Part shown: piece by piece, positions 1-64,000 of the stretch | Position numbering within the stretch: position 1 is the first letter of the stretch | Layout: every line of letters starts with the position of its first letter | NCBI RefSeq assembly: GCF_014284195.1 | Contig: NZ_JACOGC010000001.1 | Location: 372,001 to 436,000 of the forward strand | Length of the DNA: 64,000 bases | Source: Cognatundibacterium griseum | GTDB taxonomy: Bacteria; Pseudomonadota; Gammaproteobacteria; Burkholderiales; Burkholderiaceae_D | Reading direction: 5' to 3' | Translations under genes and position numbers: made by a program | The notes under the pieces: generated by a model | Seen by the model: the letters and a program-made list of their open reading frames with translations, nothing else | What the model was told of the DNA's origin: nothing | Database searches by the model: none

Positions 1-75
1 CGCCATTGCGCGCATCTTCACATATGCCTTCTCGTCAAAATCAACATGACGAATCAACCTGTCGCGGGGGGACAT
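1..75 (-). CDS. Possible 5' end of a minus-strand gene cut by the window edge
   Basis: An open minus-strand frame starts with ATG at 73-75 and runs 25 codons off the left edge without a stop. It reads MSPRDRLIRHV and continues with mixed charged residues. The 174 bases between it and the lipoprotein start at 250 would be a divergent promoter region. No convincing Shine-Dalgarno is visible. The fragment is too short to name a product, and it could be chance. Confidence 0.35.
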   Translation of the reverse strand, partial: MSPRDRLIRHVDFDEKAYVKMRAMA

Positions 76-249
76 GATTCTTAGCCGATCAGGCCTGTGC
101 TACACTCAGCCATCGTGCAAGATGCGCAGAAGTTGCCCTGGAAAACTGATGTTATCCGGTCTTCGGCTCTTCACCGATACCCTCCCGGCGACATATCCGG
201 GCTAGGCTTCGCACAAGTTCTCCTACATTTTACTGAACAGGTCGCCTTC

Positions 250-1908
250 ATGAAGTCTGCAAAAAATACATGGGTCTGGCGCGGCGCCAGCGGCTTGCTG
301 ATGTTTTTCCTGCTGACTTCCTGCGGTGGCGGCGGAAGCGGCTCCAGTCCGCCGGGGGCAGTCAATCCGCCGCCTCCAGTGGCGCAGATCACTGCCAGCC
401 AGGCAGCACGCTTTCTGACCCAGGCCACGTTTGGTGCGCGCCAGACCGACATCGATCAACTCGTCTCCAGCAACAGTTACGATAACTGGATCAGCAGCCA
501 GCAGAGCATGCCGGCCACTTTGCAGCTGCCGCAAATTCCTGCCAGCGGCACATCCACGGCGCTGCGCAATGCGCGTATAGAGGCATGGTGGAATACCGCA
601 ATCAATGCTCAGGATCAGTTACGGCAACGCGTGGCGTTCGCCCTGAGTGAAATTTTCGTGGTATCCGATCGTAGCGACGCGTTGTCCGAAGAAGTACGTG
701 CCGTCGCCTATTACCACGACTTGCTGGCTAAAGATGCTTTCGGCAGCTTTCGCACGCTGCTGGAAGATGTAACTCTCAGTCCGGCGATGGGGCTGTATCT
801 GAACATGCTCGGCAATCAAAAGCCGGACCCTGCCAATAATATTCATGCCGATGAAAACTATGCCCGCGAAGTGATGCAGTTATTCACGATTGGGTTAGTA
901 CAACTCAATGCCGATGGCACGGTAAAAACCAGTGGCAGCAATCCGATTCCCACTTACGGCCAGCCGGAAGTCAGCGGCCTTGCACGCGTGCTGACGGGGT
1001 GGAGCTGGAACAGTACCGATTTCTTCAACGGTCCGGCCAATAACCTTGCACAGATGGTTCCTTTTGCCAGCTTTCACGACACCACTGGCAAAACCATCGT
1101 CGGCGGCGTTGCCATCACCGGCAGCGACGCACGCACGGAACTGAAATCCGCACTCGATGCGTTGGCCAATCATCCCAATGTCGGCCCTTTCGTCTGCCGC
1201 CAACTCATTCAGCGGCTCGTCACCAGCAATCCGTCCCCGGCGTATGTGGCACGTATCGCGCAAGTATTTGCCGACAACGGTCGGGGCGTGCGTGGCGACC
1301 TGAGTGCCGTGGTGCGCGCTATGCTGCTGGATGCAGAAGCACGCAGTGACAGCAATATCAGCGGTGCGGCATACGGCAAACTGCGCGAGCCGCTGTTGAT
1401 GGCAACCCATTTGTGGCGGGCTTTTGGCGCCAGCGCAGCCAATGGAAAATATCAGGAATGGAACCCCGAAGACAGTCTCGGCCAGGCACCGTTCAGCGCA
1501 CCTTCCGTATTCAATTTCTTCAACCCGCGCTTCGCGCCGGCAGGGCCGATTCAACAGGCAGGGCTGGTTGCACCGGAATTCCAGCGCGTCAATGCGGCTT
1601 CGGTAGCATTGATCAACAACTTCCTGGCTGGCCACATCTTCGGTCACGATCAGGGCAACACCAGTGCGCAAGCCGGCGACATCCTGTTGAACCTCGATCC
1701 GCTGCGCTCACTGGTGACCGGCAGTGACAGCGGTCCGCTGGTGGACAAGCTGAATCTGTTGCTGATGAGCGGCCAGATGAATGCAGGCATGCGGCAATTA
1801 CTGGTAACACGTTTGAACGGCATGGACGCCAGCGACCGCGGCACCGCCCGCATTCTGGAAGCCATTTTCCTGACGATGGGTTCGCCAGCCTATCAAGTAC
1901 AGAAATGA
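250..1908 (+). CDS. DUF1800 family secreted lipoprotein
   Basis: A 552-residue protein with a lipoprotein signal peptide: hydrophobic stretch, then lipobox LLTSC with Cys25, then a Gly/Ser/Pro-rich linker. The rest reads as a DUF1800 domain (QAARFLTQATFGA near the start, NYAREVMQLFTIGLVQL in the middle, FNFFNPRFAP late). The start at 250 is chosen because it places the signal peptide at the N-terminus; the frame is open from 97. The biochemical role of DUF1800 is not established. It overlaps the next gene by four bases (ATGA), so the two are probably translationally coupled. Family call is firm, function unknown. Confidence 0.85.
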   Translation: MKSAKNTWVWRGASGLLMFFLLTSCGGGGSGSSPPGAVNPPPPVAQITASQAARFLTQATFGARQTDIDQLVSSNSYDNWISSQQSMPATLQLPQIPASGTSTALRNARIEAWWNTAINAQDQLRQRVAFALSEIFVVSDRSDALSEEVRAVAYYHDLLAKDAFGSFRTLLEDVTLSPAMGLYLNMLGNQKPDPANNIHADENYAREVMQLFTIGLVQLNADGTVKTSGSNPIPTYGQPEVSGLARVLTGWSWNSTDFFNGPANNLAQMVPFASFHDTTGKTIVGGVAITGSDARTELKSALDALANHPNVGPFVCRQLIQRLVTSNPSPAYVARIAQVFADNGRGVRGDLSAVVRAMLLDAEARSDSNISGAAYGKLREPLLMATHLWRAFGASAANGKYQEWNPEDSLGQAPFSAPSVFNFFNPRFAPAGPIQQAGLVAPEFQRVNAASVALINNFLAGHIFGHDQGNTSAQAGDILLNLDPLRSLVTGSDSGPLVDKLNLLLMSGQMNAGMRQLLVTRLNGMDASDRGTARILEAIFLTMGSPAYQVQK

Positions 1909-3299
1909 GGACGTCGATGAAACAGACTTTACCCATCGCCCTGATGAACCGGCGCACCTTGCTCAAATGGGGCTGTGGCGCAGCCTTGGGCAGCTCTTCC
2001 CTGCTGGCCACGCTGGGCGGACTGGCCACGATGGGAAGCGCGGCGGCGGCCAGTGGCCCGGGCTATCGCGCCTTGGTATGCGTGTATCTCTACGGCGGCA
2101 ATGATGCCTTCAACCTGATTGTGCCAACAGACAGTGCCGGTTATGCAGCGTATCAGAGCGCGCGCGTGAAGCTGGCCATCCCCCAGTCCAGCCTGTTGCC
2201 CATCACGCCTAAAACTCCGGATGGTCACCAATATGGCTTGCATCCTTCCGTACCAGAACTGCAATCCTTGTTCTCAAGCGGGCAGCTGGGCATAGTCGCC
2301 AATGTCGGTACCTTGCTCGCCCCTGTGACACGTACGGATTACCTGGCCGGAAATAACCTGCCGCCACAGTTGTTCTCGCATTACGATCAGACCAATCAAT
2401 GGATGACCAGTCGTCCTGAAATTCCGGATCTCACCGGCTGGGGCGGGCGTATCGCTGATTTACTGCAATCGCAGAATCAGGCGAATGGCTTATCGATGAA
2501 TATCTCGCTGGACGGTAACAACGTATTCCAAAGCGGAAACACCGTGTTGCCTTACGCCGTTGATCCACAAGCCGGTGCACAGGATTTTGATGGACTGACT
2601 GCCAGCGATCCGGCTGAACGCCTGAAGGCTTTTCAATCAATCATCGACCAAGGCGGTGCCAGCGCTAATCTGCTCGAACAACAACAAGCCGGCGCAGTCA
2701 GGCAAAGCCGCACACTGGGCAATACAGTACGCACTGCGCTTGGCCAGGCACCGGTTCTTAAAACCGCATTTCCCAATAGCGACCTGGGGCGGCAGTTGAA
2801 AATGGCAGCGCAACTGATCGCCGTACGCAGTCAGCTGGGAGCAACGCGGCAAGTGTTTTTCGTCTCCATGGGTGGCTTCGATACGCATGACAATCAGCCG
2901 ATTGTGCAACCCAGATTGTTCAGTGTACTCAGTCAGGCACTCTCCGCTTTTTACAATGCCACGGTAGAGCTGGGCATTGCCAATTCGGTCACTACCTTTA
3001 CGCAATCGGATTTTGGCCGCACGCTGACCAATAACGACAACGGCACCGATCACGGCTGGGGTTCGCACCATCTGGTGATGGGTGGCGGCGTCACCGGCGG
3101 CGATATCTACGGCAGCATGCCTGACCTGACCATAGGTGGTGCGAATGACGCTGATCTCGGCCGCATCATTCCTTCCACCTCGACCTATCAGTACGCCGCT
3201 ACACTGGGGCAATGGCTGGGCGTTTCCAATAGCGATCTGGCGACCCTGTTTCCGAATTTAAATCGTTTCAACAAAGCCAATCTGGGATTTATGGCCTGA
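1905..3299 (+). CDS. DUF1501 family protein with Tat signal
   Basis: 464 residues. The N-terminus carries a twin-arginine-type signal (NRRTLLKWG followed by a hydrophobic Ala/Gly/Leu stretch), so export by the Tat pathway is inferred. The body matches DUF1501, a family distantly related to the alkaline phosphatase/sulfatase fold: LVCVYLYGGNDAFN near the start, FVSMGGFDTHDNQ in the middle, DHGWGSHHLVMGGGV near the end. It follows the DUF1800 gene with a 4-base overlap. DUF1800/DUF1501 pairs are common in bacteria, but their substrate is unknown. The ATG at 1905 is the only one that overlaps the upstream stop; ATG 1917 is an alternative. Confidence 0.85.
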   Translation: MRTSMKQTLPIALMNRRTLLKWGCGAALGSSSLLATLGGLATMGSAAAASGPGYRALVCVYLYGGNDAFNLIVPTDSAGYAAYQSARVKLAIPQSSLLPITPKTPDGHQYGLHPSVPELQSLFSSGQLGIVANVGTLLAPVTRTDYLAGNNLPPQLFSHYDQTNQWMTSRPEIPDLTGWGGRIADLLQSQNQANGLSMNISLDGNNVFQSGNTVLPYAVDPQAGAQDFDGLTASDPAERLKAFQSIIDQGGASANLLEQQQAGAVRQSRTLGNTVRTALGQAPVLKTAFPNSDLGRQLKMAAQLIAVRSQLGATRQVFFVSMGGFDTHDNQPIVQPRLFSVLSQALSAFYNATVELGIANSVTTFTQSDFGRTLTNNDNGTDHGWGSHHLVMGGGVTGGDIYGSMPDLTIGGANDADLGRIIPSTSTYQYAATLGQWLGVSNSDLATLFPNLNRFNKANLGFMA

Positions 3300-3396
3300 A
3301 GGCTTTCCGGTATGCAGCTGTGCTCAGAGTACCTATGAGCGAATCTGGATCAGCGTTATAAAGTGTTGGGTAGCGTGGCGTTATGCTGACGGATAC

Positions 3397-4443
3397 TCAG
3401 ACCATGCAGCCGGAGGCGCCGGAAGACAGGTCATGGACGGTTTCATGTCGCTGCTTGCCGGCTTCCACCGCCGTTGCGGCAGGGACGGCAACGCCGTTTT
3501 TGACGGCGACGATTTCAGCCATGATGGACAGTGCGATTTCTGCCGGCGTCTTGCTGCCGATATACAGGCCAGCCGGACCATGCAATCCTTGCAGGGTCTG
3601 GTCCGGGATATCGAAATGGGTGCGCAGCCGTTCGCGCCGGTGCTGGCTGTTTCTGCGCGAGCCGATTGCGCCGACGTAAAATGCCTGCGACTGCAGCGCA
3701 TCGATCAGTGCCAGATCATCGAGTTTCGGGTCATGTGTCAGGGCAATGACGGCGGTGCGTGCATCGGGCTGCAAGCGCAGGATCAGGTCGTCCGGCATGT
3801 CTGGGCTCAGGCTGGTGCCGGGCAATTGCCAGCTGGCGCGGTATTCTTCGCGGGGCTCGCAGACGATGACTTCAAAGCCCAGGCTCAGGGCGATCTGGCA
3901 CAGGAAACGGGACAGGTCGCTGGCGCCGATGACGATCAGCCTGACTTGCGGCCCCAGGTAAGTGGTGAGTTGCTGCTGATCCAGGTGCGGCACGCCGTCG
4001 CGCTGACCCGGCCGCAGCGTGACCTGACCGCTTGTCAGGTCCAGCACCCGTTCGGTACTGCGCCGCTGTTCGCAGGACGCCAGCAATTCATCCAGCCGGC
4101 TGTGCGCCGATACCGGTTCCAGCACCAGTTCGACCGTACCGCCGCAGGGCAGGCCGAAACGGTGCGCTTCGTCGGCGGAAATGCCGTAGCGCATCACGGC
4201 GGGCAGATGGTTGTTGCAGACGGTATGGATGCCTTGTTCCCGTATGCGTTGTATCAGTTCGTCTTCAATGCAGCCTCCTGACACCGAACCGGCGGTTTCG
4301 CCGCGGGCGTTGATCGCCATCAGCGAACCGGGCGGGCGCGGGGAGGAGCCCCAGGTTCTGGCTACCGTGACCAGCACGACGGGCAGGCCGACTGCCTGCC
4401 AGTGCAGTGCGGTGCGGAGCACGAAGGTGTCGAGATCTTCCAT
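3397..4443 (-). CDS. XdhC family molybdenum hydroxylase maturation factor
   Basis: 348 residues. The N-terminal XdhC/CoxI domain has the family motifs TWGSSPRPPGSLMAI and GSVSGGCIEDEL. The C-terminal Rossmann-like XdhC_C domain has LIVIGASDLSRFLCQIA and FYVGAIGSRRN. XdhC proteins bind Mo cofactor and help sulfurate and insert it into hydroxylases of the xanthine dehydrogenase family. It lies 16 bases downstream of the Mo-subunit gene on the same strand, so it is probably the last gene of that operon and serves that enzyme. Confidence 0.88.
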   Translation of the reverse strand: MEDLDTFVLRTALHWQAVGLPVVLVTVARTWGSSPRPPGSLMAINARGETAGSVSGGCIEDELIQRIREQGIHTVCNNHLPAVMRYGISADEAHRFGLPCGGTVELVLEPVSAHSRLDELLASCEQRRSTERVLDLTSGQVTLRPGQRDGVPHLDQQQLTTYLGPQVRLIVIGASDLSRFLCQIALSLGFEVIVCEPREEYRASWQLPGTSLSPDMPDDLILRLQPDARTAVIALTHDPKLDDLALIDALQSQAFYVGAIGSRRNSQHRRERLRTHFDIPDQTLQGLHGPAGLYIGSKTPAEIALSIMAEIVAVKNGVAVPAATAVEAGKQRHETVHDLSSGASGCMV

Positions 4444-4459
4444 CTTGTCAGCCTGCTCC

Positions 4460-6694
4460 TCAGGTTGTGCTCAGCTTGAACGGCAGCTGGCGCACCGGCT
4501 TGCCGGTCAGCCGCGCCAGCGCGTTGGCAAAGGCCGGTGCCAGTGGCGGCAGGCCGGGTTCGCCCATGCCAGTCGGTGGTTCTGCGCTGGGCACCACATG
4601 GATGTCGAAAGCCGGCACATCCGTGATGCGGGCCACGGTGTAGTCGCTGAAGTTGCTCTGTTCGACGATACCGTCTTTCAGCGTGATGGCCGCACCCGGC
4701 AGACACATGGACAGCCCCATGACGGCGGCTCCCTGTACCTGCGCCTCGATGGTGCGCGGATTGACCGCCAGATTGCAATGCACACCGGCCGTCACGCGAA
4801 TCAGCGCCGGTTGTCCTTTTTTGAGCGTGGCTTCCACCACATAGGCGACCACGGTTGAGAATGATTCATGCACGGCCACGCCCCAGGCATGACCGGCCGG
4901 CAGACGTTTTTTGCCATAGCCGCTCTTGTCCACTGCCAGCTGCAGCGCGGCGCGGTGACGCAGATGCTGCTCACCGAACAAGCTCATCCGGTAGGCTACC
5001 GGGTCCTGTTTTGTGGCGCGGGCGATCTCATCGATCAGTGTTTCCATCACAAATGCCGTATGGGTCGAGCCGACGCTGCGCCACCACAGCACCGGCACAT
5101 TGTGCTTTGGATGATGTACTGTCAGACGCATCGGGAAAGGATAAGGATCGCGCATGCCTTCGGTGGCGGTGGCGTCGATGCCGTTTTTGACCTGGAATGA
5201 TTCAAACAGCGTGCCTGCGGTGATGGACTGGCCGACGATCACATGATCCCAGGCCAGCACTTTACCTTTCTGGTCGAAACCGATACGGGCGCGGTGCAGG
5301 TGCATCGGGCGGTAATAGCCGCCGTGCATATCGTCTTCACGGCTCCAGACTGTGCGCACCGGCACATTCAGGCCTGCTGCACGGGTTGCCTTGGCAATTT
5401 CGCAGGCTTCAGTGACAAAATCGCTGCCGCTGGAAAAGCGCCGGCCAAATCCGCCGCCTGCCATCTGCACATGCATGGCAACCTGTTCCGGTTTCAGTCC
5501 CAGCACTTTCGCTGCCGCCGCCGCATCCATGCCGGGCCCCTGAGAGCCGGTCCAGACTTCGGCGCGTCCTTCTGACAATGCCACGGTGCAGTTCAGCGGC
5601 TCCATGGCGGCATGTGCCAGATAAGGGAAAATAAATTCGACATCGATTTTTCCGGTAGCGCTGGCGAGTGCGGAAACATCCGCCTCAAACAGCCGCGGGC
5701 CCGGCTGTGTGGCGAGCTGGCGGTATTCTGCCAGTTGCTTGATGCTGTCCACTTTTTCGACCGATCCGGTGTTCCATGTCAGTTTCAGCGCATCGCGCCC
5801 TTTTTTGGCAGACCAGTAGCCATCGGCCACCACAGCCACACCTTCGCCATGATGATCCAGCGGGATACGCACCACCGCCTTGACGCCTTTGACGGCCAGC
5901 GCCGCACTGTCGTCCACCGAAGACGGGCGGCCGCCAAAGACCGGCGGCCGGGCGACCACGGCAGTCAGCTGCCCCGGTAAATGCATATCGATACCGTAAT
6001 CCTGTTTGCCGCTGCTTTTGGCGCGTGCATCCAGACGGTTGGTGGGCTGGCCGATGAGACGGAAGTCGGCAGGATTTTTCAGCGTCACATGCTCCGGCAC
6101 CGGCATCGTCATGGCGGATTCTGCCAATTCGCCATAGCTGAGCTGGCGACCGTCGGGATGGATCACCTTGCTGGCCTGGGTGCGCAATTGCGCGGCAGGC
6201 GTATTCCAGCGCGCTGCGGCAGCGCTCAGCAGCATGGCACGGGAACGGGCGCCGAGTTCACGGTATTGCGTAAAACTGTTCTTGATGGAATTGGAGCCGC
6301 CGGTCAGGTGGATGCCAAACAGCGGATCGGCATAGGCCGCATCGCCCGACCCGTGCTGGCTGTGCACCATGCTCCAGTCGGCATCGAGCTCTTCTGCCAG
6401 GATCATTGGCAGCGCAGTCTGCACACCCTGACCGAATTCAAGCCGGTTGATGATGACCGTGATGTCACCGTCCGGCGCAATCCGGACAAATGCCGATGGC
6501 TGCTGGGTGGGTTTTAAGGCGTCCGCTGTCTGCCCGACTGCCAGATGAGGGAAAGCGCCGAGCGCGAATCCGCCGATGCCCGCAAGCTTCAGGAAACTGC
6601 GGCGCGTCAGTCCTGACGCGGGTTCCGGTTGATTCCGGCTCAGCAGGTGCTGCAGGGCGCGCGGCATGTCGATGTCTTGGATATTCGGTAACAT
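4460..6694 (-). CDS. Molybdopterin-binding subunit of a periplasmic aldehyde/isoquinoline-type oxidoreductase
   Basis: 744 residues from the chosen start. A Tat signal (TRRSFLKLAGIGGFALG) sits near residues 30-55, so the enzyme is probably periplasmic. Mo-cofactor motifs of the IorB/xanthine dehydrogenase family are present, including MAGGGFGRRF and a late EPGLPPLAPAFANAL segment carrying the usual catalytic-Glu region (TGMGEPGLPPL). Start 6694 is preferred over 6727 because GAAGGA lies at the right spacing and this start falls just after the [2Fe-2S] subunit stop. It pairs with that subunit and with XdhC. Substrate cannot be read from sequence: aldehydes or N-heterocycles are both possible. 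Confidence 0.85.
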   Translation of the reverse strand: MLPNIQDIDMPRALQHLLSRNQPEPASGLTRRSFLKLAGIGGFALGAFPHLAVGQTADALKPTQQPSAFVRIAPDGDITVIINRLEFGQGVQTALPMILAEELDADWSMVHSQHGSGDAAYADPLFGIHLTGGSNSIKNSFTQYRELGARSRAMLLSAAAARWNTPAAQLRTQASKVIHPDGRQLSYGELAESAMTMPVPEHVTLKNPADFRLIGQPTNRLDARAKSSGKQDYGIDMHLPGQLTAVVARPPVFGGRPSSVDDSAALAVKGVKAVVRIPLDHHGEGVAVVADGYWSAKKGRDALKLTWNTGSVEKVDSIKQLAEYRQLATQPGPRLFEADVSALASATGKIDVEFIFPYLAHAAMEPLNCTVALSEGRAEVWTGSQGPGMDAAAAAKVLGLKPEQVAMHVQMAGGGFGRRFSSGSDFVTEACEIAKATRAAGLNVPVRTVWSREDDMHGGYYRPMHLHRARIGFDQKGKVLAWDHVIVGQSITAGTLFESFQVKNGIDATATEGMRDPYPFPMRLTVHHPKHNVPVLWWRSVGSTHTAFVMETLIDEIARATKQDPVAYRMSLFGEQHLRHRAALQLAVDKSGYGKKRLPAGHAWGVAVHESFSTVVAYVVEATLKKGQPALIRVTAGVHCNLAVNPRTIEAQVQGAAVMGLSMCLPGAAITLKDGIVEQSNFSDYTVARITDVPAFDIHVVPSAEPPTGMGEPGLPPLAPAFANALARLTGKPVRQLPFKLSTT

Positions 6695-6704
6695 GAGGAT
6701 TCCT

Positions 6705-7178
<474 letters not shown>

Positions 7179-7437
7179 AGAATTCTCCAGAGTGAGAAAC
7201 AAAGGCCGGGCAGGTGTCGCAGTTAACACCGCCCTGACTGGTCCGGCGTTGTCATCCATCATAGAACAGTTGTCGCCGGAATGCCGGATGGCTGAAAGGG
7301 AAATCCCCTGTGAGGGCTATTGTGTCGCAAAAACAGTGTCGGAAGTTTGCCTGATCTGACGAATTCTTTGCAAAAATAAAAAACAAAACAGCGAACGGTG
7401 ATAGCCTGCGTCTGCCTGAATCCTCTCCTGACTCCCT

Positions 7438-8349
7438 ATGAAAGAACGATCTCAATCACCTGCTGCCAACAAGCAATTGCTGGCAGAACTGGCTGGGCAA
7501 ATTGCCCAAACCGACGGGGTTTTTAACACCCTGATCCCCGAGCTGACCGTCTTTCGCCGCAGTACCGTGACCGCCCCGATTCCCTGCATTTACGGTCTGG
7601 GGCTGGGCTTGACGGTGCAGGGTGGAAAGCGTGTCATGCTGGGTGACGAGATGTTTGACTACGGCCCGGGCCAGTCGTTGCTGACTTCGGTGGATTTGCC
7701 GGTCATTTCCCATGTGACCCGCGCCAGCGCCGAAGCGCCGTATCTGGGACTGGGGATTGCGCTGGATGCGCGGCTGATTACCCAGATTGCCGCCGGCATG
7801 CCCGTTCCGGCCCCGTCCAGGATTCCGGTGGCACGCGCCATGTCGGTCGTCGATCTGGAAGACGGATTGCTGGGGGCGCTGGTACGTCTGGTGCAGTTGT
7901 TGCATGAGCCGGCAATGATCCCACTGATTGCACCGCTGATGTTGCAGGAAATTATCGTGCGCTTGTTGAGCGGCGGGCATGAGCGCGTGTTGCGCCATCT
8001 GGTGACGGTCGGCTCGCCGGGGCAGCAGATTGCCAAAGTCATGACCTGGCTGAAACAGCACTATATGGAAGACATTGCGATGGAAGACCTGTCGGTCAGG
8101 GCGCACATGAGCCCGTCGACCTTCCGGCAGCATTTCCGTCAGGTGGCCGGCATGAGTCCGCTGCAATACCTGAAATATTTACGTTTGCAGGAAGCACGGC
8201 AACTGATGCTGAATCAGGACCTGGACGCCAGCAGCGCGGCAATTCAGGTCGGGTATGAAAGCGCATCCCAGTTCAGCCGCGAATATACCCGGCTGTTTGG
8301 CGCGCCGCCTTTGCGTGACATCCGGCGGGTGCGCGCGTTGCCGGTGTAG
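7438..8349 (+). CDS. AraC family transcriptional regulator
   Basis: 303 residues. The N-terminal part resembles the AraC_N (PF06719-type) sensor domain (TVFRRSTVTAPIPCIYGLGLG). The C-terminal third has two helix-turn-helix units, the second around MSPSTFRQHFRQVAGMSP and LQEARQLML. It is divergent from the molybdenum hydroxylase operon across 259 bases, so it is a natural candidate for its regulator; that link is inference from position only. It ends 12 bases from the convergent ATP-grasp-like gene. Confidence 0.87.
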   Translation: MKERSQSPAANKQLLAELAGQIAQTDGVFNTLIPELTVFRRSTVTAPIPCIYGLGLGLTVQGGKRVMLGDEMFDYGPGQSLLTSVDLPVISHVTRASAEAPYLGLGIALDARLITQIAAGMPVPAPSRIPVARAMSVVDLEDGLLGALVRLVQLLHEPAMIPLIAPLMLQEIIVRLLSGGHERVLRHLVTVGSPGQQIAKVMTWLKQHYMEDIAMEDLSVRAHMSPSTFRQHFRQVAGMSPLQYLKYLRLQEARQLMLNQDLDASSAAIQVGYESASQFSREYTRLFGAPPLRDIRRVRALPV

Positions 8350-8361
8350 GCAGGCGCGACA

Positions 8362-9732
8362 TCAAGGATGGCAACAGGCATCCATGCTGCGCAGATCCAG
8401 CGTTCCGGCATCGGGCGGCAACACATAGACCGGCGCAAAACCGCCGCCCGGCGTGCGGAAGTTGGTGGTTTGCCCCTGATACAGGCGGGCCGCAGTCCAC
8501 AACACCTGGCCCTCATAGACGTAGTCCCGCAAATCAAACTTGAGCGCCTGCGCCGCATCGGTACCGGCAATCATGCGTTCCCCCGGTTTCACCAGTGCCT
8601 GGGCGATGTACTGTCCGGCCAGAATTTCCTGCCACACCCGTTGCGTGATTTTGTCGCCGCGGTATGCGGCACGACTGCCAAAGCCGGCTGCAGGTTTGAA
8701 GAACAGACCGCGCCGTGCTTTCCAGAGCCGTTCGCTCTGGCCGGTGGTGACCAGTTCCGTCCGCGGAATGTTGTCGCACAAGATATCCTGAATAGCTGGC
8801 GCGACACCCCATGCGCTCAGTTGTTGCCGGTCCGTCCACAGTATCAGATTGCGCTTATCGGCATACAGGGCATGGGTCTGCGGATGCGGCGTCAGCGCCA
8901 TCGCATCGCACAGATACGCGTCGCGCAGAACCTGATGTTCTGGCTGCTCGAGGTAAAAATCGGTGAGCCGGTTATACACCAGATCAATTGGTGTTTCACC
9001 GTACCATAACTGACCGTTTTCGAGCCGGAATGCCGCCGGGCCCGCAATCACGGCATGGATGCCATGACGTTCAAACAATTGCTGGAACAGCAGGAATTCC
9101 GGATAAAGATATTGCTGTTCCGGATTTTCGTCGATGATCGCGACGCTTGCCAGCGGACGCTGGCGATGACACAGCGCCCATTCCTGCTGAAACATATCAA
9201 TGATGCGGGTTTCAAAAGCATCAACCGAGGAGCGGGACGGGACGTACATTTCAATTTCGGCGCAGCAGGCGCGCTGGGCGCGGGCGAGAATCGCATTGAG
9301 CATTGCGCCGCCCGCATTGGTATTGACTTCGATCAGACCGGAATGCTGTTCGTTGACGTGGAAGTCATAACCGAAAAAAACACCGCGCTGTCCCGGCGGC
9401 GTGTGACGGGCAATGTCCGGTGCCGTCGCCAGCACGAAGTTGCGGTAGGCGGGCAATGCCACCACGGCTTCTATGGCGTCAATCGTGTCCCGCATGCGCT
9501 GCGCCTGCCGGTGCGAGATGAACACCGGATGTTCGGCAAACAGATGCGGACAGCGTTGCTGAATCAGGGCCGACAGTTCATGCTGGCTGATCTCGGATTC
9601 CAGCGCCTGCTGCAATGCCTGCTGATTCAGGCTGATACAGAAGCATTCGCTGTTGAGCTGGTCGGCTGCAGCCGTTGTCGGCATCGTCGGGACAATCTCG
9701 CTGCGGAGCGCGGCGGTATTCATTTCAGGCAT
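8362..9732 (-). CDS. Circularly permuted ATP-grasp-like protein of unknown substrate
   Basis: 456 residues. I recognise features of ATP-grasp enzymes of the glutathionylspermidine-synthase-like, circularly permuted kind: IEVNTNAGGAMLNA, DLVYNRLTDFYL, a glycine-rich nucleotide-loop candidate (FFKPAAGFGSRAAYRGDK) and a C-terminal RLYQGQTTNFRTPGGG segment. Such enzymes join a carboxylate to an amine or thiol at the cost of ATP. No substrate can be assigned. The start at 9732 is preferred because GAGGTG lies six bases upstream; GTG 9741 and ATG 9723 are alternatives. It is divergent from the arsenic operon with 197 bases between the starts, so shared control is possible. Confidence 0.6.
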   Translation of the reverse strand: MPEMNTAALRSEIVPTMPTTAAADQLNSECFCISLNQQALQQALESEISQHELSALIQQRCPHLFAEHPVFISHRQAQRMRDTIDAIEAVVALPAYRNFVLATAPDIARHTPPGQRGVFFGYDFHVNEQHSGLIEVNTNAGGAMLNAILARAQRACCAEIEMYVPSRSSVDAFETRIIDMFQQEWALCHRQRPLASVAIIDENPEQQYLYPEFLLFQQLFERHGIHAVIAGPAAFRLENGQLWYGETPIDLVYNRLTDFYLEQPEHQVLRDAYLCDAMALTPHPQTHALYADKRNLILWTDRQQLSAWGVAPAIQDILCDNIPRTELVTTGQSERLWKARRGLFFKPAAGFGSRAAYRGDKITQRVWQEILAGQYIAQALVKPGERMIAGTDAAQALKFDLRDYVYEGQVLWTAARLYQGQTTNFRTPGGGFAPVYVLPPDAGTLDLRSMDACCHP

Positions 9733-9876
9733 CGGGGGCACCTCATGGCATCAGATGATTGGCATTGATTTCAATATGAATCAGACCTGAAATGGCCGTA
9801 TTTCGTTCACTCATGAATGAGCATAGCTGCGATCTTGGAGCAGATAATTTGATGTGAAACAAGAGATGTTTAAATA

Positions 9877-9902
9877 ATTCTATATTTCGATTATTATGGA
9901 AT
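9877..9902. promoter_or_regulatory. Candidate ArsR operator upstream of arsR
   Basis: An AT-rich imperfect inverted repeat: the left arm ATTCTATAT at 9877-9885 pairs with the right arm TTATGGAAT at 9894-9902, 7 of 9 positions. It lies 28 bases before the arsR ATG, where an autoregulatory ArsR site is expected. The assignment rests on position and symmetry only. Confidence 0.35.
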
Positions 9903-9929
9903 AATAGATTGAAAATTCAAAGGATAAGC

Positions 9930-10274
9930 ATGGAAACCCGACAAGCCATTTCTGCACTGGCTGCGATTGCACAGGAATCACGTCTCGCCATATTCCGGCT
10001 GCTGGTGCAGGCCGGACCTGCCGGATTAATCGCCAGCAAGATCAGCGAACAGCTCACGATCCCGCCGTCTTCCCTGTCTTTTCACCTGAAAGAGCTGAGT
10101 CATGCCGATCTGGTCAAAGCCAGACAGGACGGCCGTTTCATGATTTACACGGCCAATTTCGAGACCATGAACGGCCTGCTCGGTTTTCTCACTGAAAACT
10201 GCTGTGGCGGCAATCCCTGTTCCTCCGCATCGCCCTGCATGCCGGATACCTGCAGCAGTGCGGTCACAGCTTAA
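9930..10274 (+). CDS. arsR: ArsR family arsenic-responsive repressor
   Basis: 114 residues with a winged helix-turn-helix (SKISEQLTIPPSSLSFHLKELSHADLV). It lacks the classical ELCVCDL metal site in the recognition helix. Instead it has a C-terminal cysteine cluster: Cys91, Cys92, Cys97, Cys103 and Cys108. This recalls the type in which As(III) is bound by C-terminal cysteines, as in Acidithiobacillus ArsR. Start 9930 has AAAGGA upstream; an in-frame TTG at 9909 is less likely. It is the first gene of an operon with two arsC genes and an aquaporin. Confidence 0.9.
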   Translation: METRQAISALAAIAQESRLAIFRLLVQAGPAGLIASKISEQLTIPPSSLSFHLKELSHADLVKARQDGRFMIYTANFETMNGLLGFLTENCCGGNPCSSASPCMPDTCSSAVTA

Positions 10275-10314
10275 GGCATGTTTTTTCTTTTTATTGTTAT
10301 TTTCTGATCAGGCT

Positions 10315-10797
10315 ATGAACGTACTCTTTCTCTGTACCGGCAATTCCTGCCGTTCCATTCTGGGTGAAGCCACTTTCAATCATCTGGCACCGGCTGGCTG
10401 GCATGCCATGAGCGCAGGCAGCCAGCCGACAGGACAGGTGCACCCGCGCTCGCTGGCCCTGCTGGCAAAGGAAGGCATTGCTGCCGAGGGCTATTACAGC
10501 AAGTCCTGGGACAATCTGCCCGCCACACCCGATATCGTCATCACTGTCTGCGCCAGCGCTGCCGGTGAGACCTGCCCGGCATACCTGGGGCCGGTATTGC
10601 GCACGCACTGGGGAGTCGCGGACCCGGCGCATGCAACCGGCACCGATGCCCAGATAGACGCCGCATTCATGCAGGCATACCGGATTCTGCGCACCCGCAT
10701 TGAGGCATTTCTGGTCTTGCCGCTGGAAACTCTGGTGCAGGACAAGAGCAGACTCAAAGCCGAGCTGGACCGGATTGGTACTTTACTACCGGCCTGA
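10315..10797 (+). CDS. arsC: Arsenate reductase, LMW-PTP/thioredoxin-coupled type (first copy)
   Basis: 160 residues. The N-terminus has the low-molecular-weight phosphatase loop C-x5-R (LCTGNSCRS). Two later cysteines seven residues apart (ITVCASAAGETCP) match the resolving pair of pI258-type ArsC. It would reduce arsenate to arsenite in the cytoplasm, recycled by thioredoxin. It starts 40 bases after arsR. The N-terminal loop has an extra Cys (GNSCRS) where the second copy has Ala. The two copies are clearly diverged paralogues rather than a recent duplication. Confidence 0.88.
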   Translation: MNVLFLCTGNSCRSILGEATFNHLAPAGWHAMSAGSQPTGQVHPRSLALLAKEGIAAEGYYSKSWDNLPATPDIVITVCASAAGETCPAYLGPVLRTHWGVADPAHATGTDAQIDAAFMQAYRILRTRIEAFLVLPLETLVQDKSRLKAELDRIGTLLPA

Positions 10798-10880
10798 TGC
10801 GGCGGACAGATCAGCAGACTGCAACGAAGGATTGCTGTAAACGATTTTTTGCGACTGACACTTCCACAACGGGAAAAATA

Positions 10881-11381
10881 ATGAACGACAGAATTTATCA
10901 CGTCTTATTTTTATGTACGGGTAACTCGGCACGCAGCATCATGGCCGAAGCGATGATGAATGCAATTGGCAAGGGCCGCTTCATGGCGTACAGCGGCGGC
11001 AGTTTTCCGGCAGGTGCGGTCAACCCGCTGGCGATTGAGCAACTGACGCAACTGGGTCTGGAGACGGCGGCGCTGCGAAGTAAAAGCTGGAGTGAGTTCG
11101 GCGCTCCGGATGCGCCGCACATGGATTTTGTGATTACGGTCTGTGACAATGCTGCTGGTGAGATCTGCCCGGTCTGGCCGGGCCAGCCAATGACCGCGCA
11201 CTGGGGATTTCAGGACCCGGCGGCAATCACAGGGACAGAGGCGGAAAAACGTGCCGGTTTTGTACGGGTCTGTCGCGAAATCAAAACCCGTCTTGATTTA
11301 TTCCAGAGCCTGCCGATCGGGAAGTTAGAAAAATTGGCCTTGCAGCGGGAGCTGGACCGGATCGGAAGTCAATCAGCATGA
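10881..11381 (+). CDS. arsC: Arsenate reductase, LMW-PTP/thioredoxin-coupled type (second copy)
   Basis: 166 residues with phosphatase loop LCTGNSARS and the paired cysteines ITVCDNAAGEICP, so all three catalytic cysteine positions are kept. It differs from the first copy over most of its length. The ATG at 10881 is chosen because the loop then lies about 12 residues in, as usual. It overlaps the aquaporin gene by four bases (ATGA), which suggests coupled translation of arsenate reduction and arsenite exit. Confidence 0.88.
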   Translation: MNDRIYHVLFLCTGNSARSIMAEAMMNAIGKGRFMAYSGGSFPAGAVNPLAIEQLTQLGLETAALRSKSWSEFGAPDAPHMDFVITVCDNAAGEICPVWPGQPMTAHWGFQDPAAITGTEAEKRAGFVRVCREIKTRLDLFQSLPIGKLEKLALQRELDRIGSQSA

Positions 11382-12064
11382 GTATGGCAAAACGTCTGGT
11401 GTCCGAAGGATTGGGCAGCGCCTTGCTGCTGGCGGTGGTGGTTGGCTCCGGGATCATGGCAGAGCGGCTGGCGGCAGGCAATACCGCGATTGCCTTGCTG
11501 GCAAACAGCATAGCCACAGGTGCCGGGCTGATTGCACTGATCCTGATGCTGGGCACCATTTCCGGCGCGCATTTCAATCCGGTCGTGACGCTGTCGGCTG
11601 CGTGGCAAAAAAACATACCGTGGCCGGAAGTGCTGCCGTATATCGTGGTACAGATCGCCGGAGCATTTGCCGGTGTGGCGATGGCGCATGGCATGTTCGG
11701 TGAGCCCTTATTTTTTGCATCAGCGCATGTCAGAACCGGCTGGGCGCAATGGTGGAGCGAATCCGTGGCGAGCTTCGGACTGATCGCCGTCATTATCAGC
11801 ACTTCCAGAACCCGTCCCGGTGTGACGCCGTTTGCGGTGGCGGCCTACATCACGGCGGCCTACTGGTTTACGTCATCGACCTCGTTTGCAAATCCGGCAG
11901 TGACGCTGGCACGCGCCGCCAGCGATACGTTTGCCGGCATACGGCCAGCCGATGTGCCCGGCTTTATCATTGCCCAGCTGTGCGGCGCGGCGCTTGCCAC
12001 CGGTTTATTTTCCTGGCTATATCCGGCACCGGCGGTGACGCACACGGAGCAGGCTGAGGGCTGA
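11378..12064 (+). CDS. MIP family aquaglyceroporin, probable arsenite channel (AqpS-like)
   Basis: 228 residues with about six membrane segments. The two pore half-helix motifs are NPV (SGAHFNPVVTLS) and NPA (SFANPAVTLARA); the first departs from the usual NPA. Being the last gene of arsR-arsC-arsC, and coupled to arsC by a 4-base overlap, it probably conducts As(OH)3 out of the cell down its gradient. This role is known for AqpS of Sinorhizobium meliloti. No ArsB or Acr3 pump gene is present nearby. Family call is strong; substrate is inferred from the operon. Confidence 0.85.
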   Translation: MSMAKRLVSEGLGSALLLAVVVGSGIMAERLAAGNTAIALLANSIATGAGLIALILMLGTISGAHFNPVVTLSAAWQKNIPWPEVLPYIVVQIAGAFAGVAMAHGMFGEPLFFASAHVRTGWAQWWSESVASFGLIAVIISTSRTRPGVTPFAVAAYITAAYWFTSSTSFANPAVTLARAASDTFAGIRPADVPGFIIAQLCGAALATGLFSWLYPAPAVTHTEQAEG

Positions 12065-12184
12065 AAACCGGGAAAAAAACCGGGCAAAAATCCGGCTTCT
12101 CATGACGGCTGGATGGCAGCAGCCGGAGCGTGTCGCTGTTATGATAGATGCATTCCAAATTGTTGCTGTGGCCGGGAGTTTTCC

Positions 12185-12862
12185 ATGAATGCATTCATCC
12201 ATTCCAGTTTCGGTGTGACCGATTTCTGGACTTTTCTGATCGGTACCATTTTCATCGTGCTGCTGCCAGGACCGAATTCGCTGTACGTGCTGAGTGTTGC
12301 CGCGCAACGTGGCGTGCGGGTTGCCTATCGCGGCGCCTGCGGGATTTTTCTGGGCGACCTGATTCTGATGATTTTGTCTGCCGGTGGCATGGCGTCGCTG
12401 CTCAGAAGCAGTCCCGGTTTGTTTTATGTGGTGAAATATGCCGGTGCAGCTTATCTGGGGTGGATTGGCCTGCAGATGCTGCGCAATGGCTGGCGCGGAT
12501 TCCGTCAACGCACACAGGCCGCTGCCGCGCCGGTTCCTGTTGCTGCGGCAGCAGTTCAGCCGGGCGAGCCATTTACCAAGGCGCTGGTGATCAGCCTGAT
12601 GAATCCGAAGGCAATTCTGTTTTTTATTTCTTTCTTCATCCAGTTCGTCGATCCGGAATTTCACGCGCCGCTGTTGTCTTACGGTTTGCTGGCGCTGATT
12701 TGCCAGCTGGCGAGTTTTACTTACCTGACAATTATTATCCTGGTGGGGGCGCGGCTGGCCGAGGCATTCCGTCAGCGTCGCCGCCTGTCGGCCGGTATGT
12801 CGGGCGGTGTCGGTGCGATGTTCATCGGATTCGGTGTCAAACTGGCATCGGCAAGCTTGTAA
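12185..12862 (+). CDS. leuE: LysE/RhtB family exporter, LeuE-like
   Basis: 225 residues with about six membrane segments. It has the family motif LLPGPNSLYVL near the N-terminus and LMNPKAILFFISFFIQFVDP in the middle. It resembles E. coli LeuE along its length (GACGIFLGDLILM, the NPKAILF block, the FVGF-like C-terminus), which exports leucine and other neutral amino acids. The start at 12185 puts MNAFIHSSFGVTDFW at the N-terminus as in LeuE. It is probably monocistronic; the arsenic operon ends 120 bases upstream. Confidence 0.78.
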   Translation: MNAFIHSSFGVTDFWTFLIGTIFIVLLPGPNSLYVLSVAAQRGVRVAYRGACGIFLGDLILMILSAGGMASLLRSSPGLFYVVKYAGAAYLGWIGLQMLRNGWRGFRQRTQAAAAPVPVAAAAVQPGEPFTKALVISLMNPKAILFFISFFIQFVDPEFHAPLLSYGLLALICQLASFTYLTIIILVGARLAEAFRQRRRLSAGMSGGVGAMFIGFGVKLASASL

Positions 12863-13182
12863 GAAAATTATTCCTGAATATTTCTGAAGAAACACTGCGC
12901 ATGAATGTTCAGACATTTACGCGGGATCGGACCGGGATGTCAGTGTTATAGAGTTATTTTCCATGCAAGTACCTGAAAAAAAATTGTAACCGTTAATCTC
13001 TATAATTTATGACAATTATGCAGAGGGAAGCACTGTTGCAGATGTGGATCAATGCGTTCCACAGTCACTTTCTTTAACAATTCATTTAAGGTGTCCTTAA
13101 GAATTATTACGCAAACTGTACTGAATCCGGATTGGCTGAATAGCCGGACTGTTGTTTGATGATATAACTCATGAGGTCTGAA
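12863..13182. other. Intergenic region upstream of the DUF5666 lipoprotein
   Basis: 320 bases without a gene, AT-rich from about 12955 to 13110. It holds TAACCGTTAAT at 12987-12997, preceded by AAATTGT and followed by GACAATT (an imperfect inverted arrangement). The same 11-mer occurs near another lipoprotein gene at 20286-20296. The promoter is presumably here, but I cannot place a confident -35/-10 pair. Confidence 0.5.
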
Positions 13183-14742
13183 ATGAATTTCTCTGCAATG
13201 ACAATTTCCCGGTTGCGCCGCGCAGCCGGTATCGGAGCGGCCAGTCTCGGCCTGATATCTTTGCTGACGGCTTGCGGTGGCGGCGGCAGTTCCGGCACCA
13301 CCACATCTGCAACCACGACAACGCCGGTCAGTTCAGGAGGAAGCACAGTTACTTATACCGGGCCGGTTGCCGGTCTCGGTTCCATCGTGGTCAACGGGGT
13401 GCGTTTTGAGACCGTGGGCGCTAATGTGCACGATGCCGATGATCCTTATGGCAGCACTAAATTCCAGTCCGCCATCAAGCTCGGCACGACCGTTTCTGTG
13501 ACTGGCACGGCAGACGACAGCACCAGTTCCGGTGCTGCAGCCGATATCCGCATCATCGGCGGCCTGCGCGGCAAGGTCACCGCGGTTGATACGCAGAAAA
13601 ATACGCTGACGCTGAATGGTCAGGTGGTCAGCGTCACCAGCACCACGGTGTTTGAGGGCGCACTCAGCAGCCTGTCTGCATCCATGGTGAATATGTATGT
13701 CGAGGTATATGGTTATCCGCAGGCCAACGGCGCTTTCAACGCGACCCGGATTGAAGTGTCGGCTACAGCGCCGTCAGTGACTGGTGCCGTGGTCTTGCGC
13801 GGCATGGTCAGTGCGGTCGATATGACGGCAGGCACACTGAAACTTGCGAGTGGCCTCAGCGTCAGCTTCACGGCAAGCCAGGTGTTGCCGAAAGGTGCGC
13901 AGATTGCCGTGGGAACCGATGTCCGCGTCGTGGCGACTACCGTACCGGTCAATAACACGATTGTTGCCACAAAAGTCATCGTGGTCGGTGCCGGAACGCT
14001 GGTAACGGGCAACTCCAATTCGCCATCCGGACAATTCATCAAGATCAAGGGCATCGTTGATGCAGTCAGCGGCACAACCATCACCGTGGCCGGGACGAAG
14101 ATTGATCTGGGTACCTTGCCTGTGCCGGCAGTCGGTGCTGTGGTGGAAATTAAAGGAACACTGTCTTCCAGCGGTACGATCACCGCCACCAAAATCGAGC
14201 TGGAGTCAAATGGTCACAGCGCTGATGTGCACAGCACTGACGGCAAGGTGACAGCAACCGCTAACTACCAGCATGAACTGTATGGTGTCGTGACGAATTT
14301 CGTCTCGCTGTCCAGCTTTAAGGTGCAGGGCGTACCGGTTGATGCGAGCAAGGCACGCTTTGAATTCGGACTGAGCAATCTGGCCAACAACGTGTATGTC
14401 GAAGTCAAAGGCACGTTGCAGAACGGCGTGCTGGTGGCAACGAAAATAGAGCTGAAAGGGGAAACGACAGCCGCTACCAATGGCAACGGCAATCCGTCCA
14501 GCGACCAGTCCAGTGGCAACCGCAGTTTTGAAATCTATGGCGTCCTGAGCTGCACCAGCTATCCCGCCAGCTGCACCCTGCAACATGGGCTGACTACATT
14601 GCAGGCGAATTTGTCTGCCGCTGTATGGGCAGACGGTGGTCAGTATCAGGCTGGTACGAAGATGTTTGTCGAAGTCAAAGGCTATCTGGATGCTAAAGGC
14701 GTGTTCCAGGTCAGCAAGATCGAAGCCAAATCGGACAGCTGA
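13183..14742 (+). CDS. DUF5666 repeat lipoprotein
   Basis: 519 residues. A signal peptide ends in the lipobox LLTACGGGG, followed by a Ser/Thr-rich linker. The rest is a series of beta-rich units of about 70 residues with the DUF5666 pattern: a G-x-V/I start, then VYVEVKGTLQNGVLVATKIEL-like ends that recur about six times (for example MFVEVKGYLDAKGVFQVSKIE at the C-terminus). Function of DUF5666 is unknown; a periplasmic or surface beta-structure is inferred. Start 13183 has GAGG nearby; ATG 13171 is an alternative. A strong terminator follows. Confidence 0.82.
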   Translation: MNFSAMTISRLRRAAGIGAASLGLISLLTACGGGGSSGTTTSATTTTPVSSGGSTVTYTGPVAGLGSIVVNGVRFETVGANVHDADDPYGSTKFQSAIKLGTTVSVTGTADDSTSSGAAADIRIIGGLRGKVTAVDTQKNTLTLNGQVVSVTSTTVFEGALSSLSASMVNMYVEVYGYPQANGAFNATRIEVSATAPSVTGAVVLRGMVSAVDMTAGTLKLASGLSVSFTASQVLPKGAQIAVGTDVRVVATTVPVNNTIVATKVIVVGAGTLVTGNSNSPSGQFIKIKGIVDAVSGTTITVAGTKIDLGTLPVPAVGAVVEIKGTLSSSGTITATKIELESNGHSADVHSTDGKVTATANYQHELYGVVTNFVSLSSFKVQGVPVDASKARFEFGLSNLANNVYVEVKGTLQNGVLVATKIELKGETTAATNGNGNPSSDQSSGNRSFEIYGVLSCTSYPASCTLQHGLTTLQANLSAAVWADGGQYQAGTKMFVEVKGYLDAKGVFQVSKIEAKSDS

Positions 14743-14819
14743 ATCAGATAGTTGGAAACGGGATGACCGGCATCCGGATCATCCCGCCCCGTGACAACAG
14801 ATTGGGAGAGCAGACTGAT

Positions 14820-14858
14820 AACCTGTGGCGGCGCCAATCGGCGGTCACAGGTTTTTTT
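14820..14858 (+). terminator. Rho-independent terminator of the DUF5666 gene
   Basis: Stem AACCTGTG at 14820-14827 pairs with CACAGGTT at 14846-14853, with an inner GCGCC/GGCG stem, followed by seven Ts. It overlaps the last codons of the convergent pirin gene. A further inverted repeat (CGGGATGA/TCATCCCG) lies just upstream at 14759-14786. Confidence 0.8.
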
Positions 14859-15744
14859 CATTGTGCGCATCGCTCCAGGGGAGGGCGGGCGCGACCAGAC
14901 GTCGCTCCCCGGGATGGCTGACTGCCGGAAAACGTGGTGTGCCGTTTTCCCAGTCCTGCTGCGCCTGCGCAACGACGGCTTTACTGCTGCCGACAAAATT
15001 CCACCACATCACCACCGGTTCCGCAAACGGCAAGCCGCCGAGCAGCAGCGCGCGGCTGCCGGCCGCCAGCTGTATCTGCAGCGTTGTCGCACCGCTGGCG
15101 GAATAGGCCAGCTCATGCATGGCGATGGCTTCACCCTCTGCGGTGACGTCGCCTTCCAGCGGCAGGATGCCGTATTCAAACGACGGGTCCAGTGCCAGCG
15201 ACAGGTTGGCGCCATCGTTGCTCGCGAGATCGATGCCGACCAAGGGGCTATGTACCTGCGCCGGTGCCGTGCGCCCGGCGTAGCTGCCCGCCAGCAGGGT
15301 AAAGCTGCAAGCCTGATCGTCCCAGCGCGGCAGCACCGGATAATGTTCAAACCGCGGTTCGCAGAATGCCATCTCGGGCGGCAGGGCGATCCACAGCTGC
15401 GCCAGATTCAGCTGCTGGCTGCCCGCCACCGAATCCTCGGTATGCACAATGCCCCGGCCCGCCGTCATCAGGTTCACCTGACCTGGCCGGATGACTTGCT
15501 CATTGCCGAGACTGTCGCGATGCAGGATTTCACCTTCAATCAGCCAGGTGAAAGTCTGCAGGCAGGTATGCGGATGAGCGGCGACATGCATGCCGGCGCC
15601 CGGGGCAAAGCTGACCGGTCCGGCGTGATCCAGGAAGCACCATGCGCCAATCATGCGCCGCTGGCGGGTCGGCAATGCACGCAGCACCTGCATGCCATCT
15701 CCCAGATCTGTGGCTCTGGCGCTCACGCGTTCTATATGGTTCAT
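14845..15744 (-). CDS. Pirin family protein (first of two)
   Basis: 299 residues with the bicupin pirin pattern. Metal-ligand candidates are HPHTCLQTFTWLIEG, HRDSLGN and AGRGIVHTE, the usual three His plus one Glu. Bacterial pirins include quercetinases and redox-related regulators; nothing here picks between them. It is the downstream neighbour of an OsmC gene on the same strand, 14 bases away, so the two probably form an operon for oxidative or electrophile stress. Confidence 0.85.
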   Translation of the reverse strand: MNHIERVSARATDLGDGMQVLRALPTRQRRMIGAWCFLDHAGPVSFAPGAGMHVAAHPHTCLQTFTWLIEGEILHRDSLGNEQVIRPGQVNLMTAGRGIVHTEDSVAGSQQLNLAQLWIALPPEMAFCEPRFEHYPVLPRWDDQACSFTLLAGSYAGRTAPAQVHSPLVGIDLASNDGANLSLALDPSFEYGILPLEGDVTAEGEAIAMHELAYSASGATTLQIQLAAGSRALLLGGLPFAEPVVMWWNFVGSSKAVVAQAQQDWENGTPRFPAVSHPGERRLVAPALPWSDAHNEKNL

Positions 15745-15758
15745 GGATCACCCCCTGT

Positions 15759-16166
15759 TCAGCGCAGATCGGAATGAATGCGGACTTCGCCGCTCAGCAG
15801 CTTGTGCATTGGGCAGGCATTGGCGATTTTGAGCAACTGCTCACGCTGCTCCTGACTCAGATCGCCGGTTAGTTCGATATGCCGCACGATATCGTTGCCC
15901 GTTTCCGGCTTGCCGTCCGGATTCAGCTGCAGTGCCACTCTGATGCCGGTCAGCGGCCATTGCCGGCGGTTGGCCACCATTTGTATGGTGATCGCTGTGC
16001 ATGAACCCAGACTCGCCAGCATCAGCCGGTCTGGCGACGGACCGGCATTACCGCCGCCGAGCTCGGTGGGTTCATCAGCCAGCCATGTATGTCCCAGATC
16101 ATCGGACAGGGTGACCTGATAAGGAATGCTTTGGAGACTGGCGGTGACAGCAGGTGTGGCAGACAT
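15759..16166 (-). CDS. OsmC family peroxiredoxin-like protein
   Basis: 135 residues, the usual OsmC/YhfA size. The two conserved cysteines are visible: SLGSCTAITIQMVANRRQWPL near the middle and ANACPMHKLLSG near the C-terminus. These form the thiol peroxidase site in OsmC/Ohr proteins. Start 16166 is set by AAGGAG seven bases upstream; the frame stays open to 16319 but without family similarity. It sits directly upstream of a pirin gene. Confidence 0.86.
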   Translation of the reverse strand: MSATPAVTASLQSIPYQVTLSDDLGHTWLADEPTELGGGNAGPSPDRLMLASLGSCTAITIQMVANRRQWPLTGIRVALQLNPDGKPETGNDIVRHIELTGDLSQEQREQLLKIANACPMHKLLSGEVRIHSDLR

Positions 16167-16344
16167 GATGGCTCCTTGAAAGAATAGGGCAGGAAAGACA
16201 GCTTGTTCCCTGCAAAGGTAACTGAAAACTACCTGCCGTGTGTCGGTGTGGTATGACGGAAGGGATGCGAGGCAGGAGGACAGTGCTGCGCACTGATTGA
16301 TATCGCAGAACGACAGCACGCAGGTCGGGTAAGCTGGCTGTCGT

Positions 16345-17289
16345 TCAGCTTTGTCCGGGATGGTCGCGGTCGGGCTTTTTCCAGGGGTCGAGATGGGTCA
16401 TCAGGTTCAGTACACGGTGTCTCTGCATGACTCTCTGCCGTGCTTCGACGGCGATGTCGTGACCAGCTTCAACGGTGATGGCGGCATCGACTTCCAGATG
16501 TGCGTCGACGACGATCATGTCACCCATTTTCCGGGTGTGGACATCATGGACGCTGATGACGCCCGGAGTGCTTAACAGCGTCTCACGGATGGCCTGGACT
16601 TCCTGTTCGTCTGCCGCGCGGTCCGTCAGGTCATGCAGGGCGTCCCAGCTGAATTCCCAGCCCATCTTGGCGACCATGAAGCCAACGATGGAAGCGGCTA
16701 TCGGGTCCAGAATCGGATAACCAGCCAGATTGCCGATGATGCCCAGTCCTACCACCAGCGATGAAGCCGCATCGGAGCGGGCATGCCAGGCATTGGCTAC
16801 CAGCATGCTGGATTTGACCTTTTGCGCAATCGCCAGCATGTAACGGAACAGCAGTTCCTTGGCGACCAGCGCGGTGCCAGCCACCCACAAAGCCATGATG
16901 TGTACCTGCGGAACCAGCTCCGGCGCTTCCAGCTTTCTGAAGGCAGACCACAGCATTCCGAGACCCACTGCCAGCAGCAGGATGCCGAGGATGAACGATG
17001 CCGCAGTTTCAAAGCGCTGATGACCGTAGGGATGATCTTCGTCCGCATCTTTCTTGCTGTGATGGCTGGCGAACAGCACCACAAAGTCGGCGATCAGGTC
17101 GGACAGGGAGTGGATACCGTCGGCAATCAATGCCTGGGATTTCCCGACGATACCGATGGTGATTTGCAGGATGGTCAGTCCGAGATTCACCACCACGCTG
17201 GTCCAGGTGCTGCGGGATGCGGCGGCGGCGCGCTGTTCCGGAGTCTGGAACAGGTCTTCAGGATCGTCGTAAGAGTCGTTTTGTATCAT
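16345..17289 (-). CDS. Cation diffusion facilitator (CDF) metal transporter
   Basis: 314 residues with about six membrane segments and a cytoplasmic C-terminal domain. Metal-site motifs include ADGIHSLSDLIADF in the second segment, HPYGHQRFETAA in the loop and ARSDAASSLVV in the fifth segment. CDF proteins export Zn, Fe, Mn or Co in exchange for protons. The HSLSD form of site A is compatible with more than one of these metals, so I do not assign one. Confidence 0.88.
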   Translation of the reverse strand: MIQNDSYDDPEDLFQTPEQRAAAASRSTWTSVVVNLGLTILQITIGIVGKSQALIADGIHSLSDLIADFVVLFASHHSKKDADEDHPYGHQRFETAASFILGILLLAVGLGMLWSAFRKLEAPELVPQVHIMALWVAGTALVAKELLFRYMLAIAQKVKSSMLVANAWHARSDAASSLVVGLGIIGNLAGYPILDPIAASIVGFMVAKMGWEFSWDALHDLTDRAADEQEVQAIRETLLSTPGVISVHDVHTRKMGDMIVVDAHLEVDAAITVEAGHDIAVEARQRVMQRHRVLNLMTHLDPWKKPDRDHPGQS

Positions 17290-17406
17290 GGTCGGGAATG
17301 GTTAAGGTCGGATGAAACGCGGTGAACCGCATTGTATCGTCCAATTTTAACAAGGATGTGTCCGTTTCGCGGCATACGGTTCCGGTTCGTACTTTTTTAC
17401 GGTTAT

Positions 17407-17436
17407 AAAAAAAGCCCGCATTTCAGTGCGGGCTTT
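17407..17436 (-). terminator. Terminator of the metalloprotease gene
   Basis: Stem AAAGCCCGCA at 17411-17420 pairs with TGCGGGCTTT at 17427-17436 around a 6-base loop. A-run 17407-17413 becomes the U-run on the minus strand. It lies five bases past the stop of the gene it serves. Confidence 0.85.
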
Positions 17437-17440
17437 GGTG

Positions 17441-20095
17441 TTACTGATGGGCTCTGCGTATGGACTCCAGATGGCGTAAGAATATCGCCGGGTCTTCACT
17501 GATCAATGTTCCGGGGCCGTCGTGCATCGGGTTTTTACGCGGCACCAGATTGCGTGTGACGGCCGTCGGCACCACGGCACCGGATTCGGCACCCTGATAG
17601 CTGCGCGTAAATGCCAGCACCAGATTGTCCCAGTCGTTATAGTCCTTCAGCACGCCGAGCGTCGCGGTGCTGTCCGGCTTGTGGATATTGTAGGCAAACG
17701 TGCCGCTGGTCTGGCTGTTGCTGTTATCCCAGTCGGCATAAGCGCCTGCCACTGCACCACGGCCAATATTCTTGGACTCATCCAGATTGTTTTCATCCAG
17801 ATCGATGCTGGAACCATTGGAGTAATCCATGATGAAGCTGGTTCCGCAAGGCGAGTTATCGATATTGCAGATATTGATGCCGCTGGCCTTGGTGTAGGTG
17901 CTGTTGTTCAGATAGAACCGGTTGGCTGCCTGGGGACCGCTCGGGTTGGCGCTCAGCCCCGGGAAGCTGTAGGTATAGTTCATGATGCTGTAGTAATTCG
18001 GCTTGTAATTGTTCGCTTCAAATCCGCCATGGTTCAGACCGAGATTGTGCCCGAGCTCATGCATGATCGTGGCAGCTTGCCCATTCACCGTGTAATTGAT
18101 GTTGGTGGCAGACGTGACTTTGAAACCGCAGTTGCCCATGGTGATGATGAAATCATTGCCGTTCAGCTCACCCAGCCCGCTGGAGCCGCAGCTGCCATCG
18201 GTTTTTTGCGAACTGCCCATAACCGCGTAATGGAAGATCAGTTTGCGCCGCACATCCATATTATCGCGTTTGAAGTCGTACAGATTGGCGCAGCCGGTTG
18301 GCACGGTATTCGTGCTTTCCATCGCCAGGCAGGAGGCGTAGGCGAGCATTTTCCCACCGCCCAGATTGAAGGCTGCCGTATTGATGGTCGGCGAATACAG
18401 CGTGCCGGCATCCACATGGACGGCAATCTTTTTATTACCGTTGGTAAAGGTGTGATTGGCGAAAGTATCGACCAGTTTCTGTACCGCTTCCTGGCGCAGG
18501 ATAATGCCGGGGTCGGTGCTGCTCATGCTGTCGATCTGGATAAACAGGTCACGCTGACCGGGGCGCGCACCGAGCGAGTAGAGATCAAGACCGGCAAAGG
18601 TTTTTCCGCTCACCTTGGCGCTGTCGGGAATGCCGTCGCCGTCAGAGTCGAGCACGCCGACGCCGACGTCATTCGGTCCGCCCGGGGTGGAGAAATTCAC
18701 GGATGACCAGTCGCTGCCGGTGAAATTGTTCACCATGCCAGAGGACGCGAGCCGGACGATGGAGTAGCCGTAATTGGCCGTATTCGGTAATGCCGGCGCA
18801 TTCGCGCCGCTCCAGGCGCTGGCAGTCGTCGGTGCGCTTGCAGAGTTGCCGAAGCGCACGAAATCAGCTGTCACACCGCCTTTGACCAGTTCGATATTAC
18901 CGGAGGCTCCCCAGAATGGGATGCTGCTGCCATTGCTGACGTAGACCATTTGTGCGTTATTGGTCAGATTGGCCTTAGTTTTGCTGGCGATGACCAGATA
19001 GCCTTTCGGCGGAATCGTGACCGATGGCAGGGTGAAGCTGGCTGGTGCGTAATAGTAGGATGTGCCGCCGTCGAAGTGACTGCTGTTGAGCGTGTAATCG
19101 GACAGGTTGATGCTGATCGTGGCATTCGGGTTGTACACCTCAAACCAGACAGCGCTGTTGGTGTAATAAGCCGATGCAACTTCCGAAATCATCAGTGGTT
19201 TTGCTGTTTCAGCCGTAACCGGATCGTTGTTGAAGATAAAACGCTGCAGATTGACTTTGCTGCCATTCGGCAGGGTCATTACACCGGTATTATTGCTGGT
19301 CATCTCAAAGCTCATGACCCCGGCACTGGTACCAGACAGGGTGGCGCTCTGGTACGCGCCGTACATAGTCTGGCCGCTGGTATAACTCAGCAGGGAACCG
19401 CTGATCCGGCTTGGAGTCAGCAGATTGGCAGCGCTGGCATACCAGGTAGGCTGGCCATTGCCCGAATACATAAAGGCAGCGATGAATGCCTGCGCACCTT
19501 GCGCCTCGATGAAGTAACCGCGGCCCCCTTCCGCCGGATTCCACCACCAGCCGCTCTGGAACGCATCGGTAGATGGTGCAAAAGCGGTCGGGGTGGAGAT
19601 CGGGAAGGCATCCAGAGAAATCGTGATGCTGGCGCTGGAATTGACATCCTTGATCTGCAGCGTGCCTTTGGTGGCGGAGCTGAAGGCGGCGGTAATCGTC
19701 GCATATTTGGAGGAAGTCGCGGACTGATAGCTGCCCAGCAAGGTCTGGCCACCGGTGTAACGCAGCAGATCACCCTGGTAACTGCCGTCTGCCTGCACAT
19801 TCATGGTGGTGGCATACCAGGTGGATTCACCGGTGGTTTCATACATAAAACCTGCAAGGAAAATCTGGCTGCCCTGGCGTTCGATAGCGAAGCCTCTGCC
19901 GCTTTCTGCGGCATTCCAGAACCATCCGGTTCTCGGTGCGACATAGAGTGAGGAAGTGCCGGCTGCGGCTAGTGTAGCTCCCGCAGCCTGGTTACTGTTG
20001 GCGGTGCTTGCAGTATCTGAACTGCCGCCGCAGGCGGCGAGCAGCGTCAGCAGCAGGCTGGAAAACAGGAGTTTAAGCAAATAGCTACGCATCAT
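17441..20095 (-). CDS. Large zinc-metalloprotease lipoprotein with tandem N-terminal repeats and lamin-tail domain
   Basis: 884 residues from the chosen start. A signal peptide ends in the lipobox LLAACGGSS. Two homologous units of about 115 residues follow (GWFWNAAESGRGFAIERQG and GWWWNPAEGGRGYFIEAQG, each with a TWYA and a GSYQSAT/GAYQSAT block). Next is a lamin-tail-like domain (LMISEVASAYY to FVRFGNS). The C-terminal part has a zincin site HELGHNLGLNHGG near residue 678, with a Met-turn candidate SIMNYTYSF. It is probably an outer-membrane or secreted protease. Start 20146 is also in frame, but would put 17 extra residues before the signal; neither has a clear Shine-Dalgarno. Confidence 0.78.
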   Translation of the reverse strand: MMRSYLLKLLFSSLLLTLLAACGGSSDTASTANSNQAAGATLAAAGTSSLYVAPRTGWFWNAAESGRGFAIERQGSQIFLAGFMYETTGESTWYATTMNVQADGSYQGDLLRYTGGQTLLGSYQSATSSKYATITAAFSSATKGTLQIKDVNSSASITISLDAFPISTPTAFAPSTDAFQSGWWWNPAEGGRGYFIEAQGAQAFIAAFMYSGNGQPTWYASAANLLTPSRISGSLLSYTSGQTMYGAYQSATLSGTSAGVMSFEMTSNNTGVMTLPNGSKVNLQRFIFNNDPVTAETAKPLMISEVASAYYTNSAVWFEVYNPNATISINLSDYTLNSSHFDGGTSYYYAPASFTLPSVTIPPKGYLVIASKTKANLTNNAQMVYVSNGSSIPFWGASGNIELVKGGVTADFVRFGNSASAPTTASAWSGANAPALPNTANYGYSIVRLASSGMVNNFTGSDWSSVNFSTPGGPNDVGVGVLDSDGDGIPDSAKVSGKTFAGLDLYSLGARPGQRDLFIQIDSMSSTDPGIILRQEAVQKLVDTFANHTFTNGNKKIAVHVDAGTLYSPTINTAAFNLGGGKMLAYASCLAMESTNTVPTGCANLYDFKRDNMDVRRKLIFHYAVMGSSQKTDGSCGSSGLGELNGNDFIITMGNCGFKVTSATNINYTVNGQAATIMHELGHNLGLNHGGFEANNYKPNYYSIMNYTYSFPGLSANPSGPQAANRFYLNNSTYTKASGINICNIDNSPCGTSFIMDYSNGSSIDLDENNLDESKNIGRGAVAGAYADWDNSNSQTSGTFAYNIHKPDSTATLGVLKDYNDWDNLVLAFTRSYQGAESGAVVPTAVTRNLVPRKNPMHDGPGTLISEDPAIFLRHLESIRRAHQ

Positions 20096-20556
20096 GATTT
20101 TGGGTGAAAAATTATCCAGATTTAAAAAAGGAAACAAGCGGTTCATCGTAAAGACTATAAGTGAAATCTCAGAATATGAAATTATTATCGGACAATTCTT
20201 TGGTGTAATTGTCAGCGTATCAGATCCATAGCCATAGTCAGGATGATTTACCGTATAAAAAATTGTTTCAAAGCTATCACTATTTTAACCGTTAATTTAT
20301 CTTTTTATTAATCTTGTGCTGATTTTTTAACATGACCCTGCGATTGACGCGCAACGCGTGCCGGGGAGGCAACCGGCTGTGCGGACAGGCGGTACTTGTC
20401 TTCAGGGGAACGAAGATGTCATCTGCTGGTCATGTCATGCGGCGAAGATGCCGGTCAGCTCCATGAGTTCAGTCGGCCGATCAGCATTTGCCCGATACCC
20501 TGTACCGGAGCATGCTGCGGTTTTCTATTGTCATTTCTTCAGATCAGGAAATTTTT
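20096..20556. other. Divergent intergenic region between the metalloprotease and the phosphodiesterase lipoprotein
   Basis: 461 bases without a supported gene (less if the protease starts at 20146). It is AT-rich up to about 20335. It contains inverted repeat GACAATT/AATTGTC at 20191-20213 and TAACCGTTAAT at 20286-20296, both also represented upstream of the DUF5666 gene. Promoters for both flanking genes should lie here. Confidence 0.5.
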
Positions 20557-21837
20557 ATGTTTTGGGTGATTCGCCGGTTGTTGCCGGTGTTGTTGTTACT
20601 GCTGAATGCCGCGTGCGTTCAGCAGCCGCTGTCTTCCGCGGGGCAGCCGGGTTCGCCGGCGTCGCAGCCAATGTTGGCGGAACACCGGCCGCCGGTGATT
20701 CTGATTTCCATTGACGGTTTCAGGCCGGATTATCTGCAACGTCATGTCACGCCGCAGCTCAATGCGCTTGCAGCGCAGGGTGCTCGGGCTGCTTTCATGC
20801 GTCCTTCTTTTCCGTCGATCACTTTTCCTAACCATTACACACTGGTTACCGGGCTGCGTCCCGATCATCACGGGCTGGTCGGCAACACCATGGCCGACTC
20901 CGCCATTCCCGGTGTGCGCTTTACTCTTGGTAACCGTGATGCGGTGACTGACCGCCGCTGGTGGGATCAGGCTGAGCCGGTCTGGGTGACTGCTGAGAAG
21001 CAGGGCGTGCGGACGGCAACCATGTTCTGGCCGGGATCGGAGGCGGACATCCACGGTGTCCGCCCGTCGGAGTGGCGGGTATTTGACGGCAAAGTGCCGC
21101 CTGCAGCGCGGGTCGATACGGTATTGCAATGGCTGGACCGGCCTGCCGGAAAGCGGCCGGATTTTCTGACCCTGTATTTTGACGATGTGGACCATGCCGG
21201 TCACGAATTTGGCCCGGATGCGGCGCAGACCACCGAGGCCGTGGCTGCCGTCGATCAGGCGGTCGGTCGCCTGGTCAGCGGTCTGCAGGCGCGCCGTATT
21301 GCCGCCAATCTGGTCATCGTGTCTGATCATGGCATGGCCGCCACCAGCGAACAGCGCGTGATTTACCTGGATAAAATCCTGCCGCCCGACAGTATCCAAG
21401 TGCTTACTGTCGGTGCCTATGCCGGTCTGGAACCTGCGGCCGGACAGCAGGCCATCGTTCAAAACAGTTTGCTGCAACCGCATCCGCACATGACATGCTG
21501 GGAGAAGCAGCATATTCCGGCGCGCTATGCCTATGGCAGCAATGCCCGGGTACCGGCGATAATCTGTCTGGCGGAAAGCGGCTGGCTGATCCTGGCGGAT
21601 GACAAGATGAAATTTTCCAGAAATGGCGGTACACATGGCTATGATCCTGACACGCCGGAGATGGCGGCGCTGTTCATTGCCAATGGACCGGCATTTCAGG
21701 CCGGTGTCGTACTGCCAGCCATCGACAATGTCGATGTATATCCTTTGCTGATGCGGCTGACAGGGATACCCGCACTGCCATCGGATGGCGATATCAGGGC
21801 GACTGCGGCGGCGCTGCGACCATTGCCGCAGCACTGA
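20557..21837 (+). CDS. Ectonucleotide pyrophosphatase/phosphodiesterase-like lipoprotein
   Basis: 426 residues of the alkaline phosphatase superfamily. The signal peptide ends in lipobox LNAACVQQ. Motifs follow the NPP pattern: ISIDGFRPDYL (first metal Asp), SFPSITFPNHYTLVTGL (nucleophile Thr), YFDDVDHAGHEFGP (Asp and His ligands), VIVSDHGM (Asp-His) and GGTHGYDPDTPEMAALF (last His). It would cleave nucleotide or other phosphodiesters in the periplasm. Start 20557 has CAGGA upstream and gives a proper signal peptide. Confidence 0.87.
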   Translation: MFWVIRRLLPVLLLLLNAACVQQPLSSAGQPGSPASQPMLAEHRPPVILISIDGFRPDYLQRHVTPQLNALAAQGARAAFMRPSFPSITFPNHYTLVTGLRPDHHGLVGNTMADSAIPGVRFTLGNRDAVTDRRWWDQAEPVWVTAEKQGVRTATMFWPGSEADIHGVRPSEWRVFDGKVPPAARVDTVLQWLDRPAGKRPDFLTLYFDDVDHAGHEFGPDAAQTTEAVAAVDQAVGRLVSGLQARRIAANLVIVSDHGMAATSEQRVIYLDKILPPDSIQVLTVGAYAGLEPAAGQQAIVQNSLLQPHPHMTCWEKQHIPARYAYGSNARVPAIICLAESGWLILADDKMKFSRNGGTHGYDPDTPEMAALFIANGPAFQAGVVLPAIDNVDVYPLLMRLTGIPALPSDGDIRATAAALRPLPQH

Positions 21838-21927
21838 CGGTGACAGAAACAGCAGGCAGATTTTGGATGCCGCTTTCTAGTCCTTTGCGGCACAATGGTT
21901 GCCCCACTGATCTGAAGCGATCCTCCG

Positions 21928-22983
21928 ATGCGTGCTGCCTTCCAGAATTCACCTGCTCATCTGTCTGCCGGTACGCCGGTCAACGCACCATTGCCGCCGG
22001 CCCCCGCCACTTTGCTGGATGAGGCCGGACTGCCGCATTTCGGACAGTTTGCCGGCAGCATTGCCAGTCTTGACTGGTCCGGTCTGGCGCAGCCATATCG
22101 CCGCTCCGCCTGGTGGCAGCGCCTGCATCACAAACGCTGGCAATATGTGGCGCTGGCCACAGAGCAGATATTCTGCGGCGTCGCGATCGTGGATGTCGGC
22201 TGGACCAATACCGCTTTTGCCTATGTGTTTGACCGTCAGCAGCGGCGGCTGCTGGGCAGTTTTTCACAGGATGGACTGCCGGGGCTGACGGCGCACCTGA
22301 ATCATTGCCCGGCTGACGGTGCGGCCAGTCGTTTCCGGTTGTTAGGAAACAGCATCCGCTTCTGGCATGACGCGCAGCAACAGTGTTATCAGCTGATTGT
22401 GGATGCCGGCGGCTGCCAGATTCAGGCGCAGCTGCTGCCTGCCACGGCTGCACCCAGTCTGCTGGCGATCGGTACCGTGGCAGACAGCGTGCACGCCACC
22501 TGCAAATCTGCCGGAATGCCGCTGCGCGGTGAAGTCCGCGTTGGCCAGCACAGTTTTAGTCTGGATCAGGGCTGCGGCAGCTACGATTACAGTAATGGTT
22601 TTCTGGAGCGTGAAACTTCCTGGCGTTGGGCTTCTGCGCATGATGCAGCAATCGGTTTTAATCTGCAGTCAGGCTATTTTGGCGATCAGGAAAATGCGCT
22701 GTGGCTGGATGGGCAGCTGATTCCGCTGGCGCGGGCTGATTTTGATTACGATGCCGGTCAGCCAATGCGTCCCTGGCATATCACCACCGCCGACGGCTTG
22801 CTGGATTTACATTTTCATCCGGAAGGCATGCGCGCCGAAAATAAAAATCTCCTGATTGCCGCCAGCCGCTATGTGCAGCCGATCGGCACCTTTGAGGGCT
22901 GGGTCCGCGCCAGTCCGGAAGCGGCACCGCGCCGCATCAGCCAACTGGCCGGTGTCACGGAAGACCATTTTTCGCGCTGGTAA
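21928..22983 (+). CDS. DUF2804 family protein
   Basis: 351 residues. It matches DUF2804 by pattern: AWWQRLHHKRWQY, VDVGWTNTAFAYVFD, WRWASA and a C-terminal FHPEGMRAENKNL with GTFEGWV. The fold is probably related to beta-rich lipocalin-like domains, but function is unknown. No signal peptide is visible. It starts 90 bases after the phosphodiesterase gene on the same strand and could be in its transcript. Confidence 0.75.
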   Translation: MRAAFQNSPAHLSAGTPVNAPLPPAPATLLDEAGLPHFGQFAGSIASLDWSGLAQPYRRSAWWQRLHHKRWQYVALATEQIFCGVAIVDVGWTNTAFAYVFDRQQRRLLGSFSQDGLPGLTAHLNHCPADGAASRFRLLGNSIRFWHDAQQQCYQLIVDAGGCQIQAQLLPATAAPSLLAIGTVADSVHATCKSAGMPLRGEVRVGQHSFSLDQGCGSYDYSNGFLERETSWRWASAHDAAIGFNLQSGYFGDQENALWLDGQLIPLARADFDYDAGQPMRPWHITTADGLLDLHFHPEGMRAENKNLLIAASRYVQPIGTFEGWVRASPEAAPRRISQLAGVTEDHFSRW

Positions 22984-23147
22984 GTGGTCATCGGTATCCG
23001 CCGTTCGCAATTACGGTGATGCAGACCTGATCCAGATCAGGAAAAATATCGCACAGGCAGCCAATCTGCAGCAGGTTTGATCTGGTCGGTGTCGGCGCTT
23101 TGCGCGTCATGCTACAAGACAGTTTTTTCTCTGTCCGGTGCATCATC

Positions 23148-24293
23148 ATGCTGACATTGCAACTGAATGAATTTTCCCTTGAAGACTTTCTGGCAAATTA
23201 CTGGCAGCAAAAGCCGGTGCTGATCCGGCAGGGTTTTCCCGGCTGGCAGGATCTGATCAGTCCGGATGAGCTGGCCGGACTGGCGTGTGAACCCCAGATT
23301 GAGTCGCGTCTGATCTGCCAGAGAGCCGGGCAATGGCAGGCGCAGAACGGACCGTTTGAGCAATACGCTCATCTGGGCGAACGTGACTGGACGCTGGTGG
23401 TGCAGGCGGTCGACCACTGGTCGCCGGAAGTGGCGGCGCTGGTGCAGGCGTTTGCGTTTATTCCGCAATGGCGTTTTGACGATGTGATGATCAGTTATGC
23501 CGTTCCCGGCGGCGGCGTCGGTCCGCACATTGATCTGTACGATGTGTTTATCTGCCAGGGTTCGGGCAGGCGGCGCTGGCGGGTCGGTGAACGCGGTCCG
23601 CACCGGCAGTTTGTCGCGCATGCCTGTCTGCTGCATACCGATCCGTTTGAGCCGGTGATCGATGCCGAACTGACAGCGGGCGATATTTTGTATATCCCGC
23701 CCGGTTTTCCGCATGATGGTGTGACGCTGGAGCATTCCATGAGCTTTTCGGTCGGCTTTCGCAGTAAGTCCGCCCGCGATATGGTCAGCGGACTGGCGGA
23801 TTACCTGATTGATCATGAACTGGGTACCGGGCTGATCCACGATCCGGGGCGCCCGCGTCAGCCGCATCCGGGACAGATCAATGCCAGCGATTTTGGACTG
23901 ATCCGGCAGCAGATGCAGGCAGTTCTGAGTGATGCTGCGCTGATGGCGGACTTTACCGGCACCATGCTGTCGGTCACTAAATGCGAACTGGATCTGCAGG
24001 CGCTGGAATGGCCCTTAAACAGCGCGGAATTGTTGTCCCGCCTGCAGCAGGCGGCGCTGGTGCGCACCGGCGGCCTGCGTTGCCTGTACCTGCAGGAAAA
24101 TATTGCGCAGGGCATCTGTTATATCGACGGTGAAAAATACGTTTTCTCAGCCGGATGTGTTCCTGCACTGATGAATCTGTGCGACCAGAACCGGATTGAC
24201 GCTGTCCTGCTGGGTGAGGCGTTACAGGACATGGACTTTGTGGAAGCGCTGCTGGGCTGGGTGAATCAGGGGTATTGGTATTTTGATGAGTAG
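23148..24293 (+). CDS. roxA: JmjC-type ribosomal oxygenase (RoxA/YcfD family)
   Basis: 381 residues, close to E. coli YcfD. The cupin domain has the Fe(II) HxD motif in GGGVGPHIDLYDVFICQG and further conserved blocks GSGRRRWRVGE and LYIPPGFPHDGVTLEHSMSFSVGFR. Family members use 2-oxoglutarate and O2 to hydroxylate an arginine of ribosomal protein L16. Start 23148 gives MLTLQLNEFSLEDFLANYWQ, the expected N-terminus. It ends at a shared bidirectional terminator. Confidence 0.87.
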   Translation: MLTLQLNEFSLEDFLANYWQQKPVLIRQGFPGWQDLISPDELAGLACEPQIESRLICQRAGQWQAQNGPFEQYAHLGERDWTLVVQAVDHWSPEVAALVQAFAFIPQWRFDDVMISYAVPGGGVGPHIDLYDVFICQGSGRRRWRVGERGPHRQFVAHACLLHTDPFEPVIDAELTAGDILYIPPGFPHDGVTLEHSMSFSVGFRSKSARDMVSGLADYLIDHELGTGLIHDPGRPRQPHPGQINASDFGLIRQQMQAVLSDAALMADFTGTMLSVTKCELDLQALEWPLNSAELLSRLQQAALVRTGGLRCLYLQENIAQGICYIDGEKYVFSAGCVPALMNLCDQNRIDAVLLGEALQDMDFVEALLGWVNQGYWYFDE

Positions 24294-24366
24294 ATCGATA
24301 GCAAGGTGATGCGCCCATTAATGCGCTGACCGGTGGCCAGCCAGTCAATAAAGCGGGAACAGACGT

Positions 24367-24397
24367 AAAAAACGCTGCCGGGCAGGGCAGCGTTTTT
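24367..24397. terminator. Bidirectional terminator between roxA and the nitronate monooxygenase gene
   Basis: Stem AACGCTGCC at 24371-24379 pairs with GGCAGCGTT at 24386-24394, flanked by an A-run on the left and a T-run on the right, so it can serve both convergent genes. Confidence 0.85.
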
Positions 24398-24425
24398 GTT
24401 GATCGACATGGTCATTTCTGCCGGG

Positions 24426-25679
24426 TCAGCTTGCCTGCTCTGGCAGGGCGATCTGGTTGTCCGTGCTGAACTGGTAATCATGGAACACGTGTTCGGCGGT
24501 CAGAATCTGGTAGCTGCCGTCGGCCAGCTTGCGGGTCGTGTCTTTCAGACGATAAGTGGTCTGACCGCAGGTCCAGCAGTTGAAGTTACGCATGTGGGTG
24601 CAGAGACAGGTTTTGTCCATGACCGAGATTTTCTTGGCATCCGGATGCAGCGCCACTTCGCGGTTATACGAGGTGATGTAGGCGCAGTTGCCGTTGCCAT
24701 CCAGCAGATAGCCATAGGATTCGCAACCCGGACGGATGCCGTCGCCGATCGCCGGCGTGTTTTTCAGCATGCGCATCGGATAGCCGGTCGGGGAAATATG
24801 ATTGACTTCGATATCGTCTTCGCTGGCTTTGAAATATTCCTGTTTGACATCGTCGGGCAGGCCGCATTCTTTGGTCACTGTAAAACGGGTCGCAACCTGC
24901 ACGCCGGATGCGCCGTGTTCCAGGAAGGAAACGGCATCGCTGCCGGTGAAAATGCCGCCCGCTGCAATGAGCGGGATGTCCAGATTTTCTGCCTGCAGCC
25001 ATTGATGGATTTCTGTGATGATGGTCTGCAGATCGTATTCCGCCCAGTCGTCGCCGAAGCCGAGGTGACCGCCAGCCAGCGGGCCTTCCACCACGACATA
25101 ATCGGGCAGCCGGTCGAGTTTCGCATTTTTGCGCAGGAACAGCTGCAGCGCGCGCAAGGACGAGACAATGATGCCCAGCTTGGCTTCGCGGAAGCGCGGA
25201 TGCCCGGCCATCAGTCCGAATGAGCCGAGATGCAGGCCGGCGCTCAGGGTGATGCCATCAATGCCGGCGTCGAGCGCTGCCTCGAGACGCACTTTCAGGG
25301 TTTCCTTCGGCGCGTTCATGGTCAGCTTTTCCATGCAGTTCACGAAGATCATGCCCTTGCCCTGTTTGGCTTCCATGGTCTTGCCGACGTGCATACGGGT
25401 GGCTTCGGCCAGATGTTCAAGGTTGAATTTGATATCGGTCTTGTCGGAATTGTTGATGTTGTACTTGTAGAATCTGGTTTTTTCCTTGACGAAGCTGGTA
25501 TCGAAACGGCGGTCGGAAACATCGTGCACCATCGCATCGGAAATATGGCCGATGCCACCCAGACGTGCTGCTTCCAGTGCCAGCTCGGCAGTGGAGATAT
25601 CGACACCCATCCCACCAATCATGATAGGAACCAGTTCATCTTTGCCTAACTTCAGGCGGAAATCATCTACTCGTTTCAT
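24426..25679 (-). CDS. Nitronate monooxygenase/2-nitropropane dioxygenase family protein
   Basis: 417 residues. An FMN-binding TIM-barrel pattern is visible: MIGGMGVDISTAELALEAARLGGIG at the N-terminus, VEGPLAGGHLGFGDDW in the middle and AAGGIFTGSDAVSFLEHGASGVQVATRF. The C-terminus carries an unusual Cys-rich tail (CLCTHMRNFNCWTCG). Start 25679 has AAGGA six bases upstream; the open frame extends to 25745 without similarity. Relatives oxidise nitronates or act as FMN oxidoreductases; the natural substrate is not clear. Confidence 0.83.
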   Translation of the reverse strand: MKRVDDFRLKLGKDELVPIMIGGMGVDISTAELALEAARLGGIGHISDAMVHDVSDRRFDTSFVKEKTRFYKYNINNSDKTDIKFNLEHLAEATRMHVGKTMEAKQGKGMIFVNCMEKLTMNAPKETLKVRLEAALDAGIDGITLSAGLHLGSFGLMAGHPRFREAKLGIIVSSLRALQLFLRKNAKLDRLPDYVVVEGPLAGGHLGFGDDWAEYDLQTIITEIHQWLQAENLDIPLIAAGGIFTGSDAVSFLEHGASGVQVATRFTVTKECGLPDDVKQEYFKASEDDIEVNHISPTGYPMRMLKNTPAIGDGIRPGCESYGYLLDGNGNCAYITSYNREVALHPDAKKISVMDKTCLCTHMRNFNCWTCGQTTYRLKDTTRKLADGSYQILTAEHVFHDYQFSTDNQIALPEQAS

Positions 25680-26188
25680 TGCTATCCTTGACACATTGAT
25701 AAGGTCACACCCGCATGCCGCTGAAAATTGGAGTGAAGCCACCACTCGAATGGATGGCGCCCCAGATTGTAAGCCAGCCTCGGTTTATGCTGTAAATAAA
25801 TTTAATCGCTGTAAAACGGGTATTGCTGCATCCAAAAACCGGATTTTCCGGGCAAAAAAATGCGGGGAATCTGAATTTGGATGATGTTGCTGAAAACTGG
25901 GCGAAGAAGCATGAATAATGATGGTCGTTAGACTCCGTTGTCGGTGATAAGGTTCATCTCTGTCGCTCCGTCAGCTGCCACTGCTGCTGCCGGTCAGGTT
26001 TTCTTTCTGTGAGAAGCTTGATATCGCGCAAACCGGCCTGTGGGGATTTTGTCGCTCCTGCCTCTGCCGCCGCCTTGTGTCGGCCGGCCTGTTATCCGCG
26101 CCGCTTGTTCTGGCAGGCTTTCCCTGTTGCAGGTGGTGCCGTAGCAGGCATAACACAAGTCTTGCCGGGCGTAATTTTGCTGTTTAGC

Positions 26189-26223
26189 ATACTCCCTGGA
26201 GTATATTTAAACCCCCTTTGTTT
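26189..26223. repeat. Intergenic element, copy 1 (ATACT..AGTATA..CCCCTTGTTT type)
   Basis: 35 bases beginning with palindrome ATACTCCCTGGAGTAT, then an A/T stretch, then a C-run and TTTGTTT. The element at 43232-43266 has the same length and order with small changes. About 60 bases downstream each has a second GGGGAGTAT-type word (here as ATACTCCCC). Confidence 0.4.
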
Positions 26224-26272
26224 ATCAGGAGGACAGGACATATTTTCTACATACTCCCCTGATTTTGGTCAT

Positions 26273-26313
26273 AAAAAAACCGCACCACACACCGGTTGGT
26301 GGATGATGCGGTT
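26273..26313 (-). terminator. Terminator of the phoD gene
   Basis: Stem AACCGCA at 26278-26284 pairs with TGCGGTT at 26307-26313, with an inner CCAC/GTGG pairing. The A-run 26273-26279 gives the U-run on the minus strand. It starts 26 bases past the stop codon. Confidence 0.75.
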
Positions 26314-26338
26314 GGCTGCGCCGGCGGAAGCGAAGCAA

Positions 26339-28885
26339 TCAGCTAATGCTGACAGCTGCCTTGCCGCTGGTGACGGTTGCTGTCGTCACGCGTGCCACGA
26401 CATTGCCTGGCGCGGTCATGCTGCCGGTATTCACCAGCTTATTGACCTGCTTGAACTGCACCACGAAGCTGCCCGGTGTGACGGTTGCCACGGCGTAACC
26501 CTGGGCATCGGCATTGATATGCGCCAGCCACGGGTTGCTGTTCAATGCCGACAACTGCTGCGCCAGTCCCAGCAGGTTGGTGTTGAACGCGCTGTTGGTT
26601 TTCAGGCTCGCCAGGATCGCAGCCACGGTGCCGCTCAGTACCGCGCCTTCCGGCACGCCCTGGGCAGCGAGTGCGCCGGTCAGCTGAACGCGGATCTGTT
26701 CCAGCAGACCATCCACGGTCGGCGCTGCTTTGCCCATGGTGTAGTCCAGCAGGTTGACGTTGATGCTGACGGTGCCGACATTCGGTACCGGAATGCTGAG
26801 CGGGTAGGACACGATGGTCGCCAGACCGGTCGAACCTGCGCCGGCTTTCATGTAGCTGAAGAAGGAATCCGAACTGATCCCCGCTGTCACCAGATCGACC
26901 ATCGCCGGAGTGCCGCCGCCAGCCGCATCGAAGTCGCTGTTGACAGTACCGGCGAAGAAGCCGTGGATATCGCCGGTGACGGCAACGACGTTGGAAATCT
27001 TGTTGTTCAGCAGGTGCGCCATCAGGTTTTTGCGTTCGGCGTTATAGCCGTCCCACTGATCGCAGTTCAGCAGGAATTTGGTGAAAAACGCGGACAGTGC
27101 AGCCTGTTGCCCGGAAGCGATGACGAACTGGGAATTTTGCTTGTTGGCCTGCACATCCGGTTTGATGTAGCCAAACGCAATCACCTGCGCGGCAGCGCCA
27201 ACCTGGGTGGCGGTTCCGGCGGCGGCAGCCGATTTCGCGGCGTTATAGGCAGCAACCGCAATCCCTGCCTGCGTGGTGCTGAGTCCGGCGGCGACGGCAG
27301 CGGCCAGCGTGTTGCCGCCCTGCGCATCGGCAGTGGCGATCGCCACTCCTGCGCCGGCGGCAGTAGCCTGGCTGGCGCCGGCAGTGACAGCAGCCACCAG
27401 TGCGGCGGCGACCAGCACATTACCGCCCAGCGCCGGGTTGCTCAGTGCTGTGGTGATGCTGCCTGCGACAGTGGAGATGGCATTCAGCGCGATCAGTGTG
27501 GCAATCGCATCCGTGCCGTTCAGACCCATGCGCATCAGGCAGACTTCATTGCCCCAGACCTTCCAGGTATTGGAGGAATTCTGCATCTTGCCCTTCCACC
27601 AGTCGCGCTGGGTTTGGCCCAGCATGGTGTTGTAGGCCAGCGGATCGGAAGTCATGGCGGTGGCCGTGGTGATTTCCTGCGCTTCGAGCATGTTGTACAC
27701 ATTCTGCGGCACGATGTAGCGTGAACCGATGCTGTTGTTCAGCGGCTTGCCGGTTGCCGGATTGTAGATCGACTCCGGCACCACATGGTCGGAACGGTAC
27801 AGGCGCTCATCCGTCATGATCAGCTGCATCAGGTTGCCGAACTGGAAGTCGCGGTAAATCTGGATATTCTGGAATCCGGTGCTGGTGGAATCGAAATTCA
27901 CATCAGCCGGCATGAATTCAAACCATGCCTGATTCGCGGAACGGCGGCGGGTTGGCTGGTGGATATTCTGACCTTGCGCATCGAGGCTGTTGTTGTCATA
28001 AGTGATCGCATCCTGCCAGCCATCGTCAGAAAACTCATGATCATCCCAGATCGCGATATAGGCAAAGCGCTCATGCACGGCCTGCTGGCGCGGGTCGCTG
28101 CGGTACATTTTGTACAGATAGCGGTAATCGGCCAGCGTGGTTGCGTATTTGGCCTTGGTCGGATTACCGTTGATATCCTTCATGACGGTACCGTCCGGCA
28201 GCTGCAAACTGATATGGCTGCTTTCCACGGGAGCCGTCTGGAAAGAAGCACCGACGGTTTCGTAAATGTAATCGCCCAGATGGACGATGAAATCCAGATT
28301 TTCGTTCTGCGCAATATTCGAGAACGCGCCCCAGTGGTTCACGCTCCAGTCCTGGCAGGTGATGTACGCAAACTGTACCTGCGATACATTGCTGCCCGCT
28401 GCTGGCGCAGTCTTGAAACGGCCGACGTTGGAACGCACGTCGCCGGCGATGAACTGGTAGAAGTAAGTCTGGCCCGGCGTCAGGCCGGTGACTTTATTGC
28501 GCACCGTATTGTCGTAAGCAGCAAGCACGGACAAGCGGGTATCGACAATGGTGCTGCCGGTCAGCGCGGTATTGCTGCCGAGCAGGGCGCTGTTATCGGC
28601 GGCGGTGACGATCAGACGGATAGAGACATCGTTGCCACTTGGCGCAGGTGCGGCCACATCCACGCTGGATGGCACCACACGCGTCCACAGCACGGCGCTG
28701 TCAGGACGCGGATCGCCGGAGGCAACGCTTTGCGGGAATTTCCAGCTGCCGCCACTGGCTGCAGGCAGGTCAGAACCGCTGCTGGCCTGGCTGGCTGCTG
28801 TGCCACCGCCGCATGCAGTCAGGCCGCCGCTGGCAACGCTGACCGAGAAAAAACCGCTGTATTTCAAAAACTGTCTTCTATCCAA
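26339..28885 (-). CDS. phoD: PhoD-type alkaline phosphatase/phosphodiesterase with alanine-rich insertion
   Basis: 848 residues from TTG 28885. AAGGAG lies six bases before this TTG, and the start yields a compact Tat signal (DRRQFLKYSGFFSV) with a possible lipobox LTACGGG; ATG 28921 would be an alternative. The PhoD pattern is clear: FPQSVASGDPRPDSAVLWTRV, ITCQDW, HLGDYIYE, IWDDHEF and VTGDIHGFF. It should be exported by Tat and release phosphate from phosphodiesters or monoesters. Between FQ/WGNEVCLMRMGL and the QFVIASGQQ block there is an insertion of about 110 residues very rich in Ala, Gly and Thr (nt about 27165-27515), absent from typical PhoD. A short C-terminal extension follows the phosphatase domain. 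Confidence 0.83.
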   Translation of the reverse strand: MDRRQFLKYSGFFSVSVASGGLTACGGGTAASQASSGSDLPAASGGSWKFPQSVASGDPRPDSAVLWTRVVPSSVDVAAPAPSGNDVSIRLIVTAADNSALLGSNTALTGSTIVDTRLSVLAAYDNTVRNKVTGLTPGQTYFYQFIAGDVRSNVGRFKTAPAAGSNVSQVQFAYITCQDWSVNHWGAFSNIAQNENLDFIVHLGDYIYETVGASFQTAPVESSHISLQLPDGTVMKDINGNPTKAKYATTLADYRYLYKMYRSDPRQQAVHERFAYIAIWDDHEFSDDGWQDAITYDNNSLDAQGQNIHQPTRRRSANQAWFEFMPADVNFDSTSTGFQNIQIYRDFQFGNLMQLIMTDERLYRSDHVVPESIYNPATGKPLNNSIGSRYIVPQNVYNMLEAQEITTATAMTSDPLAYNTMLGQTQRDWWKGKMQNSSNTWKVWGNEVCLMRMGLNGTDAIATLIALNAISTVAGSITTALSNPALGGNVLVAAALVAAVTAGASQATAAGAGVAIATADAQGGNTLAAAVAAGLSTTQAGIAVAAYNAAKSAAAAGTATQVGAAAQVIAFGYIKPDVQANKQNSQFVIASGQQAALSAFFTKFLLNCDQWDGYNAERKNLMAHLLNNKISNVVAVTGDIHGFFAGTVNSDFDAAGGGTPAMVDLVTAGISSDSFFSYMKAGAGSTGLATIVSYPLSIPVPNVGTVSINVNLLDYTMGKAAPTVDGLLEQIRVQLTGALAAQGVPEGAVLSGTVAAILASLKTNSAFNTNLLGLAQQLSALNSNPWLAHINADAQGYAVATVTPGSFVVQFKQVNKLVNTGSMTAPGNVVARVTTATVTSGKAAVSIS

Positions 28886-29371
28886 TTTGATCTCCTTGGT
28901 GTCAGGACAAATTCCTGCCATGCCGCTGTCTTTGTCCCGGCTCCTCAAAGCAGGAAGCCGATGACCGGAAAGCCGTGGGGCAGGTCTGTCTGGTATTGTT
29001 ATCTGGCTAAGTCGCCAGATGCTAACAATATGCTAAAACTTCATAGCCTAGTCGGCAGATGTTTCATCCTGATGACAAGTCGGGTAGTGGTTTTGCTCTA
29101 TGTAAGCGCTTGCTTTTGATTTGATTTTGAATTCTCGCCCAACAGAAAACCATGTCATAAAGACCAGTACAACGTGTCAGGGTGGTCGCTGGCGCGTGGC
29201 TGCGCAGGCTTAAGGAAGATCGGGCATGGCCGGATTCGTGCCCGGTTCCGTGATTGTTGCCTTTTTGAAACCGGTCTGCACCCGCTGCGCAGAGCGGGCA
29301 ACGGAGCAATCGGCGGAGCGAGGGGATGGATGCGGTTGGCTGGAAGCGTGCCGGGACAGATCAGTCAGCCA
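28886..29371. other. Intergenic region between phoD and tdk
   Basis: 486 bases without a supported gene. It should include the phoD promoter. The main structure is the extended inverted repeat at 28995-29029. I see no clear terminator for tdk and no convincing tandem Pho box. Confidence 0.45.
28995..29029. promoter_or_regulatory. Extended inverted repeat upstream of phoD
   Basis: Outer arms ATTGTTA (28995-29001) and TAACAAT (29023-29029) enclose inner arms ATCTGGC (29001-29007) and GCCAGAT (29014-29020). AGTCGCCAGATG here is partly repeated as AGTCGGCAGATG about 40 bases downstream on the plus strand. It lies about 110 bases upstream of the phoD start. It could be an operator or an RNA hairpin. 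Confidence 0.45.
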
Positions 29372-29923
29372 TCAGTCGGCGTAAAAACAGCGGCCGCAGA
29401 CGTGGTGATAACGTTCGTTGCCGCCGATATCGATCTGGGCGCCGCTTTTCATGCGCTTGCCGCTGGCATCAACACGGATATTCATCGTGGCTTTTTTTCC
29501 GCAGGTACAGATATTTTTGAGTTCTTCTATCGTATCGGCCAGTGCCAGCAGATAAGTGGAACCCTGAAACGGCTCGCCGAGAAAATCACTGCGCAGACCG
29601 TAACAGATCACCGGCACACCGCGCACATGCGCCAGCCGGTGCAGTTGCCGGACCTGTTGCGGAGATAAAAACTGCGCTTCATCGACCAGCACGCAATTCA
29701 CTTGCGGCGCATCCCGGAAAAAATCAAACTCCGCATCAAACACCGCTGCTGCGCGTTGCGGACCGAGCCGCGAGGTGACTTTGCCGATGCCGTAACGGTG
29801 ATCGATGGCAGCGGTGTACACGCAGACCTGCTGGCCCTGCTCTTCGTAATTGTGGGCGACTTGCAGCAAGGCAGTGGATTTGCCTGCATTCATCGCGGAG
29901 TATCGGAAATAAAGCTTTGCCAC
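29372..29923 (-). CDS. tdk: Thymidine kinase
   Basis: 183 residues. The GTG start gives MAKLYFRYSAMNAGKSTALL, matching the E. coli Tdk N-terminus with its P-loop. DEAQF is the Walker B-like motif, and a structural zinc site is formed by CTCGKKA and CGRCF near the C-terminus. It phosphorylates thymidine with ATP in the salvage pathway. No strong Shine-Dalgarno precedes the GTG, but the homology fixes the start. Confidence 0.92.
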   Translation of the reverse strand: MAKLYFRYSAMNAGKSTALLQVAHNYEEQGQQVCVYTAAIDHRYGIGKVTSRLGPQRAAAVFDAEFDFFRDAPQVNCVLVDEAQFLSPQQVRQLHRLAHVRGVPVICYGLRSDFLGEPFQGSTYLLALADTIEELKNICTCGKKATMNIRVDASGKRMKSGAQIDIGGNERYHHVCGRCFYAD

Positions 29924-30048
29924 AGTGTTCTTTCAGAATGAATTGCCCCAGATGGGAGCGCCTGTATGAATTTCAAGTGATCCGGGGGACGCACATTGTA
30001 ATCATTGTTGCGCCCGCGGTCACGCTGCAAAAATCCGCCATGCCTGCT

Positions 30049-30074
30049 CTTGAAATGGCTGACAGACGCCATAT
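30049..30074 (+). promoter_or_regulatory. Sigma-32-type heat-shock promoter of ibpA
   Basis: CTTGAAA at 30049-30055 matches the sigma-32 -35 element exactly. CGCCATAT at 30067-30074 matches the -10 consensus CCCCATnT in all but one position. The spacer is 11 bases, within the known range. Transcription would begin near 30080, just before the first leader hairpin. Confidence 0.65.
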
Positions 30075-30081
30075 CTCTGAG

Positions 30082-30142
30082 CCACAGATGCTCAACGGAG
30101 GTCTGTGGAAACCATTTATATCGCTTCTATTTAAAAGGATAT
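30082..30142 (+). promoter_or_regulatory. ROSE-like RNA thermometer in the ibpA leader
   Basis: Two hairpins fill the predicted leader. The first has stem CCACAGA (30082-30088) with TCTGTGG (30102-30108). The second folds TATCGCTT (30119-30126) onto AAAGGATA (30135-30141 region): TCGCT at 30121-30125 pairs with the Shine-Dalgarno AGGA at 30136-30139 with the G at 30123 bulged. UYGCU opposite AGGA is the hallmark of ROSE elements, which open on heating to allow translation of small heat-shock proteins. Confidence 0.65.
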
Positions 30143-30146
30143 CACC

Positions 30147-30611
30147 ATGCGTAATTTTGACTTTGCTCCCCTGTACCGTTCCGCAATCGGCTTTGACCGT
30201 CTGGCGCAATTATTTGACGATGCCCAGCGCAACGAGGCCACACCGAGCTATCCGCCTTACAACATCGAACTGATTGCAGAAGACAAATACGCGATCACGA
30301 TGGCCGTCGCCGGTTTTGAACGCAGTGAACTGGAGATCGAAACTGAACGCGACATGCTGAAGGTCGCCGGTCGCCGCCAGAAAGAAGAAGGTCAGCGCAA
30401 TTACCTGCACCGTGGCATTGCCTCACGCGATTTTGAACACCGCTTCCGTCTCGCCGATCATGTGCGGGTCATGGCGGCGCGCCTCGGCAATGGCTTGCTG
30501 ACGATAGAGCTGGTACGCGAAATCCCTGAAGCCTACAAACCACGCCGCATTCTGATTGACGGCGAAAATCTGCAACTGGTGCAGCAGGCTGAGCAGCAAC
30601 AGGCAGCATAA
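30147..30611 (+). CDS. ibpA: Small heat-shock protein, IbpA type (Hsp20)
   Basis: 154 residues. The N-terminus MRNFDFAPLYRSAIGFDRL is nearly that of E. coli IbpA. The alpha-crystallin domain runs from about YPPYNIELI to LLTIELVREIPEAYKPRRI and includes the family-typical YLHRGIASRDFEHRF. It binds aggregating proteins during heat stress. A Gln/Glu-rich tail (QLVQQAEQQQAA) ends it. AAGGA lies seven bases before ATG and is predicted to be masked by a thermometer hairpin; a sigma-32-like promoter sits upstream. Confidence 0.93.
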   Translation: MRNFDFAPLYRSAIGFDRLAQLFDDAQRNEATPSYPPYNIELIAEDKYAITMAVAGFERSELEIETERDMLKVAGRRQKEEGQRNYLHRGIASRDFEHRFRLADHVRVMAARLGNGLLTIELVREIPEAYKPRRILIDGENLQLVQQAEQQQAA

Positions 30612-30671
30612 CCGGGCTGCCGCACAGGCTGGCTGCTGTTGACCTGTCTTCAGACTGAGTTTCAGGCCGGG

Positions 30672-30705
30672 CGGCAGTTTGCAAGCTTGAGGCGGCAAAC
30701 TGCCG
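30672..30705. other. Strong hairpin between ibpA and lldD
   Basis: Perfect 11-base inverted repeat CGGCAGTTTGC (30672-30682) and GCAAACTGCCG (30695-30705) with a 12-base loop, without a T-run. It precedes a true terminator by ten bases and may stabilise the ibpA transcript 3' end. Confidence 0.5.
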
Positions 30706-30714
30706 AAACCTGTG

Positions 30715-30743
30715 AAAATGCCCGCATGACAGCGGGCATTTTT
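30715..30743. terminator. Bidirectional terminator between ibpA and the lldD-like gene
   Basis: Stem AAAATGCCCGC (30715-30725) pairs with GCGGGCATTTT (30732-30742) around a 6-base loop. Flanking A and T tracts allow termination in both directions for the two convergent genes. Confidence 0.8.
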
Positions 30744-30789
30744 GCTGGAAGCGCCGGGCAGTATCGTCCGGCATTTACAGTCATGCGTT

Positions 30790-31926
30790 TTACTTGCGGA
30801 TGATATTGCTCAGATTGACGTCACGGATATCTTTGGTGCCGGTCAGCGCCATGCTGACATCGAGTTCTTTCTGCAAAATTTCCAGCATCGTGGTCACACC
30901 TTTTTCTCCCATGGCACCCAGGCCGTACAGGAAAGCGCGGCCAATCATGCTGCCTTTGGCGCCGAGCGCTGTGGCTTTCAGAATATCCTGACCGGTGCGG
31001 ATGCCGCCGTCAAACCAGACTTCGGTCTGATGACCGACTGCATCGACGATCATCGGCAAGGCTTCAATCGACGACATGGCGCCGTCCAGCTGGCGGCCGC
31101 CGTGATTGCTGACAACGATGGCATCGGCACCGGCAGCCACTGCCAGTTTCGCATCCTCGACATCCAGAATCCCTTTCAGGATCAGCTTGCCGCCCCATTC
31201 TTTTTTAATCCATGCGACATCATCCCAGTTCAGGGTCGGATCAAACTGGCTGGCAGTCCACTGGCTCAGCGTCAGGATGCCATCGCCGCCTTTGACATGG
31301 CCGACCAGATTGCCGAAAGTCTTGCGGCCGCCCAGCGCGCGCAGCGCCCAGCCCGGCTTGGTGGCCAGATCGATGATATTGGCGAGCGTCAGCCTCGGCG
31401 GCACGGACATGCCGTTTTTCAGATCCTTGTGCCGCTGTCCCAGAATCTGCAAGTCCAGCGTCAGCACCAGAGCCGAGCATTTGCAGGCCTTGGCGCGCTG
31501 GATCATTTCTTTCACAAAACCGCGGTCGCGCATCACATACAGCTGAAACCAGAATGGCTTGGTCGTGACACTGGCAACGTCTTCGATGGAGCAGATGCTC
31601 ATGGTGGAGAGCGTGAACGGGATGCCGAATTTTTCGGCGGCAATTGCGCCCAGCATTTCGCCATTCGCCCATTGCATGCCGGTCAGCCCCGTGGGAGCGA
31701 TCGCAACAGGCATCGTCACATCCTGGCCGACCATGGTGGTGCGGGTATTGCGCTGGTCGACATTGATGGCCACGCGCTGACGCAGCCGGATCGCAGCCAG
31801 ATCGTCGCTGTTTGCGCGATACGTGCTTTCGGTATAAGAGCCGCTGTCGGCGTAGTCGTAAAACGCCTTGGGAACGCGCTTTTTCGCAATCAAACGTAAA
31901 TCTTCGACACAGGTAATGACAGGCAT
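30790..31926 (-). CDS. lldD: FMN-dependent alpha-hydroxy-acid dehydrogenase, L-lactate dehydrogenase-like
   Basis: 378 residues. The FMN alpha-hydroxy-acid dehydrogenase pattern covers the whole length: VPKAFYDYADSGSYTE near the N-terminus, PVAIAPTGLTGMQWANGE, FQLYVMRDR, and the catalytic-His block VVSNHGGRQLDGA followed by WFDGGIRTGQDILKA. LldD oxidises L-lactate to pyruvate with electrons to quinone at the membrane; relatives act on mandelate or glycolate, so the substrate is probable rather than proven. Start 31926 has GGAGAA upstream. Confidence 0.82.
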   Translation of the reverse strand: MPVITCVEDLRLIAKKRVPKAFYDYADSGSYTESTYRANSDDLAAIRLRQRVAINVDQRNTRTTMVGQDVTMPVAIAPTGLTGMQWANGEMLGAIAAEKFGIPFTLSTMSICSIEDVASVTTKPFWFQLYVMRDRGFVKEMIQRAKACKCSALVLTLDLQILGQRHKDLKNGMSVPPRLTLANIIDLATKPGWALRALGGRKTFGNLVGHVKGGDGILTLSQWTASQFDPTLNWDDVAWIKKEWGGKLILKGILDVEDAKLAVAAGADAIVVSNHGGRQLDGAMSSIEALPMIVDAVGHQTEVWFDGGIRTGQDILKATALGAKGSMIGRAFLYGLGAMGEKGVTTMLEILQKELDVSMALTGTKDIRDVNLSNIIRK

Positions 31927-32151
31927 GCTGGTTCTCCGCTTCTGCAATCAGTAAATACAAACAATGTAGACAATGAACAGCCAGAAGTGTAGGGGATATC
32001 CCGGCGGCGATGGGGGAAAACGTTTCAGTGCTTGAATGAAGTATTTTCAGCTGTTGAATACTTGCCGCTGGCAGTCAGGGGTTTTCAGCGGGGTCTGGCC
32101 GGGTATCGCACTGATCGTACGGTGTAAGGTGGGCAGGGTGAGCTGGCTGGG

Positions 32152-33060
32152 TCAGGTTTCTGAAAACCGCCGGAAAATGAATTCGCGCAGCCATTGATTG
32201 CCCGCATCCTGATGATAACGGCGATGCCAGAAAATATGCGTTTGCAGCGAAGGCAGCCGCAGCGGCGGCTTGCGAAACAAGAGGCCGAACGGCGAGGCGG
32301 CGCGTTCAGCCAGTTTTTGCGGCACGGTGACCAGCAGATCGCTGGTGCTGACAATGTAGGGAACCGCCACAAAATGCGGTACCTGGAAATGCGCGTTGCC
32401 ATGGATTCCTGCCTTTGCCAGCGCCTGATTGATTTTCAGATAAGGCTCTTCCTGCGACATCACCAGCAGATGACGGGCGGACAGGAATTCCCGCGGCTCC
32501 AGTTTCTCTGCTGCCAGCGGATGTTCGCGGCGCATCATGCAGACATATTGCTGGCGGAACAGGCGGCGCTGATACCAGGCGTCCGATAAATCATCGAAAG
32601 CCCCGATCGCCAGATCAATCCGGCCAGACTCCATCTCGCTTTTCAGGTCCACACTGCTGGCGCGGACGGTACTGACCTGCAGACCGGGAGCCTGCAACCC
32701 CAGCTCCGCCGTCAGCACCGGCATGAAGTACACCTCGCCGACATCGGTCATCGCAATCGTGAACTGACGCTTGCTCTGCGCCGCGTCGAAATCGTCCTGG
32801 CTGTTCAGTGCCTGACTGATTTGTTGTAACGCCAGATTCACCGGATCAGCCAGCTGGCGCGCCCGCGGCGTCGGCTGCATGCCGCTCGCCGTTCGCACAA
32901 ACAATTCGTCGTCCAGCGTGCGGCGCAGGCGCGACAGCGCATTGCTCACCGCAGGCTGCGACAGGCCGAGTTGCCGTGCGACGACGGAAATCTGGTGTTC
33001 TTCATAAATCCGCTGAAACACGACCAGCAGATTCAGGTCGATCTGGTGAATATCGCGCAT
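32152..33060 (-). CDS. LysR family regulator, probable regulator of homogentisate catabolism
   Basis: 302 residues. The N-terminal helix-turn-helix reads VARQLGLSQPAVSNALSRLRRTLDDELFVRT, and a LysR substrate-binding domain follows. It is divergent from hmgA-fahA with 113 bases between the starts, so control of that operon is likely by position. No inducer can be read from the sequence. Confidence 0.88.
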   Translation of the reverse strand: MRDIHQIDLNLLVVFQRIYEEHQISVVARQLGLSQPAVSNALSRLRRTLDDELFVRTASGMQPTPRARQLADPVNLALQQISQALNSQDDFDAAQSKRQFTIAMTDVGEVYFMPVLTAELGLQAPGLQVSTVRASSVDLKSEMESGRIDLAIGAFDDLSDAWYQRRLFRQQYVCMMRREHPLAAEKLEPREFLSARHLLVMSQEEPYLKINQALAKAGIHGNAHFQVPHFVAVPYIVSTSDLLVTVPQKLAERAASPFGLLFRKPPLRLPSLQTHIFWHRRYHQDAGNQWLREFIFRRFSET

Positions 33061-33173
33061 TATTAATTTTATGAATGATCTGTATTTTTGTATTTATATA
33101 GTAAAACGAAAAAGCTTGCAGTAAAGTGACCCGGCTAACTTTTTTCCACTTTCTTCCTGCGGAGAAGCTTTTC

Positions 33174-34481
33174 ATGGAAACAACATCATCCCGCCGGTAC
33201 CAGACCGGCTTTGCCAATGAGTGGGCGACCGAGGCTTTGCCGGACGCTTTACCGAAAAATCAGAATTCTCCCCAGCAATGCGCTTATGGTTTGTATGCTG
33301 AACAGGTGTCCGGCACGGCCTTTACCGCGCCGCGCCATGCGAACCGCCGTTCCTGGCTGTATCGCATCCGCCCGGCAGCGATGCACCAGCCATTCGTGCA
33401 AATCAGCAATGGCGGCATGACCAATGATTTCAGCCAGATGCCCTCAACGCCGAACCAGTTGCGCTGGGATCCGCTGCCGATGCCCGCCGTGGCGCAGGAT
33501 TTCATCGACGGCTGGCTGACCATGGCCGGCAATGGTTCGGCCGATGCGCAAAGCGGCTGTGCGATCCACCTGTATGCTGCCAACCGCAGCATGGAAAACC
33601 GGTTTTACTACAACGCCGATGCCGAGTTGCTCATCATTCCGCAGCAGGGGCGGCTGCATCTGCGCACCGAACTCGGGCTGATCGATATCGAACCGCAGGA
33701 AATCGCGGTGGTACCGCGCGGCATCCGTTTTCAGGTGCAACTGCCGGACGGCGAAGCGCGTGGCTATGTCTGCGAAAATTTCGGTGCCATGCTGAAGCTG
33801 CCCGATCTGGGCGTGATTGGTTCCAACGGACTGGCAAATCCGCGCGATTTCCAGACGCCGGTCGCCTGGTATGAAGATAAAGAGGGCGACTTTGAGCTGG
33901 TCGCCAAATTCAGCGGTCACCTGTGGTCGGCGAAGACAGGCCATTCGCCGCTGGATGTCGTGGCGTGGCATGGCAACTTCGCCCCGTACAAATACGATCT
34001 GCGCCATTTCAATACCATCGGCTCGATCAGCTACGACCATCCCGATCCGTCGATTTTTCTGGTGCTGCAGTCGCCCAGTGACACGCCGGGCGTGGACACC
34101 ATCGACTTTGTGATTTTCCCGCCGCGCTGGCTGGCGGCCGAAAATACTTTTCGCCCGCCCTGGTTCCACCGTAATATCGCCAGTGAATTCATGGGGCTGA
34201 TCCACGGTCAGTACGATGCCAAATCGGCCGGCTTCCGCCCCGGCGGCGCGAGCCTGCACAATTGCATGAGCGGCCACGGACCGGATGCGCCGACTTTTGA
34301 AAAAGCCAGCAGCACCGACACCAGCACACCGCAGAAGGTTGTGGATACCATGGCATTCATGATCGAGACACGCAATATCATCAAGCCGACCCGCGCCGCC
34401 ATGGAATCGCCGCAATTGCAGCGCGATTACTACCAGTGCTGGCAGGGCATTAAAAAAAATTTCAACCCGGAGCAGCGATAA
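33174..34481 (+). CDS. hmgA: Homogentisate 1,2-dioxygenase
   Basis: 435 residues, typical length. Start 33174 gives [21 protein letters not shown], the usual N-terminus, with GGAG nine bases upstream. The iron ligands are visible near the C-terminus: [16 protein letters not shown] (His and Glu) and [14 protein letters not shown] (His). It cleaves the ring of homogentisate to maleylacetoacetate in tyrosine and phenylalanine degradation. The stop codon is directly followed by the fahA ATG. Maleylacetoacetate isomerase is not in the window next to them. Confidence 0.94.
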
Positions 34482-35813
34482 ATGACGATGCAACTCAATG
34501 AAACCCACGACGTGAATCTGCGCAGCTGGGTGGTGACTGCGAACCAGCCGGGCAGTGATTTTCCTGTGCAGAATCTGCCGTTTGGCGTATTCCGCCGTGC
34601 TGGCAGCAACCAGCCTTTTCGTATTGGCGTGGCGATCGGCGACCAGATTCTTGATCTGGCTGCGGCGCATGCAGTTCATGCGTTTGCGGGATATACCGAA
34701 TTGCAGGGCGGGTATTTCACTGCCGCCATGCATGCGCCGGATCTGAACGCACTGATGGCGCTGGGTGCGCCGGTGTGGTCGGCGCTGCGGCTGGCGCTGT
34801 CACGGGTATTGCGCGAAGGCGCCAGTCAGCAGGGCATGCTGCAGGCATGTCTGCTGCCACAGAGCGCCGCCGAATTCACGGTGCCGGCGCGGATCGGCGA
34901 TTACACCGATTTCTATACCTCGGTACATCACGCCACCGCAGTCGGAAAATTATTCCGCCCGGATAATCCTTTGCTGCCAAATTACAAGTGGATACCGATC
35001 GGTTATCACGGCAGGGCTTCTTCTGTCGGCGTGTCGGGACAGTCTTTCCGTCGCCCGCTGGGACAAACCAAGCCGCCCGCTGCAGACAATCCGGTGTTCG
35101 GTCCGGCCAGGCGCATGGACTATGAACTGGAAGTCGGTATCTTCATCGGCAGCGGCAATACCCTGGGCGAGAACATTACCGTGCAGGATGCCGAGAGTCA
35201 CGTGTTCGGACTGTGCCTGCTGAACGACTGGTCGGCACGTGATCTGCAAGCCTGGGAATACCAGCCGCTGGGACCGTTTCTCGCGAAGAATTTTGCCACC
35301 ACCATTTCACCGTGGATCGTGACGCTGGAAGCGCTGGCGCCCTACCGTCAGGCGTGGACGCGCGATGCTGCCGACCCGCAGCCGATGGCCTATCTCGACG
35401 ATGCGCAGCTGCGCGCCAGCGGTGCATTTGATATCCAGCTCGAAGTCTTGCTGCAGACCGCGAAAATGCGCGAGGAAGGTGTACCTGCGCAACGCCTGTC
35501 GCTGTCGAATTTCTGTCATTCTTACTGGACCGTATCGCAGCTGGTGGCACACCATACTGTCAACGGCTGTAACCTGAATCCGGGCGATCTGCTTGGTTCC
35601 GGCACCCAGTCTGGCCCGGTCCCGGAAGAGGCAGGTTCGCTGCTGGAACTGACTGAAGGCGGCAAGAAACCACTGACGCTGCAAAATGGCGAACAGCGTA
35701 CTTTTATGGAAGACGGCGACACCGTCATCCTGCGCGGCTGGGCCCAGCGGGAAGGCTTGCCGCGCATCGGTTTTGGCGAAGTTGCAGGGACATTATTACC
35801 CGCCCGGACTTGA
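34482..35813 (+). CDS. fahA: Fumarylacetoacetase
   Basis: 443 residues with an N-terminal SH3-like domain and a C-terminal FAH catalytic domain. Metal-binding acidic residues are in RRMDYELEVGIFIGSGN and LLNDWSARDLQAWEYQPLG; the FLAKNFATTISPW block is typical. It hydrolyses fumarylacetoacetate to fumarate and acetoacetate, the last step of tyrosine breakdown. It begins immediately after the hmgA stop, so the two are translationally coupled. A strong terminator follows. Confidence 0.94.
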   Translation: MTMQLNETHDVNLRSWVVTANQPGSDFPVQNLPFGVFRRAGSNQPFRIGVAIGDQILDLAAAHAVHAFAGYTELQGGYFTAAMHAPDLNALMALGAPVWSALRLALSRVLREGASQQGMLQACLLPQSAAEFTVPARIGDYTDFYTSVHHATAVGKLFRPDNPLLPNYKWIPIGYHGRASSVGVSGQSFRRPLGQTKPPAADNPVFGPARRMDYELEVGIFIGSGNTLGENITVQDAESHVFGLCLLNDWSARDLQAWEYQPLGPFLAKNFATTISPWIVTLEALAPYRQAWTRDAADPQPMAYLDDAQLRASGAFDIQLEVLLQTAKMREEGVPAQRLSLSNFCHSYWTVSQLVAHHTVNGCNLNPGDLLGSGTQSGPVPEEAGSLLELTEGGKKPLTLQNGEQRTFMEDGDTVILRGWAQREGLPRIGFGEVAGTLLPART

Positions 35814-35835
35814 TCCAATGACCGGGGAGCATCAG

Positions 35836-35865
35836 AAAAAAGGAAGCCTTAAGGCTTCCTTTTTT
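35836..35865 (+). terminator. Terminator of hmgA-fahA
   Basis: Perfect 30-base palindrome centred at 35850/35851: GGAAGCCTT pairs with AAGGCTTCC, flanked by six As and six Ts. Confidence 0.88.
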
Positions 35866-36053
35866 GTTGGTTGTGCCGGAGCAGTCTTCGCACCGGCATC
35901 ATCAGACTGTCATGCAGATGGTGTAATCTGACAATGTGACGGTGGATCGTCATGAACACGGTGCAGGAATCATCTGGGTAAGGTGCGACGGGCAGCGGTT
36001 TGCTGCCAGTTCCTGAGCAGAGAGACAGCAGTATATTTTTCAGGGAGAATGCA

Positions 36054-36488
36054 ATGGGATTGTTCGATTCAATAGCAGGACAGGTTCTGGGATCATTGAC
36101 ACAAACGGCGCAAGCCGGCGGTGAACAGCATGCGGGCTTGCTGGAAGCGGTTGGCGGGCTGATCAATAACCCGCAGACAGGTGGCCTGACCGGGCTGATC
36201 AGCGCTTTTGAAGAAAAGGGGCTGGGCGGCTTGGTGGCATCATGGGTCGGAACCGGCGAGAACCTGCCGATCTCCGCCGAACAGCTGCAGTCGGTTCTCG
36301 GGAACGAGCAAGTGCAGGAGATTGCGCAGAAACTGGGATTTTCGCCGGAACAGCTGTCCGGTCATCTGACACAGCTGCTGCCGCAGGTGATCGATCACCT
36401 GACACCGGGCGGCGTGGTGCCCGAAGGCGGCGTAGCGGGTGGTGTGCTGGGAAATGTGCTGGGCCTGCTGCAAGGCGGCGCGCGCTGA
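36054..36488 (+). CDS. YidB/DUF937 family protein
   Basis: 144 residues. MGLFDSIAGQVLGSL at the N-terminus and the Gly-rich blocks GLTGLISAFEEKGLGGLVASWVGTGEN and ISAEQLQSVLGNEQVQEIAQKLG match YidB proteins. Their function is unknown. Start 36054 follows GGGAG at good spacing. It is probably transcribed alone; the previous operon ends at a strong terminator. Confidence 0.86.
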   Translation: MGLFDSIAGQVLGSLTQTAQAGGEQHAGLLEAVGGLINNPQTGGLTGLISAFEEKGLGGLVASWVGTGENLPISAEQLQSVLGNEQVQEIAQKLGFSPEQLSGHLTQLLPQVIDHLTPGGVVPEGGVAGGVLGNVLGLLQGGAR

Positions 36489-36547
36489 TTGCAGCTTTCC
36501 TTGAAGGCATGGTAAACGGGTATCCGGCCTGTCCTGCGGCGCGATGT

Positions 36548-36570
36548 TTTCCGACCGGCATGGTCGGAAA
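36548..36570. other. Hairpin between yidB and the LysR gene
   Basis: Inverted repeat TTTCCGACC (36548-36556) and GGTCGGAAA (36562-36570), 5-base loop, no T-run on either side. It lies between two convergent genes and may be a weak terminator. Confidence 0.4.
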
Positions 36571-36595
36571 GCTGTGTGGCAGGCAGGCGGTTTCT

Positions 36596-37507
36596 TTATA
36601 AAATCCGGCAGCGGCTGGCGATGAAATCTTCCTGCAACGCATCCAGAAACACACGGGTGCGCGCCGGCATCAGCCGTCTTCCGGGGAACACCGCCCAGAC
36701 ATTGATGTCCGGCAGTTTCCAGTCTCCCAGCACCGTCAGCAATTCACCGCTCTGGACAAAACGGTGGGCGAAGTGATGCGCTAGCATGATGATGCCTTCC
36801 CCATTCAGCGCCAGCCGGGTCAGCAGTTCCGGCGAATTGGCGGTGGCTTTGCCGGGCGGTATGCCTTCCCATTTTTCACTATCGCGCTGCAGACGCCAGA
36901 TGGCCGGTTCGCCATTGCGCCCCGCCAGACGCAGCGTGTCATGCTCCATCAGCGCCTCGGGTTCGGCGGGCGTGCCGTGCTGTTGCAGATAGGCCGGGGA
37001 AGCAAACAGGCCGCTCTGGAAAACGGCCAGCCCGCGCGCCGCGAGCGAGGCATCATCCGGCAGGTCGCCGACCCGGATGGCGACGTCGAAATTTTCCCCG
37101 ATCAGATCGACCCGTCGCGGTGACAGATCAATTTCCAGCGCTATCTGAGGATAACGGCGGCAGAGCTTGGACAGCAGCAGGCTCATTTCCTGATTCGCAA
37201 AATCCGCCGGCATCGAAATCCGCAGACGTCCGGATGGCTCGGCCTGACGATGCTGGGTCAGCGCCAGCGTGGCGGCGACTTCCTCCTGTACCTGTTGCGC
37301 ATGCTGCAGCACGCTTTGTCCGAAATCGGTGACGCTGAGTTTGCGGGTGGTGCGCAGCAGCAGGCGTTCTCCCAGATGGGATTCCAGTGCCGTGATCCGG
37401 CGCGACAAGGTGGATTTCGGCACTGTCAGCCGGATGGCGGCTTTGCTGAAACTGCCTTCCTCGACGATGCGGGCAAACAGCAGTAAATCATTGGCTTCGA
37501 GTTCCAT
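36596..37507 (-). CDS. LysR family regulator divergent from azoR
   Basis: 303 residues. Helix-turn-helix FSKAAIRLTVPKSTLSRRITALESHLGERLLLRTTRKLSVTD (residues about 20-60; quoted here only as its start and end) and a standard effector domain. The CrgA-like subgroup is suggested by PKSTLSRRI. It is divergent from azoR-pirin-DoxX, and the 133-base gap holds an operator-like palindrome, so it probably controls that set in response to an electrophile or redox signal. Confidence 0.87.
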   Translation of the reverse strand: MELEANDLLLFARIVEEGSFSKAAIRLTVPKSTLSRRITALESHLGERLLLRTTRKLSVTDFGQSVLQHAQQVQEEVAATLALTQHRQAEPSGRLRISMPADFANQEMSLLLSKLCRRYPQIALEIDLSPRRVDLIGENFDVAIRVGDLPDDASLAARGLAVFQSGLFASPAYLQQHGTPAEPEALMEHDTLRLAGRNGEPAIWRLQRDSEKWEGIPPGKATANSPELLTRLALNGEGIIMLAHHFAHRFVQSGELLTVLGDWKLPDINVWAVFPGRRLMPARTRVFLDALQEDFIASRCRIL

Positions 37508-37536
37508 GAGCGGCTTCGGTGGTGTTGATGATGGGA

Positions 37537-37562
37537 TTATTATTCCATATTTGGAACAATAA
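37537..37562. promoter_or_regulatory. Operator-like palindrome between LysR gene and azoR
   Basis: Arms TTATTaTTCCA (37537-37547) and TGGAAcAATAA (37552-37562) are mirror images at 10 of 11 positions around a 4-base centre. The core TTCCATATTTGGAA has the T-N11-A shape of LysR boxes. It lies 30 bases from the LysR start and 79 from the azoR start. Confidence 0.6.
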
Positions 37563-37640
37563 TATCCATAATAAGGTCTTCTGGTTTGAATGTGGAACGA
37601 CTAAAGTGAGGTCATCGCAAATCACTGAAAAGGACACATC

Positions 37641-38243
37641 ATGAACATTCTTCAAATTAACTCCAGCGCCCGTTCCCAGGGTTCCCATTCCAATCGTCTC
37701 GGCAATTTGCTGAGCGAGCGTTTGCTGGCGGCAAATCCCGGTGCCAGCCTGACCTTGCGTGACCTGGGCAGCCAGCCGCATCCGGTGCTGGACGAAGCCA
37801 CCCTGCAGGCACTGTTTACGCCGGCAGAACAGCGCAGTGCGCAGCAGCAGGCGCGGGTTGCGCTGGATGATGCGCTGATCGCTGAGATTCAGGCCGCCGA
37901 TATCGTGGTGCTGGGTGCGCCGATGTACAACTTCGGTATCTCCGCCCAGCTGAAAAACTGGATTGATGCGATTTCCCGCGCTCAGGTGACTTTCCGTTAC
38001 ACCGCGAATGGTCCGGAAGGTCTGCTGACCGGCAAAAAGGTCTACGTGGTGCTGACCCGCGGCGGACTGTACCGGAATACTCCGAACGATACCCAGATGC
38101 CTTACCTGAAAACCTTTTTCAGTTTTCTCGGTATGACCGACGTGGAATTCGTGTATGCGGAAGGATTGGCCATGGGCCCGGACAGCGAGGCGGCAGCACT
38201 GGCTTCTGCGACGCAGCAAATTGAAGAATTGACCGGCGCTTAA
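37641..38243 (+). CDS. azoR: FMN-dependent NADH-azoreductase
   Basis: 200 residues. Flavodoxin-like fold with N-terminal FMN loop [17 protein letters not shown], then the family block [25 protein letters not shown] and VVLTRGGLY. AzoR enzymes reduce quinones and azo compounds by two electrons with NADH. AAAAGGA precedes the ATG. It is the first of azoR, pirin and DoxX genes on one strand, divergent from a LysR regulator, a common arrangement for quinone/electrophile defence. Confidence 0.9.
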
Positions 38244-38302
38244 AAACACCATGTAATGCAGACTGGCCCGGAAACAGGGCTGGCAGAAAGGCAGGAAGCA
38301 AA

Positions 38303-39178
38303 ATGAGCAGCGATCAACGGACAACACAACAGGTACGGCATTCACGGCTGATTGAGCAGATCGTGACAGGGCAGGAAACATCGGATGGTGCGGGCGTGCG
38401 CCTGACGCGGGTACTGACCCAGCCGTTCCAGTACCGGCTCGACCCGTATCTGATGCTGGATGCGTTTGGCAGCGACAATCCGGATGACTATATTGCCGGG
38501 TTTCCGGACCATCCGCACCGTGGTTTTGAAACGATCACTTATATGCTGACCGGCCGGATGCGGCACCGCGACAGCGCCGGACATGAGGGATTGCTGCAGA
38601 CCGGCGGCGTGCAGTGGATGACGGCCGGGCGTGGTGTGATCCATTCCGAACTGCCGGAACAGCAGGACGGTCGCATGGCAGGTTTTCAGCTGTGGCTGAA
38701 TCTGCCTGCGAAGGACAAGCTGTGTGAACCGTGGTACCGCGACATTCAGAGTGAGCAGATTCCTGAGTTGGTGACGGATGCCGGTGTGACCGTGCGGGTG
38801 ATTGCCGGGCACAGTCACGGTGTGGCTGGTGCCGTTCAGCGCGAAGTGACCCAGCCGCTGTATCTGGATATCCATCTGCCTGCCGGTGCGGTGTTTGAGC
38901 AAGCGCTGAGTCCGACTGCGAATGCTTTTCTGTACGTGTATGAGGGCGGACTGGAAGTGGAAGACAAGCCGGTGCCGCCGCAGCGGATGGCGATCCTGAA
39001 AAAGGCGCCAGAGGCTGATGGCGTGGTGCTGCGCGCTGCCGGCGCGAGCCGTGCATTGCTGATTGCCGGTGAACCGCTGGGTGAGCCGATTGTGCAGTAC
39101 GGCCCGTTTGTGATGAACAGCCAGGAGGAAATTTTCCGGGCGATCAGCGATTTCCGTGAAGGCCGGCTGGGAGCCTGA
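38303..39178 (+). CDS. Pirin family protein (second)
   Basis: 291 residues. Metal ligand motifs are FPDHPHRGFETITYMLTG, RHRDSAGHEG and AGRGVIHSE. The C-terminal pirin_C domain ends with GEPIVQYGPFVMNSQEEI, typical of YhhW-type pirins, some of which are quercetin dioxygenases. It starts 59 bases after azoR and is probably cotranscribed. It is only distantly similar to the first pirin at 14.8 kb. Confidence 0.88.
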   Translation: MSSDQRTTQQVRHSRLIEQIVTGQETSDGAGVRLTRVLTQPFQYRLDPYLMLDAFGSDNPDDYIAGFPDHPHRGFETITYMLTGRMRHRDSAGHEGLLQTGGVQWMTAGRGVIHSELPEQQDGRMAGFQLWLNLPAKDKLCEPWYRDIQSEQIPELVTDAGVTVRVIAGHSHGVAGAVQREVTQPLYLDIHLPAGAVFEQALSPTANAFLYVYEGGLEVEDKPVPPQRMAILKKAPEADGVVLRAAGASRALLIAGEPLGEPIVQYGPFVMNSQEEIFRAISDFREGRLGA

Positions 39179-39319
39179 GCCTTATTGGAAAAACTGGAAA
39201 TTCAGCGGCGGCAGCGCCGCTGATGTGGTGGTGCAGTCGTGGCTTGCAGTGGCGTTACGCCAGCATGTCTGGCGGTAGTGACAGAAATTCAATCACATTT
39301 TAAAAAAAAGGGAATCATC

Positions 39320-39718
39320 ATGAAAGCACTGGAAAATTACGGGCCGTTGGTGGCCCGGGTTCTGATGGCATTGATATTTGTGATGTCTGGCGTGGGCAAG
39401 ATCACCGGTTTCGACGGGACGGTCGGGTACATCGCCAGCAAGGGGTTGCCGTTGCCTGCACTGGCAGCGGTGGCGGCAATCATCGTTGAGCTGGGCGGCG
39501 GCCTGATGCTGATCGCAGGCTGGAAGGCGCGCTGGGCAGCGCTGGTGATGATGCTGTTTACGCTCGCGGCAGCAGCGATTTTCCATGATTTCTGGCATGC
39601 TGCAGCCGATGCCGCACAAAACCAGACGATTCATTTCATGAAAAATCTTGCCATAGCGGGCGGTCTGCTGATGATCGGCGTGCATGGCAGCGGTGCCTGC
39701 AGCGTGGAGAAAGCCTGA
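39320..39718 (+). CDS. DoxX family membrane protein
   Basis: 132 residues with four membrane segments. GPLVARVLMALIFVMSGVGKI at the N-terminus is characteristic of DoxX. DoxX/SURF4-type proteins often sit beside pirin and redox genes; their reaction is unclear. Start 39320 follows AAAGGGAA. A bidirectional terminator lies 24 bases downstream. Confidence 0.86.
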   Translation: MKALENYGPLVARVLMALIFVMSGVGKITGFDGTVGYIASKGLPLPALAAVAAIIVELGGGLMLIAGWKARWAALVMMLFTLAAAAIFHDFWHAAADAAQNQTIHFMKNLAIAGGLLMIGVHGSGACSVEKA

Positions 39719-39741
39719 GCGTTGCTCCGGATCATGCGGAT

Positions 39742-39773
39742 AAAAAAACGGATGCCGCCGGCATCCGTTTTTT
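39742..39773. terminator. Bidirectional terminator between doxX and ttcA
   Basis: Stem ACGGATGCC (39748-39756) pairs with GGCATCCGT (39760-39768) around a 3-base loop, with A-run before and T-run after. Confidence 0.87.
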
Positions 39774-39800
39774 ATTTCACGACAGGCAATACCGTCAAAC

Positions 39801-40769
39801 TCAGTCCTGATCCAGATGCAGCTGGATCACACCGCCGGATGGCGTTGCGCAAGGCTCGTCATCGAAGGCAATATCGCCGTCAGGATTGGCTTCGCCGTTG
39901 ATTTTCAGATCGGTGAAGTTGAACAGATTTTTATCCATCAGATGCGATGGAGCGACGGTGGATAAGGCAGAGAAAATATTCTCAACGCGGCCCGGATGTT
40001 TCTTATCCCATTCCCGCATCAGGTTTTTGATCTGCTTGCGCTGCAGGTTTTCCTGCGAGCCGCACAGGTCGCAAGGAATGATGGGGAATTGTTTGACCTG
40101 CGCATAGCGCTCGGTATCGGCTTCCTTCACATACGCCATCGGGCGGATCACGATGTGCTTGCCGTCATCGGACTGCAGTTTGGCCGGCATGCCTTTGAGT
40201 TTGCCGCCGAAAAACATATTCAGGAAAAAGGTTTCCAGAATATCGTCGCGGTGATGACCGAGCGCGATCTTGTTGGCGCCGAGTTCGTCGGCGACGCGAT
40301 ACAGGATGCCGCGGCGCAGGCGCGAGCACAGCGAGCAGGTAGTCTTGCCTTCCGGGATCAGGCGTTTGACGATGCTGTAGGTATCCTGATTTTCGATATG
40401 GTAAGGAATGCCGATTTTATCCAGATATGCCGGCAGCACATCCGCTGGAAAGTTCGGCTGCTTCTGATCGAGATTGACGGCGACGATATCGAAATGAATC
40501 GGCGCGCGTTCGCGCAGCGTCATCAGGATGTCGAGCAGCGCATAACTGTCCTTGCCACCGGACAGGCAGACCATGACTTTGTCGCCGTCTTCGATCATGT
40601 TGAAGTCGCCGATCGCCTGACCGACCAGGCGGCACAGGCGCTTATGGAGTTTATTGTTTTCGTAAGTGATTTTTTCCTGCGATTTGGCGGACGGTGCGGC
40701 GGTGCCGGATTCTGCCGGGCGTGCGGTGTCAGGAGAAAGGCCGGTCTGGGATTCGTGTAGAGCTTGCAT
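39801..40769 (-). CDS. ttcA: tRNA 2-thiocytidine biosynthesis protein TtcA
   Basis: 322 residues. PP-loop ATPase motif [12 protein letters not shown], and two CxxC pairs, [12 protein letters not shown] and PCDLCGSQ, which bind a [4Fe-4S] cluster in TtcA. It thiolates C32 of certain tRNAs. An N-terminal extension of about 30 residues ([19 protein letters not shown]) precedes the conserved core at [19 protein letters not shown]. It is 8 bases after folB on the same strand, so folM-like, folB and ttcA are probably one operon. Confidence 0.93.
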
Positions 40770-40777
40770 GGCGGGAC

Positions 40778-41176
40778 TTAAATAGCGTTTTTAATCTGGA
40801 AAACTTCGACCCCGACGCCTTCGCAGTCGGGATAGACATCGGGTTTCATGGTCGATACGCAGACCGCGCGGACCTGAGGATGGGCGAGCATGATGCTGGC
40901 AACGTCGTCGCACAGGGTTTCCTGCAGATGGACGTGGCCCTGTGCAACGCGTTTCGCAATCGACGCGCGCATGAAGTCGTAATCGACGACTTCATGCAGC
41001 TGATCTTCTTTCGGCGTCGAGGTTGCCAGCGGGATGTACAGATCGACATTGATGAGCACGCGCTGTTCGCCCTTTTTCTCAAACTCATGCACGCCGATGT
41101 TGATATTGACTTCGTAATTGCGCAGAAACAGGCGGCGGCAGTCAGTGAGTTGCGGATGGTGTAGAACGGATAACAT
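40778..41176 (-). CDS. folB: Dihydroneopterin aldolase
   Basis: 132 residues. FolB pattern: [23 protein letters not shown] at the N-terminus (catalytic-site region), [21 protein letters not shown] and the C-terminal [19 protein letters not shown]. It makes 6-hydroxymethyl-dihydropterin in folate synthesis. It lies between a FolM-like reductase (6 bases upstream) and ttcA. Confidence 0.9.
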
Positions 41177-41182
41177 AAAAGC

Positions 41183-41992
41183 TCATTCTGAGGAAAGTGA
41201 AGTGGGGTGGGCAGTCGCTAAAAACATCACGTCGCGCTGCAAAGGGATTAAATGCTGACCGCCATCAACGAGGATGGTGGTGCCGGTGATGGCCGGACTG
41301 TCGGCTACAAAGCAGACGGTGCGGGCGATGTCTTCCGGGGTGCTGGAACGGCCCAGCGGTGTGATCTGATGCGCCTGCTGAAAGTCGGCTTCGCTCTGGT
41401 CGCCGGACATCATGGTGATGCCGGGGGCGACGCCGGCGACGCGCACCTTCGGCGCCAGTGCCTGCGCCAGCGTGGTGGTGGCGCATTGCAGTGCCGCTTT
41501 CGACAGGGTGTAGGATAAAAAATCGGGATTCAGGTTAAACAGTTTCTGGTCCAGCAGGTTGATCACGCAGGTTTGCCGGCCTTCCGGCGTGGCGGCATGC
41601 AGCGCCTGCGCCAGCAGGACGGGGGCCGCCAGATTGGCATGCATGTGGCGGTTTAAGCTGGCGTGGCTGAAGCTGCGGGCATCGTCTTCGGCAAACAGCG
41701 AGGCATTGTTGACCACGCAATGCACCGCTCCCATGGCCGCGACCGCCTGCGGCAGCAATTGCCGTGTCGCGGCTTCATCGGCCAGATCGCATTGCAGGGC
41801 GACGGCACGCCGCCCGATTGCCCGGATGTCATGGACGACTGCCGCCGCTTCGTCGGCGGACGTGCCGAAATGCACGACGATATCCCAGCCCTGCTGCGCC
41901 ATGTGCAGGGCAATCTGCTGGCCGATACGCCGCGCTGCCCCGGTAACGAGGGCGACACGGGGAATCACATTGCTGAGCTTGGTTTGGGTCAT
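41183..41992 (-). CDS. folM: SDR pteridine reductase, FolM-like
   Basis: 269 residues. Short-chain dehydrogenase with nucleotide motif TGAARRIG, whose Arg is typical of pteridine reductases rather than ordinary SDRs. The catalytic set is Asp-Tyr-Lys: LLDQ, then YTLSK with Tyr 13 residues after the Asp, the same spacing as in PTR1 and unlike the Ser of classical SDRs. FolM reduces dihydromonapterin or dihydrofolate. Position directly before folB supports a folate/pterin role. Confidence 0.8.
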   Translation of the reverse strand: MTQTKLSNVIPRVALVTGAARRIGQQIALHMAQQGWDIVVHFGTSADEAAAVVHDIRAIGRRAVALQCDLADEAATRQLLPQAVAAMGAVHCVVNNASLFAEDDARSFSHASLNRHMHANLAAPVLLAQALHAATPEGRQTCVINLLDQKLFNLNPDFLSYTLSKAALQCATTTLAQALAPKVRVAGVAPGITMMSGDQSEADFQQAHQITPLGRSSTPEDIARTVCFVADSPAITGTTILVDGGQHLIPLQRDVMFLATAHPTSLSSE

Positions 41993-42037
41993 GGAAATTC
42001 TCTAACGTGACTACGGGGTTTTTACTACAATGCCGGT

Positions 42038-43222
42038 ATGCAAAAATTATCTCTTCCTATTCCGGCGCCAGAGGCGCTGGCCGCATCACAAGCGTTGCAA
42101 CAACAGATCGCCGCCGACATTCGCCGGCATCAGGGCTGGATTCCATTTTCGCGTTATATGGAGCTGGCGCTTTATACACCTCAGACCGGTTACTACAGCG
42201 GCGGTGCCGCAAAATTAGGCAAAGACGGCGATTTTACAACGGCACCGGAAATGTCGCCTTTATTTGGCGCAAGCCTGGCAACGCTGGCGGGAACCTTGTT
42301 CGCACAAACTCTGCCACAGGTGATGGAGTTCGGCGCGGGCACCGGCAAGCTCGCCAGAGATTTTTTAACGGAATGTCAATTTTCAGGAATAACGGTAGAA
42401 CGCTATTTTATCGTGGAATTGTCCGGTGAACTGCGGGCCCGGCAAGAAGAATTGCTCAGGAATTTTCCGCAAGTGGTCTGGCTGCAGGAAATGCCGGCTG
42501 CTTTTTCCGGTCTGGTGCTCGGCAATGAAGTGCTGGACGCGATGCCGGTTGACTTGCTGATAAAGACTGAGCAGGGGTGGGCCGAGCTGGGCGTGACGCT
42601 GGCAGCGCAGCAGGCTGATGCGACGGAACCTGTGCTGGCATGGCAGGAACGTGCCTGCGAGGCATCCCGCGCTGCGCAGATTCCGCAGGCAGAGGCACTG
42701 CCGTCCGGATATGTGACTGAGATTCACACGGTGGCAAGCGGCTTCATGCGCAGCCTGGGGGCGATGTTGCAGGCTGGCTATGCCGACAGCGGCAAAGGCA
42801 GTGCCGCCATCCTGATCGACTACGGTTTTCCTGCTGCCGAGTACTATCATCCGCAACGCAGCAGCGGCACGCTGATGTGCCATTACCGCCATCATGCGCA
42901 TCCCGATCCGTTTTATTTGCCTGGATTGCAAGATATTACGGCGCACGTCGATTTCACCGCCATGGCGCAGGCGGCGCTGGAGAGCGGACTGTCTTTATTG
43001 AGCTACACCAGCCAGGCCGGTTTTCTGCTGGAATCCGGCATCACGGATCTGCTCAGCCGCAGCGCGCCGGAACAGGTCATGCAGTATCTGCCGCAGGCGA
43101 ATGCGTTGCAAAAACTGGTGTCGCCAGCCGAAATGGGGGAGCTGTTTAAAGTGCTGATGGTGGGAACCGGGATGACGCTGCCGGAACGTCTGCTGCGCCA
43201 TGACCGTTGTCACCGGCTGTAA
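42038..43222 (+). CDS. SAM-dependent methyltransferase of the MidA/NDUFAF7 family
   Basis: 394 residues. The family N-terminus reads GWIPFSRYMELALYTPQTGYYSGG. The SAM motif is MEFGAGTGKLARDFL, and the family block LVLGNEVLDAMPVDLL follows. NDUFAF7 methylates an arginine of complex I in eukaryotes; the bacterial substrate is not settled. It is divergent from the folM-like gene across 45 bases. Confidence 0.86.
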   Translation: MQKLSLPIPAPEALAASQALQQQIAADIRRHQGWIPFSRYMELALYTPQTGYYSGGAAKLGKDGDFTTAPEMSPLFGASLATLAGTLFAQTLPQVMEFGAGTGKLARDFLTECQFSGITVERYFIVELSGELRARQEELLRNFPQVVWLQEMPAAFSGLVLGNEVLDAMPVDLLIKTEQGWAELGVTLAAQQADATEPVLAWQERACEASRAAQIPQAEALPSGYVTEIHTVASGFMRSLGAMLQAGYADSGKGSAAILIDYGFPAAEYYHPQRSSGTLMCHYRHHAHPDPFYLPGLQDITAHVDFTAMAQAALESGLSLLSYTSQAGFLLESGITDLLSRSAPEQVMQYLPQANALQKLVSPAEMGELFKVLMVGTGMTLPERLLRHDRCHRL

Positions 43223-43231
43223 ATAAAAAAT

Positions 43232-43266
43232 ATACTGGGAGGGAGTATATAAAATACCCCTTGTTT
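43232..43266. repeat. Intergenic element, copy 2
   Basis: 35 bases with ATACTGGGAGGGAGTAT, then an A/T stretch, CCCC and TTGTTT, matching the layout of 26189-26223. A second word GGGGAGTAT at 43303-43311 overlaps the Shine-Dalgarno of the DUF2905 gene. Confidence 0.4.
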
Positions 43267-43313
43267 TTCCTTGAGAGCAGGCTGGTTTTGATAAAAAATA
43301 GGGGGAGTATCCG

Positions 43314-43511
43314 ATGATGCGCTGGTTTTTGACGATTTTTCTGGTCGTCGTCGTGTTTTCCAGCCTGCTGCCGTGGCTGGAAAAACTGGGCATCGGACGT
43401 CTGCCCGGAGACCTGCGGTTCCGCCTGTTCGGACGGGATTTTTCGTTCCCGTTTGCTTCCACGATTCTGATTTCCCTGTTCGTCCTGTTGCTGGCCCGCC
43501 TGTTCAAGTGA
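43314..43511 (+). CDS. DUF2905 small membrane protein
   Basis: 65 residues with two membrane segments. The linker GIGRLPGDLRFRLFGRDFSFPFAST is the DUF2905 signature (shown here in part: GRLPGD, FRLFGR, SFPFAST). Function unknown. GGGGGAG lies six bases before ATG. It stands between a methyltransferase gene and a regulator gene on the same strand, with the repeat element in front. Confidence 0.83.
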   Translation: MMRWFLTIFLVVVVFSSLLPWLEKLGIGRLPGDLRFRLFGRDFSFPFASTILISLFVLLLARLFK

Positions 43512-43700
43512 GCCGCGCATGGCCGCCGGACGCCGCAGAGCGCGGCGGGCAGACAGCGGCTGGGCTAAAGTTTTTACGCCATTGCGCCGACACTTCAATA
43601 TAATGAATTTGCGCCTGACATAGCTACTGCCCGGTTTTTCCATCGTACGAAAATGATGCGGGGCTGGCTGGGGCATATAAAAATTATTCAAAAGGTTGAA

Positions 43701-45332
43701 ATGAGCGAACTCAGCGATATCAGGGCATTGCTCATTGAGCCGCATCAGGGGATGCGGGTCAGTTTGCACAATATGCTGAATCTGTGCGGCATCACCAAGG
43801 TGGAGCATGCCATCTCGGCGGGGACGGCTGTCCGCGCAATTCAGGCCAAGATGTTTGATCTGATCCTGTGTGAATACGATCTTGGCGTCGGTCAGGACGG
43901 GCAGCAACTGCTCGAAGACATCCGGCATCACAAACTCGCCCCGCTGTCGACCATTTTCATCATGGTTACCGCCGAACGCTCCTACGGCAAAGTCATCAGC
44001 GCCGCAGAACTGGCACCTTCTGATTACCTGCTGAAACCCTTCACTGCCGATATGCTGCTGGAACGGGTGGTGCGCGCCATTGAAAAACGCAAAGCCTTCG
44101 TCGAAGTCTATAACCTGATGGAACAGGGTGCCGTCAGCGAAGCCATCACGGCTTGTCATCATGGCGAACGTGAATTTCCCAAATATGCGATTGACTTCAT
44201 GCGTTTGCGCGCCGAGCTGCACGTGGTGCAGGGCGAAGCCGCTGAAGCCGAGGCGCTCTACACCCAGCTGTTTGAATTGAAAGCTGTGGCGTGGGCAAGG
44301 CTGGGGCTGGCAAAAACGCTGTACATGCAGGGACGCTACGAAGAGGCGGAAAATATTTTGCGTGATCTGGTGACGGAAAACAGCAAATACATGGATGCCT
44401 ACGACTGGCTGGCGAAGACTCATGAAATGATCGGACAATTACCGGAAGCCAAAGAGGTGCTCGATACTGCTGTTAATGTGTCGCCCCATGCGGTGCGCCG
44501 TTTGCGCAACCTGGGGCGGATTGCGATGGAAACCGGCGATGTTGAAACGGCTGAAAATGTGTTTAAGAAAGTCGTTAACAAAGCCAAATTCTCCGAATTC
44601 CGCGATCCGGAAGATCACATGAATCTGGTCGATGCGCTGGTCAAAAAAGGCGATACCGATCAGGCTAAATCTGTGATCCGCGATATGGAACGCAACATGG
44701 CCGGGCTGAAAAAGACCGCCGCCTGCCGCGCGATTTCGAATGCGATCGTGCATGCCAAAACGGGTGATGCCCGTCTGAATGAGGAACTTGGCGCTGCCGT
44801 CGAAGCCTCGAAGGAAGATGTCGGTTTATCAACCGGTGCCAAGATCGGGCTGGCGAAACAATGCCTGGACAATGATAACGAAGATGCCGCTTCCGAGATC
44901 ATTCTCGACGTCATGAAAAATGCCAGCAACCAGCAGATCATGAAAAAGGCGATGGGCGTATTTGAAAGCGCTGGCAAAGGGCATATTGCTAAAGAACTTG
45001 CACAGCGCAGTCAGAAGGAAGTCATGGATCTGGTGGCACTGGGAGTGCAGAAGGCCAAGCAAGGTGATTTCCGGGGATCGGTTGATCTGATGGTTACGGC
45101 AGCCAGAAAATCGCCGGATAATCCGCAGGTGGTGATGAATGCGGCGCTGGCTTCCCTGAAGTGCCTGGAAAATCTCGGATGGGATAACGTCACCGGCGAA
45201 CAGGCGCGGCTGCTGATTGAGGCAGGACGCCGTCTTGATCCGATGAATCCCCGCCTCAAGGCATTGCGCGGGCTGTACGACGAATTGCAGAAAAAATACG
45301 GTATGAGCGTGGGTCGTATCGCCAAAAGCTGA
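43701..45332 (+). CDS. Receiver-domain protein with TPR repeats
   Basis: 543 residues. The first 125 form a CheY-like receiver (LLIEPHQGMRVSL, then FDLILCEYDLGVGQDG, FIMVTAERS and SDYLLKPF). The usual phospho-Asp position appears to be Glu58 (LCEYD), with Asp60 two residues later, and the first acidic pair is reduced to Glu13. The Thr and Lys switch residues are kept. The rest is helical with TPR-like units (AEALYTQLFELKAVAWARLGLAKTL as one example, in part). Start 43701 follows AAGG. The HDOD/GAF gene begins 63 bases later, so a two-gene signalling unit is likely. Confidence 0.78.
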   Translation: MSELSDIRALLIEPHQGMRVSLHNMLNLCGITKVEHAISAGTAVRAIQAKMFDLILCEYDLGVGQDGQQLLEDIRHHKLAPLSTIFIMVTAERSYGKVISAAELAPSDYLLKPFTADMLLERVVRAIEKRKAFVEVYNLMEQGAVSEAITACHHGEREFPKYAIDFMRLRAELHVVQGEAAEAEALYTQLFELKAVAWARLGLAKTLYMQGRYEEAENILRDLVTENSKYMDAYDWLAKTHEMIGQLPEAKEVLDTAVNVSPHAVRRLRNLGRIAMETGDVETAENVFKKVVNKAKFSEFRDPEDHMNLVDALVKKGDTDQAKSVIRDMERNMAGLKKTAACRAISNAIVHAKTGDARLNEELGAAVEASKEDVGLSTGAKIGLAKQCLDNDNEDAASEIILDVMKNASNQQIMKKAMGVFESAGKGHIAKELAQRSQKEVMDLVALGVQKAKQGDFRGSVDLMVTAARKSPDNPQVVMNAALASLKCLENLGWDNVTGEQARLLIEAGRRLDPMNPRLKALRGLYDELQKKYGMSVGRIAKS

Positions 45333-45395
45333 TCCGCAGCCGGTCAGACACCGTGCCAGATGAATCCGTGCGGACAATCCGCAGAATTGATAGTC

Positions 45396-46946
45396 ATGAA
45401 ATATCCAAACCCCGCTTACTCAGCAGCGCAGCTGGAATCCCCGCGCGAGCGTCTGCTGAAATTCATCAATGACGAAAGCGATCTGCCGACGCTGGGCGTG
45501 GCGATTGCCAAAGTCGTTGAAATCACTTCCTCCGGCGAAGACTCGGTGGCGCGTCTTGCGCATTTCATTTTGTCCGATGTCGGTCTGACGCAAAAAATCC
45601 TGCGTCTGTCCAATACGGTGCAGTACCGCACCAGCGCCGGTGCCGCGGTGACCACGATTTCACGGGCAATTTTCCTGCTCGGTTTTAATATGGTGAAAGA
45701 CAGTGCGCTGGCGATGCTGCTGGTGGATTGTTTTAAGGATATGGCGCAGGTCAGCAGCGTGCGCAAGGAACTGGTGCGTTCTTTGTGCGCCAGCATGATC
45801 GGTCGTGAAATGGCACAGCGCGGACGTTTTCAGGACAGCGAGGAAGCTGCCGTCGTATCCCTGTTTAAAAATGTTGGCAGGGTACTGGTGGCGTCCTTCG
45901 ACCATGATTTGTACATGCGCATCCAGCAGATCACAGAGACAGCGGACAGCCGACCGGAAGAAGCCGCCACGGTGCTGCTTGGCTGCAGTTTTGAACGTTT
46001 TGGCGAGATGGCGCTGCAGAGCTGGAAAATTCCGGACACCATCATCCAGTCGCTGACGCCGCTGCCAGTCGGCGAGCTGCGCAAACCGGTACTGCGGCAT
46101 GACTGGCTGAAGCAGGTTGCCAGTTTCAGCGACACGCTGGCGGGGATCACCATGTCTGCACATGCTGATCGCAAGGAACAGTACGAAAAACTGTTGCGGC
46201 GTTTCGGCAATGTGCTGGAACTGGATCGCAACATACTGAGTGAAATCATTCAGAAAGTAGAGGAAGAAACCCGGCAGCTGGCCAAGAGCATGGATTTGTC
46301 CTTGCATGATCTGGCAGGTGTGCCGGCCGAACAGGCGCCGTTGCTGGAAGTACCGCTGGAATTTTTATTGCAAACCCATGATGTGGTGCCGGCGCAGCAG
46401 GCAGCGCGGTATGCCAGCGGCAAACCGGTCAATGCCCGTGACTTGCTGCTGGCCGGTGTGCAGGACGTGACGCAAATGCTGGCCGCCGAAGACTATCGCC
46501 TGAATGACCTGATCCTGCTGGTGCTGGAAACCCTGTACACCAGCCTGGGCTTTCGTTTTGCCACCATTTGTCTGCGTGACCGCAGCAGCGAGCGCTTTGT
46601 GTCCCGGGTTGCCGTTGGCGAACAGTATGCGGAGCGGCAGCGCGGATTTCATTTTCCGGTCAAAGGCGAGGCCGATCTGTTTCAGCTTTCCCTGAGCAAC
46701 AACGCCGACGTGATGATCGCCGATCTGAGCGCCCCGAAAATCCGTCACTTATTACCTCCCTGGTATCTGCAGTTACTGCCGGATGCCCGCAGCTGCATTG
46801 TATTGCCGCTGGTCATACAGAAAAAGCCGATCGGCCTGTTTTATGCAGACCGCATTAATACAGCGGAAGAAGGTGTACCACAGGATGAAACTGCGCTGAT
46901 CAAGACGCTCAAAAGCCAGTTGCTGGCGGCCATCATGCGGGGATGA
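45396..46946 (+). CDS. HDOD domain protein with C-terminal GAF-like domain
   Basis: 516 residues from ATG 45396; ATG 45360 is in frame, and neither has a good Shine-Dalgarno. An HDOD domain covers about residues 15-220 (LPTLGVAIAKVVEI, ILSDVGLTQKILRLSN, AIFLLGFNMVKDSALAML, VVSLFKNVGRVLVAS). A GAF-like domain fills the last 170 residues (FRFATICLRDRSSERF, SCIVLPLVIQKKPIGLFYAD). HDOD proteins act in signalling and are usually non-catalytic. It follows the receiver-TPR gene on the same strand. Confidence 0.8.
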   Translation: MKYPNPAYSAAQLESPRERLLKFINDESDLPTLGVAIAKVVEITSSGEDSVARLAHFILSDVGLTQKILRLSNTVQYRTSAGAAVTTISRAIFLLGFNMVKDSALAMLLVDCFKDMAQVSSVRKELVRSLCASMIGREMAQRGRFQDSEEAAVVSLFKNVGRVLVASFDHDLYMRIQQITETADSRPEEAATVLLGCSFERFGEMALQSWKIPDTIIQSLTPLPVGELRKPVLRHDWLKQVASFSDTLAGITMSAHADRKEQYEKLLRRFGNVLELDRNILSEIIQKVEEETRQLAKSMDLSLHDLAGVPAEQAPLLEVPLEFLLQTHDVVPAQQAARYASGKPVNARDLLLAGVQDVTQMLAAEDYRLNDLILLVLETLYTSLGFRFATICLRDRSSERFVSRVAVGEQYAERQRGFHFPVKGEADLFQLSLSNNADVMIADLSAPKIRHLLPPWYLQLLPDARSCIVLPLVIQKKPIGLFYADRINTAEEGVPQDETALIKTLKSQLLAAIMRG

Positions 46947-47010
46947 GCGGCGACGCAATGCGGCGGAAAAGCATACAATCCTGCTCGGGACTTTTTTTAA
47001 GTGATACATC

Positions 47011-47652
47011 ATGACTTTTTCGACCTGGTTCACATTCCTGATCGCCGCTTGTGTGATCGCCATTTCTCCCGGTTCCGGCGCCGTGCTGTCGATGTCGCAC
47101 GGCCTGAATTACGGCGTCAAGAAAGCCAGCGGCACCATTCTGGGCTTGCAGGCAGGTCTGCTGCTGATTCTGGCGGTTGCCGGGGCGGGCGTCGGCTCGA
47201 TACTGATGGCTTCGGAACTGGCGTTCAGCGTGATTAAAACCGTCGGCGCGCTGTACCTGATTTATCTCGGTTTCAATCAGTGGCGGGCGCGGGTGGAACT
47301 GGTCAAAACCGAGCAGGCACCGGCAAATACGCAGACTCCGGACTGGTCGCGCCGTTTCCTGACCGGCTTTCTGACCAATGCGACGAATCCCAAAGGCATC
47401 ATTTTCATGGTCGCGGTGCTGCCGCAATTTATCTCGCACGATGCGCCATTGCTGCCGCAATTGCTGATACTCGGCATCACCATGTGTTCGGTCGATCTGA
47501 TCGTGATGCACAGCTATGCGCTGGCAGCATCCAGCATGCAGCGTTATTTCAGCAATCCGCGCTGGCTGAAAGGGCAGAACCGGTTTTTCGGTGGTGTACT
47601 GATGGCGATCGGCACCGCGCTGTTTTTTGTGAAGCGCAATCCGGCAAGCTGA
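47011..47652 (+). CDS. rhtB: LysE/RhtB family exporter, RhtB-like
   Basis: 213 residues with about six membrane segments. AISPGSGAVLSMSHGLNYG near the N-terminus, then GLQAGLLLIL, GALYLIYLGFNQWR and LTNATNPKGIIFMVAVLPQF. The overall layout is close to E. coli RhtB, which exports homoserine and its lactone. Substrate is uncertain. A bidirectional terminator lies 46 bases downstream. Confidence 0.75.
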   Translation: MTFSTWFTFLIAACVIAISPGSGAVLSMSHGLNYGVKKASGTILGLQAGLLLILAVAGAGVGSILMASELAFSVIKTVGALYLIYLGFNQWRARVELVKTEQAPANTQTPDWSRRFLTGFLTNATNPKGIIFMVAVLPQFISHDAPLLPQLLILGITMCSVDLIVMHSYALAASSMQRYFSNPRWLKGQNRFFGGVLMAIGTALFFVKRNPAS

Positions 47653-47698
47653 AGCACCGGATTGGCAGCGCCCGTGCAGGCAGCCGGAATGACGTTAT

Positions 47699-47727
47699 AA
47701 AAAAATCCGCCGTGGGCGGATTTTTTT
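47699..47727. terminator. Bidirectional terminator between the RhtB-like gene and the hypothetical gene
   Basis: Stem AAATCCGCC (47703-47711) pairs with GGCGGATTT (47715-47723) around GTG, with an A-run before and a T-run after. It touches the stop codon of the minus-strand gene. Confidence 0.85.
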
Positions 47728-48529
47728 ATGCCAGGGGAATATTCTGCTTTTTCGCCAGCGCGTCAATGTCCTGCCACAGCGTCATCTGGTTCAGCAGGCG
47801 GGTGGCCGGATCAAGCATCGCATGCAGATTGAAGAAACGCTCCAGTGCGGTTTCATTGAACGGGCTGCGTTGGGAAAAATTGACGCGGCCATATTGCTTC
47901 TGAAACGCATTCAGCAAATCGGCCGGCGTATCCTTGTGCCAGGATTGCATCAGGCCGCCCACCATCAGCGCTGCATCGGTGGTTTGCTCCAGCATCCTCG
48001 GATTTCTGGCAGTGCCGATGTCGCGATAATCCAGCAAGCGGGGAAAGTAAAAATGCCGTATCCACGCCGCAGGAATGCCATCAGTTGTTTGCAATGCCCC
48101 GCTGCGCCACAGTTTCCAGCTTTTTTCCGCTGCACCCTCTGCGACAAAATGCGGGTCGGCCAGTAACACGCAATCTTGTTCCAGCGTGATTTCCAGTACA
48201 ACCGGCAACCCCGCCTGATGCGCAATCGCTTCCAGCTCGGGCATCTCCGGCTTGCGGCCGTGCTGTTCCTGCAGCGCCTGTACAAACGCAGACAGCACTT
48301 CCTGATGTGCATGATGCAACTGGCTGGTGGCATTGCAGAAACCGGCACAGGCGGCAAAATACGCCATCAGTTCACCGACCATCACGCCTGGCGGCGACTG
48401 GTTGCCGGTATCGGAAAAACCTTGAGCCGGGATCTCTTTTGCAAGGCCATGGCGTAATGCAGGATAAAGCTGGCTGGTGGTGCAGCCAAATTTGACCGTG
48501 CTGCCGGCAGCCAGTCGGAATTCACTCAT
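47726..48529 (-). CDS. Hypothetical protein, co-translated with arsC
   Basis: 267 residues; I do not recognise the family. It is soluble by composition, without signal or membrane segments. It has a small Cys content near the start (KFGCTTSQL, CAGFCNATSQLHHAH) and conserved-looking aromatic blocks (WIRHFYFPRLLDYRDIG, NPRMLEQTTDAALMVGG, RSPFNETALERFFNLHAML). Start 48529 overlaps the last codons of the arsC-like gene by eight bases, so the two are coupled. The frame stays open upstream, but that part is the other frame of arsC. Confidence 0.7.
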   Translation of the reverse strand: MSEFRLAAGSTVKFGCTTSQLYPALRHGLAKEIPAQGFSDTGNQSPPGVMVGELMAYFAACAGFCNATSQLHHAHQEVLSAFVQALQEQHGRKPEMPELEAIAHQAGLPVVLEITLEQDCVLLADPHFVAEGAAEKSWKLWRSGALQTTDGIPAAWIRHFYFPRLLDYRDIGTARNPRMLEQTTDAALMVGGLMQSWHKDTPADLLNAFQKQYGRVNFSQRSPFNETALERFFNLHAMLDPATRLLNQMTLWQDIDALAKKQNIPLA

Positions 48530-48890
48530 GATGCGCTTTCTGAAACAAGATGGACACGTTTCCGGGTGGACGGCCAATGACCGCCCGTCCATCCAGCAAA
48601 ACGATGGGGCGCTGCAATAATTTCGGACAACGCGCGATGGCCTGCAACGCAGTGTCCATATCCGCGTCCTGCAGATTGGCAGCGGCATATTCCGGTTCGT
48701 TGGCGCGCAGCATTTGCTGCACGTCACCACCCAGCGCCGTCAGTATCTGATGCAGCGTATGCAGGTCCGGAGCCTGTTTCAGATAGTCAATCACCGTCAC
48801 AGGCCAGCCGCGCCGGCCCGCTTCCGTATTGACCAGCTCCAACGTTTCGCGTGATTTTGAGCAGCGCGGATTATGATAAATTGTCAGCAT
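48522..48890 (-). CDS. arsC: ArsC/Spx-family arsenate reductase (glutaredoxin-type)
   Basis: 122 residues. ArsC pattern: TIYHNPRCSKSRETLELV with the active-site Cys, the central LRANEPEY block, and the C-terminal RPIVLLDGRAVIGRPP. Unrelated in fold to the two LMW-PTP arsC genes at 10-11 kb. Such proteins reduce arsenate with glutathione/glutaredoxin, though some family members (YffB-like) have other roles. It follows the GDT1 transporter gene by 8 bases and overlaps the next gene. Confidence 0.85.
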   Translation of the reverse strand: MLTIYHNPRCSKSRETLELVNTEAGRRGWPVTVIDYLKQAPDLHTLHQILTALGGDVQQMLRANEPEYAAANLQDADMDTALQAIARCPKLLQRPIVLLDGRAVIGRPPGNVSILFQKAHHE

Positions 48891-48898
48891 TATCTGTC

Positions 48899-49471
48899 TT
48901 ATAAAAAACGTTCACCGATCCCCAGCAGGACCAGCAGGCCGAGCACCGCAAAAACAGCGGACGCGATCCAGCGTACCAGGCGGAACGGGAAATTGGGGGC
49001 GGCAATTTTTCCGAGAAAAACAGCTGGTACGTCAGCAATCAGCATACCGAGCGTGGTGCCGGCGATGACCATGCCGAGATTGCTGTACTTGGCTGCCAGC
49101 GCAACGGTTGCCAGCTGGGTCTTGTCGCCGATTTCCGCGATGAAGAAAGTCACGCAGGTCAGCGCAAAGACGCCGTAATGGCTGTCGTTCAGACCCTCAT
49201 CTTCCATTTCATCCGGCTTCAGCGTCCAGGCGGCAATCGCCAGAAATGACAGACCCAGCGCCCAGCGCAGAATGTCTGCCGGAATGTGGTGCGCCACCCA
49301 TTGTCCGAGCAGTCCGGCCAGCGCATGATTGGCCAGCGTCGCGCACAGGATTCCGAGAATGATCGGGGCGGGTTTTTTGTAACGTGCTGCCAGCAGCAAT
49401 GCCAGCAATTGTGTTTTATCACCGATTTCGCCAATAGTGATAGCCAGGGCAGAGACGAGGAAAGCTTCCAT
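48899..49471 (-). CDS. TMEM165/GDT1 family transporter, probable manganese exporter
   Basis: 190 residues, about six membrane segments, with the family's two EIGDKTQ motifs: ITIGEIGDKTQLLALLLAARY at the N-terminus (in part) and FIAEIGDKTQLATVALAAKY in the second half. Bacterial members (MneA/YebN-like in function) export Mn(II). The preceding leader is a yybP-ykoY manganese riboswitch, which strongly supports this. Start 49471 gives the expected N-terminus MEAFLVSALAITIGE. It is the first gene of a set with arsC and a hypothetical gene. Confidence 0.9.
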   Translation of the reverse strand: MEAFLVSALAITIGEIGDKTQLLALLLAARYKKPAPIILGILCATLANHALAGLLGQWVAHHIPADILRWALGLSFLAIAAWTLKPDEMEDEGLNDSHYGVFALTCVTFFIAEIGDKTQLATVALAAKYSNLGMVIAGTTLGMLIADVPAVFLGKIAAPNFPFRLVRWIASAVFAVLGLLVLLGIGERFL

Positions 49472-49545
49472 AATGATGTGTGCGGGATCGGACGGTATTA
49501 ACCAATGACAGTGACATTCCGTCCGATCCCTCGTAACAGAAATGG

Positions 49546-49669
49546 CACTATCAAAGGTCTTGCCAGACTCTGCACATGCATGCACAGCCAATCGCACCAT
49601 GACCTGCGGTCAAGTATGTTGATGCGATTTCCCCGGATAGCCAGGGCAGGCTACTCCCCAATGAAAGTG
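49546..49669 (-). promoter_or_regulatory. yybP-ykoY manganese riboswitch
   Basis: On the minus strand the leader has the hallmark GGGGAGTAGCC (49648-49658 region), then ATCAACATACTTGACC (49611-49626 region) and the 3' AGACCTTTG (49550-49560 region). The closing stem pairs CACTTTCA (49662-49669) with TGATAGTG (49546-49553), one mismatch. These are the conserved blocks of the Mn(II)-sensing yybP-ykoY class. It controls the GDT1-type exporter start 74 bases downstream. Confidence 0.9.
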
Positions 49670-49676
49670 AGCGCGA

Positions 49677-49704
49677 ATTATACTGCATCCCTGCAAGCGG
49701 TAAA
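49677..49704 (-). promoter_or_regulatory. Promoter of the manganese riboswitch transcript
   Basis: Perfect -10 TATAAT at 49677-49682 (minus strand), 7 bases before the first riboswitch stem. A -35-like TTTACC at 49699-49704 gives a 16-base spacer. The -10 is strong; the -35 is weaker. Confidence 0.6.
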
Positions 49705-49845
49705 GAAATTGTTTTCCGGCATGTGTTCTGACGCCGCAAAGTCCAATGACGGAATGTCCGCACAAACCGGGGTGGAGTTGTTACACTCGGCATCGATGAG
49801 GGTGTCAAAATTATTTAAACCATAAAAATAGAGATACGGAGCACT

Positions 49846-50592
49846 ATGAGCGAATATCTGGGCCACTTCATGCTGTTCTGGTCGCCAGCGGAACTGAACG
49901 CCAATATCATCATTTTCCTGAATCTGGCCGGCGCCATGCTGCTCGGATTTGTGGTTGGTTATGAGCGCTCCTACCATGGCCGGGCCGCCGGTATGCGGAC
50001 TTATGGCCTGGTTTGCATGGCTTCCGCCGCGCTGGTGGTGATTGCCGGGTATCCGGATTTCTGGTTTGGCGGCAGGGCATTGTCACCGGTGAGTCTTGAT
50101 CCTTCCCGTACGATCCAGGGCATCGTCACCGGCATCGGCTTTCTGGGCGCCGGTGTGATTATGAAGGAAGGTTTTACCATCAGCGGCCTGACAACGGCGG
50201 CGTCGGTCTGGGCGTCTTCAGCGATCGGTGTGCTGGTGGGCGTCGGTTTTTATGCTTCCGCTATTTTGCTGGCGTTGCTGTCCGCTGCCTGCATGATCTG
50301 GGTACACCGGCTTGAAGCATGGCTGCCTTCGCAGGCGGCGCTCGTGATCGTGGTCCGCTTCCGGACCGGCGTGCGGCCGGAGCAGGCGGAGATAGAATCC
50401 ATGCTGGCTGCGCGCGGTTATGAACTGGCTGCCGGGACGCTAACCATTGCAGTCAATAATGGCATGTCAGAATGGCATTTTATTGCGATTGCCCTCGACA
50501 AAAAAAATGCTGTTTCGCTCAGCGTGTTGTCGCATGATCTGGAAAAAATTCAGGACATTGATTCTTTCCAGCTGACGCACGCCAAAAACTGA
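49846..50592 (+). CDS. MgtC/SapB family membrane protein
   Basis: 248 residues. The MgtC domain reads LNLAGAMLLGFVVGYERSYHGRAAGMRTY, IVTGIGFLGAGVIM and GLTTAASVWASSAIGVLVGVGFY (in part). A C-terminal ACT-like domain follows (ALVIVVRFRTGVRPEQ). MgtC proteins act in magnesium homeostasis and ATP synthase inhibition in some species. ACGGAG precedes the ATG. It is divergent from the manganese exporter leader. Confidence 0.87.
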   Translation: MSEYLGHFMLFWSPAELNANIIIFLNLAGAMLLGFVVGYERSYHGRAAGMRTYGLVCMASAALVVIAGYPDFWFGGRALSPVSLDPSRTIQGIVTGIGFLGAGVIMKEGFTISGLTTAASVWASSAIGVLVGVGFYASAILLALLSAACMIWVHRLEAWLPSQAALVIVVRFRTGVRPEQAEIESMLAARGYELAAGTLTIAVNNGMSEWHFIAIALDKKNAVSLSVLSHDLEKIQDIDSFQLTHAKN

Positions 50593-50620
50593 CCGGAAGG
50601 GTGGGTTTTTAAAATATCCC

Positions 50621-50649
50621 TTGACATTGGGTGATTCTATCTCTATAGT
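50621..50649 (+). promoter_or_regulatory. Promoter of the tRNA-tuf operon
   Basis: TTGACA (50621-50626), a 17-base spacer, and TATAGT (50644-50649), 15 bases before the tRNA-Tyr 5' end. The GC-rich stretch after -10 resembles a stringent-control discriminator. Confidence 0.85.
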
Positions 50650-50664
50650 TCGGGGTTCCCTGCG

Positions 50665-50750
50665 GAGAGGTGGCCGAGTGGTTAATGGCAGCAGACTGTA
50701 AATCTGCCCTCTTACGAGTACGCTGGTTCGAATCCAGCCCTCTCCACCAG
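50665..50750 (+). tRNA. tRNA-Tyr (GTA)
   Basis: 86 bases with encoded CCA. Acceptor GGAGAGG pairs with CCTCTCC. Anticodon GTA lies at 50699-50701. A long variable arm fits the class II tyrosine tRNA, and the T arm is GGTTCGAATCC. Confidence 0.95.
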
Positions 50751-50787
50751 GTAAGAATTTAGTAATGCGGCTGAAGTGGTGGCCCTT

Positions 50788-50861
50788 GCGGGTGTAGCTC
50801 AATGGTAGAGCCGAAGCCTTCCAAGCTTAAGACGAGGGTTCGATTCCCTTCACCCGCTCCA
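50788..50861 (+). tRNA. tRNA-Gly (TCC)
   Basis: 74 bases with encoded CCA. Acceptor GCGGGTG pairs with CACCCGC. The anticodon loop CTTCCAA gives TCC at 50820-50822. The base of the anticodon stem has a G-A mismatch, the other four pairs are intact. Confidence 0.94.
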
Positions 50862-50894
50862 GTATTTGCGTGGCTTTTTTTGTGCAAACAAGCT

Positions 50895-50969
<75 letters not shown>

Positions 50970-51046
50970 TGTGAATCTGGTGTTTCAAGTCTGAAGTCGT
51001 CGGGCGTGTGCCTGAGTATTCTCATCAAAATCGTTAGGAGTTCAAA

Positions 51047-52237
51047 ATGGCAAAAGGTAAGTTCGAGCGCACCAAGCCGCACGTCAACGTCGGAACAATT
51101 GGTCACGTTGATCACGGCAAAACGACACTGACAGCAGCGATTGCAACAGTCTTGTCCGCAAAATTCGGCGGCGAAGCGAAGAAATACGACGAAATCGACG
51201 CAGCACCAGAAGAAAAAGCACGTGGTATCACCATTAACACAGCCCACGTCGAATATGAAACAGCAAGCCGCCACTACGCCCACGTTGACTGCCCAGGCCA
51301 CGCCGACTATGTGAAAAACATGATCACTGGTGCAGCGCAGATGGACGGCGCGATCCTGGTTTGCTCCGCAGCAGACGGCCCAATGCCACAAACACGCGAG
51401 CACATCCTGCTGGCGCGTCAGGTTGGCGTTCCATACATCATCGTCTTCCTGAACAAATGCGACATGGTTGACGACGCAGAATTGCTGGAACTGGTCGAAA
51501 TGGAAGTGCGCGAATTACTGTCCAAATACGAATTCCCAGGCGACGACCTGCCAATCATCCAGGGTTCCGCCAAACTGGCGCTGGAAGGCGACAAAGGCCC
51601 GCTGGGCGAAGAAGCCATCATGAAACTGGCCGACGCACTCGACAACTACATCCCGACACCAGAGCGTGCAGTTGACGGCACATTCCTGCTGCCAGTGGAA
51701 GACGTCTTCTCCATCTCCGGTCGCGGTACAGTCGTTACCGGTCGTGTAGAGCGCGGCATCATCAAAGTCGGCGAAGAAATCGAAATCGTTGGTATCAAAG
51801 ACACAGTCAAAACAACCTGTACCGGCGTTGAAATGTTCCGCAAACTGCTGGACCAGGGGCAGGCAGGCGACAACGTCGGCGTTCTGCTGCGCGGTACCAA
51901 GCGCGAAGACATCCAGCGTGGTCAGGTGCTGGCAAAACCAGGTTCGATCAAACCGCACGCCCATTTCACAGGCGAAATCTACGTCCTGTCGAAAGACGAA
52001 GGCGGTCGTCACACACCATTCTTCAACAACTACCGTCCACAATTCTACTTCCGTACCACGGACGTGACTGGTTCGATCGAGTTGCCGAAGGATAAAGAAA
52101 TGGTGATGCCAGGCGACAACGTCTCGATCACAGTAAAGCTGATCAACCCGATCGCGATGGAAGAAGGTCTGCGCTTCGCGATTCGTGAAGGTGGCCGTAC
52201 TGTTGGTGCGGGTGTGGTTGCTAAAATTATCGAGTAA
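51047..52237 (+). CDS. tuf: Elongation factor Tu
   Basis: 396 residues. G-domain motifs [19 protein letters not shown] and NKCDMVDD, the switch I segment [14 protein letters not shown], then the two beta-barrel domains. It carries aminoacyl-tRNA to the ribosome. TAGGAG precedes the ATG. It sits in the usual place after tRNA-Thr and before tRNA-Trp; a second copy is expected in the str operon elsewhere. Threonine and proline codons are mostly ACA and CCA, unlike the ribosomal protein genes that follow. Confidence 0.98.
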
Positions 52238-52264
52238 TAGAAGTTTGTAAGCTGCCATTCAAAT

Positions 52265-52289
52265 ACGGCGATCTGTTCTGGATCGCCGT
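52265..52289 (+). other. Hairpin between tuf and tRNA-Trp
   Basis: Perfect 9-base inverted repeat ACGGCGATC (52265-52273) and GATCGCCGT (52281-52289), not followed by a T-run. It may be a weak attenuator or a processing site releasing the tuf message from tRNA-Trp. Confidence 0.5.
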
Positions 52290-52315
52290 GATAATTTGAG
52301 TAGTTTCAAAGATGT

Positions 52316-52391
52316 AGGGGTGTAGCTCAATTGGCAGAGCGACGGTCTCCAAAACCGTAGGCTGGGGGTTCGATTCCCTCCGCCCCTGCCA
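52316..52391 (+). tRNA. tRNA-Trp (CCA)
   Basis: 76 bases with encoded CCA end. Acceptor AGGGGTG pairs with CGCCCCT (one G-T pair). The anticodon arm ACGGT-CTCCAAA-ACCGT gives CCA. Its position between tuf and secE is conserved in this group. Confidence 0.95.
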
Positions 52392-52420
52392 CCATCAAAG
52401 CCGCAGGGCACCGAAAGTAA

Positions 52421-52810
52421 ATGAGTATGTCTAATCATTCCGTACAAACAGTTAATACCTCCGGTGACAAATATAAAGTCATTCTGGCGGCTATTGCGAT
52501 CGTTGCTGGAATTGCTGCTTTTTATGTTCTTGCTGGTCAGTCCTCATGGGTTAGAGCGATTGCACTGTTGGCTGGTTTGGTGATTGCTGTCGGTCTGGTT
52601 TCTGTTTCCCAAATGGGACGTGACTTCGTTGAGTTCGCGAAAGAAGCTGTCCGTGAAACAAAAAAAGTTGTATGGCCAACGCGTAAGGAAGCCGGGCAGA
52701 TTACTGCTGTGGTTTTTGGTTTTGTATTGATTATGGCGATCTTTCTCTGGGGAACGGATAAGTTTCTGGAGTTTATGTTGTATGACGTAATCCTTGGATG
52801 GAAAAAATAA
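52421..52810 (+). CDS. secE: Preprotein translocase subunit SecE
   Basis: 129 residues. Two N-terminal membrane segments (the three-segment proteobacterial form) precede the conserved amphipathic [21 protein letters not shown] and the last membrane segment. It is an essential part of SecYEG. ATG 52427 is an alternative start. The stop overlaps the nusG start by one base. Confidence 0.93.
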
Positions 52811-53403
52811 TGAGCGATAACATTCAGGAAAACGAACAGGGTGCAGCGCCAGTGGTGTCTGTGCCCAAAAGTGCTAAAAGATGGTATGCAGTTCATGCTT
52901 ACTCAGGCATGGAAAAAAGTGTTCAGCGTGCACTGGTTGAGCGTATCGACCGAGCCGGTATGCAAGAGCTGTTTGGCCGGATTCTGGTGCCAACTGAAGA
53001 AGTGATTGAAGTGCGTAACGGCCGCAAGGCTGTGACTGAGCGCCGCCTGTTTCCCAGCTATGTTTTCGTCGAAATGGAAATGACTGACGATACATGGCAT
53101 CTGGTGAAAAATACCAGCAAGGTGACTGGTTTTATCGGTGGTAAATCCAATAAGCCATCTCCTATCCCTCAACATGAGGTCGATAAGATTTTGCAGCAGA
53201 TGCAGGATGGTGTTGAGAAGCCACGGCCAAAAGTGTTGTATGAAGTTGGCGAGGTTGTCCGGATTAAAGAAGGTCCATTCACTGATTTCAATGGCAATGT
53301 TGAAGAAGTGAATTACGAGAAATCTAAAGTGCGTGTGACGGTCACTATTTTTGGTCGTGCGACGCCGGTTGAGCTGGAATTTGCCCAGGTCGAAAAGGTT
53401 TAA
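52810..53403 (+). CDS. nusG: Transcription termination/antitermination factor NusG
   Basis: 197 residues. N-terminal NGN domain ([30 protein letters not shown]) and C-terminal KOW domain ([20 protein letters not shown]). It binds RNA polymerase and links it to Rho or the ribosome. TAATG overlap with secE fixes the start; ATG 52798 inside secE is unlikely. Confidence 0.95.
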
Positions 53404-53530
53404 AGGTAAAAACGCTGATTGGTGCGTAACAGAAGTTTGTTGAAACTGATCAAAATAAGCAGGCAGAGGAGCCTGTCAGTGTGTGGTAGGCATTGGCGGG
53501 CGCTATTACTCATTTAATGAAGGAGCCATC

Positions 53531-53962
53531 ATGGCAAAGAAAATTATCGGTTTTATCAAGCTGCAAGTGCCAGCTGGTAAAGCAAATCCATCCCCACCTA
53601 TCGGTCCAGCTCTGGGTCAACGTGGTCTGAATATCATGGAATTCTGCAAGGCGTTCAACGCGCAGACCCAAGGTATGGAGCCAGGTATGCCGATCCCTGT
53701 TGTGATCACTGCATTTGCTGACAAGTCTTTCACTTTCGTGATGAAGACGCCTCCGGCAACTTACATGATCAAAAAGGCAGCGGGTATCACTAAAGGCTCT
53801 TCCAAGCCACATACTGATAAAGTTGGTTCTATCACCCGTAAGCAGGCAGAAGAAATCGCAACAGTCAAAGCAAAAGACTTGACTGCTGCTGACATGGAAG
53901 CAGCTGTGCGCACTATCGCCGGTTCTGCTCGTTCCATGGGTATCACGGTGGAGGGTCTGTAA
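53531..53962 (+). CDS. rplK: 50S ribosomal protein L11
   Basis: 143 residues. [20 protein letters not shown] at the N-terminus, [14 protein letters not shown] and [19 protein letters not shown] are typical. AAGGAG seven bases before ATG 53531 sets the start. Its stop overlaps the rplA start (TAATG), so L11 and L1 are coupled. Confidence 0.97.
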
Positions 53963-54654
53963 TGGCTAAGTTATCTAAAAAAGCAAAGTTGCTCGCGACT
54001 AAAGTTGACCGTCTGAAAGTCTATCCGTTTGATAACGCTATCGCGTTGATCAAGGAATGCGCAACAGCGAAATTCAATGAGTCTATCGACGTTTCCGTAC
54101 AGCTCGGCGTTGATCCTAAGAAATCTGATCAGGTTGTCCGCGGCGCGGTTGTTCTGCCTGCCGGTACTGGTAAATCTGTACGCGTAGCGGTATTCGCACA
54201 AGGTGCAAAAGCTGAAGAAGCAAAAGCAGCGGGTGCGGATATCGTCGGTATGGAAGATCTGGCAGAGCGCGTTAAAGCTGGCGACATGCCTTTCGACGTG
54301 GTGATTGCTTCTCCTGACACGATGCGTATCGTTGGTACTCTGGGTCAGGTTCTGGGCCCACGTGGTCTGATGCCTAACCCAAAAGTTGGCACAGTGACTC
54401 CGGACGTAGCAACAGCAGTTAAAAATGCAAAAGCCGGTCAGGTTCAGTATCGTACAGATAAAGCAGGGATTATCCATGCAACTATCGGTCGCAAATCTTT
54501 TGCTGACGGCGACCTGAGAGCTAACCTGGTTGCGCTGATTGATGCCCTGAACAAGGCAAAGCCAGCATCCAGCAAAGGTGTGTATCTGCGTAAAGTCTCC
54601 ATCTCATCCACGATGGGTGCAGGCGTTCGCGTTGATCACGCTAATCTGGCTTAA
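53962..54654 (+). CDS. rplA: 50S ribosomal protein L1
   Basis: 230 residues, normal length. [35 protein letters not shown] and [18 protein letters not shown] are typical. L1 also represses its own operon in many bacteria by binding the leader, but I have not located that site. Confidence 0.97.
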
Positions 54655-54948
54655 GTAAAAAATGAAGTCCCTGCGCTTTTGGCGCAGGGCGATTCTTTGG
54701 GCTGAATGTGCCATCGGTACATTCAGAGTGTCAAAGACCGTTGGGCTTGATGTGTATCTCTGATACCTGTCAAGTTAAATATCTGAAGCATCGTCGACAG
54801 AGCCCAGCGCAGATGGTGTACCCGAACAAGTTTTGTAGTGGACTGGTCCGCCAGTGAAGCTCCTAACTTCGGACGCCGTGTTCGAAACGATATGAAGGAA
54901 GCTCATCATCCTGATGTGCCGAATGAGTATCACTAATGGAGGTTGACC
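54655..54948 (+). promoter_or_regulatory. rplJ (L10) leader region
   Basis: 294 bases between rplA and rplJ without a gene. It starts with stem CCCTGCGC/GCGCAGGG (about 54669-54688) and continues with further pairing-rich sequence. In many bacteria this leader binds the L10-L12 complex and holds the rplJL promoter. The role is inferred from position; I cannot fold it in full. Confidence 0.6.
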
Positions 54949-55446
54949 GTGAGTCTCAATCTGAATGACAAAAAGGCTGTCGTCGCTGAAGTCTCTGCAA
55001 AAGTAGCAACTGCACAGACTATCGTCGTAGCTGAATATCGTGGCATCCAGGTCGGTCATTTGACGCAATTGCGTGCATCCGCACGTGCTCAGGGCGTTTA
55101 CATGCGCGTGTTAAAAAACACACTCGCACGTCGCGCTGTTGAGGGAACTGCATTTGCCAGCCTCGCTTCTGAAATGACCGGTCCGCTGATCTATGCGATC
55201 TCGGATGATGCTGTTGCTGCTGCTAAAGTCGTTAATGACTTCGCAAAAGGCAATGACAAACTGGTTGTTAAAGCAGGTAACTATGCAGGCAAATCGCTGG
55301 ATAAAGCTGGTGTTGTTGCACTGGCAAGCATCCCAAGCCGTGAAGTTCTGTTGGCACAATTGTTGGGCATGATGCAGGCACCTGTATCCGGCTTCGCACG
55401 TGGCCTGGCAGCTCTGGCAGCGAAAAAAGAAGCCGAAGCTGCTTAA
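54949..55446 (+). CDS. rplJ: 50S ribosomal protein L10
   Basis: 165 residues. Start is GTG 54949, seven bases after GGAGG, giving [16 protein letters not shown]; the in-frame TTG at 54943 is not needed. It has [16 protein letters not shown] and [14 protein letters not shown]10 forms the base of the ribosomal stalk and anchors L7/L12 dimers. Confidence 0.96.
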
Positions 55447-55509
55447 TTGCAGCCTCGCTTTTTCGTCAAATACCGAATCGATGTGATTTAAAAATATTAG
55501 GAGTTTCAA

Positions 55510-55884
55510 ATGGCAATTAGCAAAGACGATATCCTGGAAGCCGTAGGCGCGATGTCCGTAATGGATCTGAACGACCTGGTTAAGGCATTCGAAGAAAAAT
55601 TCGGCGTATCCGCAGCTGCAATGGCAGTTGCTGGTCCAGCAGCAGGCGGCGCAGCTGCTGCAGCTGAAGAGCAAACAGAGTTCACAGTTATTCTGGCTGA
55701 AGCTGGCGCGAACAAAGTTGGCGTGATTAAAGCAGTTCGTGAACTGACAGGCCTAGGCTTGAAAGAAGCGAAAGACGTTGTTGATGGCGCACCTAAAGCA
55801 GTTAAAGAAGGTGTTTCCAAAGCTGACGCTGAAGCTGCTAAGAAGAAGCTGGAAGAAGCTGGCGCGAAAGTCGAAGTCAAGTAA
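55510..55884 (+). CDS. rplL: 50S ribosomal protein L7/L12
   Basis: 124 residues. N-terminal dimer domain ([19 protein letters not shown]), an Ala/Gly-rich hinge, and C-terminal domain ([38 protein letters not shown]). TAGGAG precedes ATG. A hairpin with a T-rich tail follows and probably tunes read-through to rpoB. Confidence 0.97.
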
Positions 55885-55928
55885 TTCAGCATCAAGGCAA
55901 ATCTCCGGATTTGCCGAAGTCAAAGGAA

Positions 55929-55962
55929 GGAATCCTCTTGCAAGAGAGGATTCCTCTTTGGC
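55929..55962 (+). terminator. Attenuator-like hairpin between rplL and rpoB
   Basis: Perfect 10-base stem GGAATCCTCT (55929-55938) and AGAGGATTCC (55945-55954), 6-base loop, followed by a T-rich but interrupted tail. A weaker hairpin GGCAAAT/GATTTGCC precedes it. Position matches the partial terminator known between rplL and rpoB in E. coli. Confidence 0.6.
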
Positions 55963-56098
55963 TTCTTTGTCGTTTCGGGTTGTTTAGTTGTTTATTAAGG
56001 CTGAGGGTTGAGACTTGAGGCTTTTTGTCGCAAGGTGTTTGTAATGTGCGTCAGGAATCCTGAATTCTCCTTCCTTCCCTGTCACTCACGGAGTGTCC

Positions 56099-59000
56099 AT
56101 GCACTACTCATTTACTGAGAAGAAGCGTATTCGTAAATCTTTTGCGAAGCGCGCCAACGTCCACAACGTTCCGTTCTTATTGGCGACTCAAATCGAGTCG
56201 TATCAAAGTTTTTTACAAGAAGACAGAACTGCTGCAAACCGCAAAAATGAGGGCTTGCAATCTGCCTTCACTTCGATTTTTCCTATTGTTTCGCACAATG
56301 GGTTTGCTCGTCTTGAGTTTTTATCCTATGTATTAGGCGATCCCGCTTTTGACGTCAAGGAATGTCAGTTGCGCGGACTGACTTATGCGTCTCCGCTACG
56401 CGCGAAGGTGCGTCTGGTGATTCTGGATAAAGAGTCGCCGACCAAACCGGTCGTGAAGGAAATGAAAGAGCAGGAAGTCTACATGGGCGAATTGCCTCTG
56501 ATGACCACTACCGGCTCGTTTGTGATCAATGGTACCGAGCGTGTGATTGTGTCCCAGTTGCACCGTTCGCCGGGCGTGTTCTTTGAACATGACCGTGGCA
56601 AGACGCATTCTTCCGGTAAATTGCTGTTCTCGGCACGGATTATTCCTTACCGTGGTTCATGGCTGGATTTTGAATTCGATCCGAAAGATATCCTGTTCTT
56701 CCGTATTGACCGCCGTCGTAAGATGCCGGTCACGATTCTGCTGCGTGCAATTGGCATGACCAATGAGCAGATTCTGGCTAATTTCTTCGTTTTCGATAAT
56801 TTCACGCTGCATAACGATGGCGCTGAAATGGAATTTGTTTCCGAGCGTCTGCGTGGTGAAGTGGCGCGTTTCGACATTACCGATAAGTCCGGTAAAGTGA
56901 TTGTCGCCAAAGACAAGCGTATCAACGCGAAACATGTCCGCGAAATCGATGCCGGCGGTATCAAGCATATTTCGGTTCCAGAAGATTATCTGATCGGCCG
57001 CGTGCTGGCGAAAAACATCATCGACGCCGATACTGGCGAAGTGATTGCGAATGCCAACGACGAGTTGACAGAAGAATTACTGGGTCGTCTGCGCGATGCA
57101 CGCGTCACTGATATTCAGACCTTGTATACCAACGATCTGGACCAGGGTGCCTACATCTCCCAGACTTTGCGTACCGATGACACCGCTGACCAGATGGCAG
57201 CACGCGTGGCGATCTACCGCATGATGCGCCCTGGCGAACCGCCGACAGAAGATTCTGTTGAAGCGCTGTTCAATGGCTTGTTCTACAGCGAAGAGCGTTA
57301 CGACCTGTCGGCTGTTGGCCGTATGAAGTTCAACCGCCGTATCGGCCGCGACGAGCTGACCGGCGCCATGACTTTGTCTAATGAAGACATCCTCGCCGTG
57401 ATCAAGATTCTGGTTGAGCTGCGCAATGGCCGCGGCGAAGTCGACGATATCGATCACCTGGGTAACCGTCGCGTACGCTGCGTCGGTGAACTGGCTGAGA
57501 ACCAGTTCCGTGCCGGTCTGGTGCGTGTCGAACGTGCCGTCAAAGAGCGTTTGGGTCAGGCCGAAGCCGATAACCTGATGCCGCATGACCTGATTAACTC
57601 CAAACCGATTTCTGCAGCGATCCGTGAATTCTTCGGCTCCTCCCAGTTGTCGCAGTTTATGGATCAGACTAACCCGCTGTCCGAAATCACGCACAAGCGT
57701 CGTATTTCCGCACTGGGACCTGGTGGTCTGACCCGCGAGCGCGCCGGCTTTGAAGTCCGCGACGTGCATCCAACCCACTACGGCCGCGTTTGCCCGATCG
57801 AAACACCGGAAGGTCCGAACATCGGTCTGATCAACTCGCTGGCGCTGTACGCGCGTCTGAACGAATACGGCTTCCTCGAAACGCCTTACCGCAAAGTGGT
57901 TGACAGCAAAATCACTAACCAGATCGATTATCTGTCTGCGATCGAAGAAGGCCGCTACATCATCGCTCAGGCGAATGCGACCATTGACGGCACTGGCACG
58001 CTGGTCGACGAACTGGTGTCCGCCCGTGAAGCTGGCGAAACCATCCTGGTATCGCCGGAGCGCATTCAGTACATGGACGTGGCGACCGGTCAGGTGGTTT
58101 CTGTTGCCGCATCGCTGATCCCGTTCCTCGAACACGATGATGCGAACCGTGCGCTGATGGGTGCCAACATGCAACGTCAGGCTGTTCCTTGCCTGCGTCC
58201 TGAAAAAGCTTTCGTCGGTACCGGCATCGAACGTACTGTGGCAGTCGACTCCGGCACCACAGTGCAGGCGCTGCGCGGCGGTAAAGTTGATTACATCGAT
58301 GCGGGCCGTATCGTGATTCGCGTGAATGACGCGGAAGCACAGGCAGGCGAAGTCGGTGTTGATATCTACAACCTGATCAAGTACACCCGTTCCAACCAGA
58401 ACACCAACATCAACCAGCGTCCTATCGTCAAAGTCGGCGACGTGGTTGCCAAAGGTGACGTACTGGCCGACGGCGCATCGACTGACATGGGCGAACTGGC
58501 TCTGGGTCAGAACATGCTGGTCGCGTTCATGCCGTGGAACGGTTATAACTTCGAAGATTCGATTCTGATCTCCGAAAAAGTCGTCGCTGACGACCGCTAC
58601 ACATCGATTCATATCGAAGAGTTGTCCGTTGTGGCACGTGACACCAAACTGGGTGCGGAAGAAATCACACGTGATATCTCCAACCTGGCGGAAAATCAGT
58701 TAGCCCGTCTGGATGAATCCGGTATCGTCTACATCGGTGCAGAAGTGACCGCTGGCGACACACTGGTTGGTAAAGTCACACCAAAAGGCGAAACTCAGCT
58801 GACACCGGAAGAAAAACTGCTGCGCGCCATCTTCGGTGAAAAAGCGTCCGATGTTAAAGATACATCCCTGCGCGTGCCATCCGGCATGGTCGGCACCGTT
58901 ATCGACGTTCAGGTGTTCACCCGCGAAGGCATCCAGCGCGACAAACGTGCTCAGCAGATTATCGACGACGAACTGAAACGCTACCGCCTGGATCTGAACG

Positions 59001-60205
59001 ACCAGCTGCGTATCGTGGAAGGCGATGCGTTCGAGCGTCTGGAGCGTATGCTGGACGGTAAGATCGCTGACGGCGGTCCGGCCAAGCTGGCAAAAGGCAG
59101 CAAGATCACTAAGGAATATCTGGCCAGCATCGATAAGTATCACTGGTTCGATATCCGCCTGGCATCCGACGATGCGGCGAATGCACTGGTTGCGATGAAA
59201 GATTCCATCGCCGAAAAACGCCATCAGTTCGATCTGGCGTTCGAAGAAAAACGCACCAAGCTGACCCAGGGCGACGAATTGCCGCCAGGCGTACAGAAAA
59301 TGGTCAAGGTGTACCTCGCGGTCAAACGTCGCCTGCAGCCTGGTGACAAGATGGCGGGTCGTCACGGTAACAAGGGTGTGGTTTCCCGTATCGTGCCGAT
59401 TGAAGATATGCCGTACATGGCGGATGGTACGCCGGCAGACATCGTGCTGAACCCACTGGGTGTTCCGTCCCGTATGAACGTGGGTCAGGTTCTGGAAGTG
59501 CATCTGGGCTGGGCGGCAAAAGGTCTGGGTCTGCGTATCGGCGAAATGCTGAAAGCTAAGGCTAAGGTAGAAGAGCTGCGCGAATTCCTGAAAAAGATTT
59601 ATAACGAATCCGGCAAGAAGGAAGATATCGACGGTTTCAGCGATGCAGAAATTTTGGAACTGACGAATAACCTGAAAAACGGTGTGCCGTTTGCGACACC
59701 GGTGTTTGACGGTGCGCATGAATCTGAAATCCGCCGCATGCTGGATCTGGCTTTCCCTGACCATATTGCAGAGCAGCTTGGCATGACGCCATCCAAAAAT
59801 CAGGTTACCCTGTACGATGGCCGGACTGGTGAAGCGTTCGAGCGCAAAGTGACTCTTGGCTACATGCATATGCTGAAACTGCACCATCTGGTTGATGATA
59901 AAATGCATGCCCGCTCGACCGGACCATACTCTCTGGTCACGCAGCAGCCATTGGGCGGTAAAGCCCAGTTCGGTGGCCAGCGTTTCGGTGAGATGGAGGT
60001 TTGGGCACTGGAAGCTTACGGCGCGTCTTACGTCTTGCAAGAGATGCTGACCGTCAAGTCCGATGACGTGAATGGCCGTACCAAAGTGTATGAAAACCTG
60101 GTCAAGGGCGATCACGTGATTGATGCAGGTATGCCAGAGTCGTTCAACGTTCTGGTCAAGGAAATTCGCTCTCTCGGTATCGATATCGATCTCGAGCGCG
60201 ATTAA
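56099..60205 (+). CDS. rpoB: DNA-directed RNA polymerase subunit beta
   Basis: 1368 residues. ATG 56099 follows CGGAG; GTG 56093 is in frame but less likely. Typical blocks: the rifampicin-region [22 protein letters not shown] (in part), [31 protein letters not shown], and the C-terminal [24 protein letters not shown] (in part). The Ser-Asp-Gln-His-Ser positions of the rifampicin pocket look wild-type ([19 protein letters not shown]). No frameshift. Confidence 0.98.
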
Positions 60206-60515
60206 TCCGGATCACTGCAAAGCGCTTCCGGCTCGCTGGAAACTGCTTTGCAGCAGATGGAAAAAAATTAGTAATTTGCAGTATGTGTACTACCGCCGCC
60301 GCCCGGACGAGATCCGGGCGATGGTCATTCAGTCAGCCAGCAGTTTGGAAGTGAATTCGTTCCCGGTATCTGATGGAACCAGTCCCAGCAAGGGATTCCG
60401 GCTCTCCCGTCGATGCGAACAGGGTCAGATGACGAAATTGCTTCTGTTGCAGCACTATTCAGCCAACTAGCGTGAATTTCAAAGTAAATTCGCACGCTTC
60501 ACTGGAGTGATATAC
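60206..60515 (+). other. Structured rpoB-rpoC spacer
   Basis: 310 bases without a supported gene; far longer than the 77-base spacer of E. coli. It holds two strong hairpins: CTGCAAAGC (60215-60223) with GCTTTGCAG (60245-60253), and CGCCCGGA (60300-60307) with TCCGGGCG (60313-60320). Neither has a T-run, so both look like processing or stability elements. A TGGAG site precedes the rpoC ATG. Confidence 0.6.
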
Positions 60516-63500
60516 ATGAAAGCCCTGCTCGATCTATTCAAGCAAGTCCAGCCAAACGAACAATTCGACGCGATCAAAATTGGTCTGGCGTCTCCGGAAA
60601 AAATCCGCTCCTGGTCCTACGGCGAAGTCAAAAAGCCGGAAACCATCAACTACCGTACCTTTAAGCCAGAACGCGATGGCCTGTTCTGCGCCAAGATTTT
60701 TGGACCGATCAAAGATTACGAATGCCTGTGCGGTAAGTACAAGCGTCTGAAACACCGTGGTGTCATTTGCGAAAAGTGCGGCGTTGAAGTGACTCTGGCT
60801 AAAGTACGCCGTGAGCGCATGGGCCATATTGAACTGGCTTCCCCGACAGCGCATATCTGGTTCCTGAAATCCCTGCCATCCCGTCTGGGTATGGTGCTGG
60901 ACATGACACTGCGCGATATCGAGCGCGTGCTGTATTTTGAAGCATATGTTGTGACCGATCCCGGCATGACGCCGCTGAAAAAATGCCAGATCATGTCGGA
61001 AGACGACTACGCTGCCAAATACGAAGAATACGGTGACGAATTCACCGCATTCATGGGTGCGGAAGGTATCCGTGAACTGCTGCGTTCCATCGATATCGAC
61101 CGTGATGCGGAAACCCTGCGCACCGAGCTGAAAGAATCCAAATCCGAAGCCAAGATCAAGAAGTACGCGAAGCGTCTGAAAGTGCTGGAAGCGTTCCAGC
61201 GTTCCGGCATCAAGCCGGACTGGATGATCATGGAAGTGCTGCCGGTGCTGCCGCCTGAACTGCGTCCGCTGGTACCGCTGGATGGTGGCCGTTTTGCGAC
61301 CTCCGATCTGAACGATCTGTACCGCCGCGTCATTAACCGTAACAACCGTCTGAAGCGCCTGATGGAATTGCGCGCTCCGGAAATCATCACCCGCAACGAA
61401 AAACGCATGCTGCAGGAAGCGGTTGATTCCCTGCTCGATAACGGCCGTCGCGGTAAAGCGATGACTGGCGCGAACAAGCGTCCGCTGAAATCGCTGGCTG
61501 AAATGATCAAAGGCAAGGGCGGCCGTTTCCGTCAGAACTTGCTGGGTAAGCGCGTCGACTACTCTGGTCGTTCCGTTATCGTGGTCGGTCCGCAGCTGAA
61601 ACTGCATCAGTGCGGTCTGCCGAAACTGATGGCGCTGGAACTGTTCAAACCGTTCATTTTCAATAAACTGGAATTGATGGGTCTGGCGACCACGATCAAG
61701 GCTGCGAAGAAACTGGTCGAGATTCAGGAACCGGTCGTCTGGGATATTCTTGAAGAAGTCATTCGCGAACATCCTATCATGCTGAACCGTGCGCCTACGC
61801 TGCACCGTCTGGGTATCCAGGCGTTTGAGCCAGTGCTGATCGAAGGCAAAGCGATCCAGCTGCATCCGCTCGTCTGCGCGGCGTTCAACGCCGACTTCGA
61901 CGGTGACCAGATGGCGGTGCACGTTCCTCTGTCGATCGAAGCGCAGATGGAAGCACGCACACTGATGCTGGCGTCTAACAATATTCTGTTCCCGTCCAAC
62001 GGCGAACCATCGATCGTTCCTTCTCAGGATATCGTTCTGGGTCTGTACTACGCTTCCCGTGAAAAAATCAACGGCAAGGGCGAAGGTATGATGTTCCCGG
62101 ATGTCTCCGAAGCGATCCGCGCCTGGGACAACAAGGAAGTCGAACTCAGCACCCGTATCACCGTGCGTATCACCGAGTACCCGAAAGATGCGGCAACCGG
62201 CGAATTCACCAAGACGATCAAGCGTTACGAAACCACAGTCGGTCGTGCGATTCTGTCTGAAATCCTGCCAAAGGGCTTGCCATTCAGCGTTCTGAACCGT
62301 CCGTTGAAGAAAAAAGAAATTTCCCGCCTGATCGATACTTCTTTCCGTAAGTGCGGTCTGCGTGCGACAGTGGTATTTGCCGATCAGCTGATGCAGATGG
62401 GTTTCCGCCTCGCGACACGTGCCGGTATCTCGATCTGTATCGACGATATGCTGGTACCACCGCAAAAAGTGACCTTGCTGGCTGCAGCAGAGCATGAAGT
62501 CAAGCAGATCGAACAGCAATACGCTTCCGGTCTGGTGACTGCGGGCGAACGCTACAACAAAGTGGTCGATATCTGGGGCAAGACCGGTGATGAAGTCGGC
62601 AAGGCGATGATGGAACAGCTCAAAGTTGAACCTGTCACCAAGCGCGACGGCACCGTCGGCACGCAAGAGTCTTTCAATGCGATTTACATGATGGCTGACT
62701 CCGGTGCGCGTGGTTCTGCTGCACAGATCCGTCAGCTGGCCGGTATGCGTGGTCTGATGGCGAAACCGGATGGTTCGATTATCGAAACACCGATTACCGC
62801 GAACTTCCGCGAAGGTCTGAACGTTCTGCAGTACTTCATTTCCACACACGGTGCGCGTAAAGGTCTGGCCGATACGGCGCTGAAGACAGCGAACTCCGGT
62901 TACCTGACACGCCGTCTGGTCGACGTGACGCAGGATCTGGTGGTGGTGGAAGACGATTGCGGTACATCGAACGGTTCTTCGATGAAGGCGATCGTTGAAG
63001 GCGGTGAAGTTAACGTACCTTTGCGCGATCTGATTCTGGGCCGTGTTTCTGCCAACGATATCGTGAATCCGGAAACACAGGAAACCCTGTACGCCGCAGG
63101 CAGCCTGCTGGATGAAGTGGCTGTAGAGCGTATCGAAGCGCTGGGCATCGACGAAGTCAAAGTCCGCACACCGCTGACCTGCGACACCCGTTATGGTCTG
63201 TGCGCGATGTGCTATGGCCGCGATCTGGGCCGCGGCAATCTGGTCAATGCCGGTGAGGCAGTCGGTGTGATTGCTGCGCAGTCCATCGGTGAACCGGGTA
63301 CACAGCTGACAATGCGTACCTTCCACATCGGTGGTGCGGCGTCCCGTGCAGCAGTGGCCTCTTCCGTGGAAGCGAAATCCAACGGTACGATCCGTTTCAC
63401 TGCGACGATGCGTTATGTCACGAACGGCAAAGGCGATCAGATCGTCATTTCCCGTTCCGGCGAAGTGCTGATCACTGACGACCACGGACGTGAGCGCGAG

Positions 63501-64000
63501 CGTCATAAAGTGCCTTACGGTGCGACACTGATCGTCAAAGACGGCATGGTCATCAGAGCCGGTACTGCACTGGCGACATGGGATCCGCTGACCCGTCCTA
63601 TCATTACCGAATACACCGGTACGGTGAAGTTCGAGAATGTCGAGGAAGGCGTGACCGTTGCGAAGCAGGTTGACGAAGTGACCGGTTTGTCCACGCTGGT
63701 GGCGATCGATCCTAAGCGTCGTGGCGCAGCAGGCAAGTCGGTACGTCCGCAGGTCAAGCTGCTGAATGAAAACGGCGAAGAAGTCAAAATCGCCGGTACC
63801 GAACACGCTGTGACGATCGGTTTCCAGGTTGGCGCGCTGATTACCGTGAAAGACGGTCAGCACGTGACCGTTGGTGAAGTGCTGGCGCGTATCCCGACCG
63901 AATCGCAGAAAACCCGTGATATTACCGGTGGTCTGCCGCGCGTTGCCGAACTGTTCGAAGCCCGTTCCCCGAAAGATGCCGGTATGCTGGCAGAGGTAAC
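60516..64000 (+). CDS. rpoC: DNA-directed RNA polymerase subunit beta' (3' end cut by window)
   Basis: At least 1161 codons are present with no stop. It starts [20 protein letters not shown]. The zinc-binding N-terminal block [20 protein letters not shown] is intact, the active-site [12 protein letters not shown] is present (near nt 61890-61925), and the trigger-loop and second zinc region follow ([16 protein letters not shown]). About 250 further residues are expected to the right of the window by comparison with E. coli (1407 residues). Confidence 0.97.

Follow-up and report, generated by a model that had tools for sequence, protein, structure and literature searches.

The leader in front of the ibpA-type gene in the window (the whole stretch of 64,000 nucleotides of DNA that was analysed) is, in all probability, a short, two-hairpin RNA thermometer of the ROSE type which is transcribed from a sigma-32-type promoter and controls ibpA in Undibacterium. 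A preliminary description had proposed such a promoter and thermometer in front of ibpA and this is still the best reading, being supported by the sequence motif, the HSP20 gene, the relatives and our covariance model R3. What we observe here are the sequences, the predicted structures, their conservation, the covariation of the first hairpin (hairpin I), the repetition of its core and the geometry of the leader. The two-hairpin form of ROSE has been known since 2013 from Pseudomonas (PMC3669281) and the Undibacterium leader adds a member to it. Hairpin I repeats the core of the sensor in hairpin II: a pyrimidine (Y) pairs with G, the following G is bulged and the next C pairs with G.

Promoter, leader and gene

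The gene (30147–30611, + strand, with its ATG at 30147) encodes an ibpA-type small heat-shock protein of 154 amino acids (Pfam HSP20, PF00011, E 3.3e-18), for which the nearest named record is from Undibacterium oligocarboniphilum (97% identity, 145 residues). A thymidine kinase gene (PF00265; 29372–29923, − strand) is divergent from ibpA and a gene for an FMN-dependent dehydrogenase (PF01070; 30790–31947, − strand) lies downstream. Elsewhere in the window Rfam detected a manganese (yybP-ykoY) riboswitch (49565–49671, − strand, 71.6 bits); behind it is an open reading frame of 233 residues (48899–49600, − strand), whose listed start overlaps the riboswitch and whose product, read by eye, looks like a membrane transporter. 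The window also contains four tRNA genes (50664–52388, + strand).

The −35 element CTTGAAA (30049–30055, + strand) and the −10 element CGCCATAT (30067–30074, + strand) are read directly from the sequence, with the 11-base spacing that had been described. The −35 element is also found in the relatives. Both elements agree with the sigma-32 consensus CTTGAA-N(13–18)-CNCCATAT as quoted in PMC3669281, but CTTGAA and the −10 octamer are 12 bases apart, one below the quoted range. This spacing is shared with five other Undibacterium leaders: among the 25 of 38 leaders of this genus with a −10 octamer recognised by pattern it is 12 in 6, 14 in 7 and 15 in 12. The promoter pattern CTTGAAA-N(10–14)-CNNCATNT, which was picked after the site had been seen, matches once in the window versus 0.08 matches expected and is present in 8 of 100 shuffles; in the whole genome there are 8 matches versus 1 for the pattern read backwards. 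One of the other matches is located 93 bases 5′ of an open reading frame that by eye reads as HtpG. Downstream of the remaining six no heat-shock gene was recognised, and for two of these six no open reading frame of 80 residues begins in the next 300 bases. From the sequence we infer that CTTGAAA and CGCCATAT would be used by sigma-32.

With its start placed from the promoter position the leader would comprise about 65–68 bases (30079–30146, + strand). The preliminary description gave about 65 bases and spoke of a shortened thermometer, but the two-hairpin form is not a new shortened type, as it was described in 2013 for Pseudomonas ibpA, where the leader has 61–62 bases (PMC3669281). The two hairpins said to follow the promoter are both present in the predicted minimum-energy structure. 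Hairpin I (30082–30108, + strand) is a stable 5′ hairpin made up of CCACAGAU, the bulged G30090, CUC, the loop AACG, GAG and GUCUGUGG, with U-G(bulged)-C-U-C standing opposite GAGG. Hairpin II (30118–30142, + strand), the putative thermosensor, consists of AUAUC, the bulged G30123, CUU, an 8-base loop and AAGGAUAU. Here UCGCU (30121–30125) pairs with the Shine-Dalgarno sequence AGGA (30136–30139, + strand), which is also found in the relatives and is located 7 bases from the ATG; as had been noticed, this pairing leaves a single bulged G, namely G30123.

The protein is matched in 39 of 43 Undibacterium genomes, the window's own included. We compared 38 leaders, leaving out one genome (G027) with a 39-residue fragment, and could align both hairpins in all 38, with hairpin I of three leaders (L095, L098 and L105) placed by hand. 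In Undibacterium pigrum and relatives (L085–L089 and L091) the spacer between the hairpins has grown to about 73–100 bases with both cores kept. For hairpin I 99.0% of the cells are paired and both sides have changed in five of the nine pairs, a level reached in 0 of 500 shuffles; in slid registers 26 to 48% of the cells are paired. Because the leaders were placed by the core motif, a more independent test is offered by the three outer pairs, in which 105 of 105 cells are paired, 8 of them with double changes.

The core of hairpin II does not vary within Undibacterium (38 of 38 leaders). Covariation at the TCGCT/AGGA pairing, which had been put forward as a check, is therefore silent either way in the genus, while variation is seen in the wider set of 125 leaders: 100 of them have C and 25 have U as Y, other bases being excluded by how the leaders were parsed. 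At the pair next to Y, otherwise A-U, 3 of 124 leaders have G-C and 9 have no pairing. For the second pair outward the 62 far leaders have U-A (20), C-G (14), U-G (9) or A opposite G (12), so that the outer pairs of hairpin II vary in the wider sets, mispairs included. The hairpin II motif is missing in one (L261) of 60 further leaders from the phylum.

The covariance model R3 was built from 18 leaders, among them the window's sequence; L133 and L137 had been removed since they were misaligned in hairpin II. From the leaders in general L121 (contig end) and L132 (start not found) were dropped. We searched 399 genomes of the order, which we take to be Burkholderiales; 38 of them have the protein (E up to 1e-20). 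R3 matches 29 of the 399 at E up to 0.01. Twenty-five of the 399 genomes match at E under 1e-4, all at the start of ibpA, and 12 of these 25 had supplied sequences to the model. The other four matches (E 0.001 to 0.006) are away from ibpA starts and look like chance. In the window's genome R3 finds one strong element (E 2.7e-16), the next having an E of 0.17, and the second Hsp20 gene of this genome is absent among the matches.

The folding energy of the leader is ordinary (z = −0.81; 44 of 200 shuffles fold equally well) and we dropped it as evidence for structure. It would suit a reading in which the hairpins are secondary structure that arose by chance, with the promoter or another constraint behind the conservation. 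This is scarcely credible, however, in view of the compensatory changes in hairpin I, the invariant Shine-Dalgarno-masking core, the location of all 25 strong model matches at ibpA starts and the fact that the same architecture is functional elsewhere (PMC3669281).

Assignment to the ROSE class

The leader of the window has a U(U/C)GCU motif which is imperfectly paired with the Shine-Dalgarno sequence with one bulged G, it is directly followed by a small heat-shock gene (HSP20, 7 bases between AGGA and ATG), and it falls within the range of two to four hairpins with the Shine-Dalgarno sequence in the 3′-most one. These are features of a ROSE element. A search with the Rfam ROSE models, proposed as a check in the preliminary description, found nothing either in the leader region at E up to 10 or in the window at the gathering threshold. 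The models gave no match at E up to 5 in 18 near relatives either (one of them, L019, with only 37 leader bases). In 20 further relatives, which are alpha- and gammaproteobacterial records with the exception of one titled Rhodoferax, there are sub-threshold ROSE or ROSE_2 matches in 4 and none in 16, on which the models fail too. The leaders of these 20 relatives have a UYGCU-type motif before the Shine-Dalgarno sequence. As relatives that share this motif are missed by the ROSE models too, we take the miss in the window to reflect narrow models and dropped Rfam as arbiter of the class: a match is the usual test of ROSE and no defining feature of it.

The closest known system is the short ROSE-like leader of Pseudomonas ibpA, which likewise has a sigma-32 promoter, two hairpins, the pairing of U(U/C)GCU with the Shine-Dalgarno sequence in hairpin II and a stable hairpin I (PMC3669281). 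It differs in that the host here is Undibacterium, that the core of hairpin II is flanked by A-U and U-A and not by G-C, and that our leader is known from its sequence. Experiments have shown this architecture to act as a thermometer in Pseudomonas putida and P. aeruginosa (PMC3669281). The classical ROSE elements (RF00435 and RF01832) share the masking core with its bulged G; unlike the leader here, which does not match them at E up to 10, they have three to four hairpins (PMC3669281). The ROSE-like and ROSE-G elements before ABC transporter genes have a UYGCU-type motif with a bulged G against the Shine-Dalgarno sequence and the hosts of the ROSE-like set include betaproteobacteria, but the genes are others, and ROSE-G has CUGCU with a bulged G that faces another bulged G in the Shine-Dalgarno sequence (PMC11342760, PMC12857270).

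Folding the leader across temperatures was a further check that had been suggested. Hairpin II alone weakens from a predicted −5.3 kcal/mol at 25 °C to −2.1 kcal/mol at 42 °C, and hairpin I is predicted to remain closed over this range. The mean unpaired fraction of the Shine-Dalgarno sequence, however, increases only from 0.02 at 25 °C to 0.11 at 42 °C and 0.25 at 50 °C; the energy model thus weakens the masking helix and predicts little opening. As the opening is so small, the case for a heat response of hairpin II comes from what is known of this architecture in P. putida and P. aeruginosa, where the second hairpin melts and the first does not (PMC3669281).

On this reading sigma-32 would raise the transcription of ibpA upon heat shock. 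As long as the temperature is low, hairpin II would mask the Shine-Dalgarno sequence by the UCGCU/AGGA pairing, which the bulged G would weaken, and at heat-shock temperature it would open and allow translation of ibpA. Hairpin I, a stable module at the 5′ end, would have no part in temperature sensing. The conservation of its bulged-G core, which copies that of the sensor, would have some other reason, most probably that a protein recognises it; the candidate protein is IbpA itself, the repressor of its own mRNA in Escherichia coli.

The bulged-G core in hairpin I

We searched the leaders 5′ of hairpin II with a strict finder that asks for the core and four outer pairs. The strict core is present in 36 of 38 Undibacterium leaders, in 20 of 24 leaders from other genera of the order, in 45 of 62 from further relatives and in that of E. 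coli K-12 ibpA, which makes 102 of 125 in total. Set to a bulged base other than G, the finder detects A in 0, C in 1 and U in 8 leaders. In the 62 far leaders 40 cores were observed versus 1.5 in shuffles, the count being 40, 45 or 47 depending on the stretch scanned. Sixty further leaders from the phylum, taken mainly from the top of the unfetched phylum-wide matches, have the strict core in 48 cases versus 3.3 expected, at least two cores in 17 and another bulged base 5 times. Among the fetched phylum loci the core is present in 14 of 21 parsed leaders, two of which look misparsed, 6 of 27 loci without a start having been left out. Over all loci, leaders included, the strict core with G has a frequency of 0.53 per kb, equivalent to about 0.07 in 125 bases, and that with the other bulged bases one of 0.11–0.16 per kb, which makes the G-core the most frequent in the rest of the loci as well. 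The strict finder overlooks variants such as L098 and may list another hairpin first (L127, L136 and L184, there 154 bases upstream).

We also made a count in which no core is assumed. For this we folded 182 distinct leaders as stretches of 95 bases ending just 5′ of hairpin II, some of which take in DNA upstream of the transcript and some of which cut off hairpin I, and counted the single-base bulges. On the 5′ arm 216 of 265 bulges are G (A 23, C 13, U 13), versus 10.9 bulged G in shuffles and 12.5 per 182 in random 95-base stretches of the same loci; on the 3′ arm there are 4 G, 14 A, 12 C and 14 U. At least one 5′-arm bulged G is found in 151 of the 182 leaders versus 10.6 in shuffles, namely in 30 of 37 from Undibacterium, 15 of 23 from other genera, 58 of 62 far ones, 47 of 59 from the phylum and E. 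coli. The leaders are akin to one another, so that these bulges are not independent events. In 147 of the 216 cases the bulged G has exactly the flanks of the sensor, Y-G below and C-G above; in 28 it has U below and U-A above, like the middle hairpin of the longer forms. A looser pairing scan agrees with this: of 125 leaders 119 have a 5′-arm bulged G, versus 34 with A, 18 with C and 23 with U. The class of hairpins with a bulge between two U is not G-specific: in the 38 Undibacterium leaders the bulged base is G in 1 and another base in 23.

Some leaders have more than one copy upstream. Two strict cores precede hairpin II in nine leaders (L186, L194, L195, L196, L200, L237, L251, L257 and L263), in which three hairpins may share the core. 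The E. coli K-12 ibpA leader (L147) has the strict core in its first hairpin and another hairpin with a G bulged between two U. The consensus of RF00435 already shows a bulged G in the first hairpin, and the repeat is thus implicit in a public model. We found the repeated core in no title or abstract in our literature search; as the founding ROSE work was beyond reach and an earlier notice is possible, we claim no priority.

Possible functions of hairpin I

The role of the upstream ROSE hairpins is described in PMC3669281 as not fully understood, a contribution to mRNA stability being proposed. The geometry of the leaders bears on this question. Of 36 Undibacterium leaders, 33 have a distance of 41–43 bases from the −35 element to the bulge of hairpin I; the remaining three, with 32–33 bases, are those in which a later CTTG was taken, with CTTGAAA further upstream. 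The distance is 41 to 44 in all 19 leaders from other genera of the order with both elements recognised, and 29 to 47 with a median of 43 in 36 far leaders. From hairpin I to hairpin II, on the other hand, there are 27 to 100 bases in Undibacterium, 24 to 54 in the other genera and 27 to 125 in the far leaders. Hairpin II is 24 to 28 bases from the ATG in all 38 Undibacterium leaders, 15 to 34 in the other genera and 19 to 41 in the far set, where some starts are possibly misplaced. The near-fixed distance to the promoter together with the variable distance to hairpin II implies that hairpin I is tied to the promoter or the 5′ end.

Such a position would be expected if hairpin I were a mere 5′-terminal stabiliser which slows mRNA decay, in which case any stable hairpin would suffice and the core would be incidental. 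This is a serious possibility, though somewhat short of an even one, and stabilisation is what the authors of PMC3669281 proposed. A plain stabiliser, however, has no need of a bulged G, and the bulge is specific in the 182 leaders, mostly with the flanks of the sensor core. A protein which recognises the shared core would explain both the 5′ position and the specific bulged G, whereas a stabiliser explains the position only. We therefore suggest that hairpin I may be a dock for a protein, perhaps IbpA.

For IbpA itself there are several supporting points. It represses its own translation via the 5′ UTR, for which R93 is needed, and it appears to bind RNAs with structure, thermometers among them (PMC10474464). 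The target would be the same here, the 5′ UTR of ibpA, and of the residues Y34 and R93, which are tied to mRNA binding in E. coli IbpA (PMC10474464), the window's protein has both equivalents, with H and R at positions 97 and 98. Self-repression was demonstrated in gammaproteobacteria and would be a candidate mechanism in Undibacterium. If an IbpA oligomer gripped both hairpins by their common core, the strict core would be expected 5′ of hairpin II, as is seen in most of the 125 leaders, the one from E. coli among them, and of the 60 from the phylum. In addition the only protein with Q at the R93 position belongs to a leader (L139) that has no strict core, no match to R3 and no ROSE hairpin in its predicted fold.

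Other observations speak against such a dock. The available part of PMC10474464 reports no mapped binding site, L139 is a single case in which a UUGCU/AGGA pairing can still be drawn, and Undibacterium has H at the position of R97. Of 121 proteins with a residue at the R93 position, 120 have R there, strict core or not, and 19 of 21 proteins with leaders lacking the strict core keep it. A link between R93 and hairpin I was rejected, since these 21 proteins (19 R, one Q, one gap) are not discriminated from the 104 others (101 R and three gaps). Against a protein dock in general, thermoregulation in E. coli persists in Pseudomonas constructs that lack hairpin I (PMC3669281). In P. aeruginosa, however, breaking four G-C pairs of hairpin I led to derepression at 25 °C, which the authors ascribe to a disturbed overall structure (PMC3669281). 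On balance we consider a docking site for IbpA in hairpin I possible but rather doubtful. L139 is a leader from the order, and the six further genomes of its genus all match R3 at their ibpA; in its predicted fold the Shine-Dalgarno sequence is buried in a different structure.

The 3′ arm of hairpin I contains the Shine-Dalgarno-like sequence GGAGG (30097–30101), and hairpin I could in principle be a decoy or a standby site for the ribosome. GAGG is retained in 36 of 38 Undibacterium hairpins I, with GGGG in L095 and L098, but in many relatives the arm is GGGUCC or GGGCCC, which does not resemble a Shine-Dalgarno sequence. The likeness is thus not retained and we regard such a role as very improbable.

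Extending the proposed protein dock to all ROSE leaders, we put forward, as a tentative idea that may well prove wrong, that they are arrays in which one module is repeated, namely a hairpin whose 5′ arm has just one bulged G, mostly flanked by Y-G and C-G. The last copy alone would mask the Shine-Dalgarno sequence, and the upstream copies, the first of which would be tied to the 5′ end, would dock a protein, most likely IbpA, that represses its own mRNA.

Our analysis places ibpA thermometers in Undibacterium and in part of its order, where they are unseen by the Rfam models. With a bulged G whose core is repeated and keeps nearly the same distance from the promoter, the role of the upstream hairpin becomes testable at a single base, also in the ibpA leader of E. 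coli K-12. If the proposed array of modules is true, one RNA motif would read both the temperature and the level of free chaperone.
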